This document shows, in pieces, positions 1 through 64,000 of a DNA stretch of 64,000 nt (within the stretch, counting starts at the first letter, position 1; each line of letters begins with the position of its first letter). Position numbers and translations under genes: made by a program. Where the stretch lies: positions 1,214,001 to 1,278,000 of the forward strand of contig NZ_JAFP01000001.1 in the NCBI RefSeq assembly GCF_000526195.1, given 5' to 3'. The notes below the pieces were generated by a model. That model was given only the letters and a program-made list of their open reading frames with translations. It had not been told where the DNA came from and made no database searches. This DNA is from Hippea sp. KM1. GTDB lineage: Bacteria > Campylobacterota_A > Desulfurellia > Desulfurellales > Hippeaceae.

Positions 1-491
1 GGCTTCTTTGTGGCTTTCTTTATAGAGCTTGTAAGCACAAAAACCATATCCGGGTCCTTACCAAATAAGGCACCGCCTGCTGAAACATTTGGGCAGGATA
101 CATTGACCTCTATAGCACTAACAAGCCTCTCTTTATCGAGCTTCTCTGCAATCTCAACAAACTCTGCAACCTCTGTGCCGTATATATTGGCTATGATGTG
201 GGTGTTGAGGGAGGCCATTTTTGGAAGCTTCTCCTCAATAAACCTATCCACACCTATATTTTGTAATCCTATCGCATTAAGCATACCACAAGGGGTCTCA
301 ACGATCCTCGGCGGCTTGTTGCCCAATTTCTCGACTATACTCAAACCCTTCACAACAAACCCGCCCAGCCTATTCAAATCCAAGAACCTCTCATACTCAA
401 GACCATAACCAAAGGTTCCCGAGGCTGTTAAAACCGGGTTCTTAAATATCAAATTGCCCAATTTAACCGCTAAATTTACAGAGCCTGCCAT
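1..491 (-). CDS. pyrD: Dihydroorotate dehydrogenase B, catalytic subunit (partial)
   Basis: This gene runs off the left edge of the window; only the N-terminal ~163 residues are present. It starts at the ATG at 491-489. The translation opens MAGSVNLAVKLGNLIFKNPV and contains TASGTFGYG and the NVSCPNVSAGG segment whose Cys is the catalytic base of class 1B enzymes. PyrD oxidises dihydroorotate to orotate on FMN in the cytoplasm. In the 1B type electrons leave through PyrK to NAD, which fits the pyrK gene just upstream. The pyrD start lies 16 bases inside the end of pyrK, so translation is probably coupled. The identity is secure; the C-terminus cannot be assessed. Confidence 0.95.
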   Translation of the reverse strand, partial: MAGSVNLAVKLGNLIFKNPVLTASGTFGYGLEYERFLDLNRLGGFVVKGLSIVEKLGNKPPRIVETPCGMLNAIGLQNIGVDRFIEEKLPKMASLNTHIIANIYGTEVAEFVEIAEKLDKERLVSAIEVNVSCPNVSAGGALFGKDPDMVFVLTSSIKKATKK

Positions 492-1207
492 TGTATCTCC
501 TCAAAATCAAAAACAGGTCCATCAACGCAGACCTTTTTGTATCTATTGTCTGATGTTTGAACAACACAACCCAAACACACACCTATGCCACATGCCATCC
601 TCGATTCAAGCGAAACCTGCATAGACGAATTCTTCTCAAAACACAAAAATGCAAGCCTCTTTAACATCAGCGTCGGCCCGCAAGCATAGACAAGTGTATT
701 CTCATCAAGCGCACCCTCAACCATATCCACAACATTGCCCTTAAAGCCGAAACTGCCATCCATTGTTGCTATGTTTCCATTCCTTGTGAATATCTCATCA
801 GAGCTATTGAAACCAAAATAGGCATCACACTCTATCCTGTAAGTCTCCTCTATGGTTTTTTTCAGATACAGAAGCGGGGCAACGCCTATGCCTCCACCAA
901 CAAGCAAAAGCCTCTTTGTCGAATTTATACTAAAGCCCTTCCCCAAAGGGCCTAAGGCATCAACAAACTCTCCGGGCTTTTTGGTGGTTAAGATCTTCGT
1001 GCCCTCACCTACAACCCTATAGATAAACTCAAGATAATCACCAAAATCCGCTACGCTAAACGGCCTCCTCAATAAAGGAAAAGGATAAGCATTGATCTTA
1101 ACCATAAAAAACTGCCCCGGCTCAACATCAAACAGGGCCGGATTCTCCAACTTCAGGGAATAGGTGTTCTTTGCAACCTCTACATTCTCAACTATCTTTA
1201 GTCTCAC
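476..1207 (-). CDS. pyrK: Dihydroorotate dehydrogenase electron transfer subunit
   Basis: This 243-residue cytoplasmic flavoprotein passes electrons from PyrD to NAD+. It has a ferredoxin-reductase fold: the FAD-binding LLRRPFSVADF segment near residue 46, the nucleotide-binding GGGIGVAPL near residue 103, and a C-terminal 2Fe-2S site (SRMACGIGVCLGCVV plus the Cys in KKVCVDGP). The start is a GTG at 1207, whose GTGA overlaps the TGA stop of greA. Its own stop overlaps the start of pyrD. It is the third gene of carB-greA-pyrK-pyrD. The length and cluster of four cysteines match the family. Confidence 0.95.
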   Translation of the reverse strand: MRLKIVENVEVAKNTYSLKLENPALFDVEPGQFFMVKINAYPFPLLRRPFSVADFGDYLEFIYRVVGEGTKILTTKKPGEFVDALGPLGKGFSINSTKRLLLVGGGIGVAPLLYLKKTIEETYRIECDAYFGFNSSDEIFTRNGNIATMDGSFGFKGNVVDMVEGALDENTLVYACGPTLMLKRLAFLCFEKNSSMQVSLESRMACGIGVCLGCVVQTSDNRYKKVCVDGPVFDFEEIQWQAL

Positions 1208-1674
1208 TTTATCTCCTCTATCTCAAATCTTCTAACCCCTGCAGGCACCTTAACCTCAACCTCGTCCCCCTCCTGTTTTCCTAAAAGCGACCTGGCTATG
1301 GGGCTGTTTACGGAGATCTTCCCGTTTTCGGGATCGGACTCATCCTCACCCACAATCATGTATTCAATCTCCTCGTCGTTATCTATATCGTAAAGTATAA
1401 CCCTGCAGCCGAAATTCACCCTATCCTTGGGAACCGTCGCAGGATCAACAACCTGAGCATTGTTTATCTTCCTTGAAAGCTCAGAAATCCTGTTTTCTAT
1501 TAAGGCGTGCTTCTCCTTTGCTGCATGGTATTCGGCATTCTCGCTCAAATCACCCTTAGCCCTTGCCTCTTCTATCTCCTTTATAATCGCAGGCCTCTGG
1601 TTCTTTTGCAGATCCTCCATCTCCTCAAGCAATCTTTTATAACCCTCAGGTGTAATAAGCATCTTCTCAGCCAT
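1204..1674 (-). CDS. greA: Transcription elongation factor GreA
   Basis: GreA enters the secondary channel of RNA polymerase and stimulates cleavage of backtracked RNA. The 156-residue product starts [19 protein letters not shown]. An N-terminal antiparallel coiled coil carries the acidic tip ([19 protein letters not shown], with the catalytic D and E), and a C-terminal FKBP-like domain follows. An open frame extends 32 codons further upstream, but this start gives the family's usual length and has a GGGGTGGG ribosome binding site. The start codon lies inside the last codons of carB (8-base overlap), and the stop overlaps the pyrK start. It therefore sits inside a pyrimidine operon. Confidence 0.96.
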
Positions 1675-4600
1675 CTGTCCCACCCCTTCTGTAATAATCC
1701 TGAATCGGCACAACATCGAGTTTCTTGCCCTTAGCAATAGCTTCAATCGCCCTAACAGCCGCAATTGCACCAGAAATCGTCGTGCAGTAAGGTATATTCA
1801 TAACTAAAGCCGTTCTCCTGATATAGAACGAATCGGTCCTTGAGCGCTTGCCCGATGGTGTATTTATCAAGAAATGTATGTTATTGTTCTTCATCTTGTC
1901 AAGGATATTGGGTCTTCCCTCACTGAGCTTCTTCACATACTTAACATCAACCCCCTCTTTTTTCAGATACTCATATGTGCCCCTTGTGCAGAAAATATCA
2001 AATCCAAGCTCAAGCAGTTTAGAGGCTATGATAACCCCTTGAGGTTTATCCCTGTCAGACAACGACATAAACACATTGCCGCTTTGGGGTAATCTCATGC
2101 CGCTTGCCAGAAGTGCCTTGTAATAGGCGATAGGGAACTCATCCGCTATACCCATAACCTCGCCTGTTGAGCGCATCTCAGGCCCAAGCGTAATATCAAC
2201 ATTGGGAAACTTAACAAACGGGAAAACCGATTCCTTTACGGCGTAATACTTAGGCTCAACCTCCTTTATGCCCAACTCCCTTATCTTTTTACCCATTATG
2301 AGCTGTGTTGCGATCTTCGCCCAATGAACACCCGTGGCTTTGCTTACAAAAGGCACCGTTCTTGATGCCCTCGGATTGACCTCCAATATGTAAACCCTGT
2401 CATTCTTAACGGCAAACTGTATGTTTATAAGGCCCTTAACATTCAATTCCTTTGCCAAAAGCCTCGTCTGTCTTTTTATCTCGTTTACAATCTCTTTCTT
2501 TAGGGTTCTCGGTGGAATAGAACAGGCAGAATCACCCGAATGGATACCGGCAGCCTCTATATGTTCCATAACGGCGGCTACAACCGTATCCTCACCGTCG
2601 CTTACAGCATCCACATCCACCTCGATGGCATCCTCTAAGAACTTATCAACAAGCAGAGGTCGCTCACCGCTAACCTCAACCGCCTCATCTACATACTGCT
2701 TCAGCTGCTCCTCGTTGAATATTATCATCATAGCCCTGCCACCAAGCACATAAGACGGCCTGACCAGCACAGGATAACCCACCCTTGCAGCAACCGCTAT
2801 GGCCTCCTCCTTTGAATGGGCTATGCCGCTTTCTGGCTGCAAGAGCTTCAATTTATTTATCAACTCCCTGAAAAGCTCCCTATCTTCTGCTATATCGATA
2901 CTCTTTGGGTCTGTACCTAATATCTTAACACCGGCGTTTTTAAGTGGAAGCGAAAGCTTTAAAGGGGTCTGTCCGCCAAATTGAACAATCACGCCTTCTG
3001 GCTTCTCGTTTTCTATGATGTTCATTACATCCTCAAATACCAGGGGTTCAAAGTATAATCGATTTGATATATCATAATCCGTTGAGACGGTCTCTGGGTT
3101 GCAATTTACCATTATCGACTCATACCCCTCATTTCTCAACTCCAACGAACCGTGAACGCATGTGTAATCAAACTCAATGCCCTGCCCGATCCTATTCGGC
3201 CCACTGCCCAAAATCATAACCTTCTTGTTGTTTGACGGTATAGATTCGTTCTCATCCTCATATGTGGAGTAAAAATAGGGAGTGTAAGCCTCAAATTCGG
3301 CAGAGCAGGTATCCACCATCTTATACACATTTATGCAGCCGTTTGTTTTCCTTAAATCCCTAACCTCAAGCTCGCTCTTACCCGTTATGCTTGCAAGATA
3401 GGAGTCGGAGAAACCATACTGCTTGAGCGTTTTGATTTCTTTATGGATTATGTCGGGGTTTCTTTTTAATTCCTCCTCCTTTTCTACAATCTGCTTGATA
3501 TTGTGCAAAAACCACCTATCTATGTATGTAAGTTCATATATGTAATCTACATCATATCCCCTTCTGAAGGCCTCGGCCACATACAAGAACCGCTTTGAGT
3601 TGGGGTGTATTAGCTTATGTCTTAACTCATCGTCGCTGCAGTCTATTCCAACAAAACCGTCCCAATTATACTCCAAAGAGCGTATGGCCTTTTGAAATGC
3701 CTCCTTGAAGGTTCTGCCTATAGCCATAACCTCGCCAACGCTCTTCATCTGCGTGCCAAGTTCATCTGGGGTATTGAATTTTTCAAAGGTAAATCGCGGT
3801 ATCTTAACAACAACATAGTCCAAAACAGGCTCAAAACTTGCCGGGGTCTTCTTTGTTATGTCGTTTGGAATCTCATCAAGCGTATAACCCACACTCAACA
3901 GGGCTGCAAACTTTGCTATAGGGAAACCCGTCGCCTTACTTGCCAAAGCCGAAGAACGCGATACCCTGGGGTTCATCTCAATAACAACAAATTCACCATT
4001 CTCCGGATTGACGGCAAACTGTATATTCGACCCACCCGTCTCAACACCAATCTTCCTTATTATATCGATAGCAGCATCCCTTAAAATCTGATACTCCTTA
4101 TCGGTCAAGGTTTGAGCAGGTGCAACCGTTATTGAATCACCCGTATGGACACCCATGGGGTCAAAGTTCTCTATGGAACAGATGATAAATACATTGTCCT
4201 TTTTATCACGCATAACCTCAAGCTCAAACTCCTTCCACCCTAAAACGGACTGCTCTATCAACACCTCATTTACAGGGCTCTGCTCAAGACCCCACTTAAC
4301 AACCTCCTCAAACTCCTCTTTGTTGTAAGCAACGCCGGCCCCTGTCCCACCAAGTGTAAACGAAGGTCTTATAATAACAGGAAAGTGGATCTGGTTTACT
4401 ATCTCCCAGGCCTCCTTTAAGTTGTGGGCCACACCGGATGCAGGCACCTTCAGGCCTATCTCATCCATAGCTTTCTTGAAAAGCTCCCTATCCTCAGCCC
4501 TCTCTATGGTCTGGGCGTTTGCACCGATTAGCTCAACGCCGTATTTATCTAAAATCTTTGCCTTATACAGATCCATAGCTGCATTGAGGGCCGTCTGACC

Positions 4601-4873
4601 GCCGAGTGTCGGCAGTATGGCATCGGGCCTCTCCTTTTCGATTATCTTCTCCAAAAAATCGACCGTTATGGGCTCAATATAGGTTCTATCTGCCAACATG
4701 GGATCTGTCATGATGGTGGCAGGGTTGGAGTTAACCAAAACTATCTCATACCCCTCGTTCTTCAAAGCCTTGCAGGCCTGGGTGCCTGAATAATCAAACT
4801 CACAAGCCTGACCAATTACGATAGGCCCTGAGCCTATTATCATGATCTTCTTCAAATCCGTTCTTTTAGGCAT
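1667..4873 (-). CDS. carB: Carbamoyl-phosphate synthase large subunit
   Basis: CarB makes carbamoyl phosphate from ammonia (supplied by CarA), bicarbonate and two ATP, feeding pyrimidine and arginine synthesis. The 1068-residue protein has the usual internal duplication. Two halves start [21 protein letters not shown] and [20 protein letters not shown], each followed by an ATP-grasp domain (ATP sites near residues 130-350 and 680-880). A C-terminal MGS-like allosteric domain spans about residues 940-1068. I chose the ATG at 4873, with a GGAAGGGG ribosome binding site, over one 7 codons upstream because MPKRTDLKK is the typical N-terminus. carA is not in the window. The gene leads carB-greA-pyrK-pyrD. 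Confidence 0.97.
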
Positions 4874-4937
4874 ACACAATACCCCTTCCAACAAAAATCC
4901 CTTTATTTTACCTATTGAATTCTATATTTCAAATGAA

Positions 4938-5384
4938 TTATTTAAAACGGGCCAATTCTCTTTCTGCTTCCCTGGCCAAATCCCTCTCTTTTATATCCTT
5001 CCTTTTATCATATAGCTTTTTCCCCTTGGCCAGGGCAAGCTCCATCTTTATCCTTCCATTTTTGGAGTAAACCCTCAACGGTATGAGTGTAAGCCCCTTC
5101 TCCTTGACCTTTCCTATAAGCTTTCTGATCTGATATTTATGAAGAAGGAGCTTCTTTTTCCTGTAAGGATCGTGATTGGTGTGCTTTGAGGCAAACTTAT
5201 ACGGACTTATGTGAAAATTGTTGACCCACACCTCGCCGTTTTTGATCTCTGCATAGCTATCCTTTAGGTTGGCAGAGCCCATTCTTATGGATTTAACCTC
5301 ACTACCCTTAAGCTCAAGGCCCGCCTCATAAGTCTCTAAGATCTCATAATCATGACGGGCCTTGCGATTTACTATCTCTCTCAT
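4938..5384 (-). CDS. smpB: SsrA-binding protein SmpB
   Basis: SmpB binds tmRNA and delivers it to stalled ribosomes for trans-translation. The 148-residue product has the diagnostic order: N-terminal [40 protein letters not shown], and a basic C-terminal tail ([15 protein letters not shown]) that reads the empty mRNA channel. Its start codon overlaps the pilQ stop as ATGA, so it is translated as the last gene of the pilMNOPQ transcript. No tmRNA gene is seen nearby. A 64-base gap with no obvious terminator separates it from carB. Confidence 0.97.
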
Positions 5385-7546
5385 TCCTTAATTATATGAG
5401 GCGTTACGAATATATAGAGTTCTCTTTGTGGGTTATATATCCTTTTTGTCTTAAACAACCAACCCAACAGAGGTATTCTCATTAAACCGGGTACGCCTCC
5501 AACCGTTTTTTCTGTCGTGCTCTGCATTAATCCGCCTATTACTACTGTTTGGCCATCCTTGAGTATAACGGTAGACTCAACCGAGTTGGTGTTAATAGGG
5601 GGTTCGCCTCCAACGCTATGAGCATAATCGGGTGAATTTTTCGTTATTGTAAGCTTCAGTATAACCTGATTATTTCTTGTGATATGCGGTGTAACATCCA
5701 AAGACAGGGTGGCATCCTTAAAGCTAGTGCTCGTTGCACCACTCGAACCAGCGCTCTCCTGATACGGTATCTGCTGACCACTGCTAATTATGGCATGCTC
5801 ATTATCCAAAGTAATAACCTTAGGTGTTGACAGAACCTTGCTATAGCCCTCAAGCTCACCCATAGTTAATTTCAAATCTAAATTATAATTTGCAATAACA
5901 TTTCCAACAGCCAAACTAACCGTTGATGTTGGAGCATCACTTAAACTGGCAGGAAGATTAACAACAAAATTATCATTAGAGAAGGATTCTGTTGGGGGTA
6001 ATCCATTGCTAACATCAACAGGAGAGGATGTCCCTCCTATGCCTATAAATGTTTTAGAGTGATTGATATCTTGATTAAAATAATTACCTCCCCACTGAAT
6101 ACCAAGCTGTCTTTCATAAGATTTACTTATCTCCACAATCCTGGCATCTATTTCAACCGCCCTCTTCTTTTGATCTATTATTTTTACGATTTTCTCTATC
6201 TTGGCTATATTCTCCTTTGTATCATGACAAATCAGGGCGTTGTTTTTAACATCTGAAACAATAAACCCGCCATTGTTTGCATTCTTGGCATTTCCTGTAT
6301 TGTAAAGCAGCTTGTTAATTATATTAATAGCATAATCTGGGGTTATGTAATTCAGATTAATCACCTTTGTTATGGCACTTTTAATCCTCTCAAGCCTCTC
6401 CTTATCTTTTATAGCCTTAATCTCCTCCTGCTTCTGCTTCTGATACCTTGAGGCGGTGGTTATGACAACCACATTACCCTTGCGATCTGCAACAAGCCCT
6501 TCCTGTTGCAGGATCAAATCCATCGCCTGATTTAGTGGAACATCCTTTAGTTTCATAGTAAGCGTGCCTTTTACATCATCGCCCACTATGATGTTAAGAC
6601 CACTTATCTGGGCAAAAACCCTGAATATGTCTTTAAGCTGGGCATCCCTTACATCAAAGGAGATGAGTTTATCCTCCGGGAATATCTTATTTGAACCCTC
6701 ATCCACCAGGCTGCTTGAAGATTTAGAACCCGTTTTTGGTTTGTCAGGCACAGCAGATGCCAATTTCTCAGTTCCTTTAAGTGGGAAGATTATGTATATA
6801 TGCCTCTTATCGGCATAGAATTTTTTAAGTTGAGCCCCTTTTTTCAGAGAGATTAAACACCTAACCATATCACCCTTCTGCAGGGTAATAATGGAGTTTA
6901 CATTGTCGGAGAGGGATTTAAGATCCTGTGATTTCAAAGCAGCAGGTGAGGCTTTTGCATTCTTTACATCCACATAGAGCAGATGGTCGCCCTCTTTTAA
7001 ATAAAACAACGGCTTGTTTTCTGTCAGTAAAACCACCATCTCGTAAGTCTTAAACCTTCTGTAAGATATACGCTCAATCTTATTAAGCTTTACAGCTTTA
7101 TTCTGTTTTATCTGTCTGGCCTCATTTTTGGCAACTTTAGCCCTATAGTTTAAAATTAGAGATTTATCGTCTTTTTTAACCCTACATGCGGGCTTCGTAT
7201 TTTTTGGAAACTCCACACATATTCTTAAGAATTTTCCCTGCTTTTTAACCTCTTTTTCCTTCTTGTCGTTGTGGTATGCAATCCTAACCTTTAGATCGCC
7301 CTCTTTGTAAACCCTAACTCCGGCATTCTTAAGGCAAACAGGGCACTGGCTCACCTTTAGTATATCAACAACACATCTTGGAGGGTTATCCAGGTAAAAC
7401 AGCTTATAATCGACATCACCATTGAAATCCACAACGCTCGCATCACCCTTAACACTCACGCTCTTAATGTTTCCGGCTTTAGCCATAAAAGGCAGATATA
7501 TGCCCACCATCATCATCACAAAAAAGAGTTTCCACACAAATCTCAT
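5381..7546 (-). CDS. pilQ: Type IV pilus secretin PilQ
   Basis: PilQ forms the outer-membrane channel through which the type IV pilus passes. The 721-residue protein has a signal peptide (hydrophobic residues 5-22, cleavage probably after AKA), and two AMIN-like regions (about 26-125 and 155-255). A Ser/Lys-rich linker is followed by an STN domain (about 295-362), a NolW/N1 domain (about 390-460) and the C-terminal secretin domain ending near the [14 protein letters not shown] signature. The first AMIN region carries five cysteines (58, 68, 71, 110, 121), including a CPVC pair, unusual for this domain. The start has an AAGGAGAGGGG site. It lies downstream of pilP and overlaps smpB by 4 bases. 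Confidence 0.95.
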
Positions 7547-7557
7547 AGCCCCTCTCC

Positions 7558-7971
7558 TTATTTACTGAGTTTTAAACTAATGGTTCTTGTGGTTCCATTG
7601 GTATTAACAGCCACAACAACCTCATTGTCCTTTACTTCCTTAATATATACATTATCCTTAATCTTATAGCCCTTGGTAACCACAACCGGAATACCCGAAG
7701 GCCCGACAATTAACGCAGCATTGAGACTGGGATCCTTGCTCGTTACTATCATTTTGACCTTCAACGATGAAGCTATAATATCCATCTCTCTCTTGATTTT
7801 CTGTTGCCTACTCAATTCTATCTTGCTTTTTCTCAACATCTCTATCTGCTTAATCTTCTTTAATTTCAACAAATCCATAAACGGATCCCTCTTAAGTGTA
7901 ATCTGAAAACCATCCGCCGATGTTATAGCAAACAATATTACCATTCCAGCCAATAAGATAGACCTTTTCAT
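7558..7971 (-). CDS. pilP: Type IV pilus assembly protein PilP
   Basis: This 137-residue inner-membrane or periplasmic protein links the PilN/PilO pair to the secretin. An N-terminal hydrophobic segment (residues 4-19) is followed by a charged helical region with RDPFMDLLK (the RDPF motif seen in PilP) and a small beta domain in the C-terminal half. There is no lipobox Cys, so unlike many PilP proteins it is probably not a lipoprotein and may stay anchored by its N-terminal helix or be cleaved. It overlaps pilO by 4 bases. The assignment rests on position between pilO and pilQ plus the RDPF motif; sequence conservation in this family is low. Confidence 0.85.
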   Translation of the reverse strand: MKRSILLAGMVILFAITSADGFQITLKRDPFMDLLKLKKIKQIEMLRKSKIELSRQQKIKREMDIIASSLKVKMIVTSKDPSLNAALIVGPSGIPVVVTKGYKIKDNVYIKEVKDNEVVVAVNTNGTTRTISLKLSK

Positions 7972-8510
7972 CTTCCCTTACCCTTAAAATAGTATGTCTC
8001 TGCAGAAAATTTAACATCCAACAATACCTTAGAGCTGTTTATCACCTTGGGGCTGCTCAAGCTGAAGCTTTTAACCTTAAACAATCTATCCATCTTAGCC
8101 ACTTTCTCAAAAACATTACCACAATTTACATATGTGCTTCTTATTCTTATATCTATCGGCTTTATATAGTAAAGCCCGCTTTTGGATTTAACGGCATTTT
8201 TTGGGTTAAAGTTCATCAAAACCACATCCTCCCTTTTAATTATGTCATTGAGCTTTACAAGTAAGGAGGGAATCTCCTCCTTCAGTGGAAGCTTCGATGA
8301 ATACTTTTTAAACTCAGCCTGGGCGGTTTTGTATTCCCTTTTGAGTTTTGGCAGCTGCCTTTTGTACTTATACAGTCTTTCTATATCCCTGCTTAGCCTA
8401 TCTATCTGGGCAGTAGCATCCTTATAATAAAAGTAATACCACAAACCGCCTATAAGAATAACACCAACAAGCGCAATAACCAAAGCCTTCTTAAAATCTA
8501 AATCCTTCAT
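7968..8510 (-). CDS. pilO: Type IV pilus inner-membrane protein PilO
   Basis: This 180-residue bitopic protein pairs with PilN in the alignment subcomplex. It has a short cytoplasmic N-terminus, one transmembrane helix (about residues 10-28, LVIALVGVILIGGLWYYFY) and a coiled coil (about 30-75). A periplasmic ferredoxin-like domain follows. It lies 4 bases after pilN and overlaps pilP. The topology and gene order pilM-N-O-P-Q carry the assignment; individual residues are not diagnostic. Confidence 0.9.
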   Translation of the reverse strand: MKDLDFKKALVIALVGVILIGGLWYYFYYKDATAQIDRLSRDIERLYKYKRQLPKLKREYKTAQAEFKKYSSKLPLKEEIPSLLVKLNDIIKREDVVLMNFNPKNAVKSKSGLYYIKPIDIRIRSTYVNCGNVFEKVAKMDRLFKVKSFSLSSPKVINSSKVLLDVKFSAETYYFKGKGR

Positions 8511-8514
8511 ACCA

Positions 8515-9111
8515 CTAACCCTTCAGTGTAACGGATATGGAAAACGAATAAACATCTATCCCACTCTTACTGTTTATCTTCCTCAAGCCGCTCCCGTCAA
8601 ACCTGACCTTTTTAACATCCTTCAAAGCACCAAGCCTCATCATATAATCAGCCACAGCCTCGGGCGTAAAGCTCTTTCCCTTAATCTTAATTGTATTGCC
8701 GTTCTTAGAAACGCTAACAAGCCAAAGACTACCGCCGTATGTTTGGATAACAGCATTGGAGGCAGAATTAAAATCATCCGGTATGGTATCCGCAATCTCA
8801 GCCAAGATATGGGCGGCCTTCCCCCTGCCCTTCTCTAAAGACTTCACAGCCTTTATCATTCTCTTGACTTCCCTGATCTTCGACTGCATCATGTGAACTT
8901 CCCTTTCAAGCTTGCTCAACTTATTCCTTTCTGCTTTTAACTCATCTATCTTGTTATTAGTCATATAAGTAACAACCCCAAGGCTTGCCACCTCAACCAA
9001 AAAAACACTGCCCACAACGATGGCTGCAATTGGGATATTCAAAGAAAAATCGCTCTTCTTTTTCTGCCCCTTCTTACTATCGCCACTTTCCAACAAATTT
9101 ATCTTAATCAT
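8515..9111 (-). CDS. pilN: Type IV pilus assembly protein PilN
   Basis: This 198-residue inner-membrane protein has the short cytoplasmic peptide MIKINLLE that binds the groove of PilM, which is the hallmark of PilN. A single transmembrane helix covers about residues 28-50. A coiled coil (about 55-95) and a periplasmic ferredoxin-like domain (about 110-198) follow. It overlaps the end of pilM by 4 bases. Together with PilM, PilO and PilP it transmits motor action to the secretin. Confidence 0.93.
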   Translation of the reverse strand: MIKINLLESGDSKKGQKKKSDFSLNIPIAAIVVGSVFLVEVASLGVVTYMTNNKIDELKAERNKLSKLEREVHMMQSKIREVKRMIKAVKSLEKGRGKAAHILAEIADTIPDDFNSASNAVIQTYGGSLWLVSVSKNGNTIKIKGKSFTPEAVADYMMRLGALKDVKKVRFDGSGLRKINSKSGIDVYSFSISVTLKG

Positions 9112-10160
9112 ATACCCAGACCCCTTAAAGATAATCCAGCAGCTATAGTGTAAAAAGATGCACCCTCAGAAATTACACCCCTATTCTCCAAAGAACCCTT
9201 TGAGGCAAAATTGAATGGATTGAACGATAAAATATTGGCCTTCAACAGCTCCTCTGCCAGATTAAGATTGAGTTTATCCATTAAAGCACCCAAGCAGCCA
9301 ACAAAGACGATATTCTCAACATCCTCCTCAGTTTCCAATATATTTGCTTTGTAAAAGGTTAAAGAGTTCTGTATTTGTGTATAAAGTGTGATTATCTTAT
9401 CATTTATAAAGTTAAAGAACCCGTATCTTTTATCCTTATCTTTATAGGAAGACTCAAATATGGAGTCTATTTCTTCCTCTTTTATATCCAAGATATTCAT
9501 GGCCTCTTCTAATATGTCAGAGAAACCAAAGTCGATATATCTACTAAAAATAGGGATCTCTTTTTTTGTGAATATCAGCTTGGTGGATGTATGGCCCATA
9601 TCGACAAATAGATTGTGTTTGTTAGCCTTATCCGGTTCGTTTATAAAAAACGCATTAGCCGTTGCATAGACATCAACATCGATAACCTTTAAATTCAGCT
9701 TGGCTTTTTTGAATGCAGATTTATACGATTCAACAACATCCTTTTTCGTCAGGGCAAGCAAAATGGTCATCTCTTTCTTCTCTTCGTCTCTCTCTAAAAG
9801 TTGATAGCTGGCATTGACATTCTCCATGCCAAAGGGAGCATACTGTTCTGCCTCCCACATAATGGCCTGCTCAATCTCCTCATCGGCCACAAGGGGCATT
9901 GAAAGCATCTTGCTTATAACAATAGAACTATTAAGAGAAATAGCAACATTCTTGTTCTTGATCCTGTTATCAGAAAAAACAGAGGATATAAAATCGGCAA
10001 AAAGCTCCTCCTCTATACCCTCAGCGCTAAGTATGTCATTAGGGGTTTTTTCTTTGTAGGCACCAACCAGTTCAATAACGCCTTTTTTATTTTCTAAATA
10101 AACAACCTTGGTAAAATAATGACCAACATCTATCCCTACTAAACCCTTCTTACCAAACAC
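9108..10160 (-). CDS. pilM: Type IV pilus actin-like ATPase PilM
   Basis: PilM is a cytoplasmic actin/FtsA-fold protein that binds the N-terminus of PilN. The 350-residue product has a first phosphate loop GIDVGHYFTKVV near residue 10 and a second VDMGHTSTKLIF near residue 187. The start is a GTG at 10160. An AAAGGAG site lies about 11 bases upstream, and an ATG at -10 is out of frame. It is the first gene of pilMNOPQ-smpB. The window has no pilT, pilC or pilin beside it; a PilB/MshE-type ATPase occurs only at the far right edge. Confidence 0.93.
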   Translation of the reverse strand: MFGKKGLVGIDVGHYFTKVVYLENKKGVIELVGAYKEKTPNDILSAEGIEEELFADFISSVFSDNRIKNKNVAISLNSSIVISKMLSMPLVADEEIEQAIMWEAEQYAPFGMENVNASYQLLERDEEKKEMTILLALTKKDVVESYKSAFKKAKLNLKVIDVDVYATANAFFINEPDKANKHNLFVDMGHTSTKLIFTKKEIPIFSRYIDFGFSDILEEAMNILDIKEEEIDSIFESSYKDKDKRYGFFNFINDKIITLYTQIQNSLTFYKANILETEEDVENIVFVGCLGALMDKLNLNLAEELLKANILSFNPFNFASKGSLENRGVISEGASFYTIAAGLSLRGLGI

Positions 10161-10294
10161 TGCCTTCCATTCTCCTTTATAAGGATTATCTAAAACACAT
10201 TAAATTTAACCACATCCTCCACCCAATGTCAAATCCATTATAATTTAGCAAAAGTAATTCCCTTTCCATTTTTAACACTAAATCGGATGAATTT

Positions 10295-10335
10295 CAAAAA
10301 AATTTAGGTGGGCCTGCCAAAAAAGCAAACCCACC
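10295..10335 (-). terminator. Rho-independent terminator
   Basis: Reading the minus strand, an 11-bp stem (GGTGGGTTTGC pairing with GGCAGGCCCACC-type bases, two G-U pairs) at 10335-10307 is followed by a T-rich tract at 10305-10295. It lies just after the stop of the periplasmic protein gene at 10345 and isolates it from pilM. Confidence 0.85.
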
Positions 10336-10344
10336 AAAGGCTTT

Positions 10345-11220
10345 TTACTTAAGCAACCCCTTTAGGGAATCATCGATTTCTCCAGGCATAGCCATATGGG
10401 CAGAAAACGCTGCCATACCGGCATCCATGAAATATAAAGACATCCTATACATCTCAGGCAATGCCTTTATCTTTCCATTGCTATAGACAACAAGCTCTAT
10501 GGGGAATGCACAGAGATGGTCATGCCCGCCAATCTCGAATGCCTCTTTCTCATATTTGGAGTTGCTTACACCAACAACCGCAACATCACCGATCTTTATC
10601 TGATAAACCTTCTGCCATCCGTTCTTCTTTGCATTCAAAGCACCATCCAAAGCAGCCAACGCCTTATCCAAAGAACCGTATTTGTGACCCACCTCATAGA
10701 TCGTATAAAGGCTCTGACCCATCATCTGCCAATTGCCTATTTCATCCGGATCCGTTGAATATCCAAAGTTCTTCTTCTGTGGTGTTATGCCGGCAACCTT
10801 AAGCAGTGCAGCCTCAAGTTTAGACTTAACAGCCTCTGCTGTTGATTCAAGAGAGGACTTACCCTTTGCGAATGCATCAACAAGATACACAGGGTTTGCA
10901 AACATGATATTCTCACCTGCACCGTTCTTCTGGATGCCGACCCTCAACGGTGCAGCAAAATAGGCATATTTTCCGGCCTTACCAATAGCATCAAAATACT
11001 CCTTATTCTGAACAATCAACACCGTAAGGTCAGAAATACCGCCCGGATTGTAAGATGCAACAACCTCAAACTCACCGCTCAAAGCCTTCTTCACCGACTC
11101 AACAACGGCCTGATGGCTTGAACCGGAGACGCTCCCGACAAGCTCATAGGTCGTCAATGCTGCAAAAGAAACATTGGACATGAACAACACAGCAACCACC
11201 ATTAGCAGAAACTTCCTCAT
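10345..11220 (-). CDS. Periplasmic DUF302-like protein, function unknown
   Basis: This 291-residue protein has a clear signal peptide (MRKFLLMVVAVLFMSNVSFA) and is predicted to act in the periplasm. The next ~110 residues (SSHQAVVESVKKAL, then SDLTVLIVQNKEYFDAIGKAGKYAYFAAPLRVGIQK) resemble the DUF302 fold. The remainder is a conserved-looking domain I cannot name. The open frame continues 42 codons upstream, but the ATG at 11220 has a perfect AAAGGAGG site and starts the signal peptide. It has its own promoter and a strong terminator, so it is monocistronic and probably well expressed. No metal-binding or catalytic motif is obvious. The DUF302 link is a similarity judgement by eye. Confidence 0.7.
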   Translation of the reverse strand: MRKFLLMVVAVLFMSNVSFAALTTYELVGSVSGSSHQAVVESVKKALSGEFEVVASYNPGGISDLTVLIVQNKEYFDAIGKAGKYAYFAAPLRVGIQKNGAGENIMFANPVYLVDAFAKGKSSLESTAEAVKSKLEAALLKVAGITPQKKNFGYSTDPDEIGNWQMMGQSLYTIYEVGHKYGSLDKALAALDGALNAKKNGWQKVYQIKIGDVAVVGVSNSKYEKEAFEIGGHDHLCAFPIELVVYSNGKIKALPEMYRMSLYFMDAGMAAFSAHMAMPGEIDDSLKGLLK

Positions 11221-11260
11221 CCCTAAACCTCCTTTAAAAAAGTTTTTGATAGTAGGATAA

Positions 11261-11289
11261 CTTTTAACATCTATTATTCGATGTGTCAA
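11261..11289 (-). promoter_or_regulatory. Promoter of the periplasmic DUF302-like gene, with an inverted repeat in the spacer
   Basis: On the minus strand TTGACA (11289-11284) is followed by a 17-base spacer and TAAAAG (11266-11261), 40 bases before the start codon. The spacer carries the inverted repeat ACATC-N8-GATGT (11284-11267), a plausible repressor or activator site. The -35 box is exact; the -10 box matches four of six positions. Confidence 0.5.
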
Positions 11290-11327
11290 TAATTTACTTA
11301 GGTTAGTTTTATAGCTAAGCTCTTTGT

Positions 11328-11356
11328 TTGACAATTGATAAATCATTTTTTATATT
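11328..11356 (+). promoter_or_regulatory. Sigma-70 promoter for tRNA-Ala and ilvA
   Basis: TTGACA (11328-11333), a 17-base spacer and TATATT (11351-11356) form an almost perfect sigma-70 promoter. Transcription would begin near 11363, four bases before the tRNA 5' end. Confidence 0.85.
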
Positions 11357-11366
11357 GGGCGTAATC

Positions 11367-11442
11367 GGGCGGTTAGCTCAGTTGGGAGAGCGCTACCTTC
11401 GCACGGTAGAGGTCGGGGGTTCGACTCCCCTACCGTCCACCA
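11367..11442 (+). tRNA. tRNA-Ala (anticodon CGC)
   Basis: A 76-base cloverleaf with encoded CCA. The acceptor stem GGGCGGT pairs with ACCGTCC and includes the G3-U70 wobble that marks alanine tRNAs. The anticodon stem CTACC/GGTAG encloses the loop TTCGCAC, with anticodon CGC at 11400-11402 (reads GCG). The T-arm GGGGG-TTCGACT-CCCCT is normal. It has its own promoter immediately upstream and no terminator before ilvA. Confidence 0.97.
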
Positions 11443-11461
11443 TCTATTATAGGGGGGAGAG

Positions 11462-12973
11462 ATGGACGATATATTCAGACTCATATTAACGGCAAGGGTT
11501 TATGATATAGTAAAGGAAACACCGCTGGATTTTGCAGTAAATCTCTCAAAGAAGCTAAACAACAGGATACTTCTAAAAAGGGAGGATCTTCAAGAGGTCT
11601 TCTCATTCAAGATTCGAGGGGCTTACAACAAGATAGTTCACTTATCAGAGGATGAAAAGAAAAAGGGTGTAATAGCCGCAAGTGCAGGCAACCACGCCCA
11701 GGGCGTTGCGCTCTCTGCCAAAAAGCTAAAGATAAAAGCAACCATCGTAATGCCAGAAACCACGCCACAAATAAAGATAGATGCCGTAAAAAGACACGGT
11801 GCTGAGGTTGTCCTAAAGGGGGATAATTACTCCGAAGCATACGAACACTGCAAGACCCTGATTAAGGAAACGGGCCTTAATTACATACCGCCATTCGACG
11901 ATGAGCTGGTAATAGCAGGACAGGGAACTATAGGCCATGAGATAATAAGACAGACAACAAAAGAGGATATACATGCCGTCTTTGTGCCTGTTGGTGGTGG
12001 TGGGCTGATAGCAGGCATTGCAACTTTTATAAAAAACATATACCCCAACATAAAGGTAATAGGCGTCGAACCAATAGAAAGCAATGCCATGTATCTATCA
12101 CTAAAAGAAAACCGCAGGGTTGTGCTTGATAGGGTCGGGATATTCGCAGACGGTGTGGCCGTAAAAGAGGTGGGTGAGTTAACCTTTCAGAAGGCCAAGC
12201 AGTATGTGGATGAGGTGATACTCGTCAGTGTGGATGAGATAGCATCCAGCATAAAGGACATCTATTACGATACGAGGAATATAGTCGAGCCTGCTGGCGC
12301 CTTAGCTGTTGCAGGTATAAAGAAATACATCAAGGAGCACAACACACAAAACAAGACCTTTGTCGCTATAAACTCCGGCGCAAACATGAACTTTGACAGG
12401 CTCAGCTATGTGGCAGAAAGGGCCGTGATAGGCGAGCACCAGGAGGCCCTGTATGCTGTTAAGATTCCAGAAAAACCGGGGGAGTTTAAGAAGTTCTGTC
12501 AAACGGTGGTTCAGGATAAGAATGTATCCGAATTCCACTACAGGCTTGCAAGCAGGGATGAGGCTTACATACTTGTGGGCCTGACAGTCGATTACGAAAA
12601 GGAAAATAAAGAGATACTCAAAAGGATGAAGGATGCTGGATACTACGCTATGGATGTTACCCACAACGAACTCATAAAAGACCACATAAGGTATATGATT
12701 GGCGGTAAATGCCAATTCGTAAAAAACGAGATATTTTACGATTTCAGGTTTCCGGAAAAGGCCGGCGCATTAATGAAGTTTCTAAGCAACATGAAGGAGA
12801 GGTGGAATATCTCGGCATTCCATTACAGAAGGCATGGCGGTGAGTTTGGAAGGGTGTTTATCGGTTTTGAGATTCCAGAAGGTGAAAAAGGGGAGTTTGA
12901 AAGGTTCCTAAAAAAGATAAATTACGACTATGTGGACGAAACCAAAAACATAGCATGCAGACTATTCTTGTAA
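11462..12973 (+). CDS. ilvA: Threonine dehydratase, biosynthetic type
   Basis: IlvA deaminates threonine to 2-oxobutanoate, the first committed step of isoleucine synthesis. The 503-residue product has a PLP-dependent catalytic domain (about 1-325) with the Schiff-base lysine in FSFKIRGAYNK (K50) and the phosphate-binding loop PVGGGGLIAG. Two C-terminal ACT-like regulatory domains follow (about 330-420 and 425-503), which marks the isoleucine-inhibited biosynthetic form rather than the short catabolic one. The start has a GGGGGGAGAG site. It lies 19 bases downstream of tRNA-Ala, with no terminator between. Confidence 0.95.
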   Translation: MDDIFRLILTARVYDIVKETPLDFAVNLSKKLNNRILLKREDLQEVFSFKIRGAYNKIVHLSEDEKKKGVIAASAGNHAQGVALSAKKLKIKATIVMPETTPQIKIDAVKRHGAEVVLKGDNYSEAYEHCKTLIKETGLNYIPPFDDELVIAGQGTIGHEIIRQTTKEDIHAVFVPVGGGGLIAGIATFIKNIYPNIKVIGVEPIESNAMYLSLKENRRVVLDRVGIFADGVAVKEVGELTFQKAKQYVDEVILVSVDEIASSIKDIYYDTRNIVEPAGALAVAGIKKYIKEHNTQNKTFVAINSGANMNFDRLSYVAERAVIGEHQEALYAVKIPEKPGEFKKFCQTVVQDKNVSEFHYRLASRDEAYILVGLTVDYEKENKEILKRMKDAGYYAMDVTHNELIKDHIRYMIGGKCQFVKNEIFYDFRFPEKAGALMKFLSNMKERWNISAFHYRRHGGEFGRVFIGFEIPEGEKGEFERFLKKINYDYVDETKNIACRLFL

Positions 12974-12974
12974 G

Positions 12975-13002
12975 TTGACAACTCGGATGTTTAGAATAAT
13001 AT
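12975..13002 (+). promoter_or_regulatory. Likely sigma-70 promoter for the glutaredoxin-paaK cluster
   Basis: TTGACA (12975-12980), a 16-base spacer and TAATAT (12997-13002) lie just after the ilvA stop and 39 bases before the glutaredoxin-like gene. Confidence 0.6.
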
Positions 13003-13041
13003 CCAGAATGCCTGAATTTTAAGAAAAAAGGAGGTCAGCTT

Positions 13042-13302
13042 ATGGCAGAAAAAACACAGAAGAAACAACCAAGGGTGGTAGTATTCTCAACGCCGTCATG
13101 CCCCTGGTGCAACAGGGTGAAGGCATACCTAAAACAAAACGGCATCAAGTTTAAGGATGTGGATGTATCCAGGGACAGAAAGGCAGCCGAAGATATGGTC
13201 AGAAGAACCGGACAGACAGGCGTGCCCGTTGTTCTTATAGGATCAAGGGCCGTGGTGGGGTTTGATAAGGTTAAAATAGATAAATATCTGGGTTTGAGGT
13301 AG
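13042..13302 (+). CDS. Glutaredoxin-like thiol-disulfide protein
   Basis: This 86-residue cytoplasmic thioredoxin-fold protein has a CPWC active site (C20, C23) after the strand VVVFSTPSC. The cis-proline segment TGVPVV near residue 59 and a GFDKVKID tail complete the fold. It resembles the small NrdH/YruB-type glutaredoxins that reduce disulfides, often through thioredoxin reductase rather than glutathione. The start has an AAAGGAGG site. paaK begins 4 bases after its stop, so the two are co-transcribed; the metabolic reason is not evident. Confidence 0.9.
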
Positions 13303-13306
13303 TGTT

Positions 13307-14608
13307 ATGATTTATGATGACGAACTCGAAACCTTGCCAAAAGAGGTATTGGAGGCATTACAGCTAAAAAGCTTGAGAAACACCGTTGAGCGGGTTTACA
13401 ACTTGGTTCCATTTTATAAGAAGAAGTTTGACGAGGCCGGCGTAAAACCGGACGATGTAAAGACATTGGACGACCTAAAGAGGCTTCCATTTACGACCAA
13501 GCAAGACTTACGAGATAACTATCCGTTTGGCCTGTTCACCATACCCCTTGAACAGGTTGTAAGGGTTCATGCATCAAGCGGAACAACGGGGAAACCCACG
13601 GTGGTCGGCTATTCAAAGAGGGATATAGAGGTATGGTCAAACCTTATGGCACGCTCGTTTGCCGCAGCGGGCGTTGAAAAGGGCGACATCATACAGAATG
13701 CATACGGATACGGTCTGTTTACCGGCGGGCTTGGCGCCCATTACGGGGGTGAGAAGCTCGGTGCCACGGTTATACCCATATCGGGCGGAAACACCAAAAA
13801 ACAGATAATGATAATGAAGGATTTTGGATCAACGGTATTAACAGCCACACCGTCATACACCCTTTATCTGGCAGAAACAATCAGGGATATGGGCATAAAA
13901 AGGGATGAGTTGAAGATCAGGGTGGGCATCCTGGGTGCTGAGCCGTGGAGCGAAGAGATGCGCAACATGATAGAGGAAAAACTCAACATAGACGCCATCG
14001 ACATATACGGATTGAGTGAGATTATGGGGCCTGGTGTGGCTATAGAGTGCAAAGAGGCAAAACACGGCCTCCATATCTGGGAGGATGCGTTCATTCCAGA
14101 GATAATAGACCCAGAAACGGGAGAGGTTTTACCAGACGGAGAAGAGGGGGAGTTGGTCATAACAACTATCCTAAAGGAGGCCATGCCGCTAATCCGCTAC
14201 AGAACAAGGGATATAACACGCATAATAAAGGAACCGTGCATATGCGGCAGGACCCACAGACGCATTGAAAGAATAAAGGGCAGAAGCGACGACATGCTCA
14301 TCATAAGGGGAGTAAACATCTTCCCAAGCCAAATCGAGGCACTCTTAATGGAAACAGAAGGTGTGGAGCCGCATTATCAGTTAATAGTCGATAGGATAAA
14401 CAACTTAGATACATTGGAGGTCAAGGTCGAGGTCAGCGAAAAGTTGTTCTCCGATGAGATAAAGCATCTGCAAAGGCTCAAGGAGAGGATAGAAAAAGAC
14501 ATCAAAGACCTATACGGTATAACGGTAAAGGTAACCCTAACAGAGCCCAAGAGCTTGCAGAGGTTTGAGGGCAAGGCAAAAAGGGTCATAGATAAAAGGA
14601 ATATTTAG
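13307..14608 (+). CDS. paaK: Phenylacetate-CoA ligase
   Basis: This 433-residue member of the acyl-adenylate-forming superfamily activates an aryl acid such as phenylacetate to its CoA thioester with ATP. Visible motifs are the phosphate loop [16 protein letters not shown] (about residues 87-102), [11 protein letters not shown] (about 231) and RYRTRDIT with the hinge region (about 302). A C-terminal PaaK-type lid domain contains [20 protein letters not shown]. In anaerobes such ligases often work with indolepyruvate-type ferredoxin oxidoreductases in aromatic amino-acid catabolism. Those oxidoreductase genes are absent here, but an ACT protein and a LivK-type binding protein follow. Confidence 0.93.
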
Positions 14609-14617
14609 GAGAGGGAT

Positions 14618-15052
14618 ATGAAAAGAATCAGACAGATTTCGGTGTTTGTTGAAAATAGGCCAGGCAGGCTATTGGAGGTTGTGGAACTATTAGGAATGCA
14701 CAACATAAACATAAAGGCCCTCTCTTTAGCAGACTCAAGCGATTTCGGCATAGTGAGGCTTGTTGTTAAAGGGACCGATGAGGCAATAAAGGTATTGAGG
14801 GATAACGGCTTTACAATCAGTGAAACAAACATCATAGCCTGCATGATAGACGACAAACCCGGTGCACTGGCCAAAATCCTAAGAACACTGGCAGACAACC
14901 AGATAAACATCGAATACATGTACGGCTTTGCATCACCCATTCAGGGAAAGGCCGTTATGGTATTCAAATTCTCAGAACTGGATAAGGCAGAAAGGATACT
15001 CCAGGAAAACGGCGTCCAAACACTGACTCAGGAAGAGATTAGAGAGATTTAA
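14618..15052 (+). CDS. Tandem ACT-domain protein
   Basis: This 144-residue cytoplasmic protein consists of two ACT domains (about residues 1-68 and 70-144). The first opens ISVFVENRPGRLLEVVELL and the second IACMIDDKPGALAKILRTL, both with the characteristic PGxL turn that binds amino acids. ACT-only proteins next to paaK are common and are thought to sense an amino acid; the ligand is unknown. It lies 9 bases after paaK with a GAGAGG ribosome binding site. Confidence 0.92.
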   Translation: MKRIRQISVFVENRPGRLLEVVELLGMHNINIKALSLADSSDFGIVRLVVKGTDEAIKVLRDNGFTISETNIIACMIDDKPGALAKILRTLADNQINIEYMYGFASPIQGKAVMVFKFSELDKAERILQENGVQTLTQEEIREI

Positions 15053-15070
15053 TTAAACAAAGGGGGGAGT

Positions 15071-16201
15071 ATGAAGAGGCTATTTACTTTAATTGTTGTT
15101 CTTGTTGTATTGATAGGATCGGCATCATTTGCAAAACAGATCAAGATAGGGGCATTGGTCTCAATCACAGGGCCAACATCGTTTTTGGGTCAGCCTGAAA
15201 AAAACACGCTGGAGATGCTGGTTGAACAGATCAATAAAAACGGCGGCATAAACGGAAACAAGATAAAGCTCATTGTCTATGACACAAAGGGAGAGCCGGC
15301 AAAAACGGTGGTTCTTGCAAGAAAACTCATATACTCCGATAGGGTTTCGGCCATTATTGGACCAACAAGGAGCGGCTCAACCCTGGCCATAATCCCGTTG
15401 GTGGAAAGGGTCAGGATTCCCTTAATATCTATGGCATCAAGCTATAAGATAACAACACCCACAAAGAGATGGGTATTCAAAACGGCACCGTCTGATAGCT
15501 TAGCCGTTGAGAGGCTTTACAGCTATCTAAGGGATAAAAACATAAGCAAAATAGCCATACTTACAGCAGAAACAGGATTCGGTGAAAGTGGAAGGGAAGA
15601 GCTTAAAAAATTGGCATCCAAATACAACATAGAGATACTGGCGGATGAGACATTTGCCGCCACAGACACAAACATGACGCCTCAGCTTATTAAGATAAAA
15701 AACATCAAGGGTGTTGAAGCTATTGTATGCTGGGGGACAAACCCAGGGCCAGCATCTGTGGCAAAGAACGCCAAGGAGCTTGGCATAAAGATACCGTTAT
15801 TCATGAGCCACGGCGTTGCATCCAAGAGGTTTATACAGCTTGCAGGTGATGCAGCAGAAGGGATAATCCTGCCTGTGGGCAAACTACTTGTCGCAGAACA
15901 ACTGCCAAAAACAGATCCCCAGAGGGATGTGCTTTTGTCTTACAAGGCGATGTATGAGAAGAAATTTGGGCCGGTATCCACATTTGGTGGTCATGCATAC
16001 GATGCGATTATGATGCTGAAAGAGGCCCTAAAGAAAGCCCATACGAGATCTCAAATCAGGGATGAGCTGGAAAAAATAAGGCATTTTGTGGGTATAACCG
16101 GCGTGTTTAGCTACTCAAAAGACAATCATGCAGGATTAAATCCAAGCGACTTCTGTATCGTAAGGATAGAAAACGGCAACTGGAAGCTTATTGCTTATTA
16201 A
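15071..16201 (+). CDS. Branched-chain/aromatic amino-acid ABC transporter substrate-binding protein (LivK type)
   Basis: This 376-residue periplasmic binding protein has a signal peptide (MKRLFTLIVVLVVLIGSASFA, cleaved about residue 21) and a Peripla_BP_6 fold. KIGALVSITGPTSFLGQP at the start of the mature chain and VSAIIGPTRSGSTLAIIPLVE are typical of LivJ/LivK. No Cys follows the signal peptide, so it is a soluble periplasmic protein. It has a GGGGGGAG site and is the last gene of the paaK group. No LivH/M/G/F genes are adjacent, so its permease must be elsewhere. Its 3' end overlaps the opposing motE gene by 14 bases. Confidence 0.92.
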   Translation: MKRLFTLIVVLVVLIGSASFAKQIKIGALVSITGPTSFLGQPEKNTLEMLVEQINKNGGINGNKIKLIVYDTKGEPAKTVVLARKLIYSDRVSAIIGPTRSGSTLAIIPLVERVRIPLISMASSYKITTPTKRWVFKTAPSDSLAVERLYSYLRDKNISKIAILTAETGFGESGREELKKLASKYNIEILADETFAATDTNMTPQLIKIKNIKGVEAIVCWGTNPGPASVAKNAKELGIKIPLFMSHGVASKRFIQLAGDAAEGIILPVGKLLVAEQLPKTDPQRDVLLSYKAMYEKKFGPVSTFGGHAYDAIMMLKEALKKAHTRSQIRDELEKIRHFVGITGVFSYSKDNHAGLNPSDFCIVRIENGNWKLIAY

Positions 16202-16790
16202 CCTTTAAGCTGTCCTTCTTAAGAAGGTATTTCTGAAAGATGGTTGCAGCCTTCTTGGGCTGCATCTTTGAGATTATCGCACCCGCCTGTCGTGGCCGCA
16301 TAAACACCAAGATCTGTGCGGCCACATCCTCATTCATTTGGGAGAGCTCCTCTGCGGCCGCCTGGGGTTTGGCAGCCGAGTATATCTGAGCAAGCTTCTT
16401 TATCTTCTCATCCGCAATCTGTTTCTGCAAACCCTCAAGCTCCTTCTGCTTCTTGCTAAGATAATCCTCAACCTGCTTTTTTATGTTTGCAAAATAGTCA
16501 TCGGCCTCTTTTTTCTTCTTCTTGGCATATTCGTCAGCTTCCTTCTTCGTGTTCTTGGCATACTGCTCTATCTCCTTCTTCTTCTGTTCTATCTCCTTTT
16601 CCTGTTTATCCAGTTGAGCCTTTAGCTTTTCAAGCTTTGCTATCTTCTTATCAATAAGCTGCTGTAAGCTCTTTAGCTCATTGATCTTTTCAACTATGCT
16701 GCTTAGCTGCTGGGTATCCTTTCCATAGGAAGCAGAAGAAAAAAGCAGTATGCTAATTATTAGAAATCCTGCTAACAGCGACCTTAACAT
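16188..16790 (-). CDS. motE: MotE-like flagellar/periplasmic chaperone with MgtE-N-like domain
   Basis: This 200-residue protein has an N-terminal hydrophobic segment (about residues 5-22) followed by a very long Lys/Glu-rich coiled coil (about 30-140). A C-terminal MgtE_N/FliG-like helical domain (LSQMNEDVAAQILVFMRPRQAGAIISKMQPKKAATIFQ) completes it. This architecture is that of MotE, which supports insertion of the stator partner MotC/MotB in epsilon-type and related flagella. The ATG at 16790 has a GAGG site; an in-frame ATG at 16802 is possible. The start lies 38 bases inside fliJ. It is the last gene of the flagellar run. The symbol is inferred from architecture and position. Confidence 0.75.
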   Translation of the reverse strand: MLRSLLAGFLIISILLFSSASYGKDTQQLSSIVEKINELKSLQQLIDKKIAKLEKLKAQLDKQEKEIEQKKKEIEQYAKNTKKEADEYAKKKKKEADDYFANIKKQVEDYLSKKQKELEGLQKQIADEKIKKLAQIYSAAKPQAAAEELSQMNEDVAAQILVFMRPRQAGAIISKMQPKKAATIFQKYLLKKDSLKVNKQ

Positions 16791-17208
16791 TGGCAACCTC
16801 ATCTAAAAACTTAACCTCTTCCCTAAGGCTTGATACCCTGTATTCCTCCCTGGCCTTCTCCTTTAGCTTCTCAAGCTTCTTCTTCTCCTTAAGCAGATTC
16901 TCAGCCTCCTTAACATACTCCTGTTTCATTTTTTCCAATGCCTCTATCTGCTGCCTTGTTAAATCAATGGCATTAAGCGTTTTTTCTATATTTTCGTTTA
17001 AAAACATAACCATATTCCTGTCTATCTCATCAGCCTCCAATACCTCAAATAGCCTCTTCTTTCTGCCTTCGTTTTCAAGAAGAAGCCTTGATAGCTTCTC
17101 TTTCTTTGAGTTTATCTCTTTCTCAATAAGTGCTATCTGAACCCTCTTTTCATCCAACAATCTGCTTTTGATCTTCAGAAGCTTCTCAAACTTAAACGCA
17201 AACATCAA
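16753..17208 (-). CDS. fliJ: Flagellar export chaperone FliJ
   Basis: This 151-residue protein is almost entirely coiled coil, opening FAFKFEKLLKIKSRLLDEKR as in FliJ. FliJ acts as the central stalk-like subunit of the FliI ATPase ring at the export gate. The start overlaps the fliI stop by 4 bases, and the position after fliI is the standard one. Sequence conservation is low in this family, so order and coiled-coil character carry most of the call. Confidence 0.9.
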   Translation of the reverse strand: MMFAFKFEKLLKIKSRLLDEKRVQIALIEKEINSKKEKLSRLLLENEGRKKRLFEVLEADEIDRNMVMFLNENIEKTLNAIDLTRQQIEALEKMKQEYVKEAENLLKEKKKLEKLKEKAREEYRVSSLREEVKFLDEVANVKVAVSRISNN

Positions 17209-18509
17209 TCAAATATCCTTCTCATCAGGTTCAAGGTATCCTCAAAGGAATAACTCTCATCAACCCCTTGAGCCAAAAACCCCTCAATCCTGTCTATATA
17301 CTTTATAGCCTCGTCTATATCCTTATTGCTCCCCTTCACATAAGCACCGATATTGATTAAATCCTCTGCATCGGCGTATACGGATAGAACCCTTCTTATT
17401 CTCAATGCCAACTCCTTATGCTGTTGTGAGGCTATGGAGTTCATCAGTCTGGATATACTCTTTAGGACATCTATAGCCGGATACCTTCCCCTTTCTGCTA
17501 TCTTCCTGGATAGAACAATATGGCCATCGAGTATCGAACGTGACGCATCGGCTATAGGCTCCATAAGGTCATCACCATCGACCAATACCGTATAGATGGC
17601 TGTGATAGATCCCGTATTGAAATTACCGGCCCTTTCCATAAGACGGGGCAGAAGCGTAAATACACTGGGCGTATAACCCTTTGTGGTGGGTGGCTCGCCA
17701 ACGGCCAGCCCAATCTCTCTCTGCGCCATGGCAAATCTGGTCACCGAATCCATCATAAGCATAACATCGGCGCCCTTATCCTTAAAAAACTCCGCAATGG
17801 ATGTGGCCACAAATGCACCCTCCCTCCTTAGAAGCGGAGCCTCATCGCTTGTTGCCACCACAACCACGCTCTTTTTAAGCCCCTCCTCCTTCAAATCCCT
17901 CTCTATAAACTCACGCACCTCTCTGCCACGCTCACCAATTAAGGCAATAACATTCACATCGGCAGAGCTATTCCTTGCTATCATACCAAGCAGCGTGCTT
18001 TTACCCACACCACTGCCTGCGAATATACCAACCCTCTGACCCTTTCCCAGACTAAGAAGCCCATCAATGGCCTTTACACCCACAGATAGAGGCTGATCTA
18101 TAATCTTTCTTTCAAGCGGAGGCACGGGTTTGGGATAAACAGGATAATACTCATCAACCCGAATGGGTCCTTTGGAATCAATAGGCCTGCCCAAGGCGTT
18201 GACAACCCTGCCCAATAGCCCATCACTCACAGGGACACTCAAACCCCTTCCTTCTGACTTAACCAGGCTGTGCGATTTTATACCATCAAGAACGCCAAGC
18301 GGCATCAATACAACGCCGTCCTCATCAAAACCCACAACCTCTGAGTCGATCCAGCCCTCATCCGTTTCTATCTTGCACACATCGCCTATCTTCACATTCT
18401 TAGGCCCTGTTGATTTTATTGTAATGCCTGCAACCTTTTTTATCCTGCCGTATGTGACTATTAGATTGGAACTGTCTATCGCCTTCTTTAGCTTCAGTAT
18501 ATTACTCAT
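17205..18509 (-). CDS. fliI: Flagellum-specific ATPase FliI
   Basis: FliI is the F1-beta-like ATPase that energises flagellar type III export. The 434-residue product has an N-terminal barrel domain, the Walker A loop FAGSGVGKSTLLG (about residues 163-175), the region GERGREVREFIE, Walker B DVMLMMDSVTRFA and the family signature ending PSVFTLLPRLMERAG. Its start lies 8 bases inside fliH and its stop overlaps fliJ. Nothing is missing compared with standard FliI. Confidence 0.97.
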   Translation of the reverse strand: MSNILKLKKAIDSSNLIVTYGRIKKVAGITIKSTGPKNVKIGDVCKIETDEGWIDSEVVGFDEDGVVLMPLGVLDGIKSHSLVKSEGRGLSVPVSDGLLGRVVNALGRPIDSKGPIRVDEYYPVYPKPVPPLERKIIDQPLSVGVKAIDGLLSLGKGQRVGIFAGSGVGKSTLLGMIARNSSADVNVIALIGERGREVREFIERDLKEEGLKKSVVVVATSDEAPLLRREGAFVATSIAEFFKDKGADVMLMMDSVTRFAMAQREIGLAVGEPPTTKGYTPSVFTLLPRLMERAGNFNTGSITAIYTVLVDGDDLMEPIADASRSILDGHIVLSRKIAERGRYPAIDVLKSISRLMNSIASQQHKELALRIRRVLSVYADAEDLINIGAYVKGSNKDIDEAIKYIDRIEGFLAQGVDESYSFEDTLNLMRRIFD

Positions 18510-19254
18510 TTACCATCGAGTTTTTTATTTGCTTAAGTTTTGTATCAACACTGGCATCTATAACATTGCCGTTTTCTTCCTCTATAATCAATGAGCCCTT
18601 GGGTAAGCTGTCATCCTCAACAACCTCAACGGTTTTGCTCTCATCCAGATTGACCCCTTTGACAAACTGGGCATCCTCAGGATTAAGCTTAACCTTTAGT
18701 TTTTTTGTCTCTGCTAACCCCAAAGCCTCCCTAACCATGTTTTTAATCACATCCCTATCTGAGTCAAGCTCCTTGGCTATAACCTTCTTTGCTATATTCA
18801 AAACCATATCGGTGGCCACATTCTCCAATTCCTCGTATTTTTTGGATATCTCCTCGGCCGTCTTTATGAGTTTTTCTATGGCCTGCTGCATCTTCGATGT
18901 GTAATCGGCTATGGTTTTATCAAATACGCCCTTTGCATCCTCAAGCCCTTTCTGATAACCCTCTTTATAGCCTAACTCAAACCCTTCCTTCTTGGCCTGC
19001 TCCTTTATGAGTTGGGCCTGTTTTAAGGCCTCCTGCTTGGTGGTCTCTATGATAGCCTCAAGCTCCTTCTTTATGGCCTCCTTATCCAGCACAAAGTTGT
19101 TCTGGTTATCCTTTTGGGCTTGTTCATCCTGTTGCCTTTCTTCTTTTGTCTTATCCTCTTGTTTATCGTTGTTGTCCTTCTGCTCTTCTATCTCGCACTT
19201 ATCGTTTTCAGAATCGAAATCCTCAAATACATACTCCTCTATTTGCAAAGGCAT
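18502..19254 (-). CDS. fliH: Flagellar assembly protein FliH
   Basis: This 250-residue protein has a strongly acidic, Gln/Lys-rich N-terminal third (many E, D, K and Q between residues 10 and 50). A long helix with GYKEGYQKGLEDAKG repeats and a C-terminal V-ATPase-E-like domain follow. FliH binds and holds back FliI at the export apparatus. It abuts fliG with no gap and overlaps fliI by 8 bases. Confidence 0.92.
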   Translation of the reverse strand: MPLQIEEYVFEDFDSENDKCEIEEQKDNNDKQEDKTKEERQQDEQAQKDNQNNFVLDKEAIKKELEAIIETTKQEALKQAQLIKEQAKKEGFELGYKEGYQKGLEDAKGVFDKTIADYTSKMQQAIEKLIKTAEEISKKYEELENVATDMVLNIAKKVIAKELDSDRDVIKNMVREALGLAETKKLKVKLNPEDAQFVKGVNLDESKTVEVVEDDSLPKGSLIIEEENGNVIDASVDTKLKQIKNSMVNE

Positions 19255-20283
19255 TTAGGCCAATACCTCCTCTCCACCGCCACCAATGGAGATAACGCCC
19301 TCTTCGTCTAACTTGCGAACCACATCCACGATGACCTTCTGCGCCCTCTCAACATCCTTAACCTTAACAGCGCCCAGGAACTCAAGCTCCTCTTTGAGTG
19401 TCTCTGCCGCCCTTGAAGACATATTCTTGAAGAATTTATCCTTAAGCTCATCGGATGCACCCTTAAGCGCCATAACAAGATCCTTCTTATCCACATGCTT
19501 AAGCAGCTCCTGGATATCCTGATCGCTGAGCTTAATAATATCCTCAAATACGAACATCATATCCCTGATCTGGCTTGCAAGATCCGGATTGTGTTCGGCT
19601 ATAGCATCTATCAAGGCCTTGGACTCCACCCTGCCCATGCGGTTGATAATCTCTGAAACCTTCCTGACGCCGCCAAGCTCAATATTGGAACCACTAACAT
19701 TCTCAAGCTTACTTTCCAGTATTTCAGAAACATGCTTAATAACCGTAGGCGATACATTCTCAAGCGATGCCATCCTCAAAGTCACATCGGCCTGAAGCTC
19801 CTTGGGCAGAAGGGATAACACCTCTGCCGCCGTTGATTGGTCTAAATGGGCCAGGATTATGGCTATCGTCTGGGGATGCTCATTCTGTATAAACTTAACA
19901 AGCTGCTTTGGGTCTATGTTCTCAAGGTAATCAAACCCATAACTCGACTCCATCATCTTTATAAGCTTATCTATGATGCGTTGAGCCTCCTCAGGCCCCA
20001 ATGTCTTAACCAGGATCTCCTTTGCATACTCAAGGCCGCCCACACTCATAAACTCCTTGGCCTTGAGCATCTTGTAAAACTCATCAACCACCTGCCTCAT
20101 TATCTTTGGATCAACCATCTTCATAAAGGCAATCTCTTTCGATATGGCCTCGATGTCCGATTTAGGCAGGTAAGAAAGCACCTTTGCAGATAGATTATCC
20201 CCCAATACAATGGTAAGGATAGCAGCCTTCTGATGCGGGGTTAAATCATCTATACTATTGATATCTGCAGCTGTTTTAGCCAT
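19255..20283 (-). CDS. fliG: Flagellar motor switch protein FliG
   Basis: FliG forms the rotor ring that contacts the stator and sets rotation direction. The 342-residue product has the N, middle and C domains. The middle-domain EHPQ motif lies in FIQNEHPQTIAIILAHL (about residue 135), and the C-terminal torque helix region has LKEELEFLGAVKVKDVERAQ with the conserved charged residues. Length and domain order are standard. It lies 16 bases after fliF and abuts fliH. Confidence 0.97.
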   Translation of the reverse strand: MAKTAADINSIDDLTPHQKAAILTIVLGDNLSAKVLSYLPKSDIEAISKEIAFMKMVDPKIMRQVVDEFYKMLKAKEFMSVGGLEYAKEILVKTLGPEEAQRIIDKLIKMMESSYGFDYLENIDPKQLVKFIQNEHPQTIAIILAHLDQSTAAEVLSLLPKELQADVTLRMASLENVSPTVIKHVSEILESKLENVSGSNIELGGVRKVSEIINRMGRVESKALIDAIAEHNPDLASQIRDMMFVFEDIIKLSDQDIQELLKHVDKKDLVMALKGASDELKDKFFKNMSSRAAETLKEELEFLGAVKVKDVERAQKVIVDVVRKLDEEGVISIGGGGEEVLA

Positions 20284-20299
20284 AACGCACCCCTAACTA

Positions 20300-21973
20300 T
20301 TACTGTTTGGGTTTTACATTTAGAAGGGTCTTTATCAGGTTTGCCACCTCCTCCGGATTCTCCTCTGCTGCCTCCCTTATCTTATCCTCCATCATGCTTG
20401 CCCTGATCTTCTCCTCATCAACAACCTCTTCCTCCTCAAGCTTCGAGGCTATCTCTTCCTCTATCTCCTTAATCGTCTTACCCTTAATCTCCTCCTCTTT
20501 TAGCTCCTCAGAGGCCTCAGCAGCCTCAGCTCCGCCCTCCTGTTGTTGTGCTGAGGCCTCCTCCTTTTTGGCCTCAACGGTCGATACGGTCATCACATTC
20601 TTAATAAACTTGCGCAGGAAGAGGAAGTAAAACAGGGCGAGCAATACGGCAATAATGATATACTTATAATAAGCGGCAACATTGATAACCATATTGCCAC
20701 CGCCAATAGAAACACCACCCATATGTTTCTCTCCCGACAAAGCAAATTTCATACAAGTAACCGTAACCCTATCACCCCTGTTCTTATCGTATCCTATAGC
20801 GCTCATAACAGCCTGCTGTATGGCGCCTATAGTATCGGCAGGCAACGGCTTGAATTTATACGAAACAACCTTACCCTTCTTATTCTTCACAGGCTCGTAT
20901 ATCCCATCAACAACCACTGCAGCGGACACCCTCTTTATCTTAACCAGCGGCCCCTCGGTTATGGTTTCTGTTTTGCCCACATCGTAATTTGTAATGGTTT
21001 TTGATTTTGAATTCTTGGCCACACCGCCACTCTGTGGGGTCTTGTTGTCTATGTTAGAGATAACCCCAGGAACACCACCGCTAACAGGTGTGGTTGAGGT
21101 GGATTCCTCATTCTGCTCACTAACCACCACGCTATTGGGGTCATAGACAATCGACCTCTTCTTTATCTTGCTAAGATCCAGATCGACATCGACGCTAACA
21201 ACAAACTTATCCTTACCCAAAATGGGGGCCAGCATGCTCTTTATCCTGTTTTTATACTGCTCCTCTATAAACTGCTTGTATTTAAGCTCATTGGCCGTCA
21301 ACAACTGCTCATCGGTGGCATTAATAGAAAGCAGATTACCGTCGCTATCGACAATCGTAACATCTTTGTATGACAATCCCGGCACAGAGGAAGCAACCAA
21401 CTTCTGAATAGCAACAATCTGCTGCTTTGTAAGCGGCCTGTAAAGATCTAAAACGATGCTTGCCGTTGGCGGCTGTTGCCTTTCTGTAAATATGGTGGGT
21501 TTCGGTATGGCTATATTGACCTTTGCGGATTTAACCTCGTTTATATTCTCGATGGTTCTTGTTAGCTCGCCCTCCAACGCCCTTATGTAATTTATGTTTT
21601 CAACAAAGTTGGTGGTCCCAAAATTCTGCTTATCAAATATCTCAAAACCCACAACACCGTGCTTTGGCAATCCCGCAGCCACAAGATCCAATCTCAGACT
21701 GTATACCATATCCTTCGGCACCTCTATAGCCGTGCCACCGTTAACAAGTTTATATTTCACACCGTGCTGGTTAAGGTATGTGACTATATCGGAGGCATCC
21801 TTTGCATTGAGATTTGTAAAAAGTGGGGCGTATGCAACCTTAGAGGATGCAACAAGTATAAAGATAATACCGGCAAGCAAAACGCCAACAGAGCTGAAGA
21901 GCACTATCCTCTGCTGGCGGTTCATTGCAGAGTAAAACTTCTTAACCTGCTCAATAAACAGTTTAAAATCCAT
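20300..21973 (-). CDS. fliF: Flagellar MS-ring protein FliF
   Basis: FliF builds the inner-membrane MS ring. The 557-residue product has two transmembrane helices (about residues 25-42 and 436-452). Between them lie the YscJ-like ring-building region (VAYAPLFTNLNAKDASDIVTYL near residue 46) and a low-complexity loop with Thr/Pro/Gly. A long acidic Glu-rich cytoplasmic tail (about 465-557) holds the FliG-binding segment at the extreme C-terminus. It is preceded by fliE with a 43-base gap. Confidence 0.96.
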   Translation of the reverse strand: MDFKLFIEQVKKFYSAMNRQQRIVLFSSVGVLLAGIIFILVASSKVAYAPLFTNLNAKDASDIVTYLNQHGVKYKLVNGGTAIEVPKDMVYSLRLDLVAAGLPKHGVVGFEIFDKQNFGTTNFVENINYIRALEGELTRTIENINEVKSAKVNIAIPKPTIFTERQQPPTASIVLDLYRPLTKQQIVAIQKLVASSVPGLSYKDVTIVDSDGNLLSINATDEQLLTANELKYKQFIEEQYKNRIKSMLAPILGKDKFVVSVDVDLDLSKIKKRSIVYDPNSVVVSEQNEESTSTTPVSGGVPGVISNIDNKTPQSGGVAKNSKSKTITNYDVGKTETITEGPLVKIKRVSAAVVVDGIYEPVKNKKGKVVSYKFKPLPADTIGAIQQAVMSAIGYDKNRGDRVTVTCMKFALSGEKHMGGVSIGGGNMVINVAAYYKYIIIAVLLALFYFLFLRKFIKNVMTVSTVEAKKEEASAQQQEGGAEAAEASEELKEEEIKGKTIKEIEEEIASKLEEEEVVDEEKIRASMMEDKIREAAEENPEEVANLIKTLLNVKPKQ

Positions 21974-22016
21974 GTTAAGACAATATAATAAAAACGGTTA
22001 ATTTAGCAACAAAAAA

Positions 22017-22313
22017 CTATACTTGCATGCGCATTATTTCTTTGTAGGCCTCAATGGCTTTGTTGCGGATCTCTGTAAGGAGCTTTAGGGAGACATCGGC
22101 CTTCTCTATGGCCATAACGGCATCCTGGATGTTCTCCATCTTGCCTGCGGCTATATCCTTTATAGACTCATCAGCCTTATTCTGAAGCTTATTCACCTCA
22201 TCGAGGGACTTTTTCAGTATATCGGCAAATGAGTCCCCTTCTATCTTCTCCTTTTTGGGTTTGCTTTCAATCTGGCTATCTATGGGCTTTAGTTGAATAT
22301 CCTTTACATCCAT
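22017..22313 (-). CDS. fliE: Flagellar hook-basal body protein FliE
   Basis: FliE joins the MS ring to the proximal rod. The 98-residue product has the family pattern: a polar N-terminus, then SFADILKKSLDEVNKLQNKAD and the C-terminal VSLKLLTEIRNKAIEAYKEIMRMQ. It has no signal peptide because it is exported by the flagellar type III path. It lies between flgC and fliF as expected. Confidence 0.96.
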   Translation of the reverse strand: MDVKDIQLKPIDSQIESKPKKEKIEGDSFADILKKSLDEVNKLQNKADESIKDIAAGKMENIQDAVMAIEKADVSLKLLTEIRNKAIEAYKEIMRMQV

Positions 22314-22347
22314 CTTACCACCATAATAACCCGTTTAATGCCATTTT

Positions 22348-22761
22348 TCAAGCCCTTAATACACCTAATGCTGCCTGGATCATCTGCTTTGCCGAATCTA
22401 TAACTGAGGCATTGGCCTGATATGTTCTCATGGCATCTATGAGATTTGTCATCTCAACAACGGGGTTTATATTGGGATATGCCACATAACCGTCCTTGTT
22501 AGCCAAAGGATTTGACGGGTCATACACCAACTTCGGCGGCGAATCATCCCTTACAACATCCTTAACCTCAACGGTCTTAAGCACATCGGAAAACTTAGAA
22601 TAGCCGACAGCCTCAAAGATCACATCCCTCCTTTTGTATGGTCCGCCCTCCTGGGTTTCAACCGTGTCGGCATTGGCTATGTTTGACGATATTATATTCA
22701 TCCTTAATCGCTGGGCGCTCATGCCGCTTGAGGCTATGTTCATGCTATCGAATATACTCAT
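22348..22761 (-). CDS. flgC: Flagellar basal-body rod protein FlgC
   Basis: This 137-residue proximal rod protein has the N-terminal rod motif SGMSAQRLRMNIISSNIANADT and GPYKRRDVIFEA. The C-terminal coiled-coil end NPVVEMTNLIDAMRTYQANASVI is shared by rod and hook proteins. It follows flgB by 9 bases. Confidence 0.97.
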   Translation of the reverse strand: MSIFDSMNIASSGMSAQRLRMNIISSNIANADTVETQEGGPYKRRDVIFEAVGYSKFSDVLKTVEVKDVVRDDSPPKLVYDPSNPLANKDGYVAYPNINPVVEMTNLIDAMRTYQANASVIDSAKQMIQAALGVLRA

Positions 22762-22770
22762 TCAACCCTC

Positions 22771-23169
22771 CTATGCATTTCTTGTCGATGATATTATATC
22801 CTTATACTCATTGAACTTATAGCGCTCAAATGCCGTCAGGGCATTGATAAGCAGCGTGTTCTTTGCCAGATGCGTAAGTTCTTTATCCAGTTTTACATTA
22901 TTCTGGTCGTTTTTAACAAGATAATCGTCTCTGTCCCTTTTAATCAAAAACTCAAGCCCATCTTTGGGCTCTATGTGTCTTGGATCCTCCTTTTTAAGCT
23001 CTATATCCTTACTCTTCAGAGAGAGTATATCCTTAAAGGGTATGTGCTTAGCCTTATAGTGCGGGGTATCTGCATTTGCTATATTGCTGGCTATAACATC
23101 CTGCCTCAACACGGCAACATCGAGGCCGTATTTTATATAATCAAATGTCGAATCATTCAAAAACGGCAT
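22771..23169 (-). CDS. flgB: Flagellar basal-body rod protein FlgB
   Basis: This 132-residue proximal rod protein has the motif VIASNIANADTPHYKAKHIPF at residues ~25-45 and a C-terminal helix with NALTAFERYKF. It is the first gene of flgBC-fliEFGHIJ-motE. The start has an AAGGGAGG site. Only 94 bases separate it from the divergent HD-GYP gene, so its promoter must lie there; a TAATAT box is visible near 23185 on the minus strand but no clear partner box. Confidence 0.97.
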   Translation of the reverse strand: MPFLNDSTFDYIKYGLDVAVLRQDVIASNIANADTPHYKAKHIPFKDILSLKSKDIELKKEDPRHIEPKDGLEFLIKRDRDDYLVKNDQNNVKLDKELTHLAKNTLLINALTAFERYKFNEYKDIISSTRNA

Positions 23170-23226
23170 CCTGCACCTCCCTTGAGTATATTAGCAAAAA
23201 ATATTCCCAAAAAACCGAGCTTTTCG

Positions 23227-23255
23227 TTGACCTTATACAAAAATTGTTATAGAAT
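23227..23255 (+). promoter_or_regulatory. Sigma-70 promoter placing the HD-GYP mRNA start at the start codon
   Basis: TTGACC (23227-23232), a 17-base spacer and TAGAAT (23250-23255). The expected start near 23262 is within two bases of the ATG at 23264, and no ribosome binding site precedes that ATG. This implies a leaderless transcript. Confidence 0.7.
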
Positions 23256-23263
23256 TTGCAATT

Positions 23264-25381
23264 ATGGGGGGAGATGGTTCACTGCTTCTTAAGGCCTTAG
23301 AACTATCAAACAGGATAGTCAAAGGCGATTATAAGAAACACAACTGGAAACTCATACTGGACAACATTGCCCAGCTATGCGGCGTTGACGGTGCCTTTAT
23401 AGGCTTTTGGGATAGTGGATACATAAAATTCAAACACTCATCCTTCTTCATGGCAGAGAACTATCCAAAGCAGATCTATCCCCAGCTCTATGAGGTGCCT
23501 TTAGAATCAAGAAGAGAATTCCACGACAGGCTAAAAAAAGACGGGCATCTCATCATCAACGATTACCAAAACTATCCTCTGGCGCTAAAGTCGTGGCTGG
23601 ATGTGGGCCTGAAATCCCTTCTTGCCGTGCTGATAAAAACAAAGGACGAAATATACGGCTCGCTCCACCTGATAAGCCTAAAAAAGATCAAATCGTTCTC
23701 AGAAGAAGAGATAAAGATACTAAAGACCATCGCAGACACAATAGCATCGGAGCTTCAAAAGGAATCATACATAAAACAGATAGAGATAGAAAGAGAAAAG
23801 AACAAAAGACAGTTAGAGCTGTTTAAGCTTTTGGATTCCAAGCTATCGCAGAATGTATCCATTAGCCTGATAGCCCAGGCGTTGAGGAAGATAAAGGACC
23901 TGGCAGGCGCAAAGATGCTGTGTTTTCTGTTTGCCTCAGAGAACCTTTACATAACATTAAACGACAAGATAGAGGTGGGCGATATAGAGGCAAGCAAGAA
24001 GAACATGATATACAACCTATGGAAAACAAACACAAAAACCATATCACAGAGCTGCTCCACCGACAAAACATACCCGAAATACTGCGTTTACATACCGGCA
24101 ACATCAAAGGGAAAGGTTGTGGGCGTCTTTGGTTTTGGATTCAGTCAGGAGCCGCCAGATGAGTTTAAATCAGAGCTTGAAACATTCCAGAGTGCCTTGA
24201 CCCATTTCATATCCATCGTTTACACATACAAAACCATCCGCTCTGTTTTCAGCGAACTCTCAGAAACAGAGGAAGGCCTTATCCAGGCATTTGTCTATTC
24301 CACAGAGGCCAAGGATATATACACCAGGGGGCACTCCGAGCATGTCGCCAGATATTCAAAGCTAATAGCCAGGAAGTTGGGATTGGACATATACCAGCAG
24401 GAGATGATGTACAATGCCGGTCTATTGCACGATATAGGAAAGATAGGCATACCCGATGCCATATTGCTAAAACCCGGCAAATTAACACCGTTTGAGTTTG
24501 AGATTATGAAATACCACCCTATAATCTCATACGAAATCGTAAAGAATGTTCCAAAATTCAAGGGTATTGCAAAATGCATCAGGCATCACCACGAAAAGTT
24601 AGATGGCAGCGGATACCCCGATGGACTATCCGGAAACGAGATAGAGTTAGGGGCCCGTATACTGGCCATTGCCGATATATACGACGCCTTGACAACAGAC
24701 AGGCCGTATAGAAAGGCCCTAAAGCCAACAGAGGCCATAGAGATCATGAAATCCGAAAAGATAGATCAGAGCATACTCTCAAAGGTCGAGGATGTGCTGG
24801 TTAGCAGCTTCATAGAGGAGATAACATGCAAAGGCACATTCATACCGGAAAAGATAGATTACTTCCGCAAGCACATAACAGAGATGGATTACATGACAGG
24901 CCTAAAAAGGAGAAGCTATCTTGTGCGTATAATGGATAGCTACATACAGAAAAAAGAACCGTTTACGCTGTTTATGGTCGATGTAAAGAACATGTCATAC
25001 ATAAACCACAAATACGGCAGGCTGGTGGGTGACAGGATCATACTCTTTTTGGCTGAGGCCTTAAAAGGGATAATAAACAAAGAGGCATTAGCCAGAACAT
25101 CGGCCGATGCGTTCATGTTTATGTATTTAGGCAAAAACACAGAGGAGTTTCACAAAAACATATCGGAGAAGCTGAAAAACGGCATCATAGACAAGATAAA
25201 AAGCAAAAGCTGCATAATAAACGAAGATGAAGCAAAAAACATCATCGGATGCTATATAACCTATGCCAAATACCCCCAGGAGGGCAAAACATCCGACGAA
25301 TTGATGTATATATGCTCGCTAAAAAAGAGAAAAGAAGCTTTGAATTACTATGCGGGGCTTTATTCTAAAGAAGATAGCTGA
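23264..25381 (+). CDS. GAF-GAF-HD-GYP regulator with degenerate C-terminal GGDEF
   Basis: This 705-residue soluble protein is a probable cyclic-di-GMP phosphodiesterase. Two GAF-like sensor regions (about 27-165 and 195-320) precede a complete HD-GYP domain. Its motifs are LLHDIGKIGIPD with HD at 389-390, the HHH at 441-443, and DGSGYPDG at 447-454. A C-terminal GGDEF-like domain (about 540-700) follows, in which the GGDEF signature has become SADAF (612-616), so it cannot be an active cyclase and may bind GTP or serve as a sensor. The order HD-GYP then GGDEF is unusual and is shared with the gene at 36356. It is divergent from flgB and heads a four-gene overlapping operon. Confidence 0.9.
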   Translation: MGGDGSLLLKALELSNRIVKGDYKKHNWKLILDNIAQLCGVDGAFIGFWDSGYIKFKHSSFFMAENYPKQIYPQLYEVPLESRREFHDRLKKDGHLIINDYQNYPLALKSWLDVGLKSLLAVLIKTKDEIYGSLHLISLKKIKSFSEEEIKILKTIADTIASELQKESYIKQIEIEREKNKRQLELFKLLDSKLSQNVSISLIAQALRKIKDLAGAKMLCFLFASENLYITLNDKIEVGDIEASKKNMIYNLWKTNTKTISQSCSTDKTYPKYCVYIPATSKGKVVGVFGFGFSQEPPDEFKSELETFQSALTHFISIVYTYKTIRSVFSELSETEEGLIQAFVYSTEAKDIYTRGHSEHVARYSKLIARKLGLDIYQQEMMYNAGLLHDIGKIGIPDAILLKPGKLTPFEFEIMKYHPIISYEIVKNVPKFKGIAKCIRHHHEKLDGSGYPDGLSGNEIELGARILAIADIYDALTTDRPYRKALKPTEAIEIMKSEKIDQSILSKVEDVLVSSFIEEITCKGTFIPEKIDYFRKHITEMDYMTGLKRRSYLVRIMDSYIQKKEPFTLFMVDVKNMSYINHKYGRLVGDRIILFLAEALKGIINKEALARTSADAFMFMYLGKNTEEFHKNISEKLKNGIIDKIKSKSCIINEDEAKNIIGCYITYAKYPQEGKTSDELMYICSLKKRKEALNYYAGLYSKEDS

Positions 25382-26318
25382 GCTAATCCCCACATTCTTC
25401 GGTATAACATTCATAATATTCTTCATAATCCACCTATCACCGGGAAATCCCGTAAATGCAACGGGTGGCTTTAACCCCAATGTATCATACGAATCGCTCA
25501 AAAATATGGAAAAGATATACCACCTAAACGAGCCGCTCTATATCCAATACCTGGATTGGTTAAAATCGTTCTTCAGGTTGGATTTCGGATATAGCCTAAT
25601 AGACGGTGTAAGTGTATGGGACAAAATAGCCTATAGCCTTCCCATAACGCTAATAATAAACATCGTGGTATTGCTGTTGTCCCTTGCAATATCCATACCC
25701 ATAGGCATAATTGGGGCAGCAAAGAAGGATTCCATTGTTGATAAATTCCTAACATTCTTTGTGTTCAGTGGATATTCCATGCCGTCGTTCTGGCTGGCAC
25801 TCCTGCTTATGATATTGCTCTCTGTTAAATGGCACCTCTTGCCCCTTGCGGGCCTGCACTCCTTCAATGTAAAAGAGGGCAGCCTACCCTATTACATCGA
25901 TATGGCAAAACACCTAACAATACCTATTTTTATCGGCGTCTTTGGGTCTTTGGCCGGCTTTTCAAGATACATCAGAAGCGGCGTTGTCGACACATTAGAG
26001 AAGGATTTTATAAAGCTTATGTTTATGCGGGGCATCAGCCCAAAAACCATCCTATACAAACATGCCCTGAAGAACGCCCTATTGCCGCTTATTACGATAA
26101 TGGGGCTATCCATACCCTCCCTGATTGGTGGAAGCGTGATCATAGAGTCTATCTTTGCCATACCCGGCATGGGGAGGCTGTTTTACCTTTCTGCAATGGC
26201 AAGGGATTACCCCACCGTCATGGGTATATTGACCATAAGCACTATTCTTACACTCATTGGAAACCTCATAGCAGACATATGTTATGCGATAGTGGATCCA
26301 AGGATAAAGTATGAATAA
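25350..26318 (+). CDS. ABC transporter permease, DppB/OppB type (orphan)
   Basis: This 322-residue inner-membrane protein has about six transmembrane segments. It opens with the DppB pattern ILKKIAELIPTFFGITFIIFF, followed by the HLSPGNP segment. The EAA-type coupling loop is MFMRGISPKTILYKHALKNALLP (about residues 225-247). DppB imports peptides or nickel together with DppC, DppA and DppD/F. None of these partners is in the window, so its partner and substrate are unknown. The start lies 32 bases inside the HD-GYP gene and the end overlaps the radical SAM gene by 8 bases. The MRGFIL start fits the family's usual N-terminus. Confidence 0.88.
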   Translation: MRGFILKKIAELIPTFFGITFIIFFIIHLSPGNPVNATGGFNPNVSYESLKNMEKIYHLNEPLYIQYLDWLKSFFRLDFGYSLIDGVSVWDKIAYSLPITLIINIVVLLLSLAISIPIGIIGAAKKDSIVDKFLTFFVFSGYSMPSFWLALLLMILLSVKWHLLPLAGLHSFNVKEGSLPYYIDMAKHLTIPIFIGVFGSLAGFSRYIRSGVVDTLEKDFIKLMFMRGISPKTILYKHALKNALLPLITIMGLSIPSLIGGSVIIESIFAIPGMGRLFYLSAMARDYPTVMGILTISTILTLIGNLIADICYAIVDPRIKYE

Positions 26319-27258
26319 CACAAAACCCATATACCTAAAAACATACAAAGAGGGTAAGTTGGATGAGAAGATAGAGAAGGCCTACGAGATGCTCAAAAGC
26401 TGCAGGCTATGCCCGAGGGTCTGCAGGGTCAACAGATTGGCTGGCAAAAAGGGCATATGCAATACGGCCGAATTGCCAGCTGTGGCAGATTATTTTCCGC
26501 ATTTCGGAGAGGAGGATGTGCTTGTTGGCAAAAACGGCTCAGGCACGATATTCATATCCTGCTGCAACCTGTTGTGTATATATTGCCAGAACTCATCCAC
26601 AAGCCATCTGTGTGAGGGCAGGACGGTCTCTATCGAGGAGTTCTCACAAATGATGCTATCACTGCAAAGGCAGGGATGCCACAACATAAACATAGTGACC
26701 CCAACCCACATAGTTCCTCAATTCCTCAAAGCCCTAAAATTGGCAATAGAAGACGGCTTAAGCATACCCATCGTTTACAACACAAGCGGCTATGAATTAC
26801 CGGAAACGCTAAACCTGTTAGACGGCATTATAGACATATACATGCCGGATTTTAAATATTGGGATAGCAAAACTGCAGAGGCATACTCATCTGCCAAAGA
26901 CTATCCCCAGATAACAAAAAACGCCATAAAGATAATGCATAAGCAGGTTGGCGACCTGGTAATAGAAGACGGCATAGCAAAAAGGGGGCTTATCATAAGG
27001 CATCTGGTTCTTCCCAACAGGCTTGCAGGCACAAAGGAGATAGTAAACTTCATAGCCAAAGAGGTATCGCCCAACACATACACAAACATAATGGCACAAT
27101 ACAGGCCCTTAGGCTTGGCATACAGATTCGAAGAGATAGCAAGACCAATCACGGAGGAGGAGTATTTAGAGGCGCTGTTGTGGGCAATTGAGGCAGGCTT
27201 AAGGCGGCTGGACAACAGTTGTCTGGATTTTCTTAAAAGAAGGGGTATAAATCCATGA
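26311..27258 (+). CDS. PflX-like radical SAM protein
   Basis: This 315-residue protein carries the radical SAM cluster motif CNLLCIYC (CX3CX2C, about residues 87-94). Before it lies a Cys-rich N-terminal region (SCRLCPRVCRVNRLAGKKGIC) typical of the PflX/COG1313 group of putative pyruvate-formate-lyase-activating-like enzymes. The SAM-binding surroundings IVTPTHIVPQ and YNTSGYE are present. The true substrate of this group is not established. It overlaps the permease gene by 8 bases and zapE by 4. Confidence 0.88.
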   Translation: MNNTKPIYLKTYKEGKLDEKIEKAYEMLKSCRLCPRVCRVNRLAGKKGICNTAELPAVADYFPHFGEEDVLVGKNGSGTIFISCCNLLCIYCQNSSTSHLCEGRTVSIEEFSQMMLSLQRQGCHNINIVTPTHIVPQFLKALKLAIEDGLSIPIVYNTSGYELPETLNLLDGIIDIYMPDFKYWDSKTAEAYSSAKDYPQITKNAIKIMHKQVGDLVIEDGIAKRGLIIRHLVLPNRLAGTKEIVNFIAKEVSPNTYTNIMAQYRPLGLAYRFEEIARPITEEEYLEALLWAIEAGLRRLDNSCLDFLKRRGINP

Positions 27259-28301
27259 AAAACGCCATATCGTTAAACGAATTAGACTTCTCATCACCCA
27301 TAGAGACCATCATAAACCAAAACACCATACCACCCAAATTCAAGGGATGCTCCTTTGACAACTATATACCAAACAAGGATTACCCATCCCAAAAACAGGC
27401 AAAGGAGCGCCTGATAGAATTAGTGCAACAGATAGAGACCTTCAAGAGAAAAACACCAAAAAACAAGCTGTTGCGCAAGCTCATAAAAACCTCAAAACCG
27501 CCACACATATACTTAGACGGCGTGTTCGGTGTGGGCAAAACCCATCTGCTTGCCTCCATAGGCAATGCATATAGGGGAAAGAAGCTGTTTATATCCTTCT
27601 CCGAACTCATGTATCTGATTGCCTACTATACCCTTCTGGATGTGGTTGATATGCTATCACAATACGACATAGTGCTTTTGGATGAGTTTGAGGTTGACGA
27701 TCCAGGAGATGCCATGATGGGCATAAACTTCATAAGGGAGATAAACAAAACCGACACTGTTGTTATAGCCACATCCAACACGCTTCCCTCTCAGCTGGGG
27801 GCAAGAAAGTTAGACATGCTAACATTCAAAGCCAGAATGGGGTCATTGATCAACTCATTTGAAACAATAATAATCGACGGTGAGGATTACAGATTCAAAC
27901 AACCCAGCCTGAATTTCAGCATCTCAAACTCAAACCTTAAAGAGATATTCGGCAAATATCAACCCAAAGAAAAGCTAAAACTCTATGTAAACTTTGAGGA
28001 GCTCATAGAAAAACTAAAAGAAATCCATCCGACAAGATACAGAAACATAGCCTATTCCCTGGATGCCTTGTTCATAGAAAACCTAAGGCCCTTCAACGAT
28101 ATGGAACTGATGGATGCATTGAGGTTTACCTACTTGATAGACATGCTCTATTACGGCGATGTGAATATATTTGCAAGCTCCAACATCGATAACATATGGA
28201 ACCTGTTTCATCAGGATCTAAAAGAGGGCAAATTTAAAACAAAGATAGGCAGATGCCTTTCACGGTTAGAGGAAAAATGCGTGCTTGTTAAACCAGATTG
28301 A
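27255..28301 (+). CDS. zapE: AFG1/ZapE-family ATPase
   Basis: This 348-residue cytoplasmic P-loop ATPase has Walker A in YLDGVFGVGKTHLL (about residues 91-104) and Walker B in IVLLDEFEVDDPGDAM (about 139-154). The arginine-finger region KARMGSLINSFET follows. These match AFG1/ZapE, which in proteobacteria associates with the divisome. Unusually the Walker B region reads DEFEV rather than the usual DEFFV. It is the last gene of the HD-GYP operon, and its 3' end overlaps the opposing gph gene by 14 bases. Confidence 0.85.
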   Translation: MKNAISLNELDFSSPIETIINQNTIPPKFKGCSFDNYIPNKDYPSQKQAKERLIELVQQIETFKRKTPKNKLLRKLIKTSKPPHIYLDGVFGVGKTHLLASIGNAYRGKKLFISFSELMYLIAYYTLLDVVDMLSQYDIVLLDEFEVDDPGDAMMGINFIREINKTDTVVIATSNTLPSQLGARKLDMLTFKARMGSLINSFETIIIDGEDYRFKQPSLNFSISNSNLKEIFGKYQPKEKLKLYVNFEELIEKLKEIHPTRYRNIAYSLDALFIENLRPFNDMELMDALRFTYLIDMLYYGDVNIFASSNIDNIWNLFHQDLKEGKFKTKIGRCLSRLEEKCVLVKPD

Positions 28302-28929
28302 GCAGCTCGATCGGCTTTTTCAATACAAAATCGACCTCGTATTGCCTTAAAATATCCTCACCCCTAAAACCGTATGCAGCCCAGCCTATTTTTACGCCGG
28401 CTGCTCTTGCTGCCTCTATATCGTTTTCAGAATCCCCCACCATTACCCCGCCGTCTAACTCCAAACCGTGCCTATCCCTTAGCGTCAATATGGGTTGCGG
28501 ATGGGGTTTTCTAAAGGGGAGGCTATCGCCGCACACCACATCCCTGAAGTATCCATCTATACCCAATCCTTCAAGCACCCGTTTTGTAAATATGAAGCTC
28601 TTATTGGTGATGACAAACATCTGGGTATTCTTTGTCTTTAACCTCTCAAGCACATCCAATACGCCCTCATACAGAACCGTATTATCCAATAGGTGTTCGT
28701 AGTAATGGGCAAAGAAAAACTCCATCACCCCATCAAATAGATGAACCGCATTCTCCTCCTTTAAGCAATCCTCCACCAACCTCCTAACACCGTTGCCCAC
28801 AAAGCTATAGATCTTCTCGTTTGGAAGCGGTTTTAGGGAAAACTCAACCAATGCGGCGTTTATGCTATTTGCAAGATCCAGGCGGGAATCTATGAGAGTG
28901 CCGTCAAGGTCAAAGAGAACAAACCTCAT
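28288..28929 (-). CDS. gph: HAD-family phosphoglycolate phosphatase-like hydrolase
   Basis: This 213-residue HAD hydrolase has motif I FDLDGTLIDSR (nucleophile Asp near residue 6), motif II FVITNKS, and the motif III/IV region FRKPHPQPIL then VGDSENDIEAARAAG. It is most like phosphoglycolate phosphatase. The ATG at 28929 abuts the T-tract of the fabF terminator and has no ribosome binding site. A TTG start at 28947 would lie inside the terminator stem and is less likely. How it is transcribed after the terminator is unclear. Substrate is by family resemblance only. Confidence 0.85.
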   Translation of the reverse strand: MRFVLFDLDGTLIDSRLDLANSINAALVEFSLKPLPNEKIYSFVGNGVRRLVEDCLKEENAVHLFDGVMEFFFAHYYEHLLDNTVLYEGVLDVLERLKTKNTQMFVITNKSFIFTKRVLEGLGIDGYFRDVVCGDSLPFRKPHPQPILTLRDRHGLELDGGVMVGDSENDIEAARAAGVKIGWAAYGFRGEDILRQYEVDFVLKKPIELLNLV

Positions 28930-28955
28930 AAAAAAACAAAGGGGCAAAAGCCCCT
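28930..28955 (-). terminator. Rho-independent terminator after fabF
   Basis: On the minus strand AGGGGC-TTTT-GCCCCT (28955-28940) is followed by TTGTTTTTTT to 28930. It begins 3 bases after the fabF stop and ends at the gph start codon. Confidence 0.9.
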
Positions 28956-28957
28956 CT

Positions 28958-30190
28958 TCAGATTTTCTTAAAGATCACAACGGCGTTTGTTCCACCAAAG
29001 CCAAAGGAGTTGGACATGGCCGTTTTGATGTCCTTCTTAATCGCCTCATTGGGTGTATAGAAGAGATCGCATTCATCGTCAGGGTTATCCAGATTCATCG
29101 TCGGAGGTATAACACCTTCTTTCAAAGCCAACACGCTAAACACAGCCTCAACGCCACCGGCAGCACCCAATAGATGGCCGGTAACCGACTTGGTTGAGCT
29201 TATGGTTAGCTTATAGGCGTGATCGCCAAACACCGTCTTTATGGCCTTTGTCTCTATAATGTCGTTGAAGTGTGTGGATGTGCCGTGTGCGTTTATATAG
29301 TCTATATCCTCAGGGTTTAGCTTAGCATCATTTAGGGCCATCTTCATGGCGTATGTTGCACCTTCACCTTTGGGATCGGGCGCTGTGAAGTGATAGGCAT
29401 CATCACTCATGCCAAAACCGGCAAACTCAGCTAAGATCTCAGCACCCCTCTTAACGGCATGCTCATACTCCTCAAGAATCAAGACTCCTGCACCCTCACC
29501 CATAACAAAACCATCCCTATCCCTATCAAACGGGCGGGAGGCCTTCTCCGGCTCATCGTTCCTTGTGGATAGAGCCTTCATGTTGGCAAAACCGCTAACA
29601 GCCAGCGGCGTTATGGTCGATTCCGTTCCGCCGCATATCATAACATCGGCATCCCCGTATGCAATACAACGGGCAGCAAGGCCTATGGAATGGGTGCCTG
29701 TTGCACAGGCCGTAACATCGCTAAAATTGGGCCCCTTTGCGCCAAACTGCATGGCTATGTTGCCTGCAGCCATGTTTATAACGGCAACGGGGATAAAGAA
29801 GGGAGATACCCCCTTTTGACCCCTCTTAAGATAAGCCTCGTTGTACTTCTCAATCGTCTGAAGACCCCCTATGCCACTTCCCACGCTAACGCCAACCCTG
29901 AACGGATCCTCTTTATCCATATCCAGGCCGGCACTCTTTATAGCCTCATCCGTCGCTGCAATGGCGTATAAGGAAAACAGGTCGATCTTTTTTACATCCT
30001 TCCTATCGACATATCTGGTCGGCTCAAACCCCTTAACCTCACCGGCTATCTGAACGGTCAGGTTAGAGGCATCAAAGTGGGTTATCCTGCCTATTCCGCT
30101 TATACCCTTACAGGCGTTTTCAAAACTCTCCTTAGCATTCAGGCCAACGGGCGTTATGGCTCCAACACCTGTTACAACAACCCTTCGCAT
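28958..30190 (-). CDS. fabF: 3-oxoacyl-ACP synthase II
   Basis: FabF condenses malonyl-ACP with a growing acyl-ACP. The 410-residue product has the catalytic Cys in [12 protein letters not shown] (about residue 162) and two histidines in [12 protein letters not shown] and [11 protein letters not shown]. The C-terminal [12 protein letters not shown] signature completes the thiolase fold. It is the last gene of the fatty-acid cluster, 9 bases after acpP, and is followed by a strong terminator. Confidence 0.97.
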
Positions 30191-30199
30191 TGCTCTCTC

Positions 30200-30436
30200 T
30201 TATTTATTTAAATGGGATTCAACATAATCGATGGCATCCTGAACGGTTACGATCTTCTGGGCATCGGAGTCCGGAATGTCGATGCCAAACTTCTCCTCCA
30301 TAGCCATAACAAGCTCAACCGTATCCAGGGAATCTGCTCCCAGATCCTCAATGAACTTGGCCTCAGGCTTAACCTCATCCTCGTCCACACCCAACTGCTC
30401 AATAACGATCTTCTTTACTTCCTCTGCTACATTCAT
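30200..30436 (-). CDS. acpP: Acyl carrier protein
   Basis: This 78-residue acidic four-helix protein carries the phosphopantetheine serine in [15 protein letters not shown] (the DSL motif). It shuttles acyl intermediates between the Fab enzymes encoded around it. I chose the ATG at 30436 ([11 protein letters not shown], ribosome binding site AAAAGGGGG) instead of an ATG 14 codons upstream that would run into fabG. Confidence 0.97.
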
Positions 30437-30458
30437 CTTACAAACCCCCTTTTTATTT

Positions 30459-31202
30459 TTAAATATATAATCCGCCACTTATATTGATGACTTCGCCCGT
30501 TATGTATGAAGCTTCCTCGCTCAGTAGAAATTCAACCAGGTTGGCCACATCCTCCACGCTGCCCAAACGACCGAGGGCAATATTGCCTATCAACGCCTTC
30601 TTCTGTTCATCGTTCAAAACGGCTGTCATATCGGTCTCTATATACCCCGGGGCAACGGCATTGACCCTTATGTTGCGCCCACCCAGCTCCCTTGCAAGTG
30701 ATTTTGTAAGACCTATTAAACCGGCCTTGCTTGCAGCATAGTTGGCCTGCCCCGCATTACCCATAAGGCCTATGATGCTTGATATGTTAACTATTACGCC
30801 AAACCTCTTTTTTATCATATACCTTGATACATGCTTTATGCAATTCAAGGCACCCTTTAGATTGACATCTATAACCCTGTCTATATCTTCTTTGTTCATC
30901 CTCATGATAAGATTGTCTCTTGTAATGCCTGCGTTATTGATTAGATAATCAATACTGCCATACCTTGATGCTATCTGTTTTATTGCCTCGCCTGAAGCAT
31001 CAAAATCGGCCACATCAAAACCGACCGCATCACACCTGCCGCCCTCTGATGTAATCCTATCGCACAGCTTTAAAGCCATGTCCCTATTGTATGAATAGTT
31101 AACGATAACCGTTAAACCCTTCTTTGAAAGTTGATATGCTATCTGAGCGCCTATACCCCTGCTTGACCCCGTAATCAGGGCCACACTACCCTTAAAATTC
31201 AT
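30459..31202 (-). CDS. fabG: 3-oxoacyl-ACP reductase
   Basis: This 247-residue short-chain dehydrogenase reduces 3-oxoacyl-ACP with NADPH. It has the cofactor loop TGSSRGIG (about residues 12-19), NNAG (about 89), and the catalytic Ser and YxxxK (NYAASKAG, about 152). A C-terminal GG-LYI end is typical of FabG. It overlaps the fabD stop by 4 bases. Confidence 0.97.
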
Positions 31203-32137
31203 ACCCTATCCTTATAGCTATTATAGCTTTTCAAGTCAACCACATAATTTATATTGGCCTTGCGCATCTGCCTTTTTAGCATCGAGGATAGCACATTCTT
31301 TGGCCCAAACTCTACAAACTCATCGCACCCCAACTCTATGGCCTTATTAACATTATCCGTCCACCTTACCGGGTCTGTTATCTGGTTGATCAGATAATCC
31401 TTTATGTTTGAGCTATCATCTATAACATCGGATTTTGTATTCTCAATCACGGGTTTTGAGGGCTTTCTAAATGCTATTTTATCCAGAACCCTCTCCATTT
31501 TTTCCTTAACCGGCTCCATCAATGCGCAATGGAACGGAGCAGATACATTCAACGGTATTACCTTGCCCAACCCCCTTTCGCTTGCAAGTTGCGATACCTT
31601 CTCAACACCCTCTCTATATCCAGACACTATGACCTGATTATTGGCGTTATAGTTGGCTATCTGGCAATATCCATTCTCAAAGTTTTTGCTGACACCTATA
31701 CAGAGCTTCTCCACCTCGTCGTGTTTATCTGTGATTATGGCAGCCATAGCCCCAACACCTTCAGGCACGGCCTGTTGCATAAATTCGCCCCGCTTATGCA
31801 CCGCATAGACCGCATCCTCAAAATCCAAAGCATCCGCTGCAACCAATGCAGAATACTCACCCAACGAATGGCCTGCAGCAACATCAAAATCAAAATCGGT
31901 CTCGGATTTTATCAAATCGTATATGGCCAAAGACACGGTCAATATGGCCGGTTGGGCAAAGGCTGTAAGTGTTAGTTTATCCTCCGGACCATCGAACATA
32001 AGGGATTTCAAATCAAAACCTAAGGCATCGTTTGCCCTATTGAATGTCTTTTTAACCACATCAAAGCTCTCATACAGATCCCTGCCCATGCCGACAAATT
32101 GAGAACCCTGGCCTGTGAACATCAAAAACCTCATCAT
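31199..32137 (-). CDS. fabD: Malonyl-CoA:ACP transacylase
   Basis: FabD loads malonate onto ACP. The 312-residue product has FTGQGSQFVGMG near its start, the nucleophile serine in AAGHSLGEYSALVAA (about residue 92), the oxyanion Gln and the histidine in NVSAPFHCALMEPV (about 200). It overlaps fabG and shares a base with the fabK stop. A second Met follows the first; either could be the start. Confidence 0.96.
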   Translation of the reverse strand: MMRFLMFTGQGSQFVGMGRDLYESFDVVKKTFNRANDALGFDLKSLMFDGPEDKLTLTAFAQPAILTVSLAIYDLIKSETDFDFDVAAGHSLGEYSALVAADALDFEDAVYAVHKRGEFMQQAVPEGVGAMAAIITDKHDEVEKLCIGVSKNFENGYCQIANYNANNQVIVSGYREGVEKVSQLASERGLGKVIPLNVSAPFHCALMEPVKEKMERVLDKIAFRKPSKPVIENTKSDVIDDSSNIKDYLINQITDPVRWTDNVNKAIELGCDEFVEFGPKNVLSSMLKRQMRKANINYVVDLKSYNSYKDRV

Positions 32138-33084
32138 CAGACTCCCAAAAGACCGTTTATCTGTTTTATTACACCCTTAGCTTCTTCAATTATATCCCTT
32201 ATTATTGCATCAACGGGCTTTACATCGGATATTAAACCGGCAATCTGGCCGGCCATAACGCTTCCGTTTTTCACATCGCCCTCTCTTGCTGCAAGCCTGA
32301 GTCTGCCCTCGCCAAATTTTTCAAGCTCCTCAGGCGTCGCGCCGCTGTTCTCCAACTTTATAAACTCCCTTGCCAATTTGTTCTTTATTATCCTGACCGG
32401 ATGGCCTGTGATCCTGCCGGTTACAACCGTATCCCTATCCTTTGCCTTGATTACAGCCTCTTTATAGGCCTCGGCTATTGTGCACTCATAAGAGGCGACA
32501 AATCGGGTGCCCATCTGAACACCCTTTGCCCCCAATGCCAAAGCAGCCACCAACCCCCTGCCGTCTGCTATGCCGCCTGCTGCAATCACAGGGATCTTGA
32601 CCGCATCGACAACCTGAGGCACAAGCGCCATAGTGGTAAGCTCACCTATATGACCGCCAGATTCCATACCCTCTGCTATAACGGCGTCTGCCCCGGTATC
32701 CTCCATCCTCTTTGCCAACGCCACACTGGCAACAACCGGAATGACCTTAGCCCCGATAGACTTAAACCTATCCATATACTTGCCAGGGCTGCCAGCGCCC
32801 GTTGTAATCACCTTAACCCCGTGTTTAACAACAACATCCACCACATCATCCACATAAGGAGACAAAAGCATTATATTAACGCCAAATGGCTTCTTTGTAA
32901 TTTCCTTAGCCTTTATTATCTCCTTCTCCACCCAATCGGCCTCTGCATTACCGGCTGCTATGATACCCAATCCGCCAGCCTCAGAAACAGCAGCAGCCAG
33001 CACAGCATCGCTAACCCAAGCCATACCGCCTTGAATTATCGGATAATCTATACCCAACAGATCGCAAATCTCTGTCCTAAACAT
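32137..33084 (-). CDS. fabK: Enoyl-ACP reductase II, FMN-dependent
   Basis: This 315-residue TIM-barrel flavoprotein belongs to the FabK/nitronate monooxygenase family. It has PIIQGGMAWVSDAVLAAAVS at the N-terminus, GMESGGHIGELTTMAL (with the family's catalytic-region His) and the FMN phosphate site IAAGGIADGRG. Position between fabH and fabD points to FabK, the enoyl-ACP reductase replacing FabI. No other enoyl reductase is in the cluster. A nitronate monooxygenase is a possible alternative by sequence alone but unlikely in this context. Confidence 0.92.
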   Translation of the reverse strand: MFRTEICDLLGIDYPIIQGGMAWVSDAVLAAAVSEAGGLGIIAAGNAEADWVEKEIIKAKEITKKPFGVNIMLLSPYVDDVVDVVVKHGVKVITTGAGSPGKYMDRFKSIGAKVIPVVASVALAKRMEDTGADAVIAEGMESGGHIGELTTMALVPQVVDAVKIPVIAAGGIADGRGLVAALALGAKGVQMGTRFVASYECTIAEAYKEAVIKAKDRDTVVTGRITGHPVRIIKNKLAREFIKLENSGATPEELEKFGEGRLRLAAREGDVKNGSVMAGQIAGLISDVKPVDAIIRDIIEEAKGVIKQINGLLGV

Positions 33085-33087
33085 CTA

Positions 33088-34068
33088 TCACCACCTTACA
33101 ACACCTGCAGCCCAGGTTAAACTTGCACCAAAACTATTCAACAAAATCACATCCCCATCCTTTATCCTTCCACTCTTATAGGCCCAATCCAGAGCAAGAG
33201 GAATAGATGCAGCAGAGGTATTGGCGTGTTTGTCTATGGTCACTATAACCCTATCCTCATCTATACCGGCCCTTTTTGCCACGCTCTCTATGATCCTCTT
33301 GTTGGCCTGATGGGAGACCATTAAATCCACATCGGAAAAATCCATATCCACAAGATCCAGGGCCTCCTTGCTCACGCTTGCAATATTCCTAACGGCCATC
33401 TTAAATGTTTCGTTACCCTTCATTTTAATGAAAATATCCCTGTTTTCAATCACCTCTTTTGAACAGGGCCTTATACTGCCCGGTGCAGGAGCCCTCATAA
33501 GATCCGTATACCTGCCATCCGAATGCAGAACCAAACTTATAACACCCCTGTCTTCTTCCTCTGTTGCCTGAAGCAAAACACACGCTGCACCATCGCCGAA
33601 CAATACGCATGTGGTTCTATCGGTCCAATCAACTATCCTGCTTAATATCTCAGCCCCTATAACCAGGGCGTTCTTAACCATACCGGATTTTATGTATGCA
33701 TTAGCAATGGATAAGGCATACATAAAACCGCTACAGGCAGCATTTATATCAAAACCAAAGGCATTATAGGCACCAAGCTTCTCCTGAACAAACAGCGCAG
33801 TTGCAGGCAACGGTTGATCCGGCGTTACGGTGGCCAGAACAATGAGATCGATGTCGGACGGAGATAGATCCGAACCCTTTAGTGCATCCAAAGCAGCCTT
33901 ATAGGCCAAATCCGATGTCGACTCACCCTCCTCTGCAATATGCCTTATCTTTATGCCTGTTCTCTGGGTTATCCATTCATCCGATGTATCAACCATCTTC
34001 TCCAGATCAAAATTGGTCAATATCTTCTTCGGCAAATAAGCCCCCGTCGAAACTATCCTTGCATTCAT
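33088..34068 (-). CDS. fabH: 3-oxoacyl-ACP synthase III
   Basis: FabH starts fatty-acid synthesis by condensing an acyl-CoA with malonyl-ACP. The 326-residue product has the Cys-His-Asn triad in NAACSGFMYALS (about residue 112), LMVSHQANKRI (about 250) and DKHANTSAASIPLAL (about 282). It overlaps plsX by 4 bases and is followed by fabK. Confidence 0.97.
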   Translation of the reverse strand: MNARIVSTGAYLPKKILTNFDLEKMVDTSDEWITQRTGIKIRHIAEEGESTSDLAYKAALDALKGSDLSPSDIDLIVLATVTPDQPLPATALFVQEKLGAYNAFGFDINAACSGFMYALSIANAYIKSGMVKNALVIGAEILSRIVDWTDRTTCVLFGDGAACVLLQATEEEDRGVISLVLHSDGRYTDLMRAPAPGSIRPCSKEVIENRDIFIKMKGNETFKMAVRNIASVSKEALDLVDMDFSDVDLMVSHQANKRIIESVAKRAGIDEDRVIVTIDKHANTSAASIPLALDWAYKSGRIKDGDVILLNSFGASLTWAAGVVRW

Positions 34069-35096
34069 GTCCTCACAGCCCCCTTCAACTCCTTAAGCAA
34101 AAAACAACCCTCCATTGCGGATTCTATCTTATCGTTCACCTTCTCCTTGGAAAACTTCACAGCCCTTAAGATGGCGTTTTTAATGGCAACACCATTGCTC
34201 CTGCCGTGGCTGATTATGCATGAGCCGTTCACCCCTAAAAGGGGAGCCCCCCCAAAAGACGAATAGTCGGTTTTACTCTTTAGCATCCTGAAAGCCGGTT
34301 TGGCCAGAAGGAAACCGACCTTATACCAAAAGCTCTTTTTTATCTCTTCCTTTAGAAACTCTATGATCAAATCGGGTATGGATTCGCTGACCTTTAGAAC
34401 AACATTGCCGACAAACCCATCACACACTATAACATCGGCCTTACCCTTGTATATATCGTCACCCTCAACATTACCTATAAAGTTCAGCCTGCTTTTTGAT
34501 AACAGATCGTATGCAGCCAGCGTCAATTGATTGCCCTTGCCGGGCTCAGCGCCGTTGCTTAAAATCGCCACCCGTGGATTCTTGATACCGGCCACATGCT
34601 TTGCATACACATAACCCATAATGGAAAACTCAAGGAGGTGTTGTGGTTTACAGTCTGCATTAGCCCCAACATCCAACATTAACATCTGACCATCCAGCGT
34701 TGGAAGGAGCGTTGCAATGGCAGGCCTGGAGACACCCTTTATGCGACCCAGCTTAAACATAGCCAGCGCCATAGCCGCACCCGAGTTGCCTGCCGTCATA
34801 AAGGCATCAGCCTTACCGCTTTTGACCAGATCAACAGATACGGCCATTGATGAGTTCTTAAGCCTGAGCGCCAAAGAGGGCTTATCAGACATCCTAACAA
34901 TCTCTTGTGCGTCGAATATATCTATTCTCTTTTTTAAATCATCGTCTATCTGCTCAATCAGCCCGTTCAGTTCATTCTCTTTGCCGACAAGATGGATACG
35001 AAGATCGCCCTCCTCTTTCAGCGCTAACTCAACACCCTTTATGACCTCTTGGGGGGCATGATCCCCCCCGTATGCGTCCACGGCAACAGATATCAT
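34065..35096 (-). CDS. plsX: Phosphate acyltransferase PlsX
   Basis: PlsX makes acyl-phosphate from acyl-ACP for phospholipid synthesis. The 343-residue product opens ISVAVDAYGGDHAPQEVIKG, contains GNSGAAMALAMF and LPTLDGQMLMLDVGANADC, and ends with GAPLLGVNGSCIISHGRSN, all typical. Its ATG follows the rpmF stop directly. The rpmF-plsX-fabH order is a classical one. Confidence 0.97.
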   Translation of the reverse strand: MISVAVDAYGGDHAPQEVIKGVELALKEEGDLRIHLVGKENELNGLIEQIDDDLKKRIDIFDAQEIVRMSDKPSLALRLKNSSMAVSVDLVKSGKADAFMTAGNSGAAMALAMFKLGRIKGVSRPAIATLLPTLDGQMLMLDVGANADCKPQHLLEFSIMGYVYAKHVAGIKNPRVAILSNGAEPGKGNQLTLAAYDLLSKSRLNFIGNVEGDDIYKGKADVIVCDGFVGNVVLKVSESIPDLIIEFLKEEIKKSFWYKVGFLLAKPAFRMLKSKTDYSSFGGAPLLGVNGSCIISHGRSNGVAIKNAILRAVKFSKEKVNDKIESAMEGCFLLKELKGAVRT

Positions 35097-35276
35097 TTAC
35101 TCCTCAGGGGTCAAAACTTCCCTATCACCGTAATAACCGCAAGATGGGCAGACCCTATGCGGCAGTTTGTATTCACCGCAGTTTGGGCACTTTGTCAATG
35201 GCACATTCTTAAGTTTCTTATGCGTTGCCCTCTTTGCAGCCCTTGAATGGCTTGACTTTCTCTTTGGCTGAGCCAT
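35097..35276 (-). CDS. rpmF: 50S ribosomal protein L32
   Basis: This small gene encodes 59 residues, opening MAQPKRKSSHSRAAKRATH. A zinc ribbon is formed by CPNC (C30, C33) and CPSC (C43, C46), and the end reads DREVLTPEE. It is L32 of the zinc-binding type. The stop directly abuts the plsX start codon, and ndk ends 14 bases upstream. The ribosome binding site is AAAGGAGAAAG. Confidence 0.96.
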   Translation of the reverse strand: MAQPKRKSSHSRAAKRATHKKLKNVPLTKCPNCGEYKLPHRVCPSCGYYGDREVLTPEE

Positions 35277-35290
35277 CTTCTTTCTCCTTT

Positions 35291-35707
35291 CTATACAAGT
35301 TCTAATTCATTAAAGAAGAAGTTTATCTCATAATTTGCCGACTCTGAAGAGTCAGAACCGTGCACGGCGTTTCTTTCGATGTTCGAACCGTAAAGCTTCC
35401 TAATTGTTCCTTCTTCTGCCTCTTCAGGATTCGTTGCACCCATGAGCTTTCTGTAATCCGCTATTGCGTTCTCCTTCTCCAAAACCATAACAATAATAGG
35501 CCCCTCGGACATAAAATCGGTCAAGGAATCATAGAAGGGCCTATCCTTATGTACTATATAAAACTTCTTGGCCTGCTCTTTTGTTAGATGGATCTTCTTC
35601 ATACCTATGATGTTAAAGCCATTCTCCTCAAGCATAGATATAACCTTGCCCGCATTCTTGGCCGCCACACAGTCCGGCTTGATAATAGAAAGTGTCCTTT
35701 CAACCAC
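35291..35707 (-). CDS. ndk: Nucleoside diphosphate kinase
   Basis: Ndk equilibrates nucleoside di- and triphosphates through a phosphohistidine. The 138-residue product has the active-site His in [13 protein letters not shown] (about residue 115) and opens [12 protein letters not shown]. The start is GTG at 35707 with an AAGGAGG site 6 bases upstream, slightly overlapping the fmdB-type gene. The length is standard. Confidence 0.97.
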
Positions 35708-35966
35708 TCTTAGCCTCCTTGCTTTGCGTATTTTTTGAGCCGTTATCTTTATTAGAAGAAGTCGATGAGCCCTTTGTTATATTGCTTTTATAATCGGTTA
35801 CATACCAACCAGAACCCTTAAGCTCAAAGGATGTCTGCGATATGAGCTTCTTTATTCCACCCTCCTTGCCGCAGTTTGGACATACAGAAGGGGCAGGATC
35901 GCTAAACTTCTGCAACAGTTGGAATCTATGAGAGCAGAACTCGCACTCATACTCATAAATCGGCAT
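35700..35966 (-). CDS. FmdB-family zinc-ribbon protein
   Basis: This 88-residue protein has an N-terminal zinc ribbon [15 protein letters not shown]...CPNCGKEGG (two CxxC pairs). A short conserved middle ([13 protein letters not shown]) and a Ser/Lys/Asn-rich low-complexity tail follow. FmdB-type proteins have been proposed as regulators but their function is not settled. It overlaps the ndk start by 8 bases. Confidence 0.92.
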
Positions 35967-35972
35967 CCTCGT

Positions 35973-36233
35973 TTATCCTCCTAATCTTGAGAGTATCTCA
36001 TCATCGCCCAAGCAATCTATCCTAACAAGCTTGCTCTTCGATTTCTCGCCCTTCACGATCTCTATACAACCCTTTGCGATCTTCAACCTTTCTGCTATTC
36101 TTTCAATCACAACCCTGTTGGCCTTACCCTCAAGCGGTTTTTCCCTGATCTTTAAGGTCAACACCCTTCCGTCAAAATCGAACTGCTCAACCTTAGAGTT
36201 GGGCTTAACCTTAACCTCTAAGATCACCCCCAC
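35973..36233 (-). CDS. DUF167 (YggU-family) protein
   Basis: This 86-residue protein has the family pattern LEVKVKPNSKVEQF, then KIREKPLEGKANRVVIERIAERL and EIVKGEKSKSKLVRI. The function of the family is unknown. The start is GTG, either 36233 or two codons later at 36227; both follow a GAAGGGGGTG site. It is the first gene of a long run that continues through the fatty-acid genes and has a good promoter upstream. Confidence 0.9.
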   Translation of the reverse strand: MGVILEVKVKPNSKVEQFDFDGRVLTLKIREKPLEGKANRVVIERIAERLKIAKGCIEIVKGEKSKSKLVRIDCLGDDEILSRLGG

Positions 36234-36254
36234 CCCCTTCCAAAAAGCCTAAAA

Positions 36255-36284
36255 AAATTAGCACAACAGACCCCACAAAGTCAA
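36255..36284 (-). promoter_or_regulatory. Sigma-70 promoter of the DUF167-to-fabF gene run
   Basis: On the minus strand TTGACT (36284-36279), an 18-base spacer and TAATTT (36260-36255) lie 22 bases before the first gene. All eleven genes downstream are closely spaced or overlapping. Confidence 0.6.
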
Positions 36285-36343
36285 CTTTTTAAACCGAAAA
36301 ATAAAAATTTCAATTAGAGACTTTTCTAAATTAAAAAATCTAT

Positions 36344-36349
36344 TATAAT
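36344..36349 (+). promoter_or_regulatory. Consensus -10 box placing the mRNA start at the start codon
   Basis: An exact TATAAT ends 6 bases before the ATG at 36356, so transcription would start at or within a base or two of that ATG. No ribosome binding site precedes the ATG. No convincing -35 box is seen near 36321. This again suggests a leaderless mRNA. Confidence 0.6.
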
Positions 36350-36355
36350 TAAAGC

Positions 36356-38641
36356 ATGAAGTCTGGGTTTGATGAGGGCTCCTACCTAAAGGCCGTCTAT
36401 GCGGTTCTTTTTGCCACATTCATCATAATGAGCGGTGCGTTTTACTATATTGAGAAGAACCAGAAAGAGGCCATATACAACTTCGTTTACAATTATGAAT
36501 TAAACAGGCAGAAGAAAGAAATAAAATTAGAGACATACGCCGCCATATCGTTCATAGACAGCTATACAAAATCCACCATAAAAAACACATTCAAAAGCTT
36601 GGCCTATGAGGTATCGCTTGAAAAGATCAAGCTCAACCCACACACCAAAAGCCTGCTAAATACGCTAAAAGATGAAAGGATAAGAAAAGGGGCAAAGTTC
36701 GTCTTCTTTTTTGATAACAACACATCAACGGTGGATTTTCTTAATTTGAACAAATGCAAGCCGTATAGGGAAAACCTAAACCTATCCTTCAACGACATAC
36801 ACCTGTATATGTGCCAGTCGGAAAAGCTCAAAGAAGGCCAGTTCAATGAGACATTCCTTTTAGCTACAACGCCCATTAGCGACGATATACTGCTTGGCGC
36901 ATACAAACCGATGCTTGAGTTGGAAAACAAAATCATGGAATACACATTCCCCCAGCTAAACAAATTCATACTGGCAGATAAGAACCAGGACAGCTACTTC
37001 TTTGTGGTTAAGATGTTGAACCTAAACGGCGGTGATGCATTCGCCATGAACATATACAACAAATCCAAAGGCGTAAGCATAGGCAAGCCCGCATCATCAA
37101 AAGGAACAGATGCAAAGGGCAACCCTTACAGGGAGGAATACCTAAAGGCCTTAAGAGAAAAGGGCGAAACATACTCGGCTTACTGGTATCCATCACCCAC
37201 GACAAACAAACCACGCCTAAAAATCTCATTCAGGAAGTACTACGAACCGCTCCACTGGATGATAGGCACCGGCTTTTATGTGGATAGCATAAAACAGACA
37301 GCCTCGATGTTTGCAGATGACCTGTTTAGACAGCTCAAATACTTTCAACTCCTCCTGTTTGGTCTATACCTTGCAACAATGGCCCTTATACACCTAATAA
37401 ACACCAAATTCTCATCGGACACAAATAAGGATACAAACCTAATAACATCGGCCATACCCCACATAGGAAGCAAAAAAGACCCTATAGATATAGATAAACT
37501 CCACCTAAAAAGGCTTAAAACCATAGCCAAAGCGCTCAATGAGCTGTCCACCACCATAATAGATAAAAACGAACAGATCGAAAGAAACAGGATAGAGTTT
37601 TTAAGGACATTCGTTAAGGTGTTAGAGGTCAGGGACTTCTATACAAAAGGACATTCAGAAAGGGTTGCACTCTATGCCCAAAAAATCGCTCAAATATTGG
37701 GTCTATCGAAAAGGCAGCAATACGACTTATACATAGCAGGCCTGTTGCACGACTTGGGCAAGGTGGCAATACCAGACAGCATACTCCTAAAACCGGGCAA
37801 GTTGAGCGATTACGAATACGAGATCATGAAATACCATCCCGTCTTCTCCTATGAGCTCATAAAGGATGTGGAATTTTTTAAGGGCATAGCCAAATTCGTC
37901 AGGCAGCATCATGAGCGGTGCGACGGCAGCGGATACCCAGATGGCCTAAAATGTGAGCAGATCACGCTTGAGGGCAAGATTTTGGCTATAGCCGATGTAT
38001 TCGACGCATTAACCACATCCAGACCATACAGAAGGGCGTTCTCATTGGAGGAGTCCTTAGAAATCATAAAGAACATGCCGCTGGATAAAACCATAATCAG
38101 TGCTATAGAGCATAAGCTAAAGGAAATTTACATAGAGGAGAAGGAGGATACCCTGCCGTCTGAGATGCTATCGAGGGTGGAAAAGAGTAGGATAGACCTG
38201 TTTGAGAAGGATGTCTTCACCGGCCTTCACAGGATCAAAAGCCTCATAAACTTTGCAGATAAGCTCATAGAAAACCAGATAGACTTTTACCTGTTTATGG
38301 TGGACATCAAGCATCTAAAGAAGATCAACTATATCTTTGGATACCAAAAGGGCAATGAGCTGATAGCCCAGGTTGCAGCGATTATAAGAAACCTAAAATT
38401 CGCCCTCCACCCAAGCAGGGTCGGATCGAACTACTTTGCATTCATATACGCAAAAGACGATGTGGTTAAGATAGAAAAAGAGCTTCTAAATGAACTAAAA
38501 GACATCAAGATCGGCAATATAGATGTCGAGTTCTTAACGACCTTTGTCCACTCCAAAGGCTCAAAGAACGGCGAGGAGATAATCTACCTCGCCGAGATGC
38601 AATTAGAGAGCCTAAAATGCTCATCCATCAAGCAAAGATAA
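36356..38641 (+). CDS. Membrane Cache-like sensor HD-GYP regulator with degenerate GGDEF
   Basis: This 761-residue inner-membrane protein has one N-terminal transmembrane helix (about 11-31), then a periplasmic Cache-like sensor (about 35-320). Within it lie GTDAKGNPYREEYLKAL and WMIGTGFYVDSI, typical of Cache. A second helix (about 331-349) leads to a complete HD-GYP domain with LLHDLGKVAIPD (HD at 465-466), HHE at 518-520 and DGSGYPDGL. A C-terminal GGDEF-like domain (about 615-755) has the signature changed to GSNYF (690-694), so it is not an active cyclase. It shares this rare order with the protein at 23264 and probably hydrolyses cyclic-di-GMP in response to an external ligand. Its stop abuts the opposing DUF59 gene. 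Confidence 0.9.
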   Translation: MKSGFDEGSYLKAVYAVLFATFIIMSGAFYYIEKNQKEAIYNFVYNYELNRQKKEIKLETYAAISFIDSYTKSTIKNTFKSLAYEVSLEKIKLNPHTKSLLNTLKDERIRKGAKFVFFFDNNTSTVDFLNLNKCKPYRENLNLSFNDIHLYMCQSEKLKEGQFNETFLLATTPISDDILLGAYKPMLELENKIMEYTFPQLNKFILADKNQDSYFFVVKMLNLNGGDAFAMNIYNKSKGVSIGKPASSKGTDAKGNPYREEYLKALREKGETYSAYWYPSPTTNKPRLKISFRKYYEPLHWMIGTGFYVDSIKQTASMFADDLFRQLKYFQLLLFGLYLATMALIHLINTKFSSDTNKDTNLITSAIPHIGSKKDPIDIDKLHLKRLKTIAKALNELSTTIIDKNEQIERNRIEFLRTFVKVLEVRDFYTKGHSERVALYAQKIAQILGLSKRQQYDLYIAGLLHDLGKVAIPDSILLKPGKLSDYEYEIMKYHPVFSYELIKDVEFFKGIAKFVRQHHERCDGSGYPDGLKCEQITLEGKILAIADVFDALTTSRPYRRAFSLEESLEIIKNMPLDKTIISAIEHKLKEIYIEEKEDTLPSEMLSRVEKSRIDLFEKDVFTGLHRIKSLINFADKLIENQIDFYLFMVDIKHLKKINYIFGYQKGNELIAQVAAIIRNLKFALHPSRVGSNYFAFIYAKDDVVKIEKELLNELKDIKIGNIDVEFLTTFVHSKGSKNGEEIIYLAEMQLESLKCSSIKQR

Positions 38642-38935
38642 TCACTTATCCAGCGCTTTTAAGAATTCCTCAGCCTCCTTAGCCCAGATGAAATTTTCCA
38701 CCTTGACATTGGCTTTTTTAACACCATCAACGGAGAGTATGGCCTTCTTTATGGCTATAGCAAGCTGCAAACCAACGGGGCAGTTCTCAACGGTGGGTCT
38801 AAACTTTATGTTGACAACGCCGCTTTGCTCATCCACCTCCAAATCGTAAACGAGCTTTAACTTTACAACATCCTCCCTAAGCTCAGGGTCGTAAACACCC
38901 TTTAGCTTCTCCAATACCTCATCCCTGATACTCAT
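38642..38935 (-). CDS. DUF59/MIP18-family protein
   Basis: This 97-residue protein has the family pattern YDPELREDVVKLKLVYDLEVDE and the central ENCPVGLQLAIAIKKAI with its conserved Cys. Proteins of this family assist iron-sulfur cluster assembly. It overlaps the preceding MinD-type ATPase gene by 4 bases and is the last of the DUF5320-NifX-MinD-MinD-DUF59 group, fitting an Fe-S or metallocofactor role. Confidence 0.9.
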   Translation of the reverse strand: MSIRDEVLEKLKGVYDPELREDVVKLKLVYDLEVDEQSGVVNIKFRPTVENCPVGLQLAIAIKKAILSVDGVKKANVKVENFIWAKEAEEFLKALDK

Positions 38936-39801
38936 AGCTTCTCCATAACCCTTGCATATATTTCATCGACGGCCCTTTTAACCGATTCGCAGGCCTCATA
39001 GGGTATCTGCAGGTTTACTATGGCCTTGGGCACGCACTCATCAAACGGGATCCTCCCCAAAACCTCCATGCCCTCCTTTTTTGCAAACTCCTCTATCTGT
39101 CTGGTCTTTTCCTCGTTCAAGTCGTACTTATTTACAACCACACCGCTTTTCACCTTAAAGGAATCACAGAGTCTCTTTACCCTCTCTAAATCATGCAATC
39201 CCGCAGGTGTCGGTTCAGATACAACCACAACAAAATTAGCCCCAGAAATCGTGGATATAACAGGGCATCCTATACCGGGTGAGCCATCCACCAATATGTA
39301 TGGAATATCCTGCTCCTCACTTATGACATGGGCCCTGTGCTTAACCATCGTAACGAGGTTTCCGGAGTTTTCAGCACCCGGATAGAGTTTGGCATGAACC
39401 ATCAACCCAAATGGGGTCTCCGATTCATACCATTCACCTGAGTAAACCTCCTTCATCGTGATGGCCTCGGCTGGGCATGCAATCTTACAAAGCTCACAGG
39501 AATCGCATTTGACCTCATCTACATAGTAATTGCCGTCTGGGTTTATATGGATTGCATCGAACCTGCAAAGCTTCCTGCAGAGATCACAATTTACGCATTT
39601 GTTGACATCTATAACGGCTTTTGGGTTTCCTTTGAAAAGCTCCTTATGCTTGAGTTTTGGACTGGTCAAGATATACATATTTGCAGCATCGGCGTCTGCA
39701 TCGACAATTATCTTATCCTTCATTACATAGGCCAGACTCGAGGTTAGGGTGGTCTTACCCGTGCCACCCTTGCCACTGATTATAACAAGCTCCTTACTCA
39801 T
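38932..39801 (-). CDS. MinD-type P-loop ATPase with inserted 2[4Fe-4S] ferredoxin domain (first copy)
   Basis: This 289-residue protein has a deviant Walker A loop SGKGGTGKTTL (about residues 9-19) and the MinD/Mrp fold interrupted by a ferredoxin-like insert with two CxxCxxC motifs. These are CVNCDLCRKLC and CDSCELCKIAC (about residues 68-115), each able to hold a 4Fe-4S cluster. The later DGSPGIGCPV segment resembles switch II of this family. Such proteins occur as tandem pairs in anaerobes and are suspected in Fe-S or metallocofactor handling; the reaction is not established. It overlaps its paralogue at 39798 by 4 bases. Confidence 0.92.
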   Translation of the reverse strand: MSKELVIISGKGGTGKTTLTSSLAYVMKDKIIVDADADAANMYILTSPKLKHKELFKGNPKAVIDVNKCVNCDLCRKLCRFDAIHINPDGNYYVDEVKCDSCELCKIACPAEAITMKEVYSGEWYESETPFGLMVHAKLYPGAENSGNLVTMVKHRAHVISEEQDIPYILVDGSPGIGCPVISTISGANFVVVVSEPTPAGLHDLERVKRLCDSFKVKSGVVVNKYDLNEEKTRQIEEFAKKEGMEVLGRIPFDECVPKAIVNLQIPYEACESVKRAVDEIYARVMEKL

Positions 39802-40634
39802 ATCCTTTCCTCTATCTGCTTAATTACGCCTTTAAAGTCGTTTTTGTATTTCTCAAACGGCAAGGCTCCGTTTGAATAGCTCTTTGCTATATCTTTAGAA
39901 AACGGCAATCTATAGAGTATGGGGATGGATTCCTGTTGGGCATAATCCTCAATAAGCCCGTTATCCTCTTCATGCTTGTTCACAATAATGCCAAAATTCA
40001 GCCCCATATCCCTAACAAGTTCCACAGAAAGCTTCAAATCACTCAATCCAAAGGGCGTTGGCTCTGCCACCAGGATAACAAAATCAACCCCGTCTATGGT
40101 CTCAACAACGGTGCACGATGTCCCAGGCGGTGAATCCAGGATAACGGTTTTTGAATCGTCCATATACTCCCGTTTCAATGTGGCAATCAACTGGGTTGCA
40201 CTGGCCTGACCCACATCCAAAAGCCCCATAACAAAATCTATATGGCCAGCCTTACCAACCCTTATCTCACCTACCCTCTTTGGAACCTCAATCAAGGCGC
40301 CCTCAACAGGGCACACATAAGCACAGGCACCACACGAATGGCACAATTCATCAAAGAACATGGTCTTCTTTAGCGGTTCACCCATAACCACCAGGGCCTT
40401 ATAGGCACATGCATCGGCACACTTACCGCAGAATGTGCATATATCCTCGTTTATCTGAGGCACGAGTTCTGTATATGGAATGGTCTTTTCTATCTTGGGT
40501 TTTAAGAAGAGATGACCGTTGGGCTCCTCCGCATCGCAATCAATATACTGCGGGTTATCCAAAGAGTAAGCAAGCATCGTAGAGATGGTGGTCTTGCCCG
40601 TGCCGCCTTTACCGCTTGTTATGGCTATTTTCAT
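39798..40634 (-). CDS. MinD-type P-loop ATPase with inserted 2[4Fe-4S] ferredoxin domain (second copy)
   Basis: This 278-residue paralogue of the neighbouring gene has Walker A TSGKGGTGKTTI (about residues 6-17) and the cluster motifs CTFCGKCADAC and CHSCGACAYVC (about residues 67-110). LDSPPGTSCTVVE forms the switch region. The two genes probably act as a heterodimer, since the pair is conserved as a unit in anaerobes. It lies 13 bases after the NifX/NifB-like gene. Confidence 0.92.
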   Translation of the reverse strand: MKIAITSGKGGTGKTTISTMLAYSLDNPQYIDCDAEEPNGHLFLKPKIEKTIPYTELVPQINEDICTFCGKCADACAYKALVVMGEPLKKTMFFDELCHSCGACAYVCPVEGALIEVPKRVGEIRVGKAGHIDFVMGLLDVGQASATQLIATLKREYMDDSKTVILDSPPGTSCTVVETIDGVDFVILVAEPTPFGLSDLKLSVELVRDMGLNFGIIVNKHEEDNGLIEDYAQQESIPILYRLPFSKDIAKSYSNGALPFEKYKNDFKGVIKQIEERI

Positions 40635-40647
40635 AACTTATTCTCCT

Positions 40648-40977
40648 TTAGAACCTTTCAAGCTTACCCTCTTTGAAAAGCTCAATGTTCTCCTTCACCG
40701 TCCCGGGTTGAGCCTTATACAACTCAAGCTGAGCCGCCCTTAGAATCTCCAAAGCATTGGGGCCATAACTACCAGAAATGATGGCATCCACCTTCTTTTC
40801 TACACTGAATTGGGCTGTGGATACGCCAACCCCGCCTTGATTATTCAAAAATGGGTTTCTAATGGCTTCGAATTCACCGCTATCGGTATCATAGATTATG
40901 AAGCATTCGCCCCTTCCGTATCTCTCATCAACCGTGCTTTCCAGTTTGTCGCCCTTAGCTGTAATCATGAGCTTCAT
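40648..40977 (-). CDS. NifX/NifB-type FeMo-cofactor-binding-like protein
   Basis: This 109-residue protein has the dinitrogenase iron-molybdenum cofactor fold: ITAKGDKLESTVDERYGR at the N-terminus, then ISGSYGPNALEILRAAQLELY. Without nif genes around, such proteins are thought to carry or sense Fe-S or molybdenum-sulfur clusters. The start has a GGAGGTGG site located just after a terminator-like hairpin that follows the DUF5320 gene. Confidence 0.88.
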   Translation of the reverse strand: MKLMITAKGDKLESTVDERYGRGECFIIYDTDSGEFEAIRNPFLNNQGGVGVSTAQFSVEKKVDAIISGSYGPNALEILRAAQLELYKAQPGTVKENIELFKEGKLERF

Positions 40978-40991
40978 CTAAATCCACCTCC

Positions 40992-41027
40992 AAAAAATAA
41001 AATAACCCCGCTTAAGACAAAGCGGGG
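40992..41027 (-). terminator. Terminator-like hairpin between the DUF5320 and NifX-like genes
   Basis: On the minus strand CCCCGCTT-N6-AAGCGGGG (41027-41006) is followed by TTATTTTATTTTTT to 40992. It begins one base after the DUF5320 stop. It should stop or attenuate transcription before the rest of the group. Confidence 0.85.
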
Positions 41028-41028
41028 C

Positions 41029-41361
41029 TTAATCCTCTTCCTCAAGTTCCTTCAATCTCGACTTTAGAGCCTCTATAGAGCGGGTTAATGAGTCGATCTG
41101 ACTCTCCAATAGCCTTTTTTCATCATCCCTGGATGGGGCAGCTGCTGCAGGATAGAAATACGGGCCATAACCCCATCTTCCAAAGCCAAAGCCCCTGCCT
41201 CTTCCAAATCCTCTGCCTCTGCCGCCGCCAAAACCTCTACCCCATCCAAATCCATAACCGCCGACCATATAGCCTGGCACTGTGTTTCCTGAGCAATAAC
41301 CCAGGCCTCTTCCTGTTCTTGGACCCGCTCCTAAAGGACCTGTTCTGTCTCCCCAAGGCAT
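41029..41361 (-). CDS. DUF5320 Gly/Arg-rich protein
   Basis: This 110-residue protein opens MPWGDRTGPLGAGPRTGRGLGYC, the signature of DUF5320. A Gly/Arg/Phe-rich stretch (about residues 38-65), a short Pro/Ala hinge and a C-terminal coiled coil (about 78-110) follow. The family is of unknown function and typically travels with NifX-like and paired MinD-type genes, as here. The start has a GGAGGTGAT site. Confidence 0.9.
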   Translation of the reverse strand: MPWGDRTGPLGAGPRTGRGLGYCSGNTVPGYMVGGYGFGWGRGFGGGRGRGFGRGRGFGFGRWGYGPYFYPAAAAPSRDDEKRLLESQIDSLTRSIEALKSRLKELEEED

Positions 41362-41404
41362 TTTATCACCTCCAACTCATTTTTTTACATTTTTTCATAA
41401 TGGA

Positions 41405-41432
41405 TTAATACACTTTTTATGGGAACTTTCAA
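41405..41432 (-). promoter_or_regulatory. Likely promoter of the DUF5320 gene
   Basis: On the minus strand TTGAAA (41432-41427), a 16-base spacer and TATTAA (41410-41405) lie 43 bases before the DUF5320 start. Confidence 0.5.
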
Positions 41433-41450
41433 GAGTTATTTTATCACTTA

Positions 41451-41466
41451 TTGAACTTATGTTCAA
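41451..41466. promoter_or_regulatory. Perfect palindrome between divergent promoters
   Basis: TTGAAC-TTAT-GTTCAA is a perfect 6-4-6 inverted repeat. It lies 18 bases upstream of the -35 box of the DUF5320 promoter and 63 bases upstream of the oppositely directed promoter at 41530. No T-tract follows, so a protein-binding site is more likely than a terminator. Confidence 0.5.
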
Positions 41467-41529
41467 ATAATCCCGAAGCAAACCCCTGGATAGAGAGGGT
41501 GGTTTACATACTCCACCTTCAATTTTAAC

Positions 41530-41558
41530 TTGATATAAAATGATAATTAATCTATATT
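41530..41558 (+). promoter_or_regulatory. Sigma-70 promoter of the unknown-protein/EF-G-like operon
   Basis: TTGATA (41530-41535), a 17-base spacer and TATATT (41553-41558) form a near-consensus promoter. Transcription would start near 41565, giving a leader of about 76 bases. Confidence 0.75.
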
Positions 41559-41564
41559 TGTAAA

Positions 41565-41653
41565 TATGGAAGTTTCTTTAAAAATCCATAGGGGTGGTGT
41601 CTATGTCTAACCCTAAAAATAAAGAAAGGAGTGCAAGCCAATGGAGACACTAA
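41565..41653 (+). promoter_or_regulatory. Leader with 5' hairpin and a 16-codon upstream ORF
   Basis: The first bases of the predicted mRNA hold the inverted repeat TATGGA (41565-41570) and TCCATA (41585-41590), a possible 5' stem-loop. A GGGGTGG site follows and a short frame MSNPKNKERSASQWRH (41603-41653) ends 13 bases inside the next gene. Translation of the short frame would cross the ribosome binding site AAAGGAG of that gene, so it could regulate or couple its initiation. Whether it is translated is not known. Confidence 0.35.
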
Positions 41654-42261
41654 CCATTTGCGTGCCGTTTTTTGCTCTTCCGGGTATGAAACCGGACTGC
41701 AACGAGTTGGTTGGGGATCAAAACCTAATTGTAAGGGACATACTCGGACTAAATCCACTAAGAAAGGGTGAATATGAAAACGGTCCATACCTTGAGGGAT
41801 TCAATGCAGACGGAAAGTTAGACTATGTGTTCTATTTCGAAGAGGTTGAGAAGATCATTGAAAGAAAGGCCTACGACCAGATATACATTCTGTTCAGGGC
41901 TATCTATAAACCATACCAGAAGGAAACCCAGCATATCGTAATAGGATACTATACAGTGGAGAATACCCAGGGGTTGGAGATAGCACCCGGGGCTTATGCC
42001 ATTACAGGAACAAGTGCATACTTCGTCGATTATTCAGATGCTTTAGACATTACAGATATAATCGTGGGATATAACCTGCAGGATTCAATAATGAAGAGCA
42101 ATAGCCAGAACCATCCAGAATACAAAGACTGGATAAACTCCTGGCTTGATCACATAAAGTCCAAAGAAAACAAACTCCAGGCCTATATAGAAAGAAGTCA
42201 GAAATTGAGGGCATTAAAAGCCGAAGAAGATTACAAAGATAAACTAAAAGGGTGTCTATAA
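41641..42261 (+). CDS. Unrecognised 206-residue protein upstream of an EF-G-like GTPase
   Basis: I do not recognise this family. The protein has no signal peptide or transmembrane helix and is probably cytoplasmic. The N-terminal 150 residues look like an alpha/beta domain (LTICVPFFALPGMKPDCN, YDQIYILFRAIYKPYQKE, HIVIGYYTVEN, GAYAITGTSAYFVDYSDA). The last 55 residues are a highly charged helix with KSKENKLQAYIERSQKLRALKAEEDYK. There are two Cys, at about residue 19 and 205. It has a good AAAGGAG site and a strong promoter, and is followed 23 bases later by the EF-G-like gene, so the two are co-expressed. Whether they act together is inference from position. Confidence 0.8.
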   Translation: METLTICVPFFALPGMKPDCNELVGDQNLIVRDILGLNPLRKGEYENGPYLEGFNADGKLDYVFYFEEVEKIIERKAYDQIYILFRAIYKPYQKETQHIVIGYYTVENTQGLEIAPGAYAITGTSAYFVDYSDALDITDIIVGYNLQDSIMKSNSQNHPEYKDWINSWLDHIKSKENKLQAYIERSQKLRALKAEEDYKDKLKGCL

Positions 42262-42284
42262 AAACGAAGCGGAGGTAAACATTT

Positions 42285-44303
42285 ATGGGAGTGGCTACTG
42301 ACAAAAAAAGAGTCATCGCAATCTGCGGTTCGGGAGGGGTTGGAAAAACAACCCTTTGTGAGGACATTCTATTCAAAACAAAGAAGATTACAAGAAAGGG
42401 CTCAACCGATAAGGGAAACACGGTAATGGATTTCGATTCTGAGGAGATAGACAGGAAAATCTCCCTTCAGCTGGCTGTTGGATACACAGAATACAAAAAA
42501 CACCTCATCCACTTCATAGATACCCCGGGATACCACAACTTCATAGCCGACGCACTCTGCGGCTTAAAGGCCTCAGATGCTGCCGTCATGCTGATCGATG
42601 CAAAGGACGGCCCAGAGGCTCAAAACGAGAGACTGCTTGACCAGATAAAGAAGGAAGAAAAGCCCGCTATATTCTTTCTAAACGGCATAGACAAGGAAGA
42701 CATCAACATTCAAAACACCCTATCATCCATAAAGGAAAACCTGACCGAGAAGGCGTTTCTGCTTCAAATACCCGTCTTCAAAGACAATAAGGCCATAGGC
42801 TTTATAGATATACTGAATAAAAAGGCCTTTTCATTTGAGGATGGCAAAGAGATCGATGTGCCGAGCGAGCTTTCCGATGAGCTTGAGGAGAGATACTTAG
42901 AGCTTGTGGAGGAGGTGTCCACATACGACGATGAATTGATGGAGAAGTATTTAGAGGGTGAGGAATTAGACAGGGAAACTGTCGTAAAGACGCTAAAAGA
43001 GGCCGTAAGAAGCGGCGGGCTCTATCCAATGATCTTCGGCTCTGCCCTCAAAGGGTATGGAACCGAAAAACTCTTGGATGAAATCATCGACCTGCTGCCT
43101 CCGCCTGAGGATATGTTCGATGAGCCTGCAGGCCTCGTTTTTAAGACATACAACGACCCGCAGATGGGCAAAATCAGCCTCATAAGAGTCTGCTCAAAGA
43201 GCCTAAAGGCCGATACGACCTATTACAACATCAACAAAGACCAGGAGGAAAGGTTAGGCACCATAAGCTTTATGATGGGCAAATCCCTATCAAAGATAGA
43301 AGAGGCAACCACAGGCGACATATTCGCCGTTGCAAAACTCAAGATAACCCAAACAGGCGATACCATAGCCAACAAGGGATCAAATATAAAATGCGAATTC
43401 GTGGATATGCCGCTGCCCTACATATCCTCTGCAATTTACGGTTCAAGTAAGGGCGATGAGGAGAAGATCGGAGCCGCCATAAGCAAGATTATTGAGGCAG
43501 ACCCATCGCTGTCATTCACAAGAAACGACGAGACAGGCGAATTCATCCTGACGGGCATGGGCAAACTCCATCTTGAAACGGTCGTATCAAGGCTTAAGAA
43601 GAAATACGGCGTTGAAGCCCAGCTAAAAACACCGAAGGTGGCATACAAGGAAACCATCAAAGGCAAAACATCATCACACGGAAGATACAAAAAGCAGACC
43701 GGCGGCCACGGCCAGTTCGGAGACTGCGTCATAGAGATAGAGCCGCTCCCGAGGGGAGGCGGTTTCGAATTCGAAGACCTCATTGTCGGCGGTGCCATAC
43801 CCAAACAGTTCATACCGTCGGTTGAGAAGGGCATAAAGAGCGCAATGGAGCAGGGATTCTTAGCAGGATACCCCATGATCGACATCAAGATAAAGCTCGT
43901 CGACGGCAAATACCATCCAGTCGATTCAAGCGATCTGGCATTCCAGATGGCAGGCTCCATAGCGTTTAAAGAGGGTGTTGCTAAATGCAAACCGGTTCTA
44001 CTTGAGCCCATAGTTGAGATGGAGGTCTATGTTCCGGATGAGGTTATGGGCGATGTAATAGGAGACCTAAACTCCAGAAGGGGAAGGGTTCTGGGTATGG
44101 AGCCTTATGAAGAGAAGAAGGGTTATCAGCGCATCAGGGCATTGGTTCCTGAGGCTGAGATATTGGAGTATGCACCATCACTGAGGTCTTTGACAGCCGG
44201 AAGGGGATTCTTCAAATACAAATTCTCAACCTATGAGGAAGTGCCTCCGCAGATTGCAGAGAAGATAATCGAAGAGGCCAAACAGGAAGAGGAAAAGAAA
44301 TAA
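42285..44303 (+). CDS. EF-G-like translational GTPase, divergent
   Basis: This 672-residue protein has the five-domain layout of elongation factor G: GTPase domain, beta barrel, then domains III-V (GFEFEDLIVGGAIPKQFIPSVEKG in domain IV, MDVIGDLNSRRGRVLGM-type sequence in domain V). G1 is GSGGVGKT (15-22) and G3 is DTPG (79-82). G4 reads NGID (133-136) instead of NKxD and the G2 region reads RKISLQLA rather than RGITI. It thus resembles the EF-G paralogue group rather than the housekeeping FusA, and its role may be ribosome rescue, recycling or stress. It lies 23 bases after the unknown 206-residue protein and ends in a bidirectional terminator. Confidence 0.9.
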   Translation: MGVATDKKRVIAICGSGGVGKTTLCEDILFKTKKITRKGSTDKGNTVMDFDSEEIDRKISLQLAVGYTEYKKHLIHFIDTPGYHNFIADALCGLKASDAAVMLIDAKDGPEAQNERLLDQIKKEEKPAIFFLNGIDKEDINIQNTLSSIKENLTEKAFLLQIPVFKDNKAIGFIDILNKKAFSFEDGKEIDVPSELSDELEERYLELVEEVSTYDDELMEKYLEGEELDRETVVKTLKEAVRSGGLYPMIFGSALKGYGTEKLLDEIIDLLPPPEDMFDEPAGLVFKTYNDPQMGKISLIRVCSKSLKADTTYYNINKDQEERLGTISFMMGKSLSKIEEATTGDIFAVAKLKITQTGDTIANKGSNIKCEFVDMPLPYISSAIYGSSKGDEEKIGAAISKIIEADPSLSFTRNDETGEFILTGMGKLHLETVVSRLKKKYGVEAQLKTPKVAYKETIKGKTSSHGRYKKQTGGHGQFGDCVIEIEPLPRGGGFEFEDLIVGGAIPKQFIPSVEKGIKSAMEQGFLAGYPMIDIKIKLVDGKYHPVDSSDLAFQMAGSIAFKEGVAKCKPVLLEPIVEMEVYVPDEVMGDVIGDLNSRRGRVLGMEPYEEKKGYQRIRALVPEAEILEYAPSLRSLTAGRGFFKYKFSTYEEVPPQIAEKIIEEAKQEEEKK

Positions 44304-44333
44304 AAAAGGGGGGGCAACCCCCTCCTTTTTCTT
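44304..44333. terminator. Bidirectional rho-independent terminator
   Basis: A run AAAAAGGGGGGGCAACCCCCTCCTTTTT forms a GC-rich hairpin flanked by A-tract and T-tract, so it can end both the EF-G-like gene (+) and the universal stress gene (-), which converge here. Confidence 0.85.
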
Positions 44334-44334
44334 C

Positions 44335-44778
44335 TTAATGAGGAGCCTTAACCTCCAAAACGGGTATATCGCTTAAGCGCATCACCTTCTCCGTAACGCT
44401 TCCAAACATAAACCTCTCCAGGCCGCTCTTTCCGTGTGCGCCCATAACGATAAGGTCTATCTCGTTCTTATTGGCAAAATCCACTATGCTTTTTGCAGCC
44501 TCCCCAATCTCTATAACCACCTCTGCATCATCCAGGCCGTACCTGTTCCTTATATGCTCAATCTCCTTTATGGCCTCATCCCTCAAGGAGTTGACTATCT
44601 GCTCAGAGGGAAATGATGGCACATAGCCCACATAGTTGTTTATGTCCGTAATGCAGTGATAGATGTAAAGCTTTGCATTGAATTTATCGACTATTGCCTT
44701 GGCATAGTTCAAAGCATATACGCTTGCCTCCGATAGATCCGTAGGAGCCAACACCTTTTTAATAGCAACACTATCCAT
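44335..44778 (-). CDS. Universal stress protein (UspA family)
   Basis: This 147-residue cytoplasmic protein has the USP fold: KKVLAPTDLSEASVYALNYA at the start, and the ATP-binding motif IVMGAHGKSGLERFMFGSVTEKV near the C-terminus (G2xG9xG-S pattern). It probably binds ATP. I chose the ATG at 44778 with a GGGGGAG site; a start 5 codons upstream would overlap asd. It is the last gene of the pnp-to-usp run. Confidence 0.92.
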   Translation of the reverse strand: MDSVAIKKVLAPTDLSEASVYALNYAKAIVDKFNAKLYIYHCITDINNYVGYVPSFPSEQIVNSLRDEAIKEIEHIRNRYGLDDAEVVIEIGEAAKSIVDFANKNEIDLIVMGAHGKSGLERFMFGSVTEKVMRLSDIPVLEVKAPH

Positions 44779-44789
44779 AACTCCCCCTT

Positions 44790-45812
44790 TCATAGATACT
44801 CTTTAATGAGTATTTCGGCTATCTGCACCGCATTGAGCGCAGCGCCCTTTCTTAAGTTATCAGATACAACCCACATATTGAGCCCGTTTTCAACAGACTC
44901 ATCCCTTCTAATCCTGCCGATGAATGTCTCATCCCTTCCTGCTGCATCTATAGCTGTAGGATACTCCAAATTCTGAGGGTTATCAACAACTTTGCAGCCT
45001 GCAGCCTCACTTAGAATCCTTCTTACCTCATCCAGATCAAAGGGTTTCTCCGTCTCAACATTTACAGATTCGGAATGCCCCCTGAATACAGGCACCCTAA
45101 CACAGGTGGCCGTCACCGGCAGTTCAGGTTTATGGAATATCTTTCTGGTCTCGTTTATCATCTTCATCTCTTCTTTTGTATAACCGTTTTCAAAGAACAC
45201 ATCTATATGAGGAACGCAGTTGAAAGCTATCTTTTTTGGTATCTTGTTGGGTTTGCACTCATCGTATCTAAACTCAAACCACGCCTTTGTCTGCTCAACA
45301 AGCTCCTCCATCGCCTTCTTGCCGGCCCCGGATGTGGCCTGATATGTGGATACGACTATCCTTTTGATACCGTAATGGTCCAATATCGGCTTTAAGGCAA
45401 CAACCATCTGAATCGTTGAGCAGTTGGGGTTTGCTATTATGCCCCTATTTTTATACATTGCAATATCATCGGGGTTAACCTCAGGCACAACCAGCGGTAT
45501 ATCCTTCTCCATTCTGAAATAGCTCGTATTATCAACAACAATAGCACCGCTTTCTGCTGCTATTGGGGCAAACTGCTTACTTATGCTGCCACCGGCCGAA
45601 AACAGAGCTATGTCTATACCCTTAAAGGAGTTTTTATCTAAAACCTCAACGGGTATCTCCTCCCCTTTGAATCTTACAGTCTTGCCTATGCTCCTTTCGG
45701 ATGCCAAAGGCCTTAAAAGCTTTACAGGAAAACCCCTCTGCTCCAATGTTAAAACCATCTCCTCGCCGACGGCACCAGTGGCACCAACAACGGCAACGGC
45801 ATACTCCTTCAT
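44790..45812 (-). CDS. asd: Aspartate-semialdehyde dehydrogenase
   Basis: Asd reduces aspartyl phosphate to the semialdehyde, a branch point for lysine, threonine and methionine. The 340-residue product has the NADP-binding VVGATGAVGEEM, the catalytic Cys in IIANPNCSTIQMV (about residue 130) and the catalytic His region in RVPVFRGHSESVNVE. It overlaps pth by one base and precedes the stress gene. Confidence 0.97.
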   Translation of the reverse strand: MKEYAVAVVGATGAVGEEMVLTLEQRGFPVKLLRPLASERSIGKTVRFKGEEIPVEVLDKNSFKGIDIALFSAGGSISKQFAPIAAESGAIVVDNTSYFRMEKDIPLVVPEVNPDDIAMYKNRGIIANPNCSTIQMVVALKPILDHYGIKRIVVSTYQATSGAGKKAMEELVEQTKAWFEFRYDECKPNKIPKKIAFNCVPHIDVFFENGYTKEEMKMINETRKIFHKPELPVTATCVRVPVFRGHSESVNVETEKPFDLDEVRRILSEAAGCKVVDNPQNLEYPTAIDAAGRDETFIGRIRRDESVENGLNMWVVSDNLRKGAALNAVQIAEILIKEYL

Positions 45813-46390
45813 TATTTGACAACCTCCCTACCTAAACTATTATATTCACTCATCGCTTTATTCAAGCCCTCAAGTATAATACAGCCTACACTATCGGCTG
45901 CAGCCCTGACGGTTCTTGATATAATATCGAGTTCTTCCTCACCCAGGGGCTTAAGCACATAATCCCTCACATCGCCCTTCTTGCCCACACCTATCTTTAT
46001 CCTGATAAAATCCTTGCTCTTCAATGCCTCAATTATCGATTCAACACCCTTATGGCCACCGCTTGAGGAGTTCTTCTTTATCTTCAACCTCCCCATAGGC
46101 AAATCCACATCGTCATGGATTACGATAAGCCTATCCAAAGGGATCTTGTAAAATAAAAAAACCTCCTTTACACTGACCCCGCTTAAGTTCATGTATGTTA
46201 TGGGCTTTAGCACACCAACCCTATTATCGGCTAAAGAAAACTCCCCTAAGAAACCCTTAAACCTGCTCTTTAAGGAAAATTTAAAATCAAAAATAAAAGA
46301 CAAGGAATCGCACACCATAAAACCCGCATTGTGTGGGGTGAATGCGTATTCCTTGCCAGGGTTACCTAAACCAACTACAAGCCAGTCCAT
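45812..46390 (-). CDS. pth: Peptidyl-tRNA hydrolase
   Basis: Pth recycles peptidyl-tRNA released from ribosomes. The 192-residue product has WLVVGLGNPGKEYAFTPHNAGFM with the catalytic His (about residue 20), TYMNLSGVSV, HDDVDLPMGRLKIK and SSGGHKGVESI, all diagnostic. The ATG at 46390 is preferred over an in-frame TTG one codon earlier. It starts 7 bases after rplY; this rplY-pth order is common. Confidence 0.97.
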   Translation of the reverse strand: MDWLVVGLGNPGKEYAFTPHNAGFMVCDSLSFIFDFKFSLKSRFKGFLGEFSLADNRVGVLKPITYMNLSGVSVKEVFLFYKIPLDRLIVIHDDVDLPMGRLKIKKNSSSGGHKGVESIIEALKSKDFIRIKIGVGKKGDVRDYVLKPLGEEELDIISRTVRAAADSVGCIILEGLNKAMSEYNSLGREVVK

Positions 46391-46397
46391 CAAGTTA

Positions 46398-47000
46398 TCA
46401 GGACTCTTCTTCTGCCTCTTCTTCCTCGCCTTCCTCGCTCGTCTCCTCTATAGCCTTACCCAAGATTGCAACAACGGTAAAGTTTTTAGAGGATTTGACC
46501 TTCACGCCCTCTGGCATATCCAAATCAAATACATGGATAACATCGCCTATCTGCAGATTGGTGACATCTATCTCTATCTCGTTGGGTATAGCCTCAGGCA
46601 ACGCCTCGACAGTGATCCTCTTGCGTGGCTGATAGAGATCACCACCCATCTTAACACCCTTGGCCTCACCAACAACCTTAACAGGCACCTCAATCTCAAC
46701 AGGCCTTCCGTCTGTTAGCTTGTAAAAATCCACATGCTCAACCTCATCCTTTACAGGATGCCACTGAATATCCTTAACAATAACCTTATACTGTTGCTCA
46801 TCTAACTTCAGATCGAACTTATCGTTCCTGCGGCTGCGCCTGATAGCCGCCATAAACTCCGACCTATCAACGGCTATGTGCTGATTCTCAAAGTCAGCAC
46901 CGTAAATAACAGCAGGTATCTTGCCGTCCCTTCTTAATTTCTTGGCATACTTAGTCCCTACATCCCTCTTCTGAGCTGTTATCAACATCTTATCTTCCAC
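46398..47000 (-). CDS. rplY: 50S ribosomal protein L25/Ctc
   Basis: This 200-residue long-form L25 (Ctc) has an N-terminal 5S rRNA-binding domain (RDVGTKYAKKLRRDGKIPAVIYG) and a C-terminal beta domain (PVEIEVPVKVVGEAKGVKMGGDLY). An acidic Glu-rich tail ends it. It lies between prs and pth, with 12 bases to prs. Confidence 0.95.
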   Translation of the reverse strand: MEDKMLITAQKRDVGTKYAKKLRRDGKIPAVIYGADFENQHIAVDRSEFMAAIRRSRRNDKFDLKLDEQQYKVIVKDIQWHPVKDEVEHVDFYKLTDGRPVEIEVPVKVVGEAKGVKMGGDLYQPRKRITVEALPEAIPNEIEIDVTNLQIGDVIHVFDLDMPEGVKVKSSKNFTVVAILGKAIEETSEEGEEEEAEEES

Positions 47001-47012
47001 CTCACAACTTTA

Positions 47013-47960
47013 TTAATCAAAAATGGCGCTTAATGACTCCTTGTGATATACCCTGCGTATGGCTTCACCGATTATCTCGCCAACGGATAACACCTTTATC
47101 TTATCCGTGGGTATCGGTTTTTTAAAGGTTATGGTGTTTGTTACAACAAGCTCCTTCAACGGAGAGTTGTTTATCTTCTCAATGGCATTGCCACTCAAAA
47201 CAGGATGGCTACAGCAGGCATAAACCTCTACTGCCCCCTCTTCATGGATGGCCTTAGCCGCATTGGTCAATGTCCCTGCAGTATCCACTATATCATCCAC
47301 TATAACGGCTGTCTTACCCTTAACCTCGCCAATTATATGCATTATCTCACTAACATTGGGCTTGGGCCTTCTTTTATCTATAATGGCTATAGAGCAGCCC
47401 AGCTTCTTGGCATAATACCTCGCCCTCTCAACGCCGCCTGCATCGGGTGAAACAATTACCAGCTCACCCTTCGGTGCAACATTCTCCCTGATGTATCTAA
47501 ACATAATCGGGGCAGCATAGAGATGGTCAACGGGTATATCGAAGAAACCCTGTATCTGGCCGGCGTGCAGATCCATAGACATGATTCTGCTTGCACCGGC
47601 TGTGGTTATCAGATCTGCTAAAAGCTTGGCAGAAATCGGAACCCTCGGCAAGACCTTCCTATCCTGCCTTGCATAGGCATAGTAAGGAACAACAACGGTT
47701 ATGGAGCTTGCAGAGGAGCGCTTCAAGGCATCCAAAGTCACCAAAAGCTCCATAATATTGTCGTTCACAGGGGATGAAAGGGACTGGATCAAGAATACAT
47801 CAGCACCCCTGACGCTTTCGTCGATCTGCACATATATCTCACCGTCGCTAAACCTCGATATCTGAGCCTCGGCCAGGCCAACGCCCAAATAAAAAGCTAT
47901 CTCTTCTGCCAACGCCCTGTTGGCCGTTCCGCTTATCAGTTTTAGCTGCGACATCTTCAC
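47013..47960 (-). CDS. prs: Ribose-phosphate pyrophosphokinase
   Basis: Prs makes PRPP from ribose-5-phosphate and ATP for nucleotide, His and Trp synthesis. The 315-residue product has KLISGTANRALAEEIAFYLG, the region YYAYARQDRK, the PRPP-binding VIVDDIVDTAGTL (about residue 216) and FFDIPVDHL. Translation may begin at GTG 47960 or ATG 47954; an AGGAAGG site suits either. It follows tRNA-Gln by 27 bases. Confidence 0.97.
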   Translation of the reverse strand: MKMSQLKLISGTANRALAEEIAFYLGVGLAEAQISRFSDGEIYVQIDESVRGADVFLIQSLSSPVNDNIMELLVTLDALKRSSASSITVVVPYYAYARQDRKVLPRVPISAKLLADLITTAGASRIMSMDLHAGQIQGFFDIPVDHLYAAPIMFRYIRENVAPKGELVIVSPDAGGVERARYYAKKLGCSIAIIDKRRPKPNVSEIMHIIGEVKGKTAVIVDDIVDTAGTLTNAAKAIHEEGAVEVYACCSHPVLSGNAIEKINNSPLKELVVTNTITFKKPIPTDKIKVLSVGEIIGEAIRRVYHKESLSAIFD

Positions 47961-47987
47961 TTAGCCTTCCTCTGTTAATCTTTAAAA

Positions 47988-48061
47988 TGGCTGGGGCGGC
48001 TGGATTCGAACCAGCGATCGAGGATCCAAAGTCCTCTGCCTTACCGCTTGGCTACGCCCCA
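47988..48061 (-). tRNA. tRNA-Gln (anticodon TTG)
   Basis: A 74-base cloverleaf on the minus strand with encoded CCA. The acceptor stem TGGGGCG pairs with CGCCCCA, the anticodon stem GAGGA/TCCTC encloses CTTTGGA with anticodon TTG, and the T-arm CTGG-TTCGAAT-CCAG is normal. Its 5' end directly follows the T-tract of the spoVG terminator, leaving no clear room for its own promoter. It lies between spoVG and prs on the same strand. Confidence 0.97.
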
Positions 48062-48063
48062 AT

Positions 48064-48102
48064 TAAAACTAAAAATCCGCAAGGGCTTTAAGCCCTGCGG
48101 AT
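48064..48102 (-). terminator. Rho-independent terminator after spoVG
   Basis: On the minus strand ATCCGCAGGGCTT pairs with AGCCCTTGCGGAT (one bulged base, 48102-48075) and is followed by TTTTTAGTTTT. It separates spoVG from tRNA-Gln and prs. Confidence 0.85.
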
Positions 48103-48106
48103 AGAT

Positions 48107-48391
48107 TTATTCTCCCTCTTCAGCCTGCTGCTGCTCTTCCTTTACCTTGTTATACTCTCCAATAACGGCGTCTTCCAACTTCTTCCTCATCTCGTTGTTC
48201 AAGGGATGGGCCACATCCTTAAAGCTTCCATCCTTCATCTTCCTTGAAGGCATGGCCACAAACAAGCCCTTCTGACCGTTTATGATCTTAAGATCCCTGA
48301 CCACAAACTCGTTATCAAAGATTACCGTTGCAAAACCCTTCAACTTCTCATCACCCTCGATCGGGCTAACCCTTACCTCTGTAATCTCCAT
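48107..48391 (-). CDS. spoVG: SpoVG-family RNA/DNA-binding regulator
   Basis: This 94-residue protein has the SpoVG pattern EITEVRVSPIEGDEKLKGFATVIFD, VRDLKIINGQKGLFVAMPSRK and DVAHPLNNEMRKKLE, with an acidic Gln-rich tail. SpoVG-like proteins bind nucleic acid and regulate gene expression in bacteria with or without sporulation. It lies between ispE and a terminator, a typical ispE-spoVG-prs neighbourhood. Confidence 0.96.
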   Translation of the reverse strand: MEITEVRVSPIEGDEKLKGFATVIFDNEFVVRDLKIINGQKGLFVAMPSRKMKDGSFKDVAHPLNNEMRKKLEDAVIGEYNKVKEEQQQAEEGE

Positions 48392-48407
48392 AGCTTTTTA
48401 CCTTTCC

Positions 48408-49262
48408 CTACCTCAAGATTTCTTCTGCAAAGTTTAAAGTTTTACATAAAACCCCTCTCTCCTCAAGCTGCTCTTTTAACCCCTCTTCCGCTTGCACCTC
48501 CGAACCAAGAATTGAAAATATACAAGACCCACTTCCGGAAACCAAACCATTACCAACTCTTTCAATCAATAAGTCTTTTATCCATTTTAAAAGATCAAAT
48601 TCCTCTAACACCACACTCTCAAGATCGTTGTGAAGGTGGTTTTTAAGCTCATCCATCGAGCATACACCCTCCTTCACAGTAAGAGCCATTTTATTTAAGC
48701 CCCCAAGCTTTGTCAACCTCAATCTTTTATAGACAAGTGCCGTTGAAACGCTGAAATTCGGTATTGCAAGGAAGACCTTAAACCCATCTGTATGACACCT
48801 GATCTTGGTGATTGTCTCTCCCCTACCCTCTGCTATCGCACTCCCGTGCTCCACAAAGAAGGCCACATCGCTGCCTATCTTAGAGGCAAGCTCAAACAGC
48901 TCACCCTTGCTCAAAGGAAAATCAAACAGTTCATTTAAACCCCGTAAGGTGTATGCCGCATTGGAACTCCCACCGCCCAAGCCGCCACCTATCGGTATAT
49001 GCTTTTCTATCTCTATGTTCACCTGCGGTTTTATACCGGCCCTTTCAAAAAACAGTCTTGCAGCCCTTACGGCTAAGTTATCCTGATTGTTTAGCTCATC
49101 CACATCGATGCCAAACTCAAGCCCACCGCTGTTTTTCTTTATCTCTATAACATCGAATAGGTCTATTTTATGCATCAAGGTGAAAAGCTCATGATAGCCA
49201 TCGGGCCTCTTACCCAACACATACAACAGGGAATTGATCTTGGCAAATGACTTAAGTATCAC
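48408..49262 (-). CDS. ispE: 4-diphosphocytidyl-2-C-methyl-D-erythritol kinase
   Basis: IspE phosphorylates the CDP-ME intermediate of the MEP isoprenoid pathway. The 284-residue GHMP kinase has AKINSLLYVLGKRPDGYHEL, the ATP loop PIGGGLGGGSSNAAYTLRGLN (about residues 91-110) and the C-terminal GNGLVSGSGSCIFSI. It overlaps mtaD by 4 bases. Confidence 0.96.
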   Translation of the reverse strand: MILKSFAKINSLLYVLGKRPDGYHELFTLMHKIDLFDVIEIKKNSGGLEFGIDVDELNNQDNLAVRAARLFFERAGIKPQVNIEIEKHIPIGGGLGGGSSNAAYTLRGLNELFDFPLSKGELFELASKIGSDVAFFVEHGSAIAEGRGETITKIRCHTDGFKVFLAIPNFSVSTALVYKRLRLTKLGGLNKMALTVKEGVCSMDELKNHLHNDLESVVLEEFDLLKWIKDLLIERVGNGLVSGSGSCIFSILGSEVQAEEGLKEQLEERGVLCKTLNFAEEILR

Positions 49263-50524
49263 AGTGCCCCCAATTTTTTGGATAGTTCTCTAACCTCGTA
49301 TTTAACCTCCTCCTCGTCCGCATTAACAAACTCACCGCCTTTCAAAATAACCTTACCGTTGACTATCACATCCCTAACACTCCTTGAATTGGCCGCATAA
49401 ACAACAAACGAATAGGGGTTATACACAGGTGTGGCCTCCAAATCATCAAGAGACATAACAACAACATCGGCAGGGCCTGCCTCCCTTATGAAACCGACAC
49501 CATCAAAAAGACCTTCATGGTTCATACCCATAGCCAAAGCCGTCTTTGAATCCATCGCTCTTTCGTCAAACTTGACCTTCTGCAGGAGTGATGATGTCCT
49601 CATATCCTCGATTATATCGAGATTATTATTACTGGCCGCACCGTCTGTGCCAAGATAAACGCCAATCCCGGCTTTTAGCATATCCTGAATAGGGGCTATA
49701 CCACTTGCAAGCTTTAAGTTGCTCTGGGGCACATTTATCACATTAGCGCCGTAATTGGCGATCTTTGATATGTCCTCATCGCTGCTTTCAACGCAATGCG
49801 CCATGAATGTCGTCTCCCTTAAAAGACCAACATCGATCAATACATCAATCGGCCTTTTGCCCTTATCCTTTAAAACAGACTCAACCTCCCTTCTGCTTTC
49901 GTTTATGTGTATGTGGATTATATCATCATCGCTCAGATTATCTGCAAGGTATCTTAAGGATTCATACGATAGGGTATAGGTGGAATGTGGGCCATACCCC
50001 ACCCTGACTAACTCCTCATCAGAAAACTCTTCCTTCAAAGACCTTGTCTTGTTTATAGCCTCTCTGGCGTTTTTACAATCCGGTGTCTCAAAATCTATTA
50101 TACCCTCGGTTATGATGGCCCTGACACCAACCTCTATGGCAGCCCTTGCAATCTCCTCCTCAAAGAAATACATATCCATAAAACAGCCCATTCCGCTTCT
50201 TAGGCTCTCCAATATGGACAGCTTTGAGCACACATAGACCATCTGCTTATCAACAAACTTAGCCTCGGCAGGGAAAATGTGCTTTGTTAGCCACTCCATC
50301 AGCTCAAGGTCATCGGCAAGCCCCCTGAACAGGCTCATAGCCATGTGGGTGTGTGCATTGCAAAATGTCGGCATAACAATGCAGTTTTTAGCATCTATAA
50401 CCTCACAATCCTTCCCATCTATCCCTTTATCTATCCTCTTTATGGTGCCTTCCTCTATCAAAATATCGTAATAGCCTTCCTTTTGAGACCTTATGCAATA
50501 ACCGTTTTTTATGAGCAAACTCAT
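49259..50524 (-). CDS. mtaD: Methylthioadenosine/S-adenosylhomocysteine deaminase-type amidohydrolase
   Basis: This 421-residue metal-dependent amidohydrolase has the metal ligands HTHMAMSLFRGLADDL (HxH near residue 58), MAHCVESSDED and GTDGAASNNNLD (Asp near residue 286). The sequence is of the MtaD/SsnA type, which deaminates MTA and SAH to the inosine forms. It overlaps both pnp (4 bases) and ispE (4 bases). The adjacent 6-oxopurine phosphorylase makes the deaminase assignment attractive. Confidence 0.88.
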   Translation of the reverse strand: MSLLIKNGYCIRSQKEGYYDILIEEGTIKRIDKGIDGKDCEVIDAKNCIVMPTFCNAHTHMAMSLFRGLADDLELMEWLTKHIFPAEAKFVDKQMVYVCSKLSILESLRSGMGCFMDMYFFEEEIARAAIEVGVRAIITEGIIDFETPDCKNAREAINKTRSLKEEFSDEELVRVGYGPHSTYTLSYESLRYLADNLSDDDIIHIHINESRREVESVLKDKGKRPIDVLIDVGLLRETTFMAHCVESSDEDISKIANYGANVINVPQSNLKLASGIAPIQDMLKAGIGVYLGTDGAASNNNLDIIEDMRTSSLLQKVKFDERAMDSKTALAMGMNHEGLFDGVGFIREAGPADVVVMSLDDLEATPVYNPYSFVVYAANSRSVRDVIVNGKVILKGGEFVNADEEEVKYEVRELSKKLGAL

Positions 50525-51330
50525 CTCTGCACCTCTAAAAATCCATTGATAAGCCTCGAAAGCTCTTTGCTGGCCTTTGATGCCACAGATATAACCTCAT
50601 CGATGGGGGCCTTCTCCATGCAATCGGGCAAATTAACATTGGTAATGATGGATATGGCGATCCTATCGACATTCATGTGGTTTAGCGCTATCACCTCAGG
50701 AACCGTTGACATACCGATGGCATCGCCACCAATAAGCCTGAAAAACCTCGTCTCGGCTGGTGTCTCCATGGATGGGCCAGAGACCCCCACATAGACGCCC
50801 TCCTTAAGTTCAATACCCAACCTCAGGGCAACCCTCTTCATCGTCTCCCTGTGTCTTTTTGAGTATGCCTCACTCATGTCGGGAAACTTCTCCCCCAATT
50901 CATCTATATTCCTGCCTTTTAGTGGATTAACGCCCATGAGATTGATATGGTCGGTTATAAGAATCAGATCACCCTTCTTGAAGTTTGGATTCAAACCGCC
51001 CGCAGCATTGGTCAATATAACAAGCTTTGCCTTCGAAACCCCAAGCAACCTTGCAAGAAAAACAACCTCTTCCATGGAGTATTCCTCATAATAGTGAAAC
51101 CTGCCGCAAGCAACAACCACATTCATCCCGTTCTTCTTATAAAGCTCAAAATACCCCTTATGGGATTTCGTGGATGGTGTGGGCATGTGCGGTATGGATG
51201 AATACGGAACACTCCTGATCAGCTCACCGTCGATTTTTATATCTATACCCGTGCCTGTAATTATGGCAACCTCGGGTTCACCCAACAGTTCCAAAAACCT
51301 CAAACTGGCCTGCTTTATCTTCTCATACAT
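50521..51330 (-). CDS. Purine nucleoside phosphorylase
   Basis: This 269-residue trimeric-type (class II) purine nucleoside phosphorylase has ILTNAAGGLNPNFKKGDL, VSGPSMETPAETRFF and GMSTVPEVIALNHM. In the base-binding loop the residue is Asn (ISIITNVNLPD), which marks enzymes acting on 6-oxopurines; MTA phosphorylases carry Asp at this site. The start is ATG 51330 with a GAGGGG site. It is the first gene of the run pnp-mtaD-ispE-spoVG and overlaps mtaD. Confidence 0.9.
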   Translation of the reverse strand: MYEKIKQASLRFLELLGEPEVAIITGTGIDIKIDGELIRSVPYSSIPHMPTPSTKSHKGYFELYKKNGMNVVVACGRFHYYEEYSMEEVVFLARLLGVSKAKLVILTNAAGGLNPNFKKGDLILITDHINLMGVNPLKGRNIDELGEKFPDMSEAYSKRHRETMKRVALRLGIELKEGVYVGVSGPSMETPAETRFFRLIGGDAIGMSTVPEVIALNHMNVDRIAISIITNVNLPDCMEKAPIDEVISVASKASKELSRLINGFLEVQR

Positions 51331-51386
51331 GACAACCCCTCTTTTTTGAGGCAGTATAGCAGGAGAAAAAATCAACTTCAAATAAT

Positions 51387-51414
51387 TTGACTTTCGATAT
51401 AAAATGGTTATAAT
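51387..51414 (+). promoter_or_regulatory. Sigma-70 promoter of the secreted orphan gene
   Basis: TTGACT (51387-51392), a 16-base spacer and TATAAT (51409-51414). A second exact TATAAT lies at 51422-51427. The coding start at 51450 has a perfect GGGAGG site. Confidence 0.75.
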
Positions 51415-51449
51415 TCAGGTATATAATCTTGAATTAAGGGAGGTTTGGT

Positions 51450-51956
51450 ATGAGAAAGTTTTATTGGTTAGTAAGTTTTATTGTCGCCGTTATGTTTTTA
51501 CTCCCTCAACAATCATTTTCGGCATCAAAGGTAACACCAGCCGGTTTTAATACCAACGGAGACAAGATCTCTGGATGGTATTGGCTAAGAAGAAGCGGAC
51601 ACTATGCGGAGTGGAAGTTCAAGTTCCCATCCCAGGCACCAAGACTCATGGCAGCCTGCTTTTCAACACTATCCACAAACAAGGTAAACGGCGGGGCTGG
51701 ATACAACTCATATCTTAAGGTCACCGTATCCTTTGAAAACGGCAAGAAGTTCACAAAAAGGCTTCGTTTAAAAAACGCCCATCCATGCCTTAAAAGGATA
51801 TATTCGGGATTCTCAAACGGTGTGGGATACAGAAGCTATGGCTGCATGCTCTTCAAAACACCTCCGAAGATAAACATCATAACGATTAAGGCCGAATACA
51901 AAGGCAGGCACCACTCTGCTGTAAAGAGGGATTCGGTAATTCTCTATGTTAAATAG
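51450..51956 (+). CDS. Secreted protein of unknown function
   Basis: I do not recognise this 168-residue protein. It has a signal peptide (MRKFYWLVSFIVAVMFLLPQQSFSA, cleaved about residue 25), so it is exported. The mature chain is basic and probably all-beta (SGWYWLRRSGHYAEWKFKFP, YNSYLKVTVSFENGKKFTKR, INIITIKAEYKG). It has three cysteines, in MAACFS, HPCLKR and YGCMLF. It has its own promoter, a strong ribosome binding site and a strong terminator, so it is monocistronic and likely abundant. Confidence 0.8.
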   Translation: MRKFYWLVSFIVAVMFLLPQQSFSASKVTPAGFNTNGDKISGWYWLRRSGHYAEWKFKFPSQAPRLMAACFSTLSTNKVNGGAGYNSYLKVTVSFENGKKFTKRLRLKNAHPCLKRIYSGFSNGVGYRSYGCMLFKTPPKINIITIKAEYKGRHHSAVKRDSVILYVK

Positions 51957-51980
51957 GGGTCAAACCCACCTGCCCACCTT

Positions 51981-52013
51981 AAGCCGGCCTCTTTAGGCCG
52001 GCTTTTTTGTTTT
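51981..52013 (+). terminator. Rho-independent terminator
   Basis: AAGCCGGCCT-CTTT-AGGCCGGCTT (51981-52004), a 10-bp perfect stem, is followed by TTTTGTTTT. It ends the secreted orphan gene. Confidence 0.95.
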
Positions 52014-52039
52014 CCTATAGAAAAAAATCGATAATTGTG

Positions 52040-52045
52040 TATAAT
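52040..52045 (+). promoter_or_regulatory. Consensus -10 box just before glcD
   Basis: An exact TATAAT ends 10 bases before the ATG at 52056, so the mRNA would start about 4 bases before the coding region. No ribosome binding site precedes the ATG and no clear -35 box is seen. Confidence 0.55.
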
Positions 52046-52055
52046 CACAACCGTT

Positions 52056-53426
52056 ATGAAAGCCACCGCATTAAAAAAGATAAAAGACATATTCAAAGAC
52101 AGATGCCTAACAGATAAGCTAAGCAGGGTTCAATACTCATACGATGCCACACAAAAGATGTATCTGCCCGATGTGGTGGTTTTGGCAGAAAACACCTATG
52201 AAGTGTCCAAGCTAATGAAAATAGCCAACAAACACAAAATCCCCGTCGTTCCTCGGGGGTGGGGCAGCGGATTTACCGGCGGGGCATTAAATGTTAAAGG
52301 CGGCATATGCCTATCCCTTGAGAAAATGGACAGGGTGATTGAGCTTGACCTTGATAACATGATGGTCTGGGTCGAGGCCGGCATGGTAAACTACGATCTG
52401 CAGGAGTATGTAAAACCATACGGTTTGTTCTTCCCGCCCGACCCATCGAGCTGGAAGTTTTCAACCATCGGTGGCAATATAGCCGAAAACGCCGGCGGCC
52501 CAAGGGCTGTGAAATATGGCGTAATGAAGGATTGGGTCAAGGGCTTGGAGATTGTCTTAGCAGACGGAACCGTAATGCAAACCGGCTCCAAAAACATCAA
52601 GGATGTGGCAGGCTATGATTTAACCAGCCTACTTGTGGGCAGCGAAGGGACATTAGCCATAATAACCAAAGCCCTTCTTAGGCTTTATCCTTTGCCTGAG
52701 ACCAAAAAAACAATGCAGCTTGCATTCGACGATATGAAAAAGGCCGCAGCAATGGTCAATAGGATCCTCCTAAGCGGCGTAATTCCCGTAGCCGTGGAGT
52801 TTGTCGATAGGGACGCAATAAAAACCGTTAAAGAGGCGCTCAATGTTGACCTGCCCAGGGCGGATGCGATCTTGATAATAGAGGTGGATGGAAGCAAAAG
52901 CGAGGTCGAGCAGCAGACAGAAAAAATAAAGGCGCTATCTGAAAAAGAACCCTCCGTTGTGTCGTTCAAGATTGCAAAAACAAAAAAGGAAGAGGATGAA
53001 CTCTGGATAGCAAGGCGCTCCATATCCCCCACCCTAAAGCGCATAGCAGACGGCAAGCTAAACGAGGATATCGTCGTGCCACGCTCAAGGCTGGCCGAGA
53101 TGATAGAAAAGCTCCAACAGATATCCAAAAAATACAACCTACCAATAGTGAACTTCGGCCATGCGGGCGATGGCAATATACATGTGAATATCATGTATCA
53201 TACAGACAGCAAAAGTCAGACAAAAAGGGCCTACAAGGCTATGAACGATGTCTTTGATGCATGCATAAAATTGGGGGGCTCCATTACGGGTGAGCACGGT
53301 GTTGGCATAACAAAACAGGACTTCTTAGAAAAACAGATAGGCAAAGCCCAGGTTGAGCTCCTAAGAAGGATCAAAAAGGCGTTTGACCCGAACAACATAA
53401 TCAATCCGGCTAAAATGAGGCTGTAA
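52056..53426 (+). CDS. glcD: Glycolate/D-lactate dehydrogenase FAD subunit (GlcD type)
   Basis: This 456-residue FAD-linked oxidase has the PP-loop FAD domain PVVPRGWGSGFTGGALNVKGG (about residues 64-84) and STIGGNIAENAGGPRAVKYG. The C-terminal GDGNIHVNIMYH with the active-site His and the GEHGVG end complete it. It oxidises a 2-hydroxy acid such as glycolate or lactate and hands electrons to GlcF. I chose ATG 52056; an in-frame TTG at 52035 precedes the -10 box. It overlaps glcF by one base. Confidence 0.93.
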   Translation: MKATALKKIKDIFKDRCLTDKLSRVQYSYDATQKMYLPDVVVLAENTYEVSKLMKIANKHKIPVVPRGWGSGFTGGALNVKGGICLSLEKMDRVIELDLDNMMVWVEAGMVNYDLQEYVKPYGLFFPPDPSSWKFSTIGGNIAENAGGPRAVKYGVMKDWVKGLEIVLADGTVMQTGSKNIKDVAGYDLTSLLVGSEGTLAIITKALLRLYPLPETKKTMQLAFDDMKKAAAMVNRILLSGVIPVAVEFVDRDAIKTVKEALNVDLPRADAILIIEVDGSKSEVEQQTEKIKALSEKEPSVVSFKIAKTKKEEDELWIARRSISPTLKRIADGKLNEDIVVPRSRLAEMIEKLQQISKKYNLPIVNFGHAGDGNIHVNIMYHTDSKSQTKRAYKAMNDVFDACIKLGGSITGEHGVGITKQDFLEKQIGKAQVELLRRIKKAFDPNNIINPAKMRL

Positions 53427-54670
53427 TGGATAAAAGACTCTTTAAGGAATGGGAATCCTGCGTCAAATGCGGCATCTGCAGAAGCGTTTGCCCCGTATTT
53501 AAAGAGGAAAAATCAGAACCCTATGTGGCAAGGGGGCACATAACCCTTCTAAGCGAACTGATAAAGGGTAATATAGACTTCAGCGAAAAAGAGGCCAAGG
53601 ATTACCTATACAAATGCCTGCTGTGCACCACATGCGTGGAGTCCTGTCCAAACGACTCACACACAGACACCATCGTTGAGATAGCAAGGCATGAGGTCAT
53701 AAAGAAACACGGCCTTCCCACATACAAAAAGATCCTGTCAAAACTCCTAAAAAGCAGGCAGGCAATGGATTTTGCCTTCAAAAGTGCATCAACCCTTTCA
53801 CCGTTCTTTGCAAAGAAGAAAGACAAGCCGAGAGAGGGCATAAAGCTTAGGGTTGAGGTTGCAGGAAAGAACAGGTTGCTGCCGCCCATAGCAAAAAAGA
53901 CATTCTTGGACAAATACGGGGATGACAAAAAATCCAAAATTGCCCTTTTCCCGGGGTGTTTGATAAATTATACCTATACAGAAATAGGCGATGCCTTTGT
54001 AAGTATCCTGAAAAAGTTAAAAATAGACTTCAGTGTCCCAACAAAGCAGCTATGTTGTGGTGCTCCGATTTATTTTGCCGGGAATTTTGAGGATGCCCGC
54101 TATTTAGCCAAAAAAAACATAGAGCTATTTTTGAGCCTAAACGCTGAACATATTGTTGTGCTTGAGCCCACATGTGCAAGCATGATAAAGCTTGATTACC
54201 CAAAGCTGTTTATGTATTTTGAGGATAAAAAGTGGGAAGATAAGGCGCGCAGGGTTGCTGAAAAAATCATAGACCCGATAAAGTTTCTATTCGACCAGAC
54301 CGATGCCTTGAAGCATCTTAAGAAACTCCCAATAAAAACAACCTATCACGACCCATGCCACCTAAAAAGAGCATTAAAGGTTAAAGATGAACCCAGGGAA
54401 TTCTTAAGGGCAATATCTGACTACACAGAGATGAAAGAGGCCGACAGGTGTTGCGGAAACGGCGGCACATTCAGCATAGATTACAGAGAAACCTCTATAA
54501 AGATAGCATCGAGGAAGGTAAAAAACATATTGGATACAAAATCCGAATACCTGGCCACATCGTGCAGCGCCTGTATAATGCAACTTGCAGACATACTGAA
54601 TTTAGAAAACCACAAAGAGGTGAGGGTTGTGCACCTGCTTGAATTAATAGATGAAGCGCTGGAGGTCTAA
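53426..54670 (+). CDS. glcF: Glycolate/lactate dehydrogenase iron-sulfur subunit (GlcF type)
   Basis: This 414-residue protein has two N-terminal 4Fe-4S sites (CVKCGICRSVC and CLLCTTCVESC, about residues 12-75) and two CCG domains (TKQLCCGAPIYF and DRCCGNGGTFSID). That is the structure of GlcF/HdrD-like partners of GlcD. It follows glcD with a one-base overlap and galU by no gap. The physiological 2-hydroxy acid and electron acceptor are not shown by the sequence. Confidence 0.92.
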   Translation: MDKRLFKEWESCVKCGICRSVCPVFKEEKSEPYVARGHITLLSELIKGNIDFSEKEAKDYLYKCLLCTTCVESCPNDSHTDTIVEIARHEVIKKHGLPTYKKILSKLLKSRQAMDFAFKSASTLSPFFAKKKDKPREGIKLRVEVAGKNRLLPPIAKKTFLDKYGDDKKSKIALFPGCLINYTYTEIGDAFVSILKKLKIDFSVPTKQLCCGAPIYFAGNFEDARYLAKKNIELFLSLNAEHIVVLEPTCASMIKLDYPKLFMYFEDKKWEDKARRVAEKIIDPIKFLFDQTDALKHLKKLPIKTTYHDPCHLKRALKVKDEPREFLRAISDYTEMKEADRCCGNGGTFSIDYRETSIKIASRKVKNILDTKSEYLATSCSACIMQLADILNLENHKEVRVVHLLELIDEALEV

Positions 54671-56789
<2,119 letters not shown>

Positions 56790-56790
<1 letters not shown>

Positions 56791-57506
56791 TGGGTTTTGT
56801 TGAGGATAAGAGGTTTTTAGAATTTTCAGCACGGTGTTTATTCTTTGACAGATTTGGGGGCGTAAGCCCCTCCCCTTTTGATTCATTAAATTTTAGTTTT
56901 ACCGTCGGCGATAAGAAAGAAAATGTAAAAAGCAATATAGAGATTGCCCAAAAAACTACAGGTGCAAAAGAGATAGCCTTCATAAATCAGATACACTCAA
57001 AAGATATTGTTAAATTCGACGGCAAAAACCACGATGCAGACGGTATATTCACAGACAAAGTTGGGGTGTTTTTAGCCATAAGGTTTGCAGACTGCCTCCC
57101 CATAGTTTTAATGGACACAAAAAGAAGGGTTGTGATGGCTATACATGCGGGTTGGCGTGGCAGTTATTTAGGTATATCAAGGAATGCGGTCGACATACTC
57201 AAAAGAAAAGGGTCGGATCCAAAAGATATCATCGTCTCCATAGGGCCGCATATCTGTGGGAATTGCTATGAGATCAAAAGCGATGTGGCCTATAGGTTCG
57301 ACAGAAAGTTCATAAAATCGAAGAACGGCAAACTGTATCTGGATCTTTCTTTGGTGAACATCGAACAGTTAACACAATCCGGCATACCCAACAAAAATAT
57401 AGAGGATCTAAATATCTGCACGATGGAAAACGAATCGTTCTTTTCATACAGAAGGGACAAAACAACGGGCAGAAATGCAGGCGGCGTGATGCTTCTGAAT
57501 CGGTAA
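56790..57506 (+). CDS. pgeF: PgeF/YfiH-family polyphenol oxidase-like protein
   Basis: This 238-residue protein has the family's active-site histidine-cysteine set: HSKDIV, RFADCLPIVLMD (Cys) and VVMAIHAGWRGSYLGI (His). Members (YfiH, YlmD, PgeF) act as purine nucleoside phosphorylases/deaminases and have been implicated in peptidoglycan editing. The starting ATG overlaps the serS stop by one base. It is the last gene of glcD-glcF-galU-serS-pgeF. Confidence 0.92.
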
Positions 57507-57533
57507 ATTCTATCCCCTGCGGCATTATTTTTG

Positions 57534-57561
57534 TTGACAATAACTAAGTATGTTATAGAAT
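57534..57561 (+). promoter_or_regulatory. Sigma-70 promoter of the Uma2-MNT-Uma2 block
   Basis: TTGACA (57534-57539), a 16-base spacer and TAGAAT (57556-57561). Transcription would begin near 57568, giving a leader of about 55 bases. Confidence 0.7.
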
Positions 57562-57604
57562 TTAAGTAAGGATGGTTAAAACCGTAAGGAAACTTAAGAA
57601 CCAT
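57562..57604 (+). promoter_or_regulatory. Interleaved complementary segments in the Uma2 leader
   Basis: TTAAGT (57562-57567) is complementary to ACTTAA (57592-57597), and ATGGTT (57572-57577) to AACCAT (57599-57604). The segments are interleaved, so they would form either a pseudoknot or two mutually exclusive hairpins. A 7-base direct repeat GTAAGGA occurs at 57566 and 57584. The RBS AGGAAG follows at 57610. The first segment lies at the predicted transcription start and may not be wholly transcribed. Confidence 0.3.
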
Positions 57605-57622
57605 TTTACAGGAAGCAGATAA

Positions 57623-58210
57623 ATGGAATTAGCAAAGAAGGAAAAGAAGAGATACACATACAGCGATTATATTGGTTGGCCCGATGATGAGAGGTGGGAG
57701 ATCATCGACGGTGTTGCTTACAACATGAGCCCTGCGCCGAAGGTGAAGCATCAAAGAATAAGCTGGAACATAGGAGAAGCCTTTGTTAGGGTAAAAGAGA
57801 AACTCAAAGGGTGTATGCCGTTTAGTGCACCGACAGATGTTGTTTTGGATGAGTTCAATGTTGTTCAGCCTGACATATTCGTTGTTTGTGATAAAAACAA
57901 AATTACAGAAGACAACATCAAAGGCGTGCCGGATTTGGTTATTGAGATCACATCAAGATCAACGGAACTAAAGGATAAAAGGGAGAAGCTGTTTTTGTAT
58001 GAAAGGTTCGGCGTTAAAGAATATATCATTGTTTTTCCCGAGCGTGAGTATGTTGAGCGCTATGTGCTTCAAAATGGAAGATACATGGCTCCTGAGATTT
58101 TTAACTGGGATGAGGCGCTGAGACTAAAGACATTTGATATTGAGATAAATCTGTGGGAGATATTCGAAAAGGAATTGCCCAATGAAGAAGAAAATAAAGA
58201 TGGATCGTGA
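57623..58210 (+). CDS. Uma2-family (DUF820) restriction-endonuclease-like protein, copy 1
   Basis: This 195-residue cytoplasmic protein has the Uma2/DUF820 PD-(D/E)XK fold. WEIIDGVAYNMSPAPKVKHQ starts the core. The probable catalytic residues lie in VVQPDIFVVCD (PD) and PDLVIEITSRSTELKDKREK (E-x-T..K). LYERFGVKEYIIVFPE follows. The family is widespread in cyanobacteria and others and its role is not established; nuclease activity is assumed from the fold. A closely similar copy lies at 58601, so the block is duplicated. It has its own promoter and an AGGAAG site. Confidence 0.88.
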   Translation: MELAKKEKKRYTYSDYIGWPDDERWEIIDGVAYNMSPAPKVKHQRISWNIGEAFVRVKEKLKGCMPFSAPTDVVLDEFNVVQPDIFVVCDKNKITEDNIKGVPDLVIEITSRSTELKDKREKLFLYERFGVKEYIIVFPEREYVERYVLQNGRYMAPEIFNWDEALRLKTFDIEINLWEIFEKELPNEEENKDGS

Positions 58211-58589
58211 TAAAAAGGAAGAGATAATAGGCAGGATAAAAGATTATTTGGACAAAAGAAAAGAGGTGCTGTTTGCGTATATTTTTGGGTCTTTTGTGAG
58301 GAGTGATGAATTTTCCGATATTGATATAGCCTTGTATGTTGATGGTGATTTCTCGCTGAGGTATGAATTTGAGATAGAGGACGACCTTGAGGCTATGTTA
58401 AAAATACCCGTTGATGTTAGGATCATTAACAAAGCCCCCGTGTCGTTTTCATACGGTGTACTAAAAGACGGGCTATTGATCAAAGACAATGACATCAGAA
58501 GCGACTTTCAGGTGATGAAATTTAAGGAATACATGGATTATGTGCATTTAAGGGATACATACATAAGGGATAGGGATGTAGCAAGATAG
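58182..58589 (+). CDS. MNT-type minimal nucleotidyltransferase (MntA-like), without HEPN partner
   Basis: This 135-residue protein has the minimal nucleotidyltransferase motif GSFVRSDEFSDIDIAL (G-S followed by D-x-D, about residues 37-52) and a third Asp in PVDVRI. MntA proteins are usually antitoxins that AMPylate a HEPN RNase toxin (HepT), but no HEPN gene is adjacent here. Instead the gene sits between two Uma2 copies. It overlaps the first Uma2 gene by 29 bases (ATG 58182) or 11 bases (ATG 58200); the second start fits the family better. Confidence 0.88.
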   Translation: MKKKIKMDRDKKEEIIGRIKDYLDKRKEVLFAYIFGSFVRSDEFSDIDIALYVDGDFSLRYEFEIEDDLEAMLKIPVDVRIINKAPVSFSYGVLKDGLLIKDNDIRSDFQVMKFKEYMDYVHLRDTYIRDRDVAR

Positions 58590-58600
58590 GAGGTAATATA

Positions 58601-59206
58601 ATGGCTATAACGGCCAAGAGAATGGATAGAAAATATACATACGAGGACTATAAAAACTGGCCCGATGACGAGAGGTGGGAGATTATCGACGGTGTGGCAT
58701 ATAACATGAGCCCCGCACCCAAAGTGAAGCATCAAAAAATCTCAGGTAATTTGTACTTTGAATTAAAAAAGGCGCTTAGGGATAAAAAATCTCATTGCGA
58801 TCTATTCAGTGCACCGACGGATGTTGTGCTGGATGAGACCAGTGTAGTCCAACCAGATATATTTGTTGTTTGTGATAAAAACAAGATCACAGAAGACAAC
58901 ATCAAAGGCGCACCTGACTTGATTATTGAGATTGTCTCGCCCTCAACGGCATACAAGGATACGAAGATAAAAAAGGATCTGTATGAAAAATTCGGTGTCA
59001 AAGAGTATATCATTGTTTTTCCTGATCTCTTCCTTGTTGAGCGGTATGTTTTAAAGGATGGATCTTACGGCGTGCCTGAACGGTTCAACTGGGATGAGAC
59101 ATTAAAGCTTAATACTTTTGACATTGAGATAAATCTGTGGGAAGTGTTTGAGAGGGAACTGCCGAAAGAGGAAAAATATGAAGATGCAAAAAAGTTAGAG
59201 TATTAA
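58601..59206 (+). CDS. Uma2-family (DUF820) restriction-endonuclease-like protein, copy 2
   Basis: This 201-residue paralogue of the gene at 57623 shares the segments GWPDDERWEIIDGVAYNMSP-like, KITEDNIKG and EINLWEVFE. The active-site pattern is again VVQPDIFVVCD followed by PDLIIEIVSPSTAYKDTKIK. The DNA is also alike along much of the length. It has an excellent AGGAGG site, so it is translated on its own. The similarity points to a local duplication or repeated capture. The large MshQ-like gene begins one base after its stop. Confidence 0.88.
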   Translation: MAITAKRMDRKYTYEDYKNWPDDERWEIIDGVAYNMSPAPKVKHQKISGNLYFELKKALRDKKSHCDLFSAPTDVVLDETSVVQPDIFVVCDKNKITEDNIKGAPDLIIEIVSPSTAYKDTKIKKDLYEKFGVKEYIIVFPDLFLVERYVLKDGSYGVPERFNWDETLKLNTFDIEINLWEVFERELPKEEKYEDAKKLEY

Positions 59207-59207
59207 C

Positions 59208-62200
59208 ATGAGAAAGGGTTTGTTCTTTTTGGTTTTTTTTATCTTGGTTTTTGGGTTTTTTTCAACTATTCAAGCAAAAACTTTGGTGGTTGATAATAGT
59301 TATTTGAGCTATTTACTTGGTTATTATTGTGAGAATGGCGACGAATATTATCATTCTATAAAAAGGGCTTTGGAAAACGCTGATAATGGAGATGTGATTA
59401 AAATTTGTGCTGGAAGTTACAATGAAAGCAACTTAGAAATAAACAAAAATATTACAATTGAAGGTTTGGGAACCTCTCCAGATGATGTGAAAGTTGAATA
59501 TTGGAGTAAAAGTCCTATTTTTTATACAAGCGGATGGAGAAACGGGGTAGTTTTGGAGAATTTTTCTATAAGTCAAGAGAGAAATAATAGAACCGCTTTA
59601 TCTATTGGTGAAGGTACGGGATTTTTGTTGAAAAATTTAAAAATAGTGTCAAAAGGCTACGGTTTAGTAGTAAATTCTCAAATACAAAATAGTACTTTAA
59701 CAAATGTGTATATTAATAGTTCGCAAATTGCTTTGGATGTTGAAAATTCTTACAATGGACTGTATTTAAGTAATTCCACTTTCATTTCAAAAAGAAATGA
59801 TGCCGTTAATATTAATAATATTACAGGAGATTTTAGTGTAAAAGGTTGTGAATTTGAGGCAAAAAGAGGAGATGGAATCTGGATTAAAAATTCTAATTAT
59901 ATCGACATTGAAGACTCTTATATTCATAATACAAAATATGAGGGATTTTATGTGGAAAAAAATCACGAGAAAATCGATATGGTGGGAAATTTAATAGAGA
60001 ACCCCGGAAATTACGGTGTTTACATAAATGATAGTTCTAATCCTGGAAAAATTAAAAACAATATTATAAAGGGTGCATCGGTGGAAGGGCTTTACTTGTT
60101 ATCTCAGAAAAAGTGGAGAGGATATCAAGTAATTAATAACTGTTTTGAGAATGGAAATGGTAAAAACGTTTTTAATAGAGATAGAAATGCTGATTTCAAT
60201 GAAAATTACTATAATGATTGGAGTGGAAGTGGCGCATATGAAATTCCAGATGTTCCTGTTTATGACTATCACCCTTTAAGTTCGTGTCCTTTCAGCAGTA
60301 TTCCAAAACCTATAATTGACTATCATATGGATGAATGTAAATGGGACAATGATAGCTCCACATACGAAATTAAGAATTATGGATCGTTGGAGAGCGATTA
60401 CAATGCCACAGCACTTAACGGTGCAAACACCATTGCCAATGGGGAAATTTGCAGGGGTGGTGATATTGTTAGTTCAAATACAGAAGATAAAGCGTTAAGG
60501 CTTAAAAGTGATTATCTTTTACCTACTAAATATACTTTAAATGTGTGGATTAAATTTCCTTTAAATACTGAAGATCATAAAATTTTTACATATGGATTTT
60601 TTTGGAATAGAACAAATGTAAAATATTTTAATATTGCAGATAGAAAGGGTGGTAATAGAGATTTTATTTATTTTACACAAAATCTTAATAATAATTCGTG
60701 GACTTTAGATGTAGATGATGATAATGAAGGAGATAGTTATAATTTTAATCCTCAAAAATTCAGCGGTTGGCATATGCTTACATTTGTGATCAACAATAGA
60801 GGAACCAAATTTTATTTAGATGGAAAAGAGGAATATACTTTCTCTACACATCCAAATACCGGTTATTTAGGACTTCTATTTAATAGTGATTATGGCGGAA
60901 ATACTGATGAACCAAATGGTCAATCAATTGGGACTGATGTTGATGAATTTGAACTTTACAACACAGCACTTACTGCAAATCAAATTCGGCAAATTTACAA
61001 CAACGAAAATGCGGGTAAAAATTACAATGGCACCACAAGAACCTGCCCCGTCTGCATGGCCATTGACCACTACGAAATCTGGCATTATCCCACAAATTTG
61101 ACATGCCAGCCTGCACCTTTGGAAATTAAAGCTTGCGCAAATGATAATTGTTCTCGGTTATACACAGACAACGTTACACTTACACTTGATTATGATAGTG
61201 AAAGTAAAGAAATAAGCTTTTCTGGCGGTGAGTATAACACAACAATCAGTTACACTCAAGCAGGAACAATAACTCTATCAACATCTAATGAAAGCCCCAC
61301 TCCCTCAAGTCCCACGATTTGTAACATATTCAATTCAAGTTCTACATCATGCGATATAACCTTCAAAGATACAGGTTTCGTTTTCAAGACTCCGACAAAC
61401 TCTGATTATGTGGTAAACAATATTCTATCCTGCTCTGTTAAACCCATTGAGATAGATGCGGTTCAAAAGGACAATGTGACAAACAAATGCACGAATATGT
61501 CTGTATTTAATGGTGATGTAACGCTAAATATGTATGGAAGGTATGTTACTCCTTCAGCAAATCCTTATGGCACAAAGGTAATGATCAATGACGCATCTGT
61601 TGAAACTGTTGATTATAATTCTACAGCAACAGGGACGAGCTTAACACTCCATTTTGACAACGGCACTGCACAATTTAATTTATCTTACCCTGATGCTGGA
61701 AGTATTGAAGTAGGAGCAATTTATGACAAAAATGGACTTAAAGTTAGTGGTGAATCCAATCCGTTTGTTGTAAAACCCGAGAGGTTTGCTTTTGGTAACT
61801 TAAGCAGTCCAGCAGATAATTCCACCTGCTCCACAGACTCTTGCTGGGCAAACATTGGTGTGTTTAAGAAAGCTGGGGAAATATTTAATTTTGATGTAAA
61901 AGCTGTATGTGATAACGGCACTGTCACACCGAATTATTATCCGATAAATCAAAATGGCGACAACTCAACCGTTAACCTGGCTGCTTTTATGGTTGCACCT
62001 GACAACGGAACGGACGTTACAAACAAGCTAAGTAAAACGACAATTGACGCAAGCGAGTTTAATGGAGGTGTGGCTAAAGTTAAAGAGAGCTTCGGTGAGA
62101 TTGGGGTGATAGATTTAAAAGCTGTAGACAACAACTATTTAGGTGCGGGTTCTATCGGTGTTGATAAAAAGGTTGGGCGCTTTATACCACATCACTTTGT

Positions 62201-63035
62201 TATAGACAATATTACAAATGGCACGCTCAAAGAGCAATGTAACACATTCAACTATATTGGTCAGACTACAACTTATGATGCCAAACCATTTTTTTATGTT
62301 ATAGCTGAGAACAAGGACAATCAAACTACTTTAAACTACAAAGGTTATTTCTTCAAACTAAAAGCCTCAGACATTGGAATAACAAAACCCCAGCATGACG
62401 ACAACAAAACGCAGGTCAGCATAGAGATAGAACGGGCAACACCTGATTTTAAAAAAGGAAACGGTGTCGGAACATACACCTTCGGAAATGATAATATTAC
62501 CTATGTAAAAGATAACAATTCAAAAATTGCTCCGTTTTCACCGGAATTTCACTTTAGTATCGACAATGTAACTGATTCGGATAATGTCACATGTCCAGAC
62601 TGTCCAGACAATATTACTGTTACTGGCACTTTGATGAAATATGGAAGATTAAAAATCTTCAACAACTATGGTCCAGGAAATGAAAAACTAATATTGAAGG
62701 TTCAAACTCAATATTGGAATGGTGCCCAATGGGAGTTGAACGGGGATGATGTATGTACGGTCTTGGATAGCAGCGATTTTGTGCTTGATAATTTTACAGG
62801 TAATCTTTCAGATAATGACACTTCTGTTAGCTCTGTAAATGAGATAGATGCAGGAGAAGGTGGCCTGACTCTCTCACCACCCGGTTTAGACAAATACGGC
62901 AGTATAGATGTGGATCTGAGCAACAGCGCCATTTTTTACAACTGGCTTTACGACAACGACACAAAAGGCACGGCATTCTTTGGTATATACCGCGGTAGGG
63001 ATAGGGTTATCGAATGGAAAGAGGTGGCACCATGA
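59208..63035 (+). CDS. MshQ-like surface protein with beta-helix, LamG and DUF6701 regions
   Basis: This 1275-residue protein is exported by a signal peptide (MRKGLFFLVFFILVFGFFSTIQA). The first third has repeats of short hydrophobic strands typical of a right-handed beta-helix (NosD/pectate-lyase type, about 30-370). A LamG-like region follows (about 395-600, with KYTLNVWIKFPLNTEDHK and FSGWHMLTFVINNRG). The rest resembles DUF6701 of MSHA protein MshQ, with the diagnostic IDHYEIWHYPTNLTCQPAPLEIKACANDNCS-type cysteine pattern and a C-terminus GTAFFGIYRGRDRVIEWKE. It is notably rich in Asn and Asp. It is followed by a PilB/MshE-type ATPase, supporting a pilus or surface role. The AT-rich N-terminal half differs from its neighbours, suggesting acquired segments. 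The gene begins one base after Uma2 copy 2, without its own clear RBS. Confidence 0.75.
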   Translation: MRKGLFFLVFFILVFGFFSTIQAKTLVVDNSYLSYLLGYYCENGDEYYHSIKRALENADNGDVIKICAGSYNESNLEINKNITIEGLGTSPDDVKVEYWSKSPIFYTSGWRNGVVLENFSISQERNNRTALSIGEGTGFLLKNLKIVSKGYGLVVNSQIQNSTLTNVYINSSQIALDVENSYNGLYLSNSTFISKRNDAVNINNITGDFSVKGCEFEAKRGDGIWIKNSNYIDIEDSYIHNTKYEGFYVEKNHEKIDMVGNLIENPGNYGVYINDSSNPGKIKNNIIKGASVEGLYLLSQKKWRGYQVINNCFENGNGKNVFNRDRNADFNENYYNDWSGSGAYEIPDVPVYDYHPLSSCPFSSIPKPIIDYHMDECKWDNDSSTYEIKNYGSLESDYNATALNGANTIANGEICRGGDIVSSNTEDKALRLKSDYLLPTKYTLNVWIKFPLNTEDHKIFTYGFFWNRTNVKYFNIADRKGGNRDFIYFTQNLNNNSWTLDVDDDNEGDSYNFNPQKFSGWHMLTFVINNRGTKFYLDGKEEYTFSTHPNTGYLGLLFNSDYGGNTDEPNGQSIGTDVDEFELYNTALTANQIRQIYNNENAGKNYNGTTRTCPVCMAIDHYEIWHYPTNLTCQPAPLEIKACANDNCSRLYTDNVTLTLDYDSESKEISFSGGEYNTTISYTQAGTITLSTSNESPTPSSPTICNIFNSSSTSCDITFKDTGFVFKTPTNSDYVVNNILSCSVKPIEIDAVQKDNVTNKCTNMSVFNGDVTLNMYGRYVTPSANPYGTKVMINDASVETVDYNSTATGTSLTLHFDNGTAQFNLSYPDAGSIEVGAIYDKNGLKVSGESNPFVVKPERFAFGNLSSPADNSTCSTDSCWANIGVFKKAGEIFNFDVKAVCDNGTVTPNYYPINQNGDNSTVNLAAFMVAPDNGTDVTNKLSKTTIDASEFNGGVAKVKESFGEIGVIDLKAVDNNYLGAGSIGVDKKVGRFIPHHFVIDNITNGTLKEQCNTFNYIGQTTTYDAKPFFYVIAENKDNQTTLNYKGYFFKLKASDIGITKPQHDDNKTQVSIEIERATPDFKKGNGVGTYTFGNDNITYVKDNNSKIAPFSPEFHFSIDNVTDSDNVTCPDCPDNITVTGTLMKYGRLKIFNNYGPGNEKLILKVQTQYWNGAQWELNGDDVCTVLDSSDFVLDNFTGNLSDNDTSVSSVNEIDAGEGGLTLSPPGLDKYGSIDVDLSNSAIFYNWLYDNDTKGTAFFGIYRGRDRVIEWKEVAP

Positions 63036-63054
63036 GTAAATTTGAGGTGTGTTT

Positions 63055-64000
63055 ATGGCAAAATTAAAAAAGATTAGGATTGGGGATTTATTAAAAGAAA
63101 AGGGCTATATAACAGAAGCCCAGCTAAAGGTTGCTCTAAATGAGGCCAAGAACAAGGGCAAAAAGCTCGGTGAGATGCTTATTGAACTTGGTTATGTTGA
63201 TGAGCAGACGATAACCGATGTTTTGGCTGAGCAGCTAGGAATAGAAAAAACCACACTAAAGGATATAAGGTTTGAAAAACCGCTTAAGGAAGCGTTGCCC
63301 GAGAAGCTCGCCAGAAGGTTTAAGGTTGTTCCTGTGGACTTTAATGATAAAGAGATAACCATTGCCACAAATGACCCGACGGACATCTTTGCCCTGGATG
63401 AAATCAGCAGGATAACGCACAAAGAGGTTATACCAACTGTAATGTCGAAGGAAGAGCTCTTCAGTGCCCTTGAGAAGATTTACGGAACTGAGGATAGGCT
63501 TTACAAAATCGTGGATGATGTCGAAAAGAAGATAACCTCAAGTGGAAGTGATGAGGATGTTTTAAGGAGTTTGGCAGAGGATGCCTCGGTCGTTAATCTT
63601 GTTGATGGAATTATCGCCAAGGCCTTGGCCGAGAAGGCAAGCGATATACACATTGAACCGGATGAGGATATCTTAAGGGTTAGATACAGAATTGATGGAA
63701 TACTGCATGAGGTTCTAAGCCTTAGTAAGGTGCTTCACCCTGCCATTGTTTCAAGGATCAAGATAATGGCCAATATGAATATAGCCGAAAAGAGAATTCC
63801 TCAGGATGGCAGATTTAAGATAAAAAGGAATTTTAAGGATGTGGATTTCAGGGTTTCCACTCTGCCAACAAATTACGGTGAAAAGGTGGTTTTGAGGATT
63901 TTAGATAGGGAAAAAGCTTTACTTGATTTAAGAAATATCGGCATGGATGATTACAATTTGAGTGTTTATGAGGAGATGATATCGAGGCCTTACGGGATTA
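63055..64000 (+). CDS. PilB/GspE/MshE-type assembly ATPase (partial)
   Basis: The gene is cut by the right edge; 315 residues are present. The N-terminal MshEN/T2SSE_N domain (about residues 1-150, with IGDLLKEKGYITEAQLKVAL) precedes the ATPase region with AEKASDIHIEPDEDILRVRYRIDG and NIAEKRIPQDGRFKI. The sequence ends just before the Walker A loop. It would power pilus extension or type II secretion. It has a GAGGTG site, 19 bases after the MshQ-like gene, so the two are co-transcribed. A short frame of 11 codons (63032-63067) overlaps both and is ignored. Confidence 0.93.
   Translation, partial: MAKLKKIRIGDLLKEKGYITEAQLKVALNEAKNKGKKLGEMLIELGYVDEQTITDVLAEQLGIEKTTLKDIRFEKPLKEALPEKLARRFKVVPVDFNDKEITIATNDPTDIFALDEISRITHKEVIPTVMSKEELFSALEKIYGTEDRLYKIVDDVEKKITSSGSDEDVLRSLAEDASVVNLVDGIIAKALAEKASDIHIEPDEDILRVRYRIDGILHEVLSLSKVLHPAIVSRIKIMANMNIAEKRIPQDGRFKIKRNFKDVDFRVSTLPTNYGEKVVLRILDREKALLDLRNIGMDDYNLSVYEEMISRPYGI

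Follow-up and report, generated by a model that had tools for sequence, protein, structure and literature searches.

It is likely that the gene located near the end of the window (the whole stretch of 64,000 nucleotides of Hippea sp. KM1 DNA analyzed here) encodes an MshQ-type non-pilin tip protein, acting as adhesin and in priming, of an MSHA-like type IV pilus; the protein is predicted to be N-glycosylated. This reading draws on the domains observed, the setting beside the operon and the joint occurrence with it, the mosaicism of the modules and the enrichment of a D-N-X-S/T motif.

Gene and domain architecture

The gene is a single open frame running from an ATG to a stop with zero internal stops, and its features are collected in Table 1. 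The C-terminal part, which an earlier sequence-only reading had likened to MshQ, matched DUF6701 (PF20419) in full length, scoring 380 bits where the curated cut-off is 27 and covering profile positions 2–577 of 577, and the beta-helix and LamG regions suspected in the N-terminal part were both recovered by Pfam. The same reading had called the protein giant, which did not hold: DUF6701 open reading frames of other loci with both ends inside the contig span about 850–1794 aa, and relatives are often longer than the Hippea protein. A unique domain combination was likewise ruled out by two betaproteobacterial proteins (L071, L081) with the same whole beta-helix, LamG and DUF6701 architecture; these carriers differ in having GC-rich genomes and bases without D-N-X-S/T enrichment in a pooled count.

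Table 1. Features of the tip protein gene, its modules and associated pilus genes (window positions).
Feature	Coordinates	Strand	Evidence and remarks
PilQ-type secretin, sole secretin found in the genome	5381..7546	-	Possible shared outlet of the pilus
DUF6701 (MshQ-like) putative tip protein gene	59208..63035	+	1275 aa open reading frame, Pfam match
Signal-peptide-like start MRKGLFFLVFFILVFGFFSTIQA	59208..59276	+	Judged by eye from the sequence
AT-rich exchangeable head module, residues 1-365	59208..60302	+	GC about 0.31
Right-handed beta-helix, residues 178-333	59739..60206	+	Pfam Beta_helix, E 1e-20; model pLDDT about 70-85
Conserved linker, residues 371-418 (48 residues)	60318..60461	+	GC 0.424; 81-94% amino acid identity, six genomes
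AT-rich LamG core, allele A, about residues 419-570	60462..60917	+	GC 0.283 in the LamG part
Laminin_G_3 domain, residues 428-593	60489..60986	+	Pfam, E 1.3e-9
DUF6701 domain, residues 702-1273	61311..63026	+	Pfam, E 3.8e-113; Ig-like rod (model)
Conserved C-terminal tail, residues 1258-1275, candidate docking strand	62979..63032	+	Conservation and model
MshE-like ATPase gene, start only (cut by window edge)	63049..63999	+	Whole gene at L008:6050-7735

In the predicted structure, DUF6701 forms a rod of Ig-like domains, and the C-terminal tail, strongly conserved yet unfolded in this model, is a candidate docking strand. Foldseek and VIA matched the model to generic chains of Ig-like type, among them ICAM-5, FdeC and invasin, which support the Ig-like fold and not a function. 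For the N-terminal half, where pLDDT averaged 49.8, the model is usable in the beta-helix part only. No PilC/PilY1 Pfam domain was matched in the 1275-aa protein and no solved structure was found by sequence search with it, each at E up to 1. Pfam still lists DUF6701 as a family of unknown function, and literature searches on DUF6701 and on mshQ together with LamG returned no paper.

D-N-X-S/T motifs and a resident oligosaccharyltransferase

The body of the protein and the pilins of the adjoining operon are saturated with D-N-X-S/T. In the DUF6701 base, 24 N-X-S/T were observed against 9.2 expected, 17 of the 24 being D-N-X-S/T, and serine or threonine at +2 follows 17 of 18 D-N pairs; the Campylobacter type of site with an acidic residue at −2 (D/E-X-N-X-S/T) occurred twice in the base against 1.1 expected and did not qualify as enriched. 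None of the cytoplasmic or inner-membrane operon proteins tested (E, G, M and N, in four operons) contains the motif, and the majority of the other sampled open reading frames carry 0–1. Among the DUF6701 carriers tested, enrichment in tip protein and pilins was confined to Hippeaceae and Deferribacterota.

The Hippea genome encodes an STT3/PglB-like oligosaccharyltransferase that scores over the Pfam STT3 cut-off, contains a WWDYG motif and falls far below the NCBIfam PglB cut-off. STT3 was detected in 12 of 12 Desulfurellales searched, including those without the operon, and was not found in the motif-rich genome G101. Judged from sequence, the D-N-X-S/T motifs are best explained as acceptor sites for this PglB-like enzyme, and the fibre and its tip are probably N-glycosylated. 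PglB-type N-glycosylation in Campylobacter, Desulfovibrio and Deferribacter similarly combines N-X-S/T on exported proteins with a single-subunit STT3/PglB-like enzyme, whereas in Hippea the acidic residue stands at −1 instead of −2, with the motifs concentrated in one pilus system. In an excerpt of PMC4894442, Desulfovibrio PglBs used an RDNAT site, and the acceptor rules of relaxed PglB-type enzymes are described as unknown. No general system of glycosylation is apparent in Hippea, because exported proteins at large lack an excess of N-X-S/T (101 vs 92.8) and have a small one of D-N-X-S/T (9 vs 4.3); a general N-glycoproteome is thus unsupported.

Rather doubtful, although with a real chance of being correct, is the explanation that the D-N-X-S/T excess reflects structural or thermal adaptation, for instance a turn motif or metal site, and is no glycosylation signal. 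Some of the carriers are thermophilic, for example H. maritima (PMC3156395), and sequon asparagines appear to be placed like other asparagines since 17 of 23 and 25 of 35, respectively, lie in coil. Their conservation is 0.79 against 0.65 for other asparagines, and 0.33 against 0.36 towards the most distant homologue, G011. Adaptation of this kind, however, fits poorly with an excess that is limited to filament subunits and tip, that requires serine or threonine at +2 and that arises at shifting sites in unrelated folds.

A putative tip adhesin of an MSHA-like pilus

The sequence-only reading had suggested looking for MSHA genes past the window edge, and an MSHA-type operon does adjoin the gene there, comprising MshE- and MshG-like proteins, a major pilin, MshC/D/O/P-like pilins and an MshM-like ATPase. 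The MSH/MSHA system model of PMC6668835 treats mshA, E, G, L and M as mandatory genes, of which at least three are called for. The major pilin is of mshA type by phmmer against pilins of MSHA-type loci (2e-27 to 3e-20), this scoring replacing the HMMs of PMC6668835; the MshG-like protein matched an Aeromonas protein in MshG position (8e-93) and is also GspF-like, and the MshM-like protein matched its Aeromonas counterpart by position at 4e-50. The MshE-like ATPase gave phmmer values to 7e-154 and a c-di-GMP motif (NF053729) over cut-off; in the tree it lies outside the proteobacterial MshE clade, a joint clade not being rejected (p 0.37). MshL is absent, the MshL model reaching 117.8 bits against a cut-off of 250.2 on the PilQ-type secretin, and the system is therefore termed MSHA-like. 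For mshN, which in the MSH/MSHA system is a TadD-like TPR protein, the candidate is a TPR protein following mshM; comparison with 11 loci gave no match for it. Every pilin of the operon except the MshP-like one has Glu at mature position 5.

An MshE orthologue of at least 74% occurs in exactly the seven DUF6701 carriers among 19 genomes of the order, an msh homologue lies near 54 of 75 other DUF6701 loci, and DUF6701 accompanies MSHA genes across Proteobacteria. Of 66 pattern matches in the search for viral carriers, not one was a relative, and the plasmid carriers came down to one record, a 4.9-Mb Aeromonas replicon. In a literature search on Hippea and pili, no title among the 20 papers listed concerned Hippea pili.

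Like MshQ of Vibrio, Shewanella and Aeromonas, the Hippea protein combines a C-terminal DUF6701 and a variable head with an MSHA-type cluster, and MshQ differs in length and sequence among strains (PMC4094467 and PMC7439477, in excerpt). Unlike mshQ of the MSHA pilus, the Hippea gene opens the cluster, ahead of mshE, and mshL is missing; the product has a beta-helix and LamG head and dense D-N-X-S/T. PilY1/PilC of type IVa pili, with a signal peptide, a poorly conserved N-terminal region and a well-conserved C-terminal domain contacting minor pilins (PMC7541494, in excerpt), is alike in the outline of its working; the Hippea protein is not a member of that family, its conserved part being DUF6701, modelled as Ig-like, versus the PilY1 beta-propeller.

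We infer in line with this literature that the role suggested by the sequence-only reading, a pilus-tip or surface adhesin, is plausible. The protein would be exported by its putative signal peptide and dock with its conserved tail on the MshP-like protein as minor pilin of the tip, and so help to prime pilus assembly; the DUF6701 rod would serve as stalk, and the beta-helix and LamG domain would face outward and bind surfaces or glycans. Exchange of heads by recombination in linker and base could alter binding and keep assembly, and the PglB-like enzyme would add N-glycans to the motifs on body and pilins. In excerpts of the sources, V. cholerae without mshQ has less surface MSHA and MshQ is termed a putative adhesin (PMC7096442), and V. 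fischeri mshQ is variable, its exchange affecting squid colonization (PMC4094467).

The same V. cholerae finding, together with retraction independent of mshQ (PMC7096442, in excerpt) and conservation that sits in the base and not the head, would suit a protein that is mainly an assembly (priming) factor with a freely drifting head of no binding role. This is unlikely, as the heads belong to folded domain types with known binding roles (LamG, beta-helix, PA14, H_lectin), and whole alleles are replaced where drift would leave decayed ones. It is quite improbable that the operon is a type II secretion-like machine and the protein either the substrate it secretes or a surface protein independent of a pilus: GspF- and T2SSB-like matches, GspG/GspH-like pilin matches below cut-off and the absence of MshL point that way, but matches of MshM, MshO and MshP type to MSHA loci, a major pilin resembling those in MshA position and the travelling of DUF6701 with MSHA genes argue against it.

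Mosaic head and its exchange

Composition along the gene is uneven, with GC of 0.309 in the N-module, 0.283 in the LamG part, 0.424 in the linker and 0.389 in DUF6701, against 0.433 for the whole window. Neither of the outcomes that would have refuted the sequence-only reading, a missing DUF6701 match or an even composition across the gene, was therefore obtained. The AT-rich first half described earlier is therefore AT-rich, but consists of two such blocks parted by the GC-richer linker; of the reported Asn/Asp richness, the asparagine part stood (11.3% vs 2.4–6.6% in 19 other window proteins) and the aspartate part did not (7.5%, inside 3.5–8.0%). As a family-wide trait, the GC contrast was rejected, being absent from Colwellia, Methylophaga and Thiobacillus-like carriers and mixed in Aeromonas.

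Domain shuffling, also proposed from sequence, is borne out by incongruent module histories: across six genomes each head type is found with each LamG allele, and tree tests rejected one shared history. Laminin_G_3 heads were found in 36 of 64 relatives, the window's own excluded, and PA14, H_lectin and Pentaxin heads in others. Recombination in the linker and base, both conserved, appears to swap heads between relatives. The companion claim of acquisition stands for module exchange among relatives; for the DUF6701 lineage, being shared with Deferribacterota fits transfer between phyla and gives no direction. No silent head cassettes were seen, a search with residues 1–631 matching only the own gene in the genome (G000), and no paper on shuffled type IV pilus adhesins was found. 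Chimeric metagenome assembly is a very improbable source of the mosaic: five of the seven DUF6701 carriers matched named MAG contigs (G003, G004, G005, G011, G014) and a contig end truncates three of the seven genes, yet the window genome and H. maritima, each a single contig, are 72% identical in head and base with LamG alleles only 31% identical, no two of six genomes share an exact match of more than 44 bases in linker 1, and Aeromonas genomes have the same head/base incongruence.

Tentatively, and leaning slightly to doubt, we propose that a single pilus system of Desulfurellia and Deferribacterota, comprising tip protein as well as pilins, may have become saturated in evolution with D-N-X-S/T, a motif at background level elsewhere, and may be served by a PglB-like enzyme under an acidic −1 rule and heavily N-glycosylated, with tip heads swapped cassette-like between species.

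Overall, DUF6701 gains a testable anatomy of a variable lectin-like head, an Ig-like rod and a conserved docking tail, and head exchange between species would be one way for the tip protein of a pilus to diversify. The prediction is a bacterial pilus N-glycosylated at acceptor sites with an acidic residue at −1, and an active PglB, that of Deferribacter, is cited for one relative of these organisms (PMC6025236, in excerpt).

Domain composition, fold and distribution of the proposed tip protein

The sequence-only reading had described a DUF6701 region preceded by beta-helix and LamG-like parts, and the domain search recovered all three within one reading frame (table below). Membership of the product in DUF6701 is certain, and we infer for it a role in adhesion at the pilus tip. 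The gene is the only DUF6701 gene on the single 1,742,311-bp contig of Hippea sp. KM1, of which the window spans bases 1214001-1278000; the genome of H. maritima (G007), of the same genus, comprises 1,694,430 bases.

Features of the proposed tip gene, its protein and the loci discussed (L-numbers denote the stretches carrying the loci)
Feature	Position	Remarks
Tip gene	window 59208-63035	1275-aa ORF, stop-free
Beta_helix	residues 178-333 of the tip protein	Pfam
Laminin_G_3	residues 428-593 of the tip protein	Pfam
DUF6701	residues 702-1273 of the tip protein	Pfam, E 3.8e-113, profile positions 2-577 of 577
Genes directly before the tip gene	window 57623-59206	two Uma2-family genes, one nucleotidyltransferase (Polbeta-type) gene
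Secretin of the genome	window 5381-7546	PilQ-type
Genes between mshE and the major pilin	L008:7752-9551	AAA-ATPase_like gene, MNT/HEPN-like pair
STT3 of the window's genome	L132:7085-9094	669 aa, SWWDYG, above Pfam cut-offs
Small secretin, Deferribacterales	L166:17712-18935	408 aa
mshQ, Aeromonas caviae KAM479	L015:13027-19563	split gene
Transposase-like ORF within it	L015:16293-17453

A structure model of DUF6701 built from 44 rows (mean pLDDT 87) was all-beta and resembled multi-domain Ig-like chains, with a best Z of 8.9, which is middling and hence supports the fold only. Conservation was ranked over 590 windows of 14 residues in 40 of the 44 rows, the close Hippeaceae being left out. The motif GRF-I/V-P came first, a rank favoured by its having belonged to the retrieval pattern; the C-terminal tail, which was outside that pattern, ranked 9th (window from model residue 587) and 10th (from 586). 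Model block 591-600 had a pLDDT of 49.

Around the window, DUF6701 was found in 7 of 99 genomes searched, all of one family. Within the 19 genomes of the order, every one of these seven carriers holds an MshE at least 74% identical to that of the window's genome (several as contig fragments), and the 12 DUF6701-free genomes, 4 of them less than 90% complete, hold MshE paralogues only, at 52% identity or below: the operon is gained and lost as a unit. The genome_contigs scan found 330 relatives and kept 80. DUF6701 was present in all 65 proteins scanned (37 + 28, the window's counted), Laminin_G_3 in 37 and Beta_helix in three, namely the window's and two betaproteobacterial proteins sharing its whole architecture. 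An msh homologue lay within the available stretch at 54 of 75 loci outside Desulfurellales, several of the remainder being short contigs.

The adjoining MSHA-like operon and its secretin

The sequence-only reading had proposed to check for other MSHA genes past the window edge, and MSHA-type genes were indeed present there on the strand of the tip gene (L008); an MSHA-like operon is well supported. In order, it comprises an MshE-like ATPase, an AAA-ATPase_like gene, an MNT/HEPN-like pair, the major pilin, an MshG/GspF-like protein, five further pilin-like genes, an ExeA/MshM-type ATPase, a TPR protein, PilM-, PilN- and PilO-like genes and a T2SSB-like gene; the MNT, HEPN and PilO names rest on resemblance by eye. 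H. maritima lacks the AAA-ATPase_like gene and the MNT/HEPN-like pair. Two Deferribacterales likewise carry a Uma2 gene, about 60% identical, directly before DUF6701.

ORFs from 11 other loci with MSHA-type genes served for comparison. The MshA-, C-, D-, O- and P-position pilins there corresponded to pilins A, third, fourth, O and P, and the ExeA/MshM-type ATPase matched MshM with a best E of 4e-50. Calditerrivibrio provided the only match to the second pilin, and the TPR, PilM-, PilN- and PilO-like proteins had none among these ORFs. Read by eye, every pilin of the operon has Glu at mature position 5 apart from the MshP-like one, which would be cleaved before SLIFI; PMC7541494 describes the lack of Glu5 in a tip pilin as the PilX/GspK pattern.

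The system is named MSHA-like because a secretin search of the Hippea sp. KM1 genome found no mshL, its sole hit being PilQ-type. In the MSH model of PMC6668835, mshL is among five mandatory genes, of which three are enough. Because that paper also describes MSH systems from Epsilonproteobacteria and Chrysiogenetes, MSHA beyond Gammaproteobacteria is not new. For its two extension ATPases, one PilB-like (at 613 kb) and one MshE-like (in the operon), the genome seemingly has one secretin; a single outer-membrane channel may therefore serve two pili. In the Deferribacterales stretch L166, a small secretin of its own, which Hippea does not have there, closes the same operon; it scores as PilQ rather than MshL.

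Mosaicism of the proposed tip gene

Seven tip proteins were aligned, those of G003, G014 and G011 being cut by contig ends (G000 is the window's genome; the others are DUF6701-carrying relatives). A contig-end stretch of G003 (L023, contig C180), 46% identical to residues 1-153, is perhaps the missing start of its gene. The heads (residues 1-365) are 72% identical between G000 and G007, and each is 79% identical to G014 over 99 residues; G005 and G004 share, at 74%, a different, LamG-like head with a lipobox-like start, and the remaining pairs reach 14-35%. The linker (371-418) is 81-94% identical in every pair of six and the base, the conserved DUF6701 part, 66-93% among six. The LamG core exists as allele A (G000/G005, 73.5%) and allele B (G003, G004, G007 and G014, 65-82%), with 31-37% between alleles. 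The beta-helix head is combined with A in G000 and with B in G007 and G014, and in divergent form with B in G003; the LamG head is combined with A in G005 and with B in G004.

Sliding identity falls around residues 365, 415 and 570. In AU tests, uncorrected and run on the best tree of each data set, the LamG data rejected the base's tree (p 2.6e-90) and the base data the LamG's tree (p 1.2e-7). The AT-rich first half noted from the sequence also held: across six genes, GC is 0.27-0.32 in heads and 0.28-0.32 in LamG cores, below the linker (0.38-0.43), the base (0.39-0.41; 0.43 in G011, of which only this part is present) and the window (0.433). The tip gene is shown to be mosaic.

The export signal switches with the head, the G005 and G004 proteins (L011, L013) beginning with a lipobox-like LTGC rather than with a plain signal peptide. 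In Aeromonas, heads are more alike than bases in some pairs (L068/L093, 79% vs 59%), and in other pairs the bases are more alike (L067/L100, 31% vs 80%). The split mshQ of KAM479 lies on a 4.9-Mb record labelled plasmid and chromosome-like in appearance.

Asp-preceded sequons and the oligosaccharyltransferase

In the window's protein, the base contains 24 N-X-S/T sequons where shuffling gives 9.2 (z 5.6). Counts are 24-29 in five other Hippeaceae proteins and 18 in G011 (z 4.2). Over seven proteins, Asp precedes 111 of 173 sequon Asn and is outside the six commonest residues preceding the 239 non-sequon Asn. In the window protein's base, 17 of 18 D-N pairs are D-N-X-S/T. GAYAAY occurs 24 times in frame in the tip gene vs 0 and 1 in the other frames, with varied codons, so that selection is on the protein.

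Among 406 ORFs of at least 120 aa from the window, L008 and a 400-kb sample, none has more D-N-X-S/T than the tip protein, with 20, and next comes the operon's major pilin, whose 140 aa contain 4. With the tip protein set aside and the pilins counted, 47 of the 677 sequon Asn in these ORFs follow a D. Summed over four operons, observed/expected values are 19/0.48 for pilin A, 4/0.10 for the second, 6/0.23 for C, 7/0.52 for D, 11/0.45 for O and 5/0.12 for P; proteins E, G, M and N have 0 each vs 0.2-0.7 expected. Outside the operon, 48 exported-looking ORFs (crude rule) have 9 vs 4.3 and 367 others 27 vs 32.7. The tip protein and pilins are predicted to be glycosylated.

STT3 was found in all 12 Desulfurellales genomes searched. 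Of four genomes of the Calditerrivibrio family three have it, the motif-rich G101 being the exception; no copy above cut-off turned up in the 49 genomes that carry the other DUF6701 loci, a set that includes G101. The STT3 of the window's genome scores 82, far below the NCBIfam PglB cut-off of 1300, and is PglB-like rather than PglB proper. An active PglB of Deferribacter desulfuricans is cited in PMC6025236, and for Desulfovibrio PglBs PMC4894442 reports use of an RDNAT site.

Of 45 genomes in the Calditerrivibrio order, taken as Deferribacterota, 8 carry DUF6701. Six scored bases have 6-12 D-N-X-S/T vs 0.7-1.3 expected, in a seventh protein 1070 aa contain 10, the eighth is a fragment outside scoring, and the four major pilins found in these stretches have 3-4 vs about 0.1. 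Against the pattern, one MshM-type protein (L169) also contains 3, and there is 1 in each of two others. Elsewhere, 74 other DUF6701 bases have 45 vs 31.4, and 144 prepilin-like ORFs at other DUF6701 loci 11 vs 9.5. In the pilins the motif is kept though its sites move from species to species. The bases from Hippeaceae and Deferribacterota group together in a single clade (100/99.5), and the D-N-X-S/T trait may therefore have arisen once.
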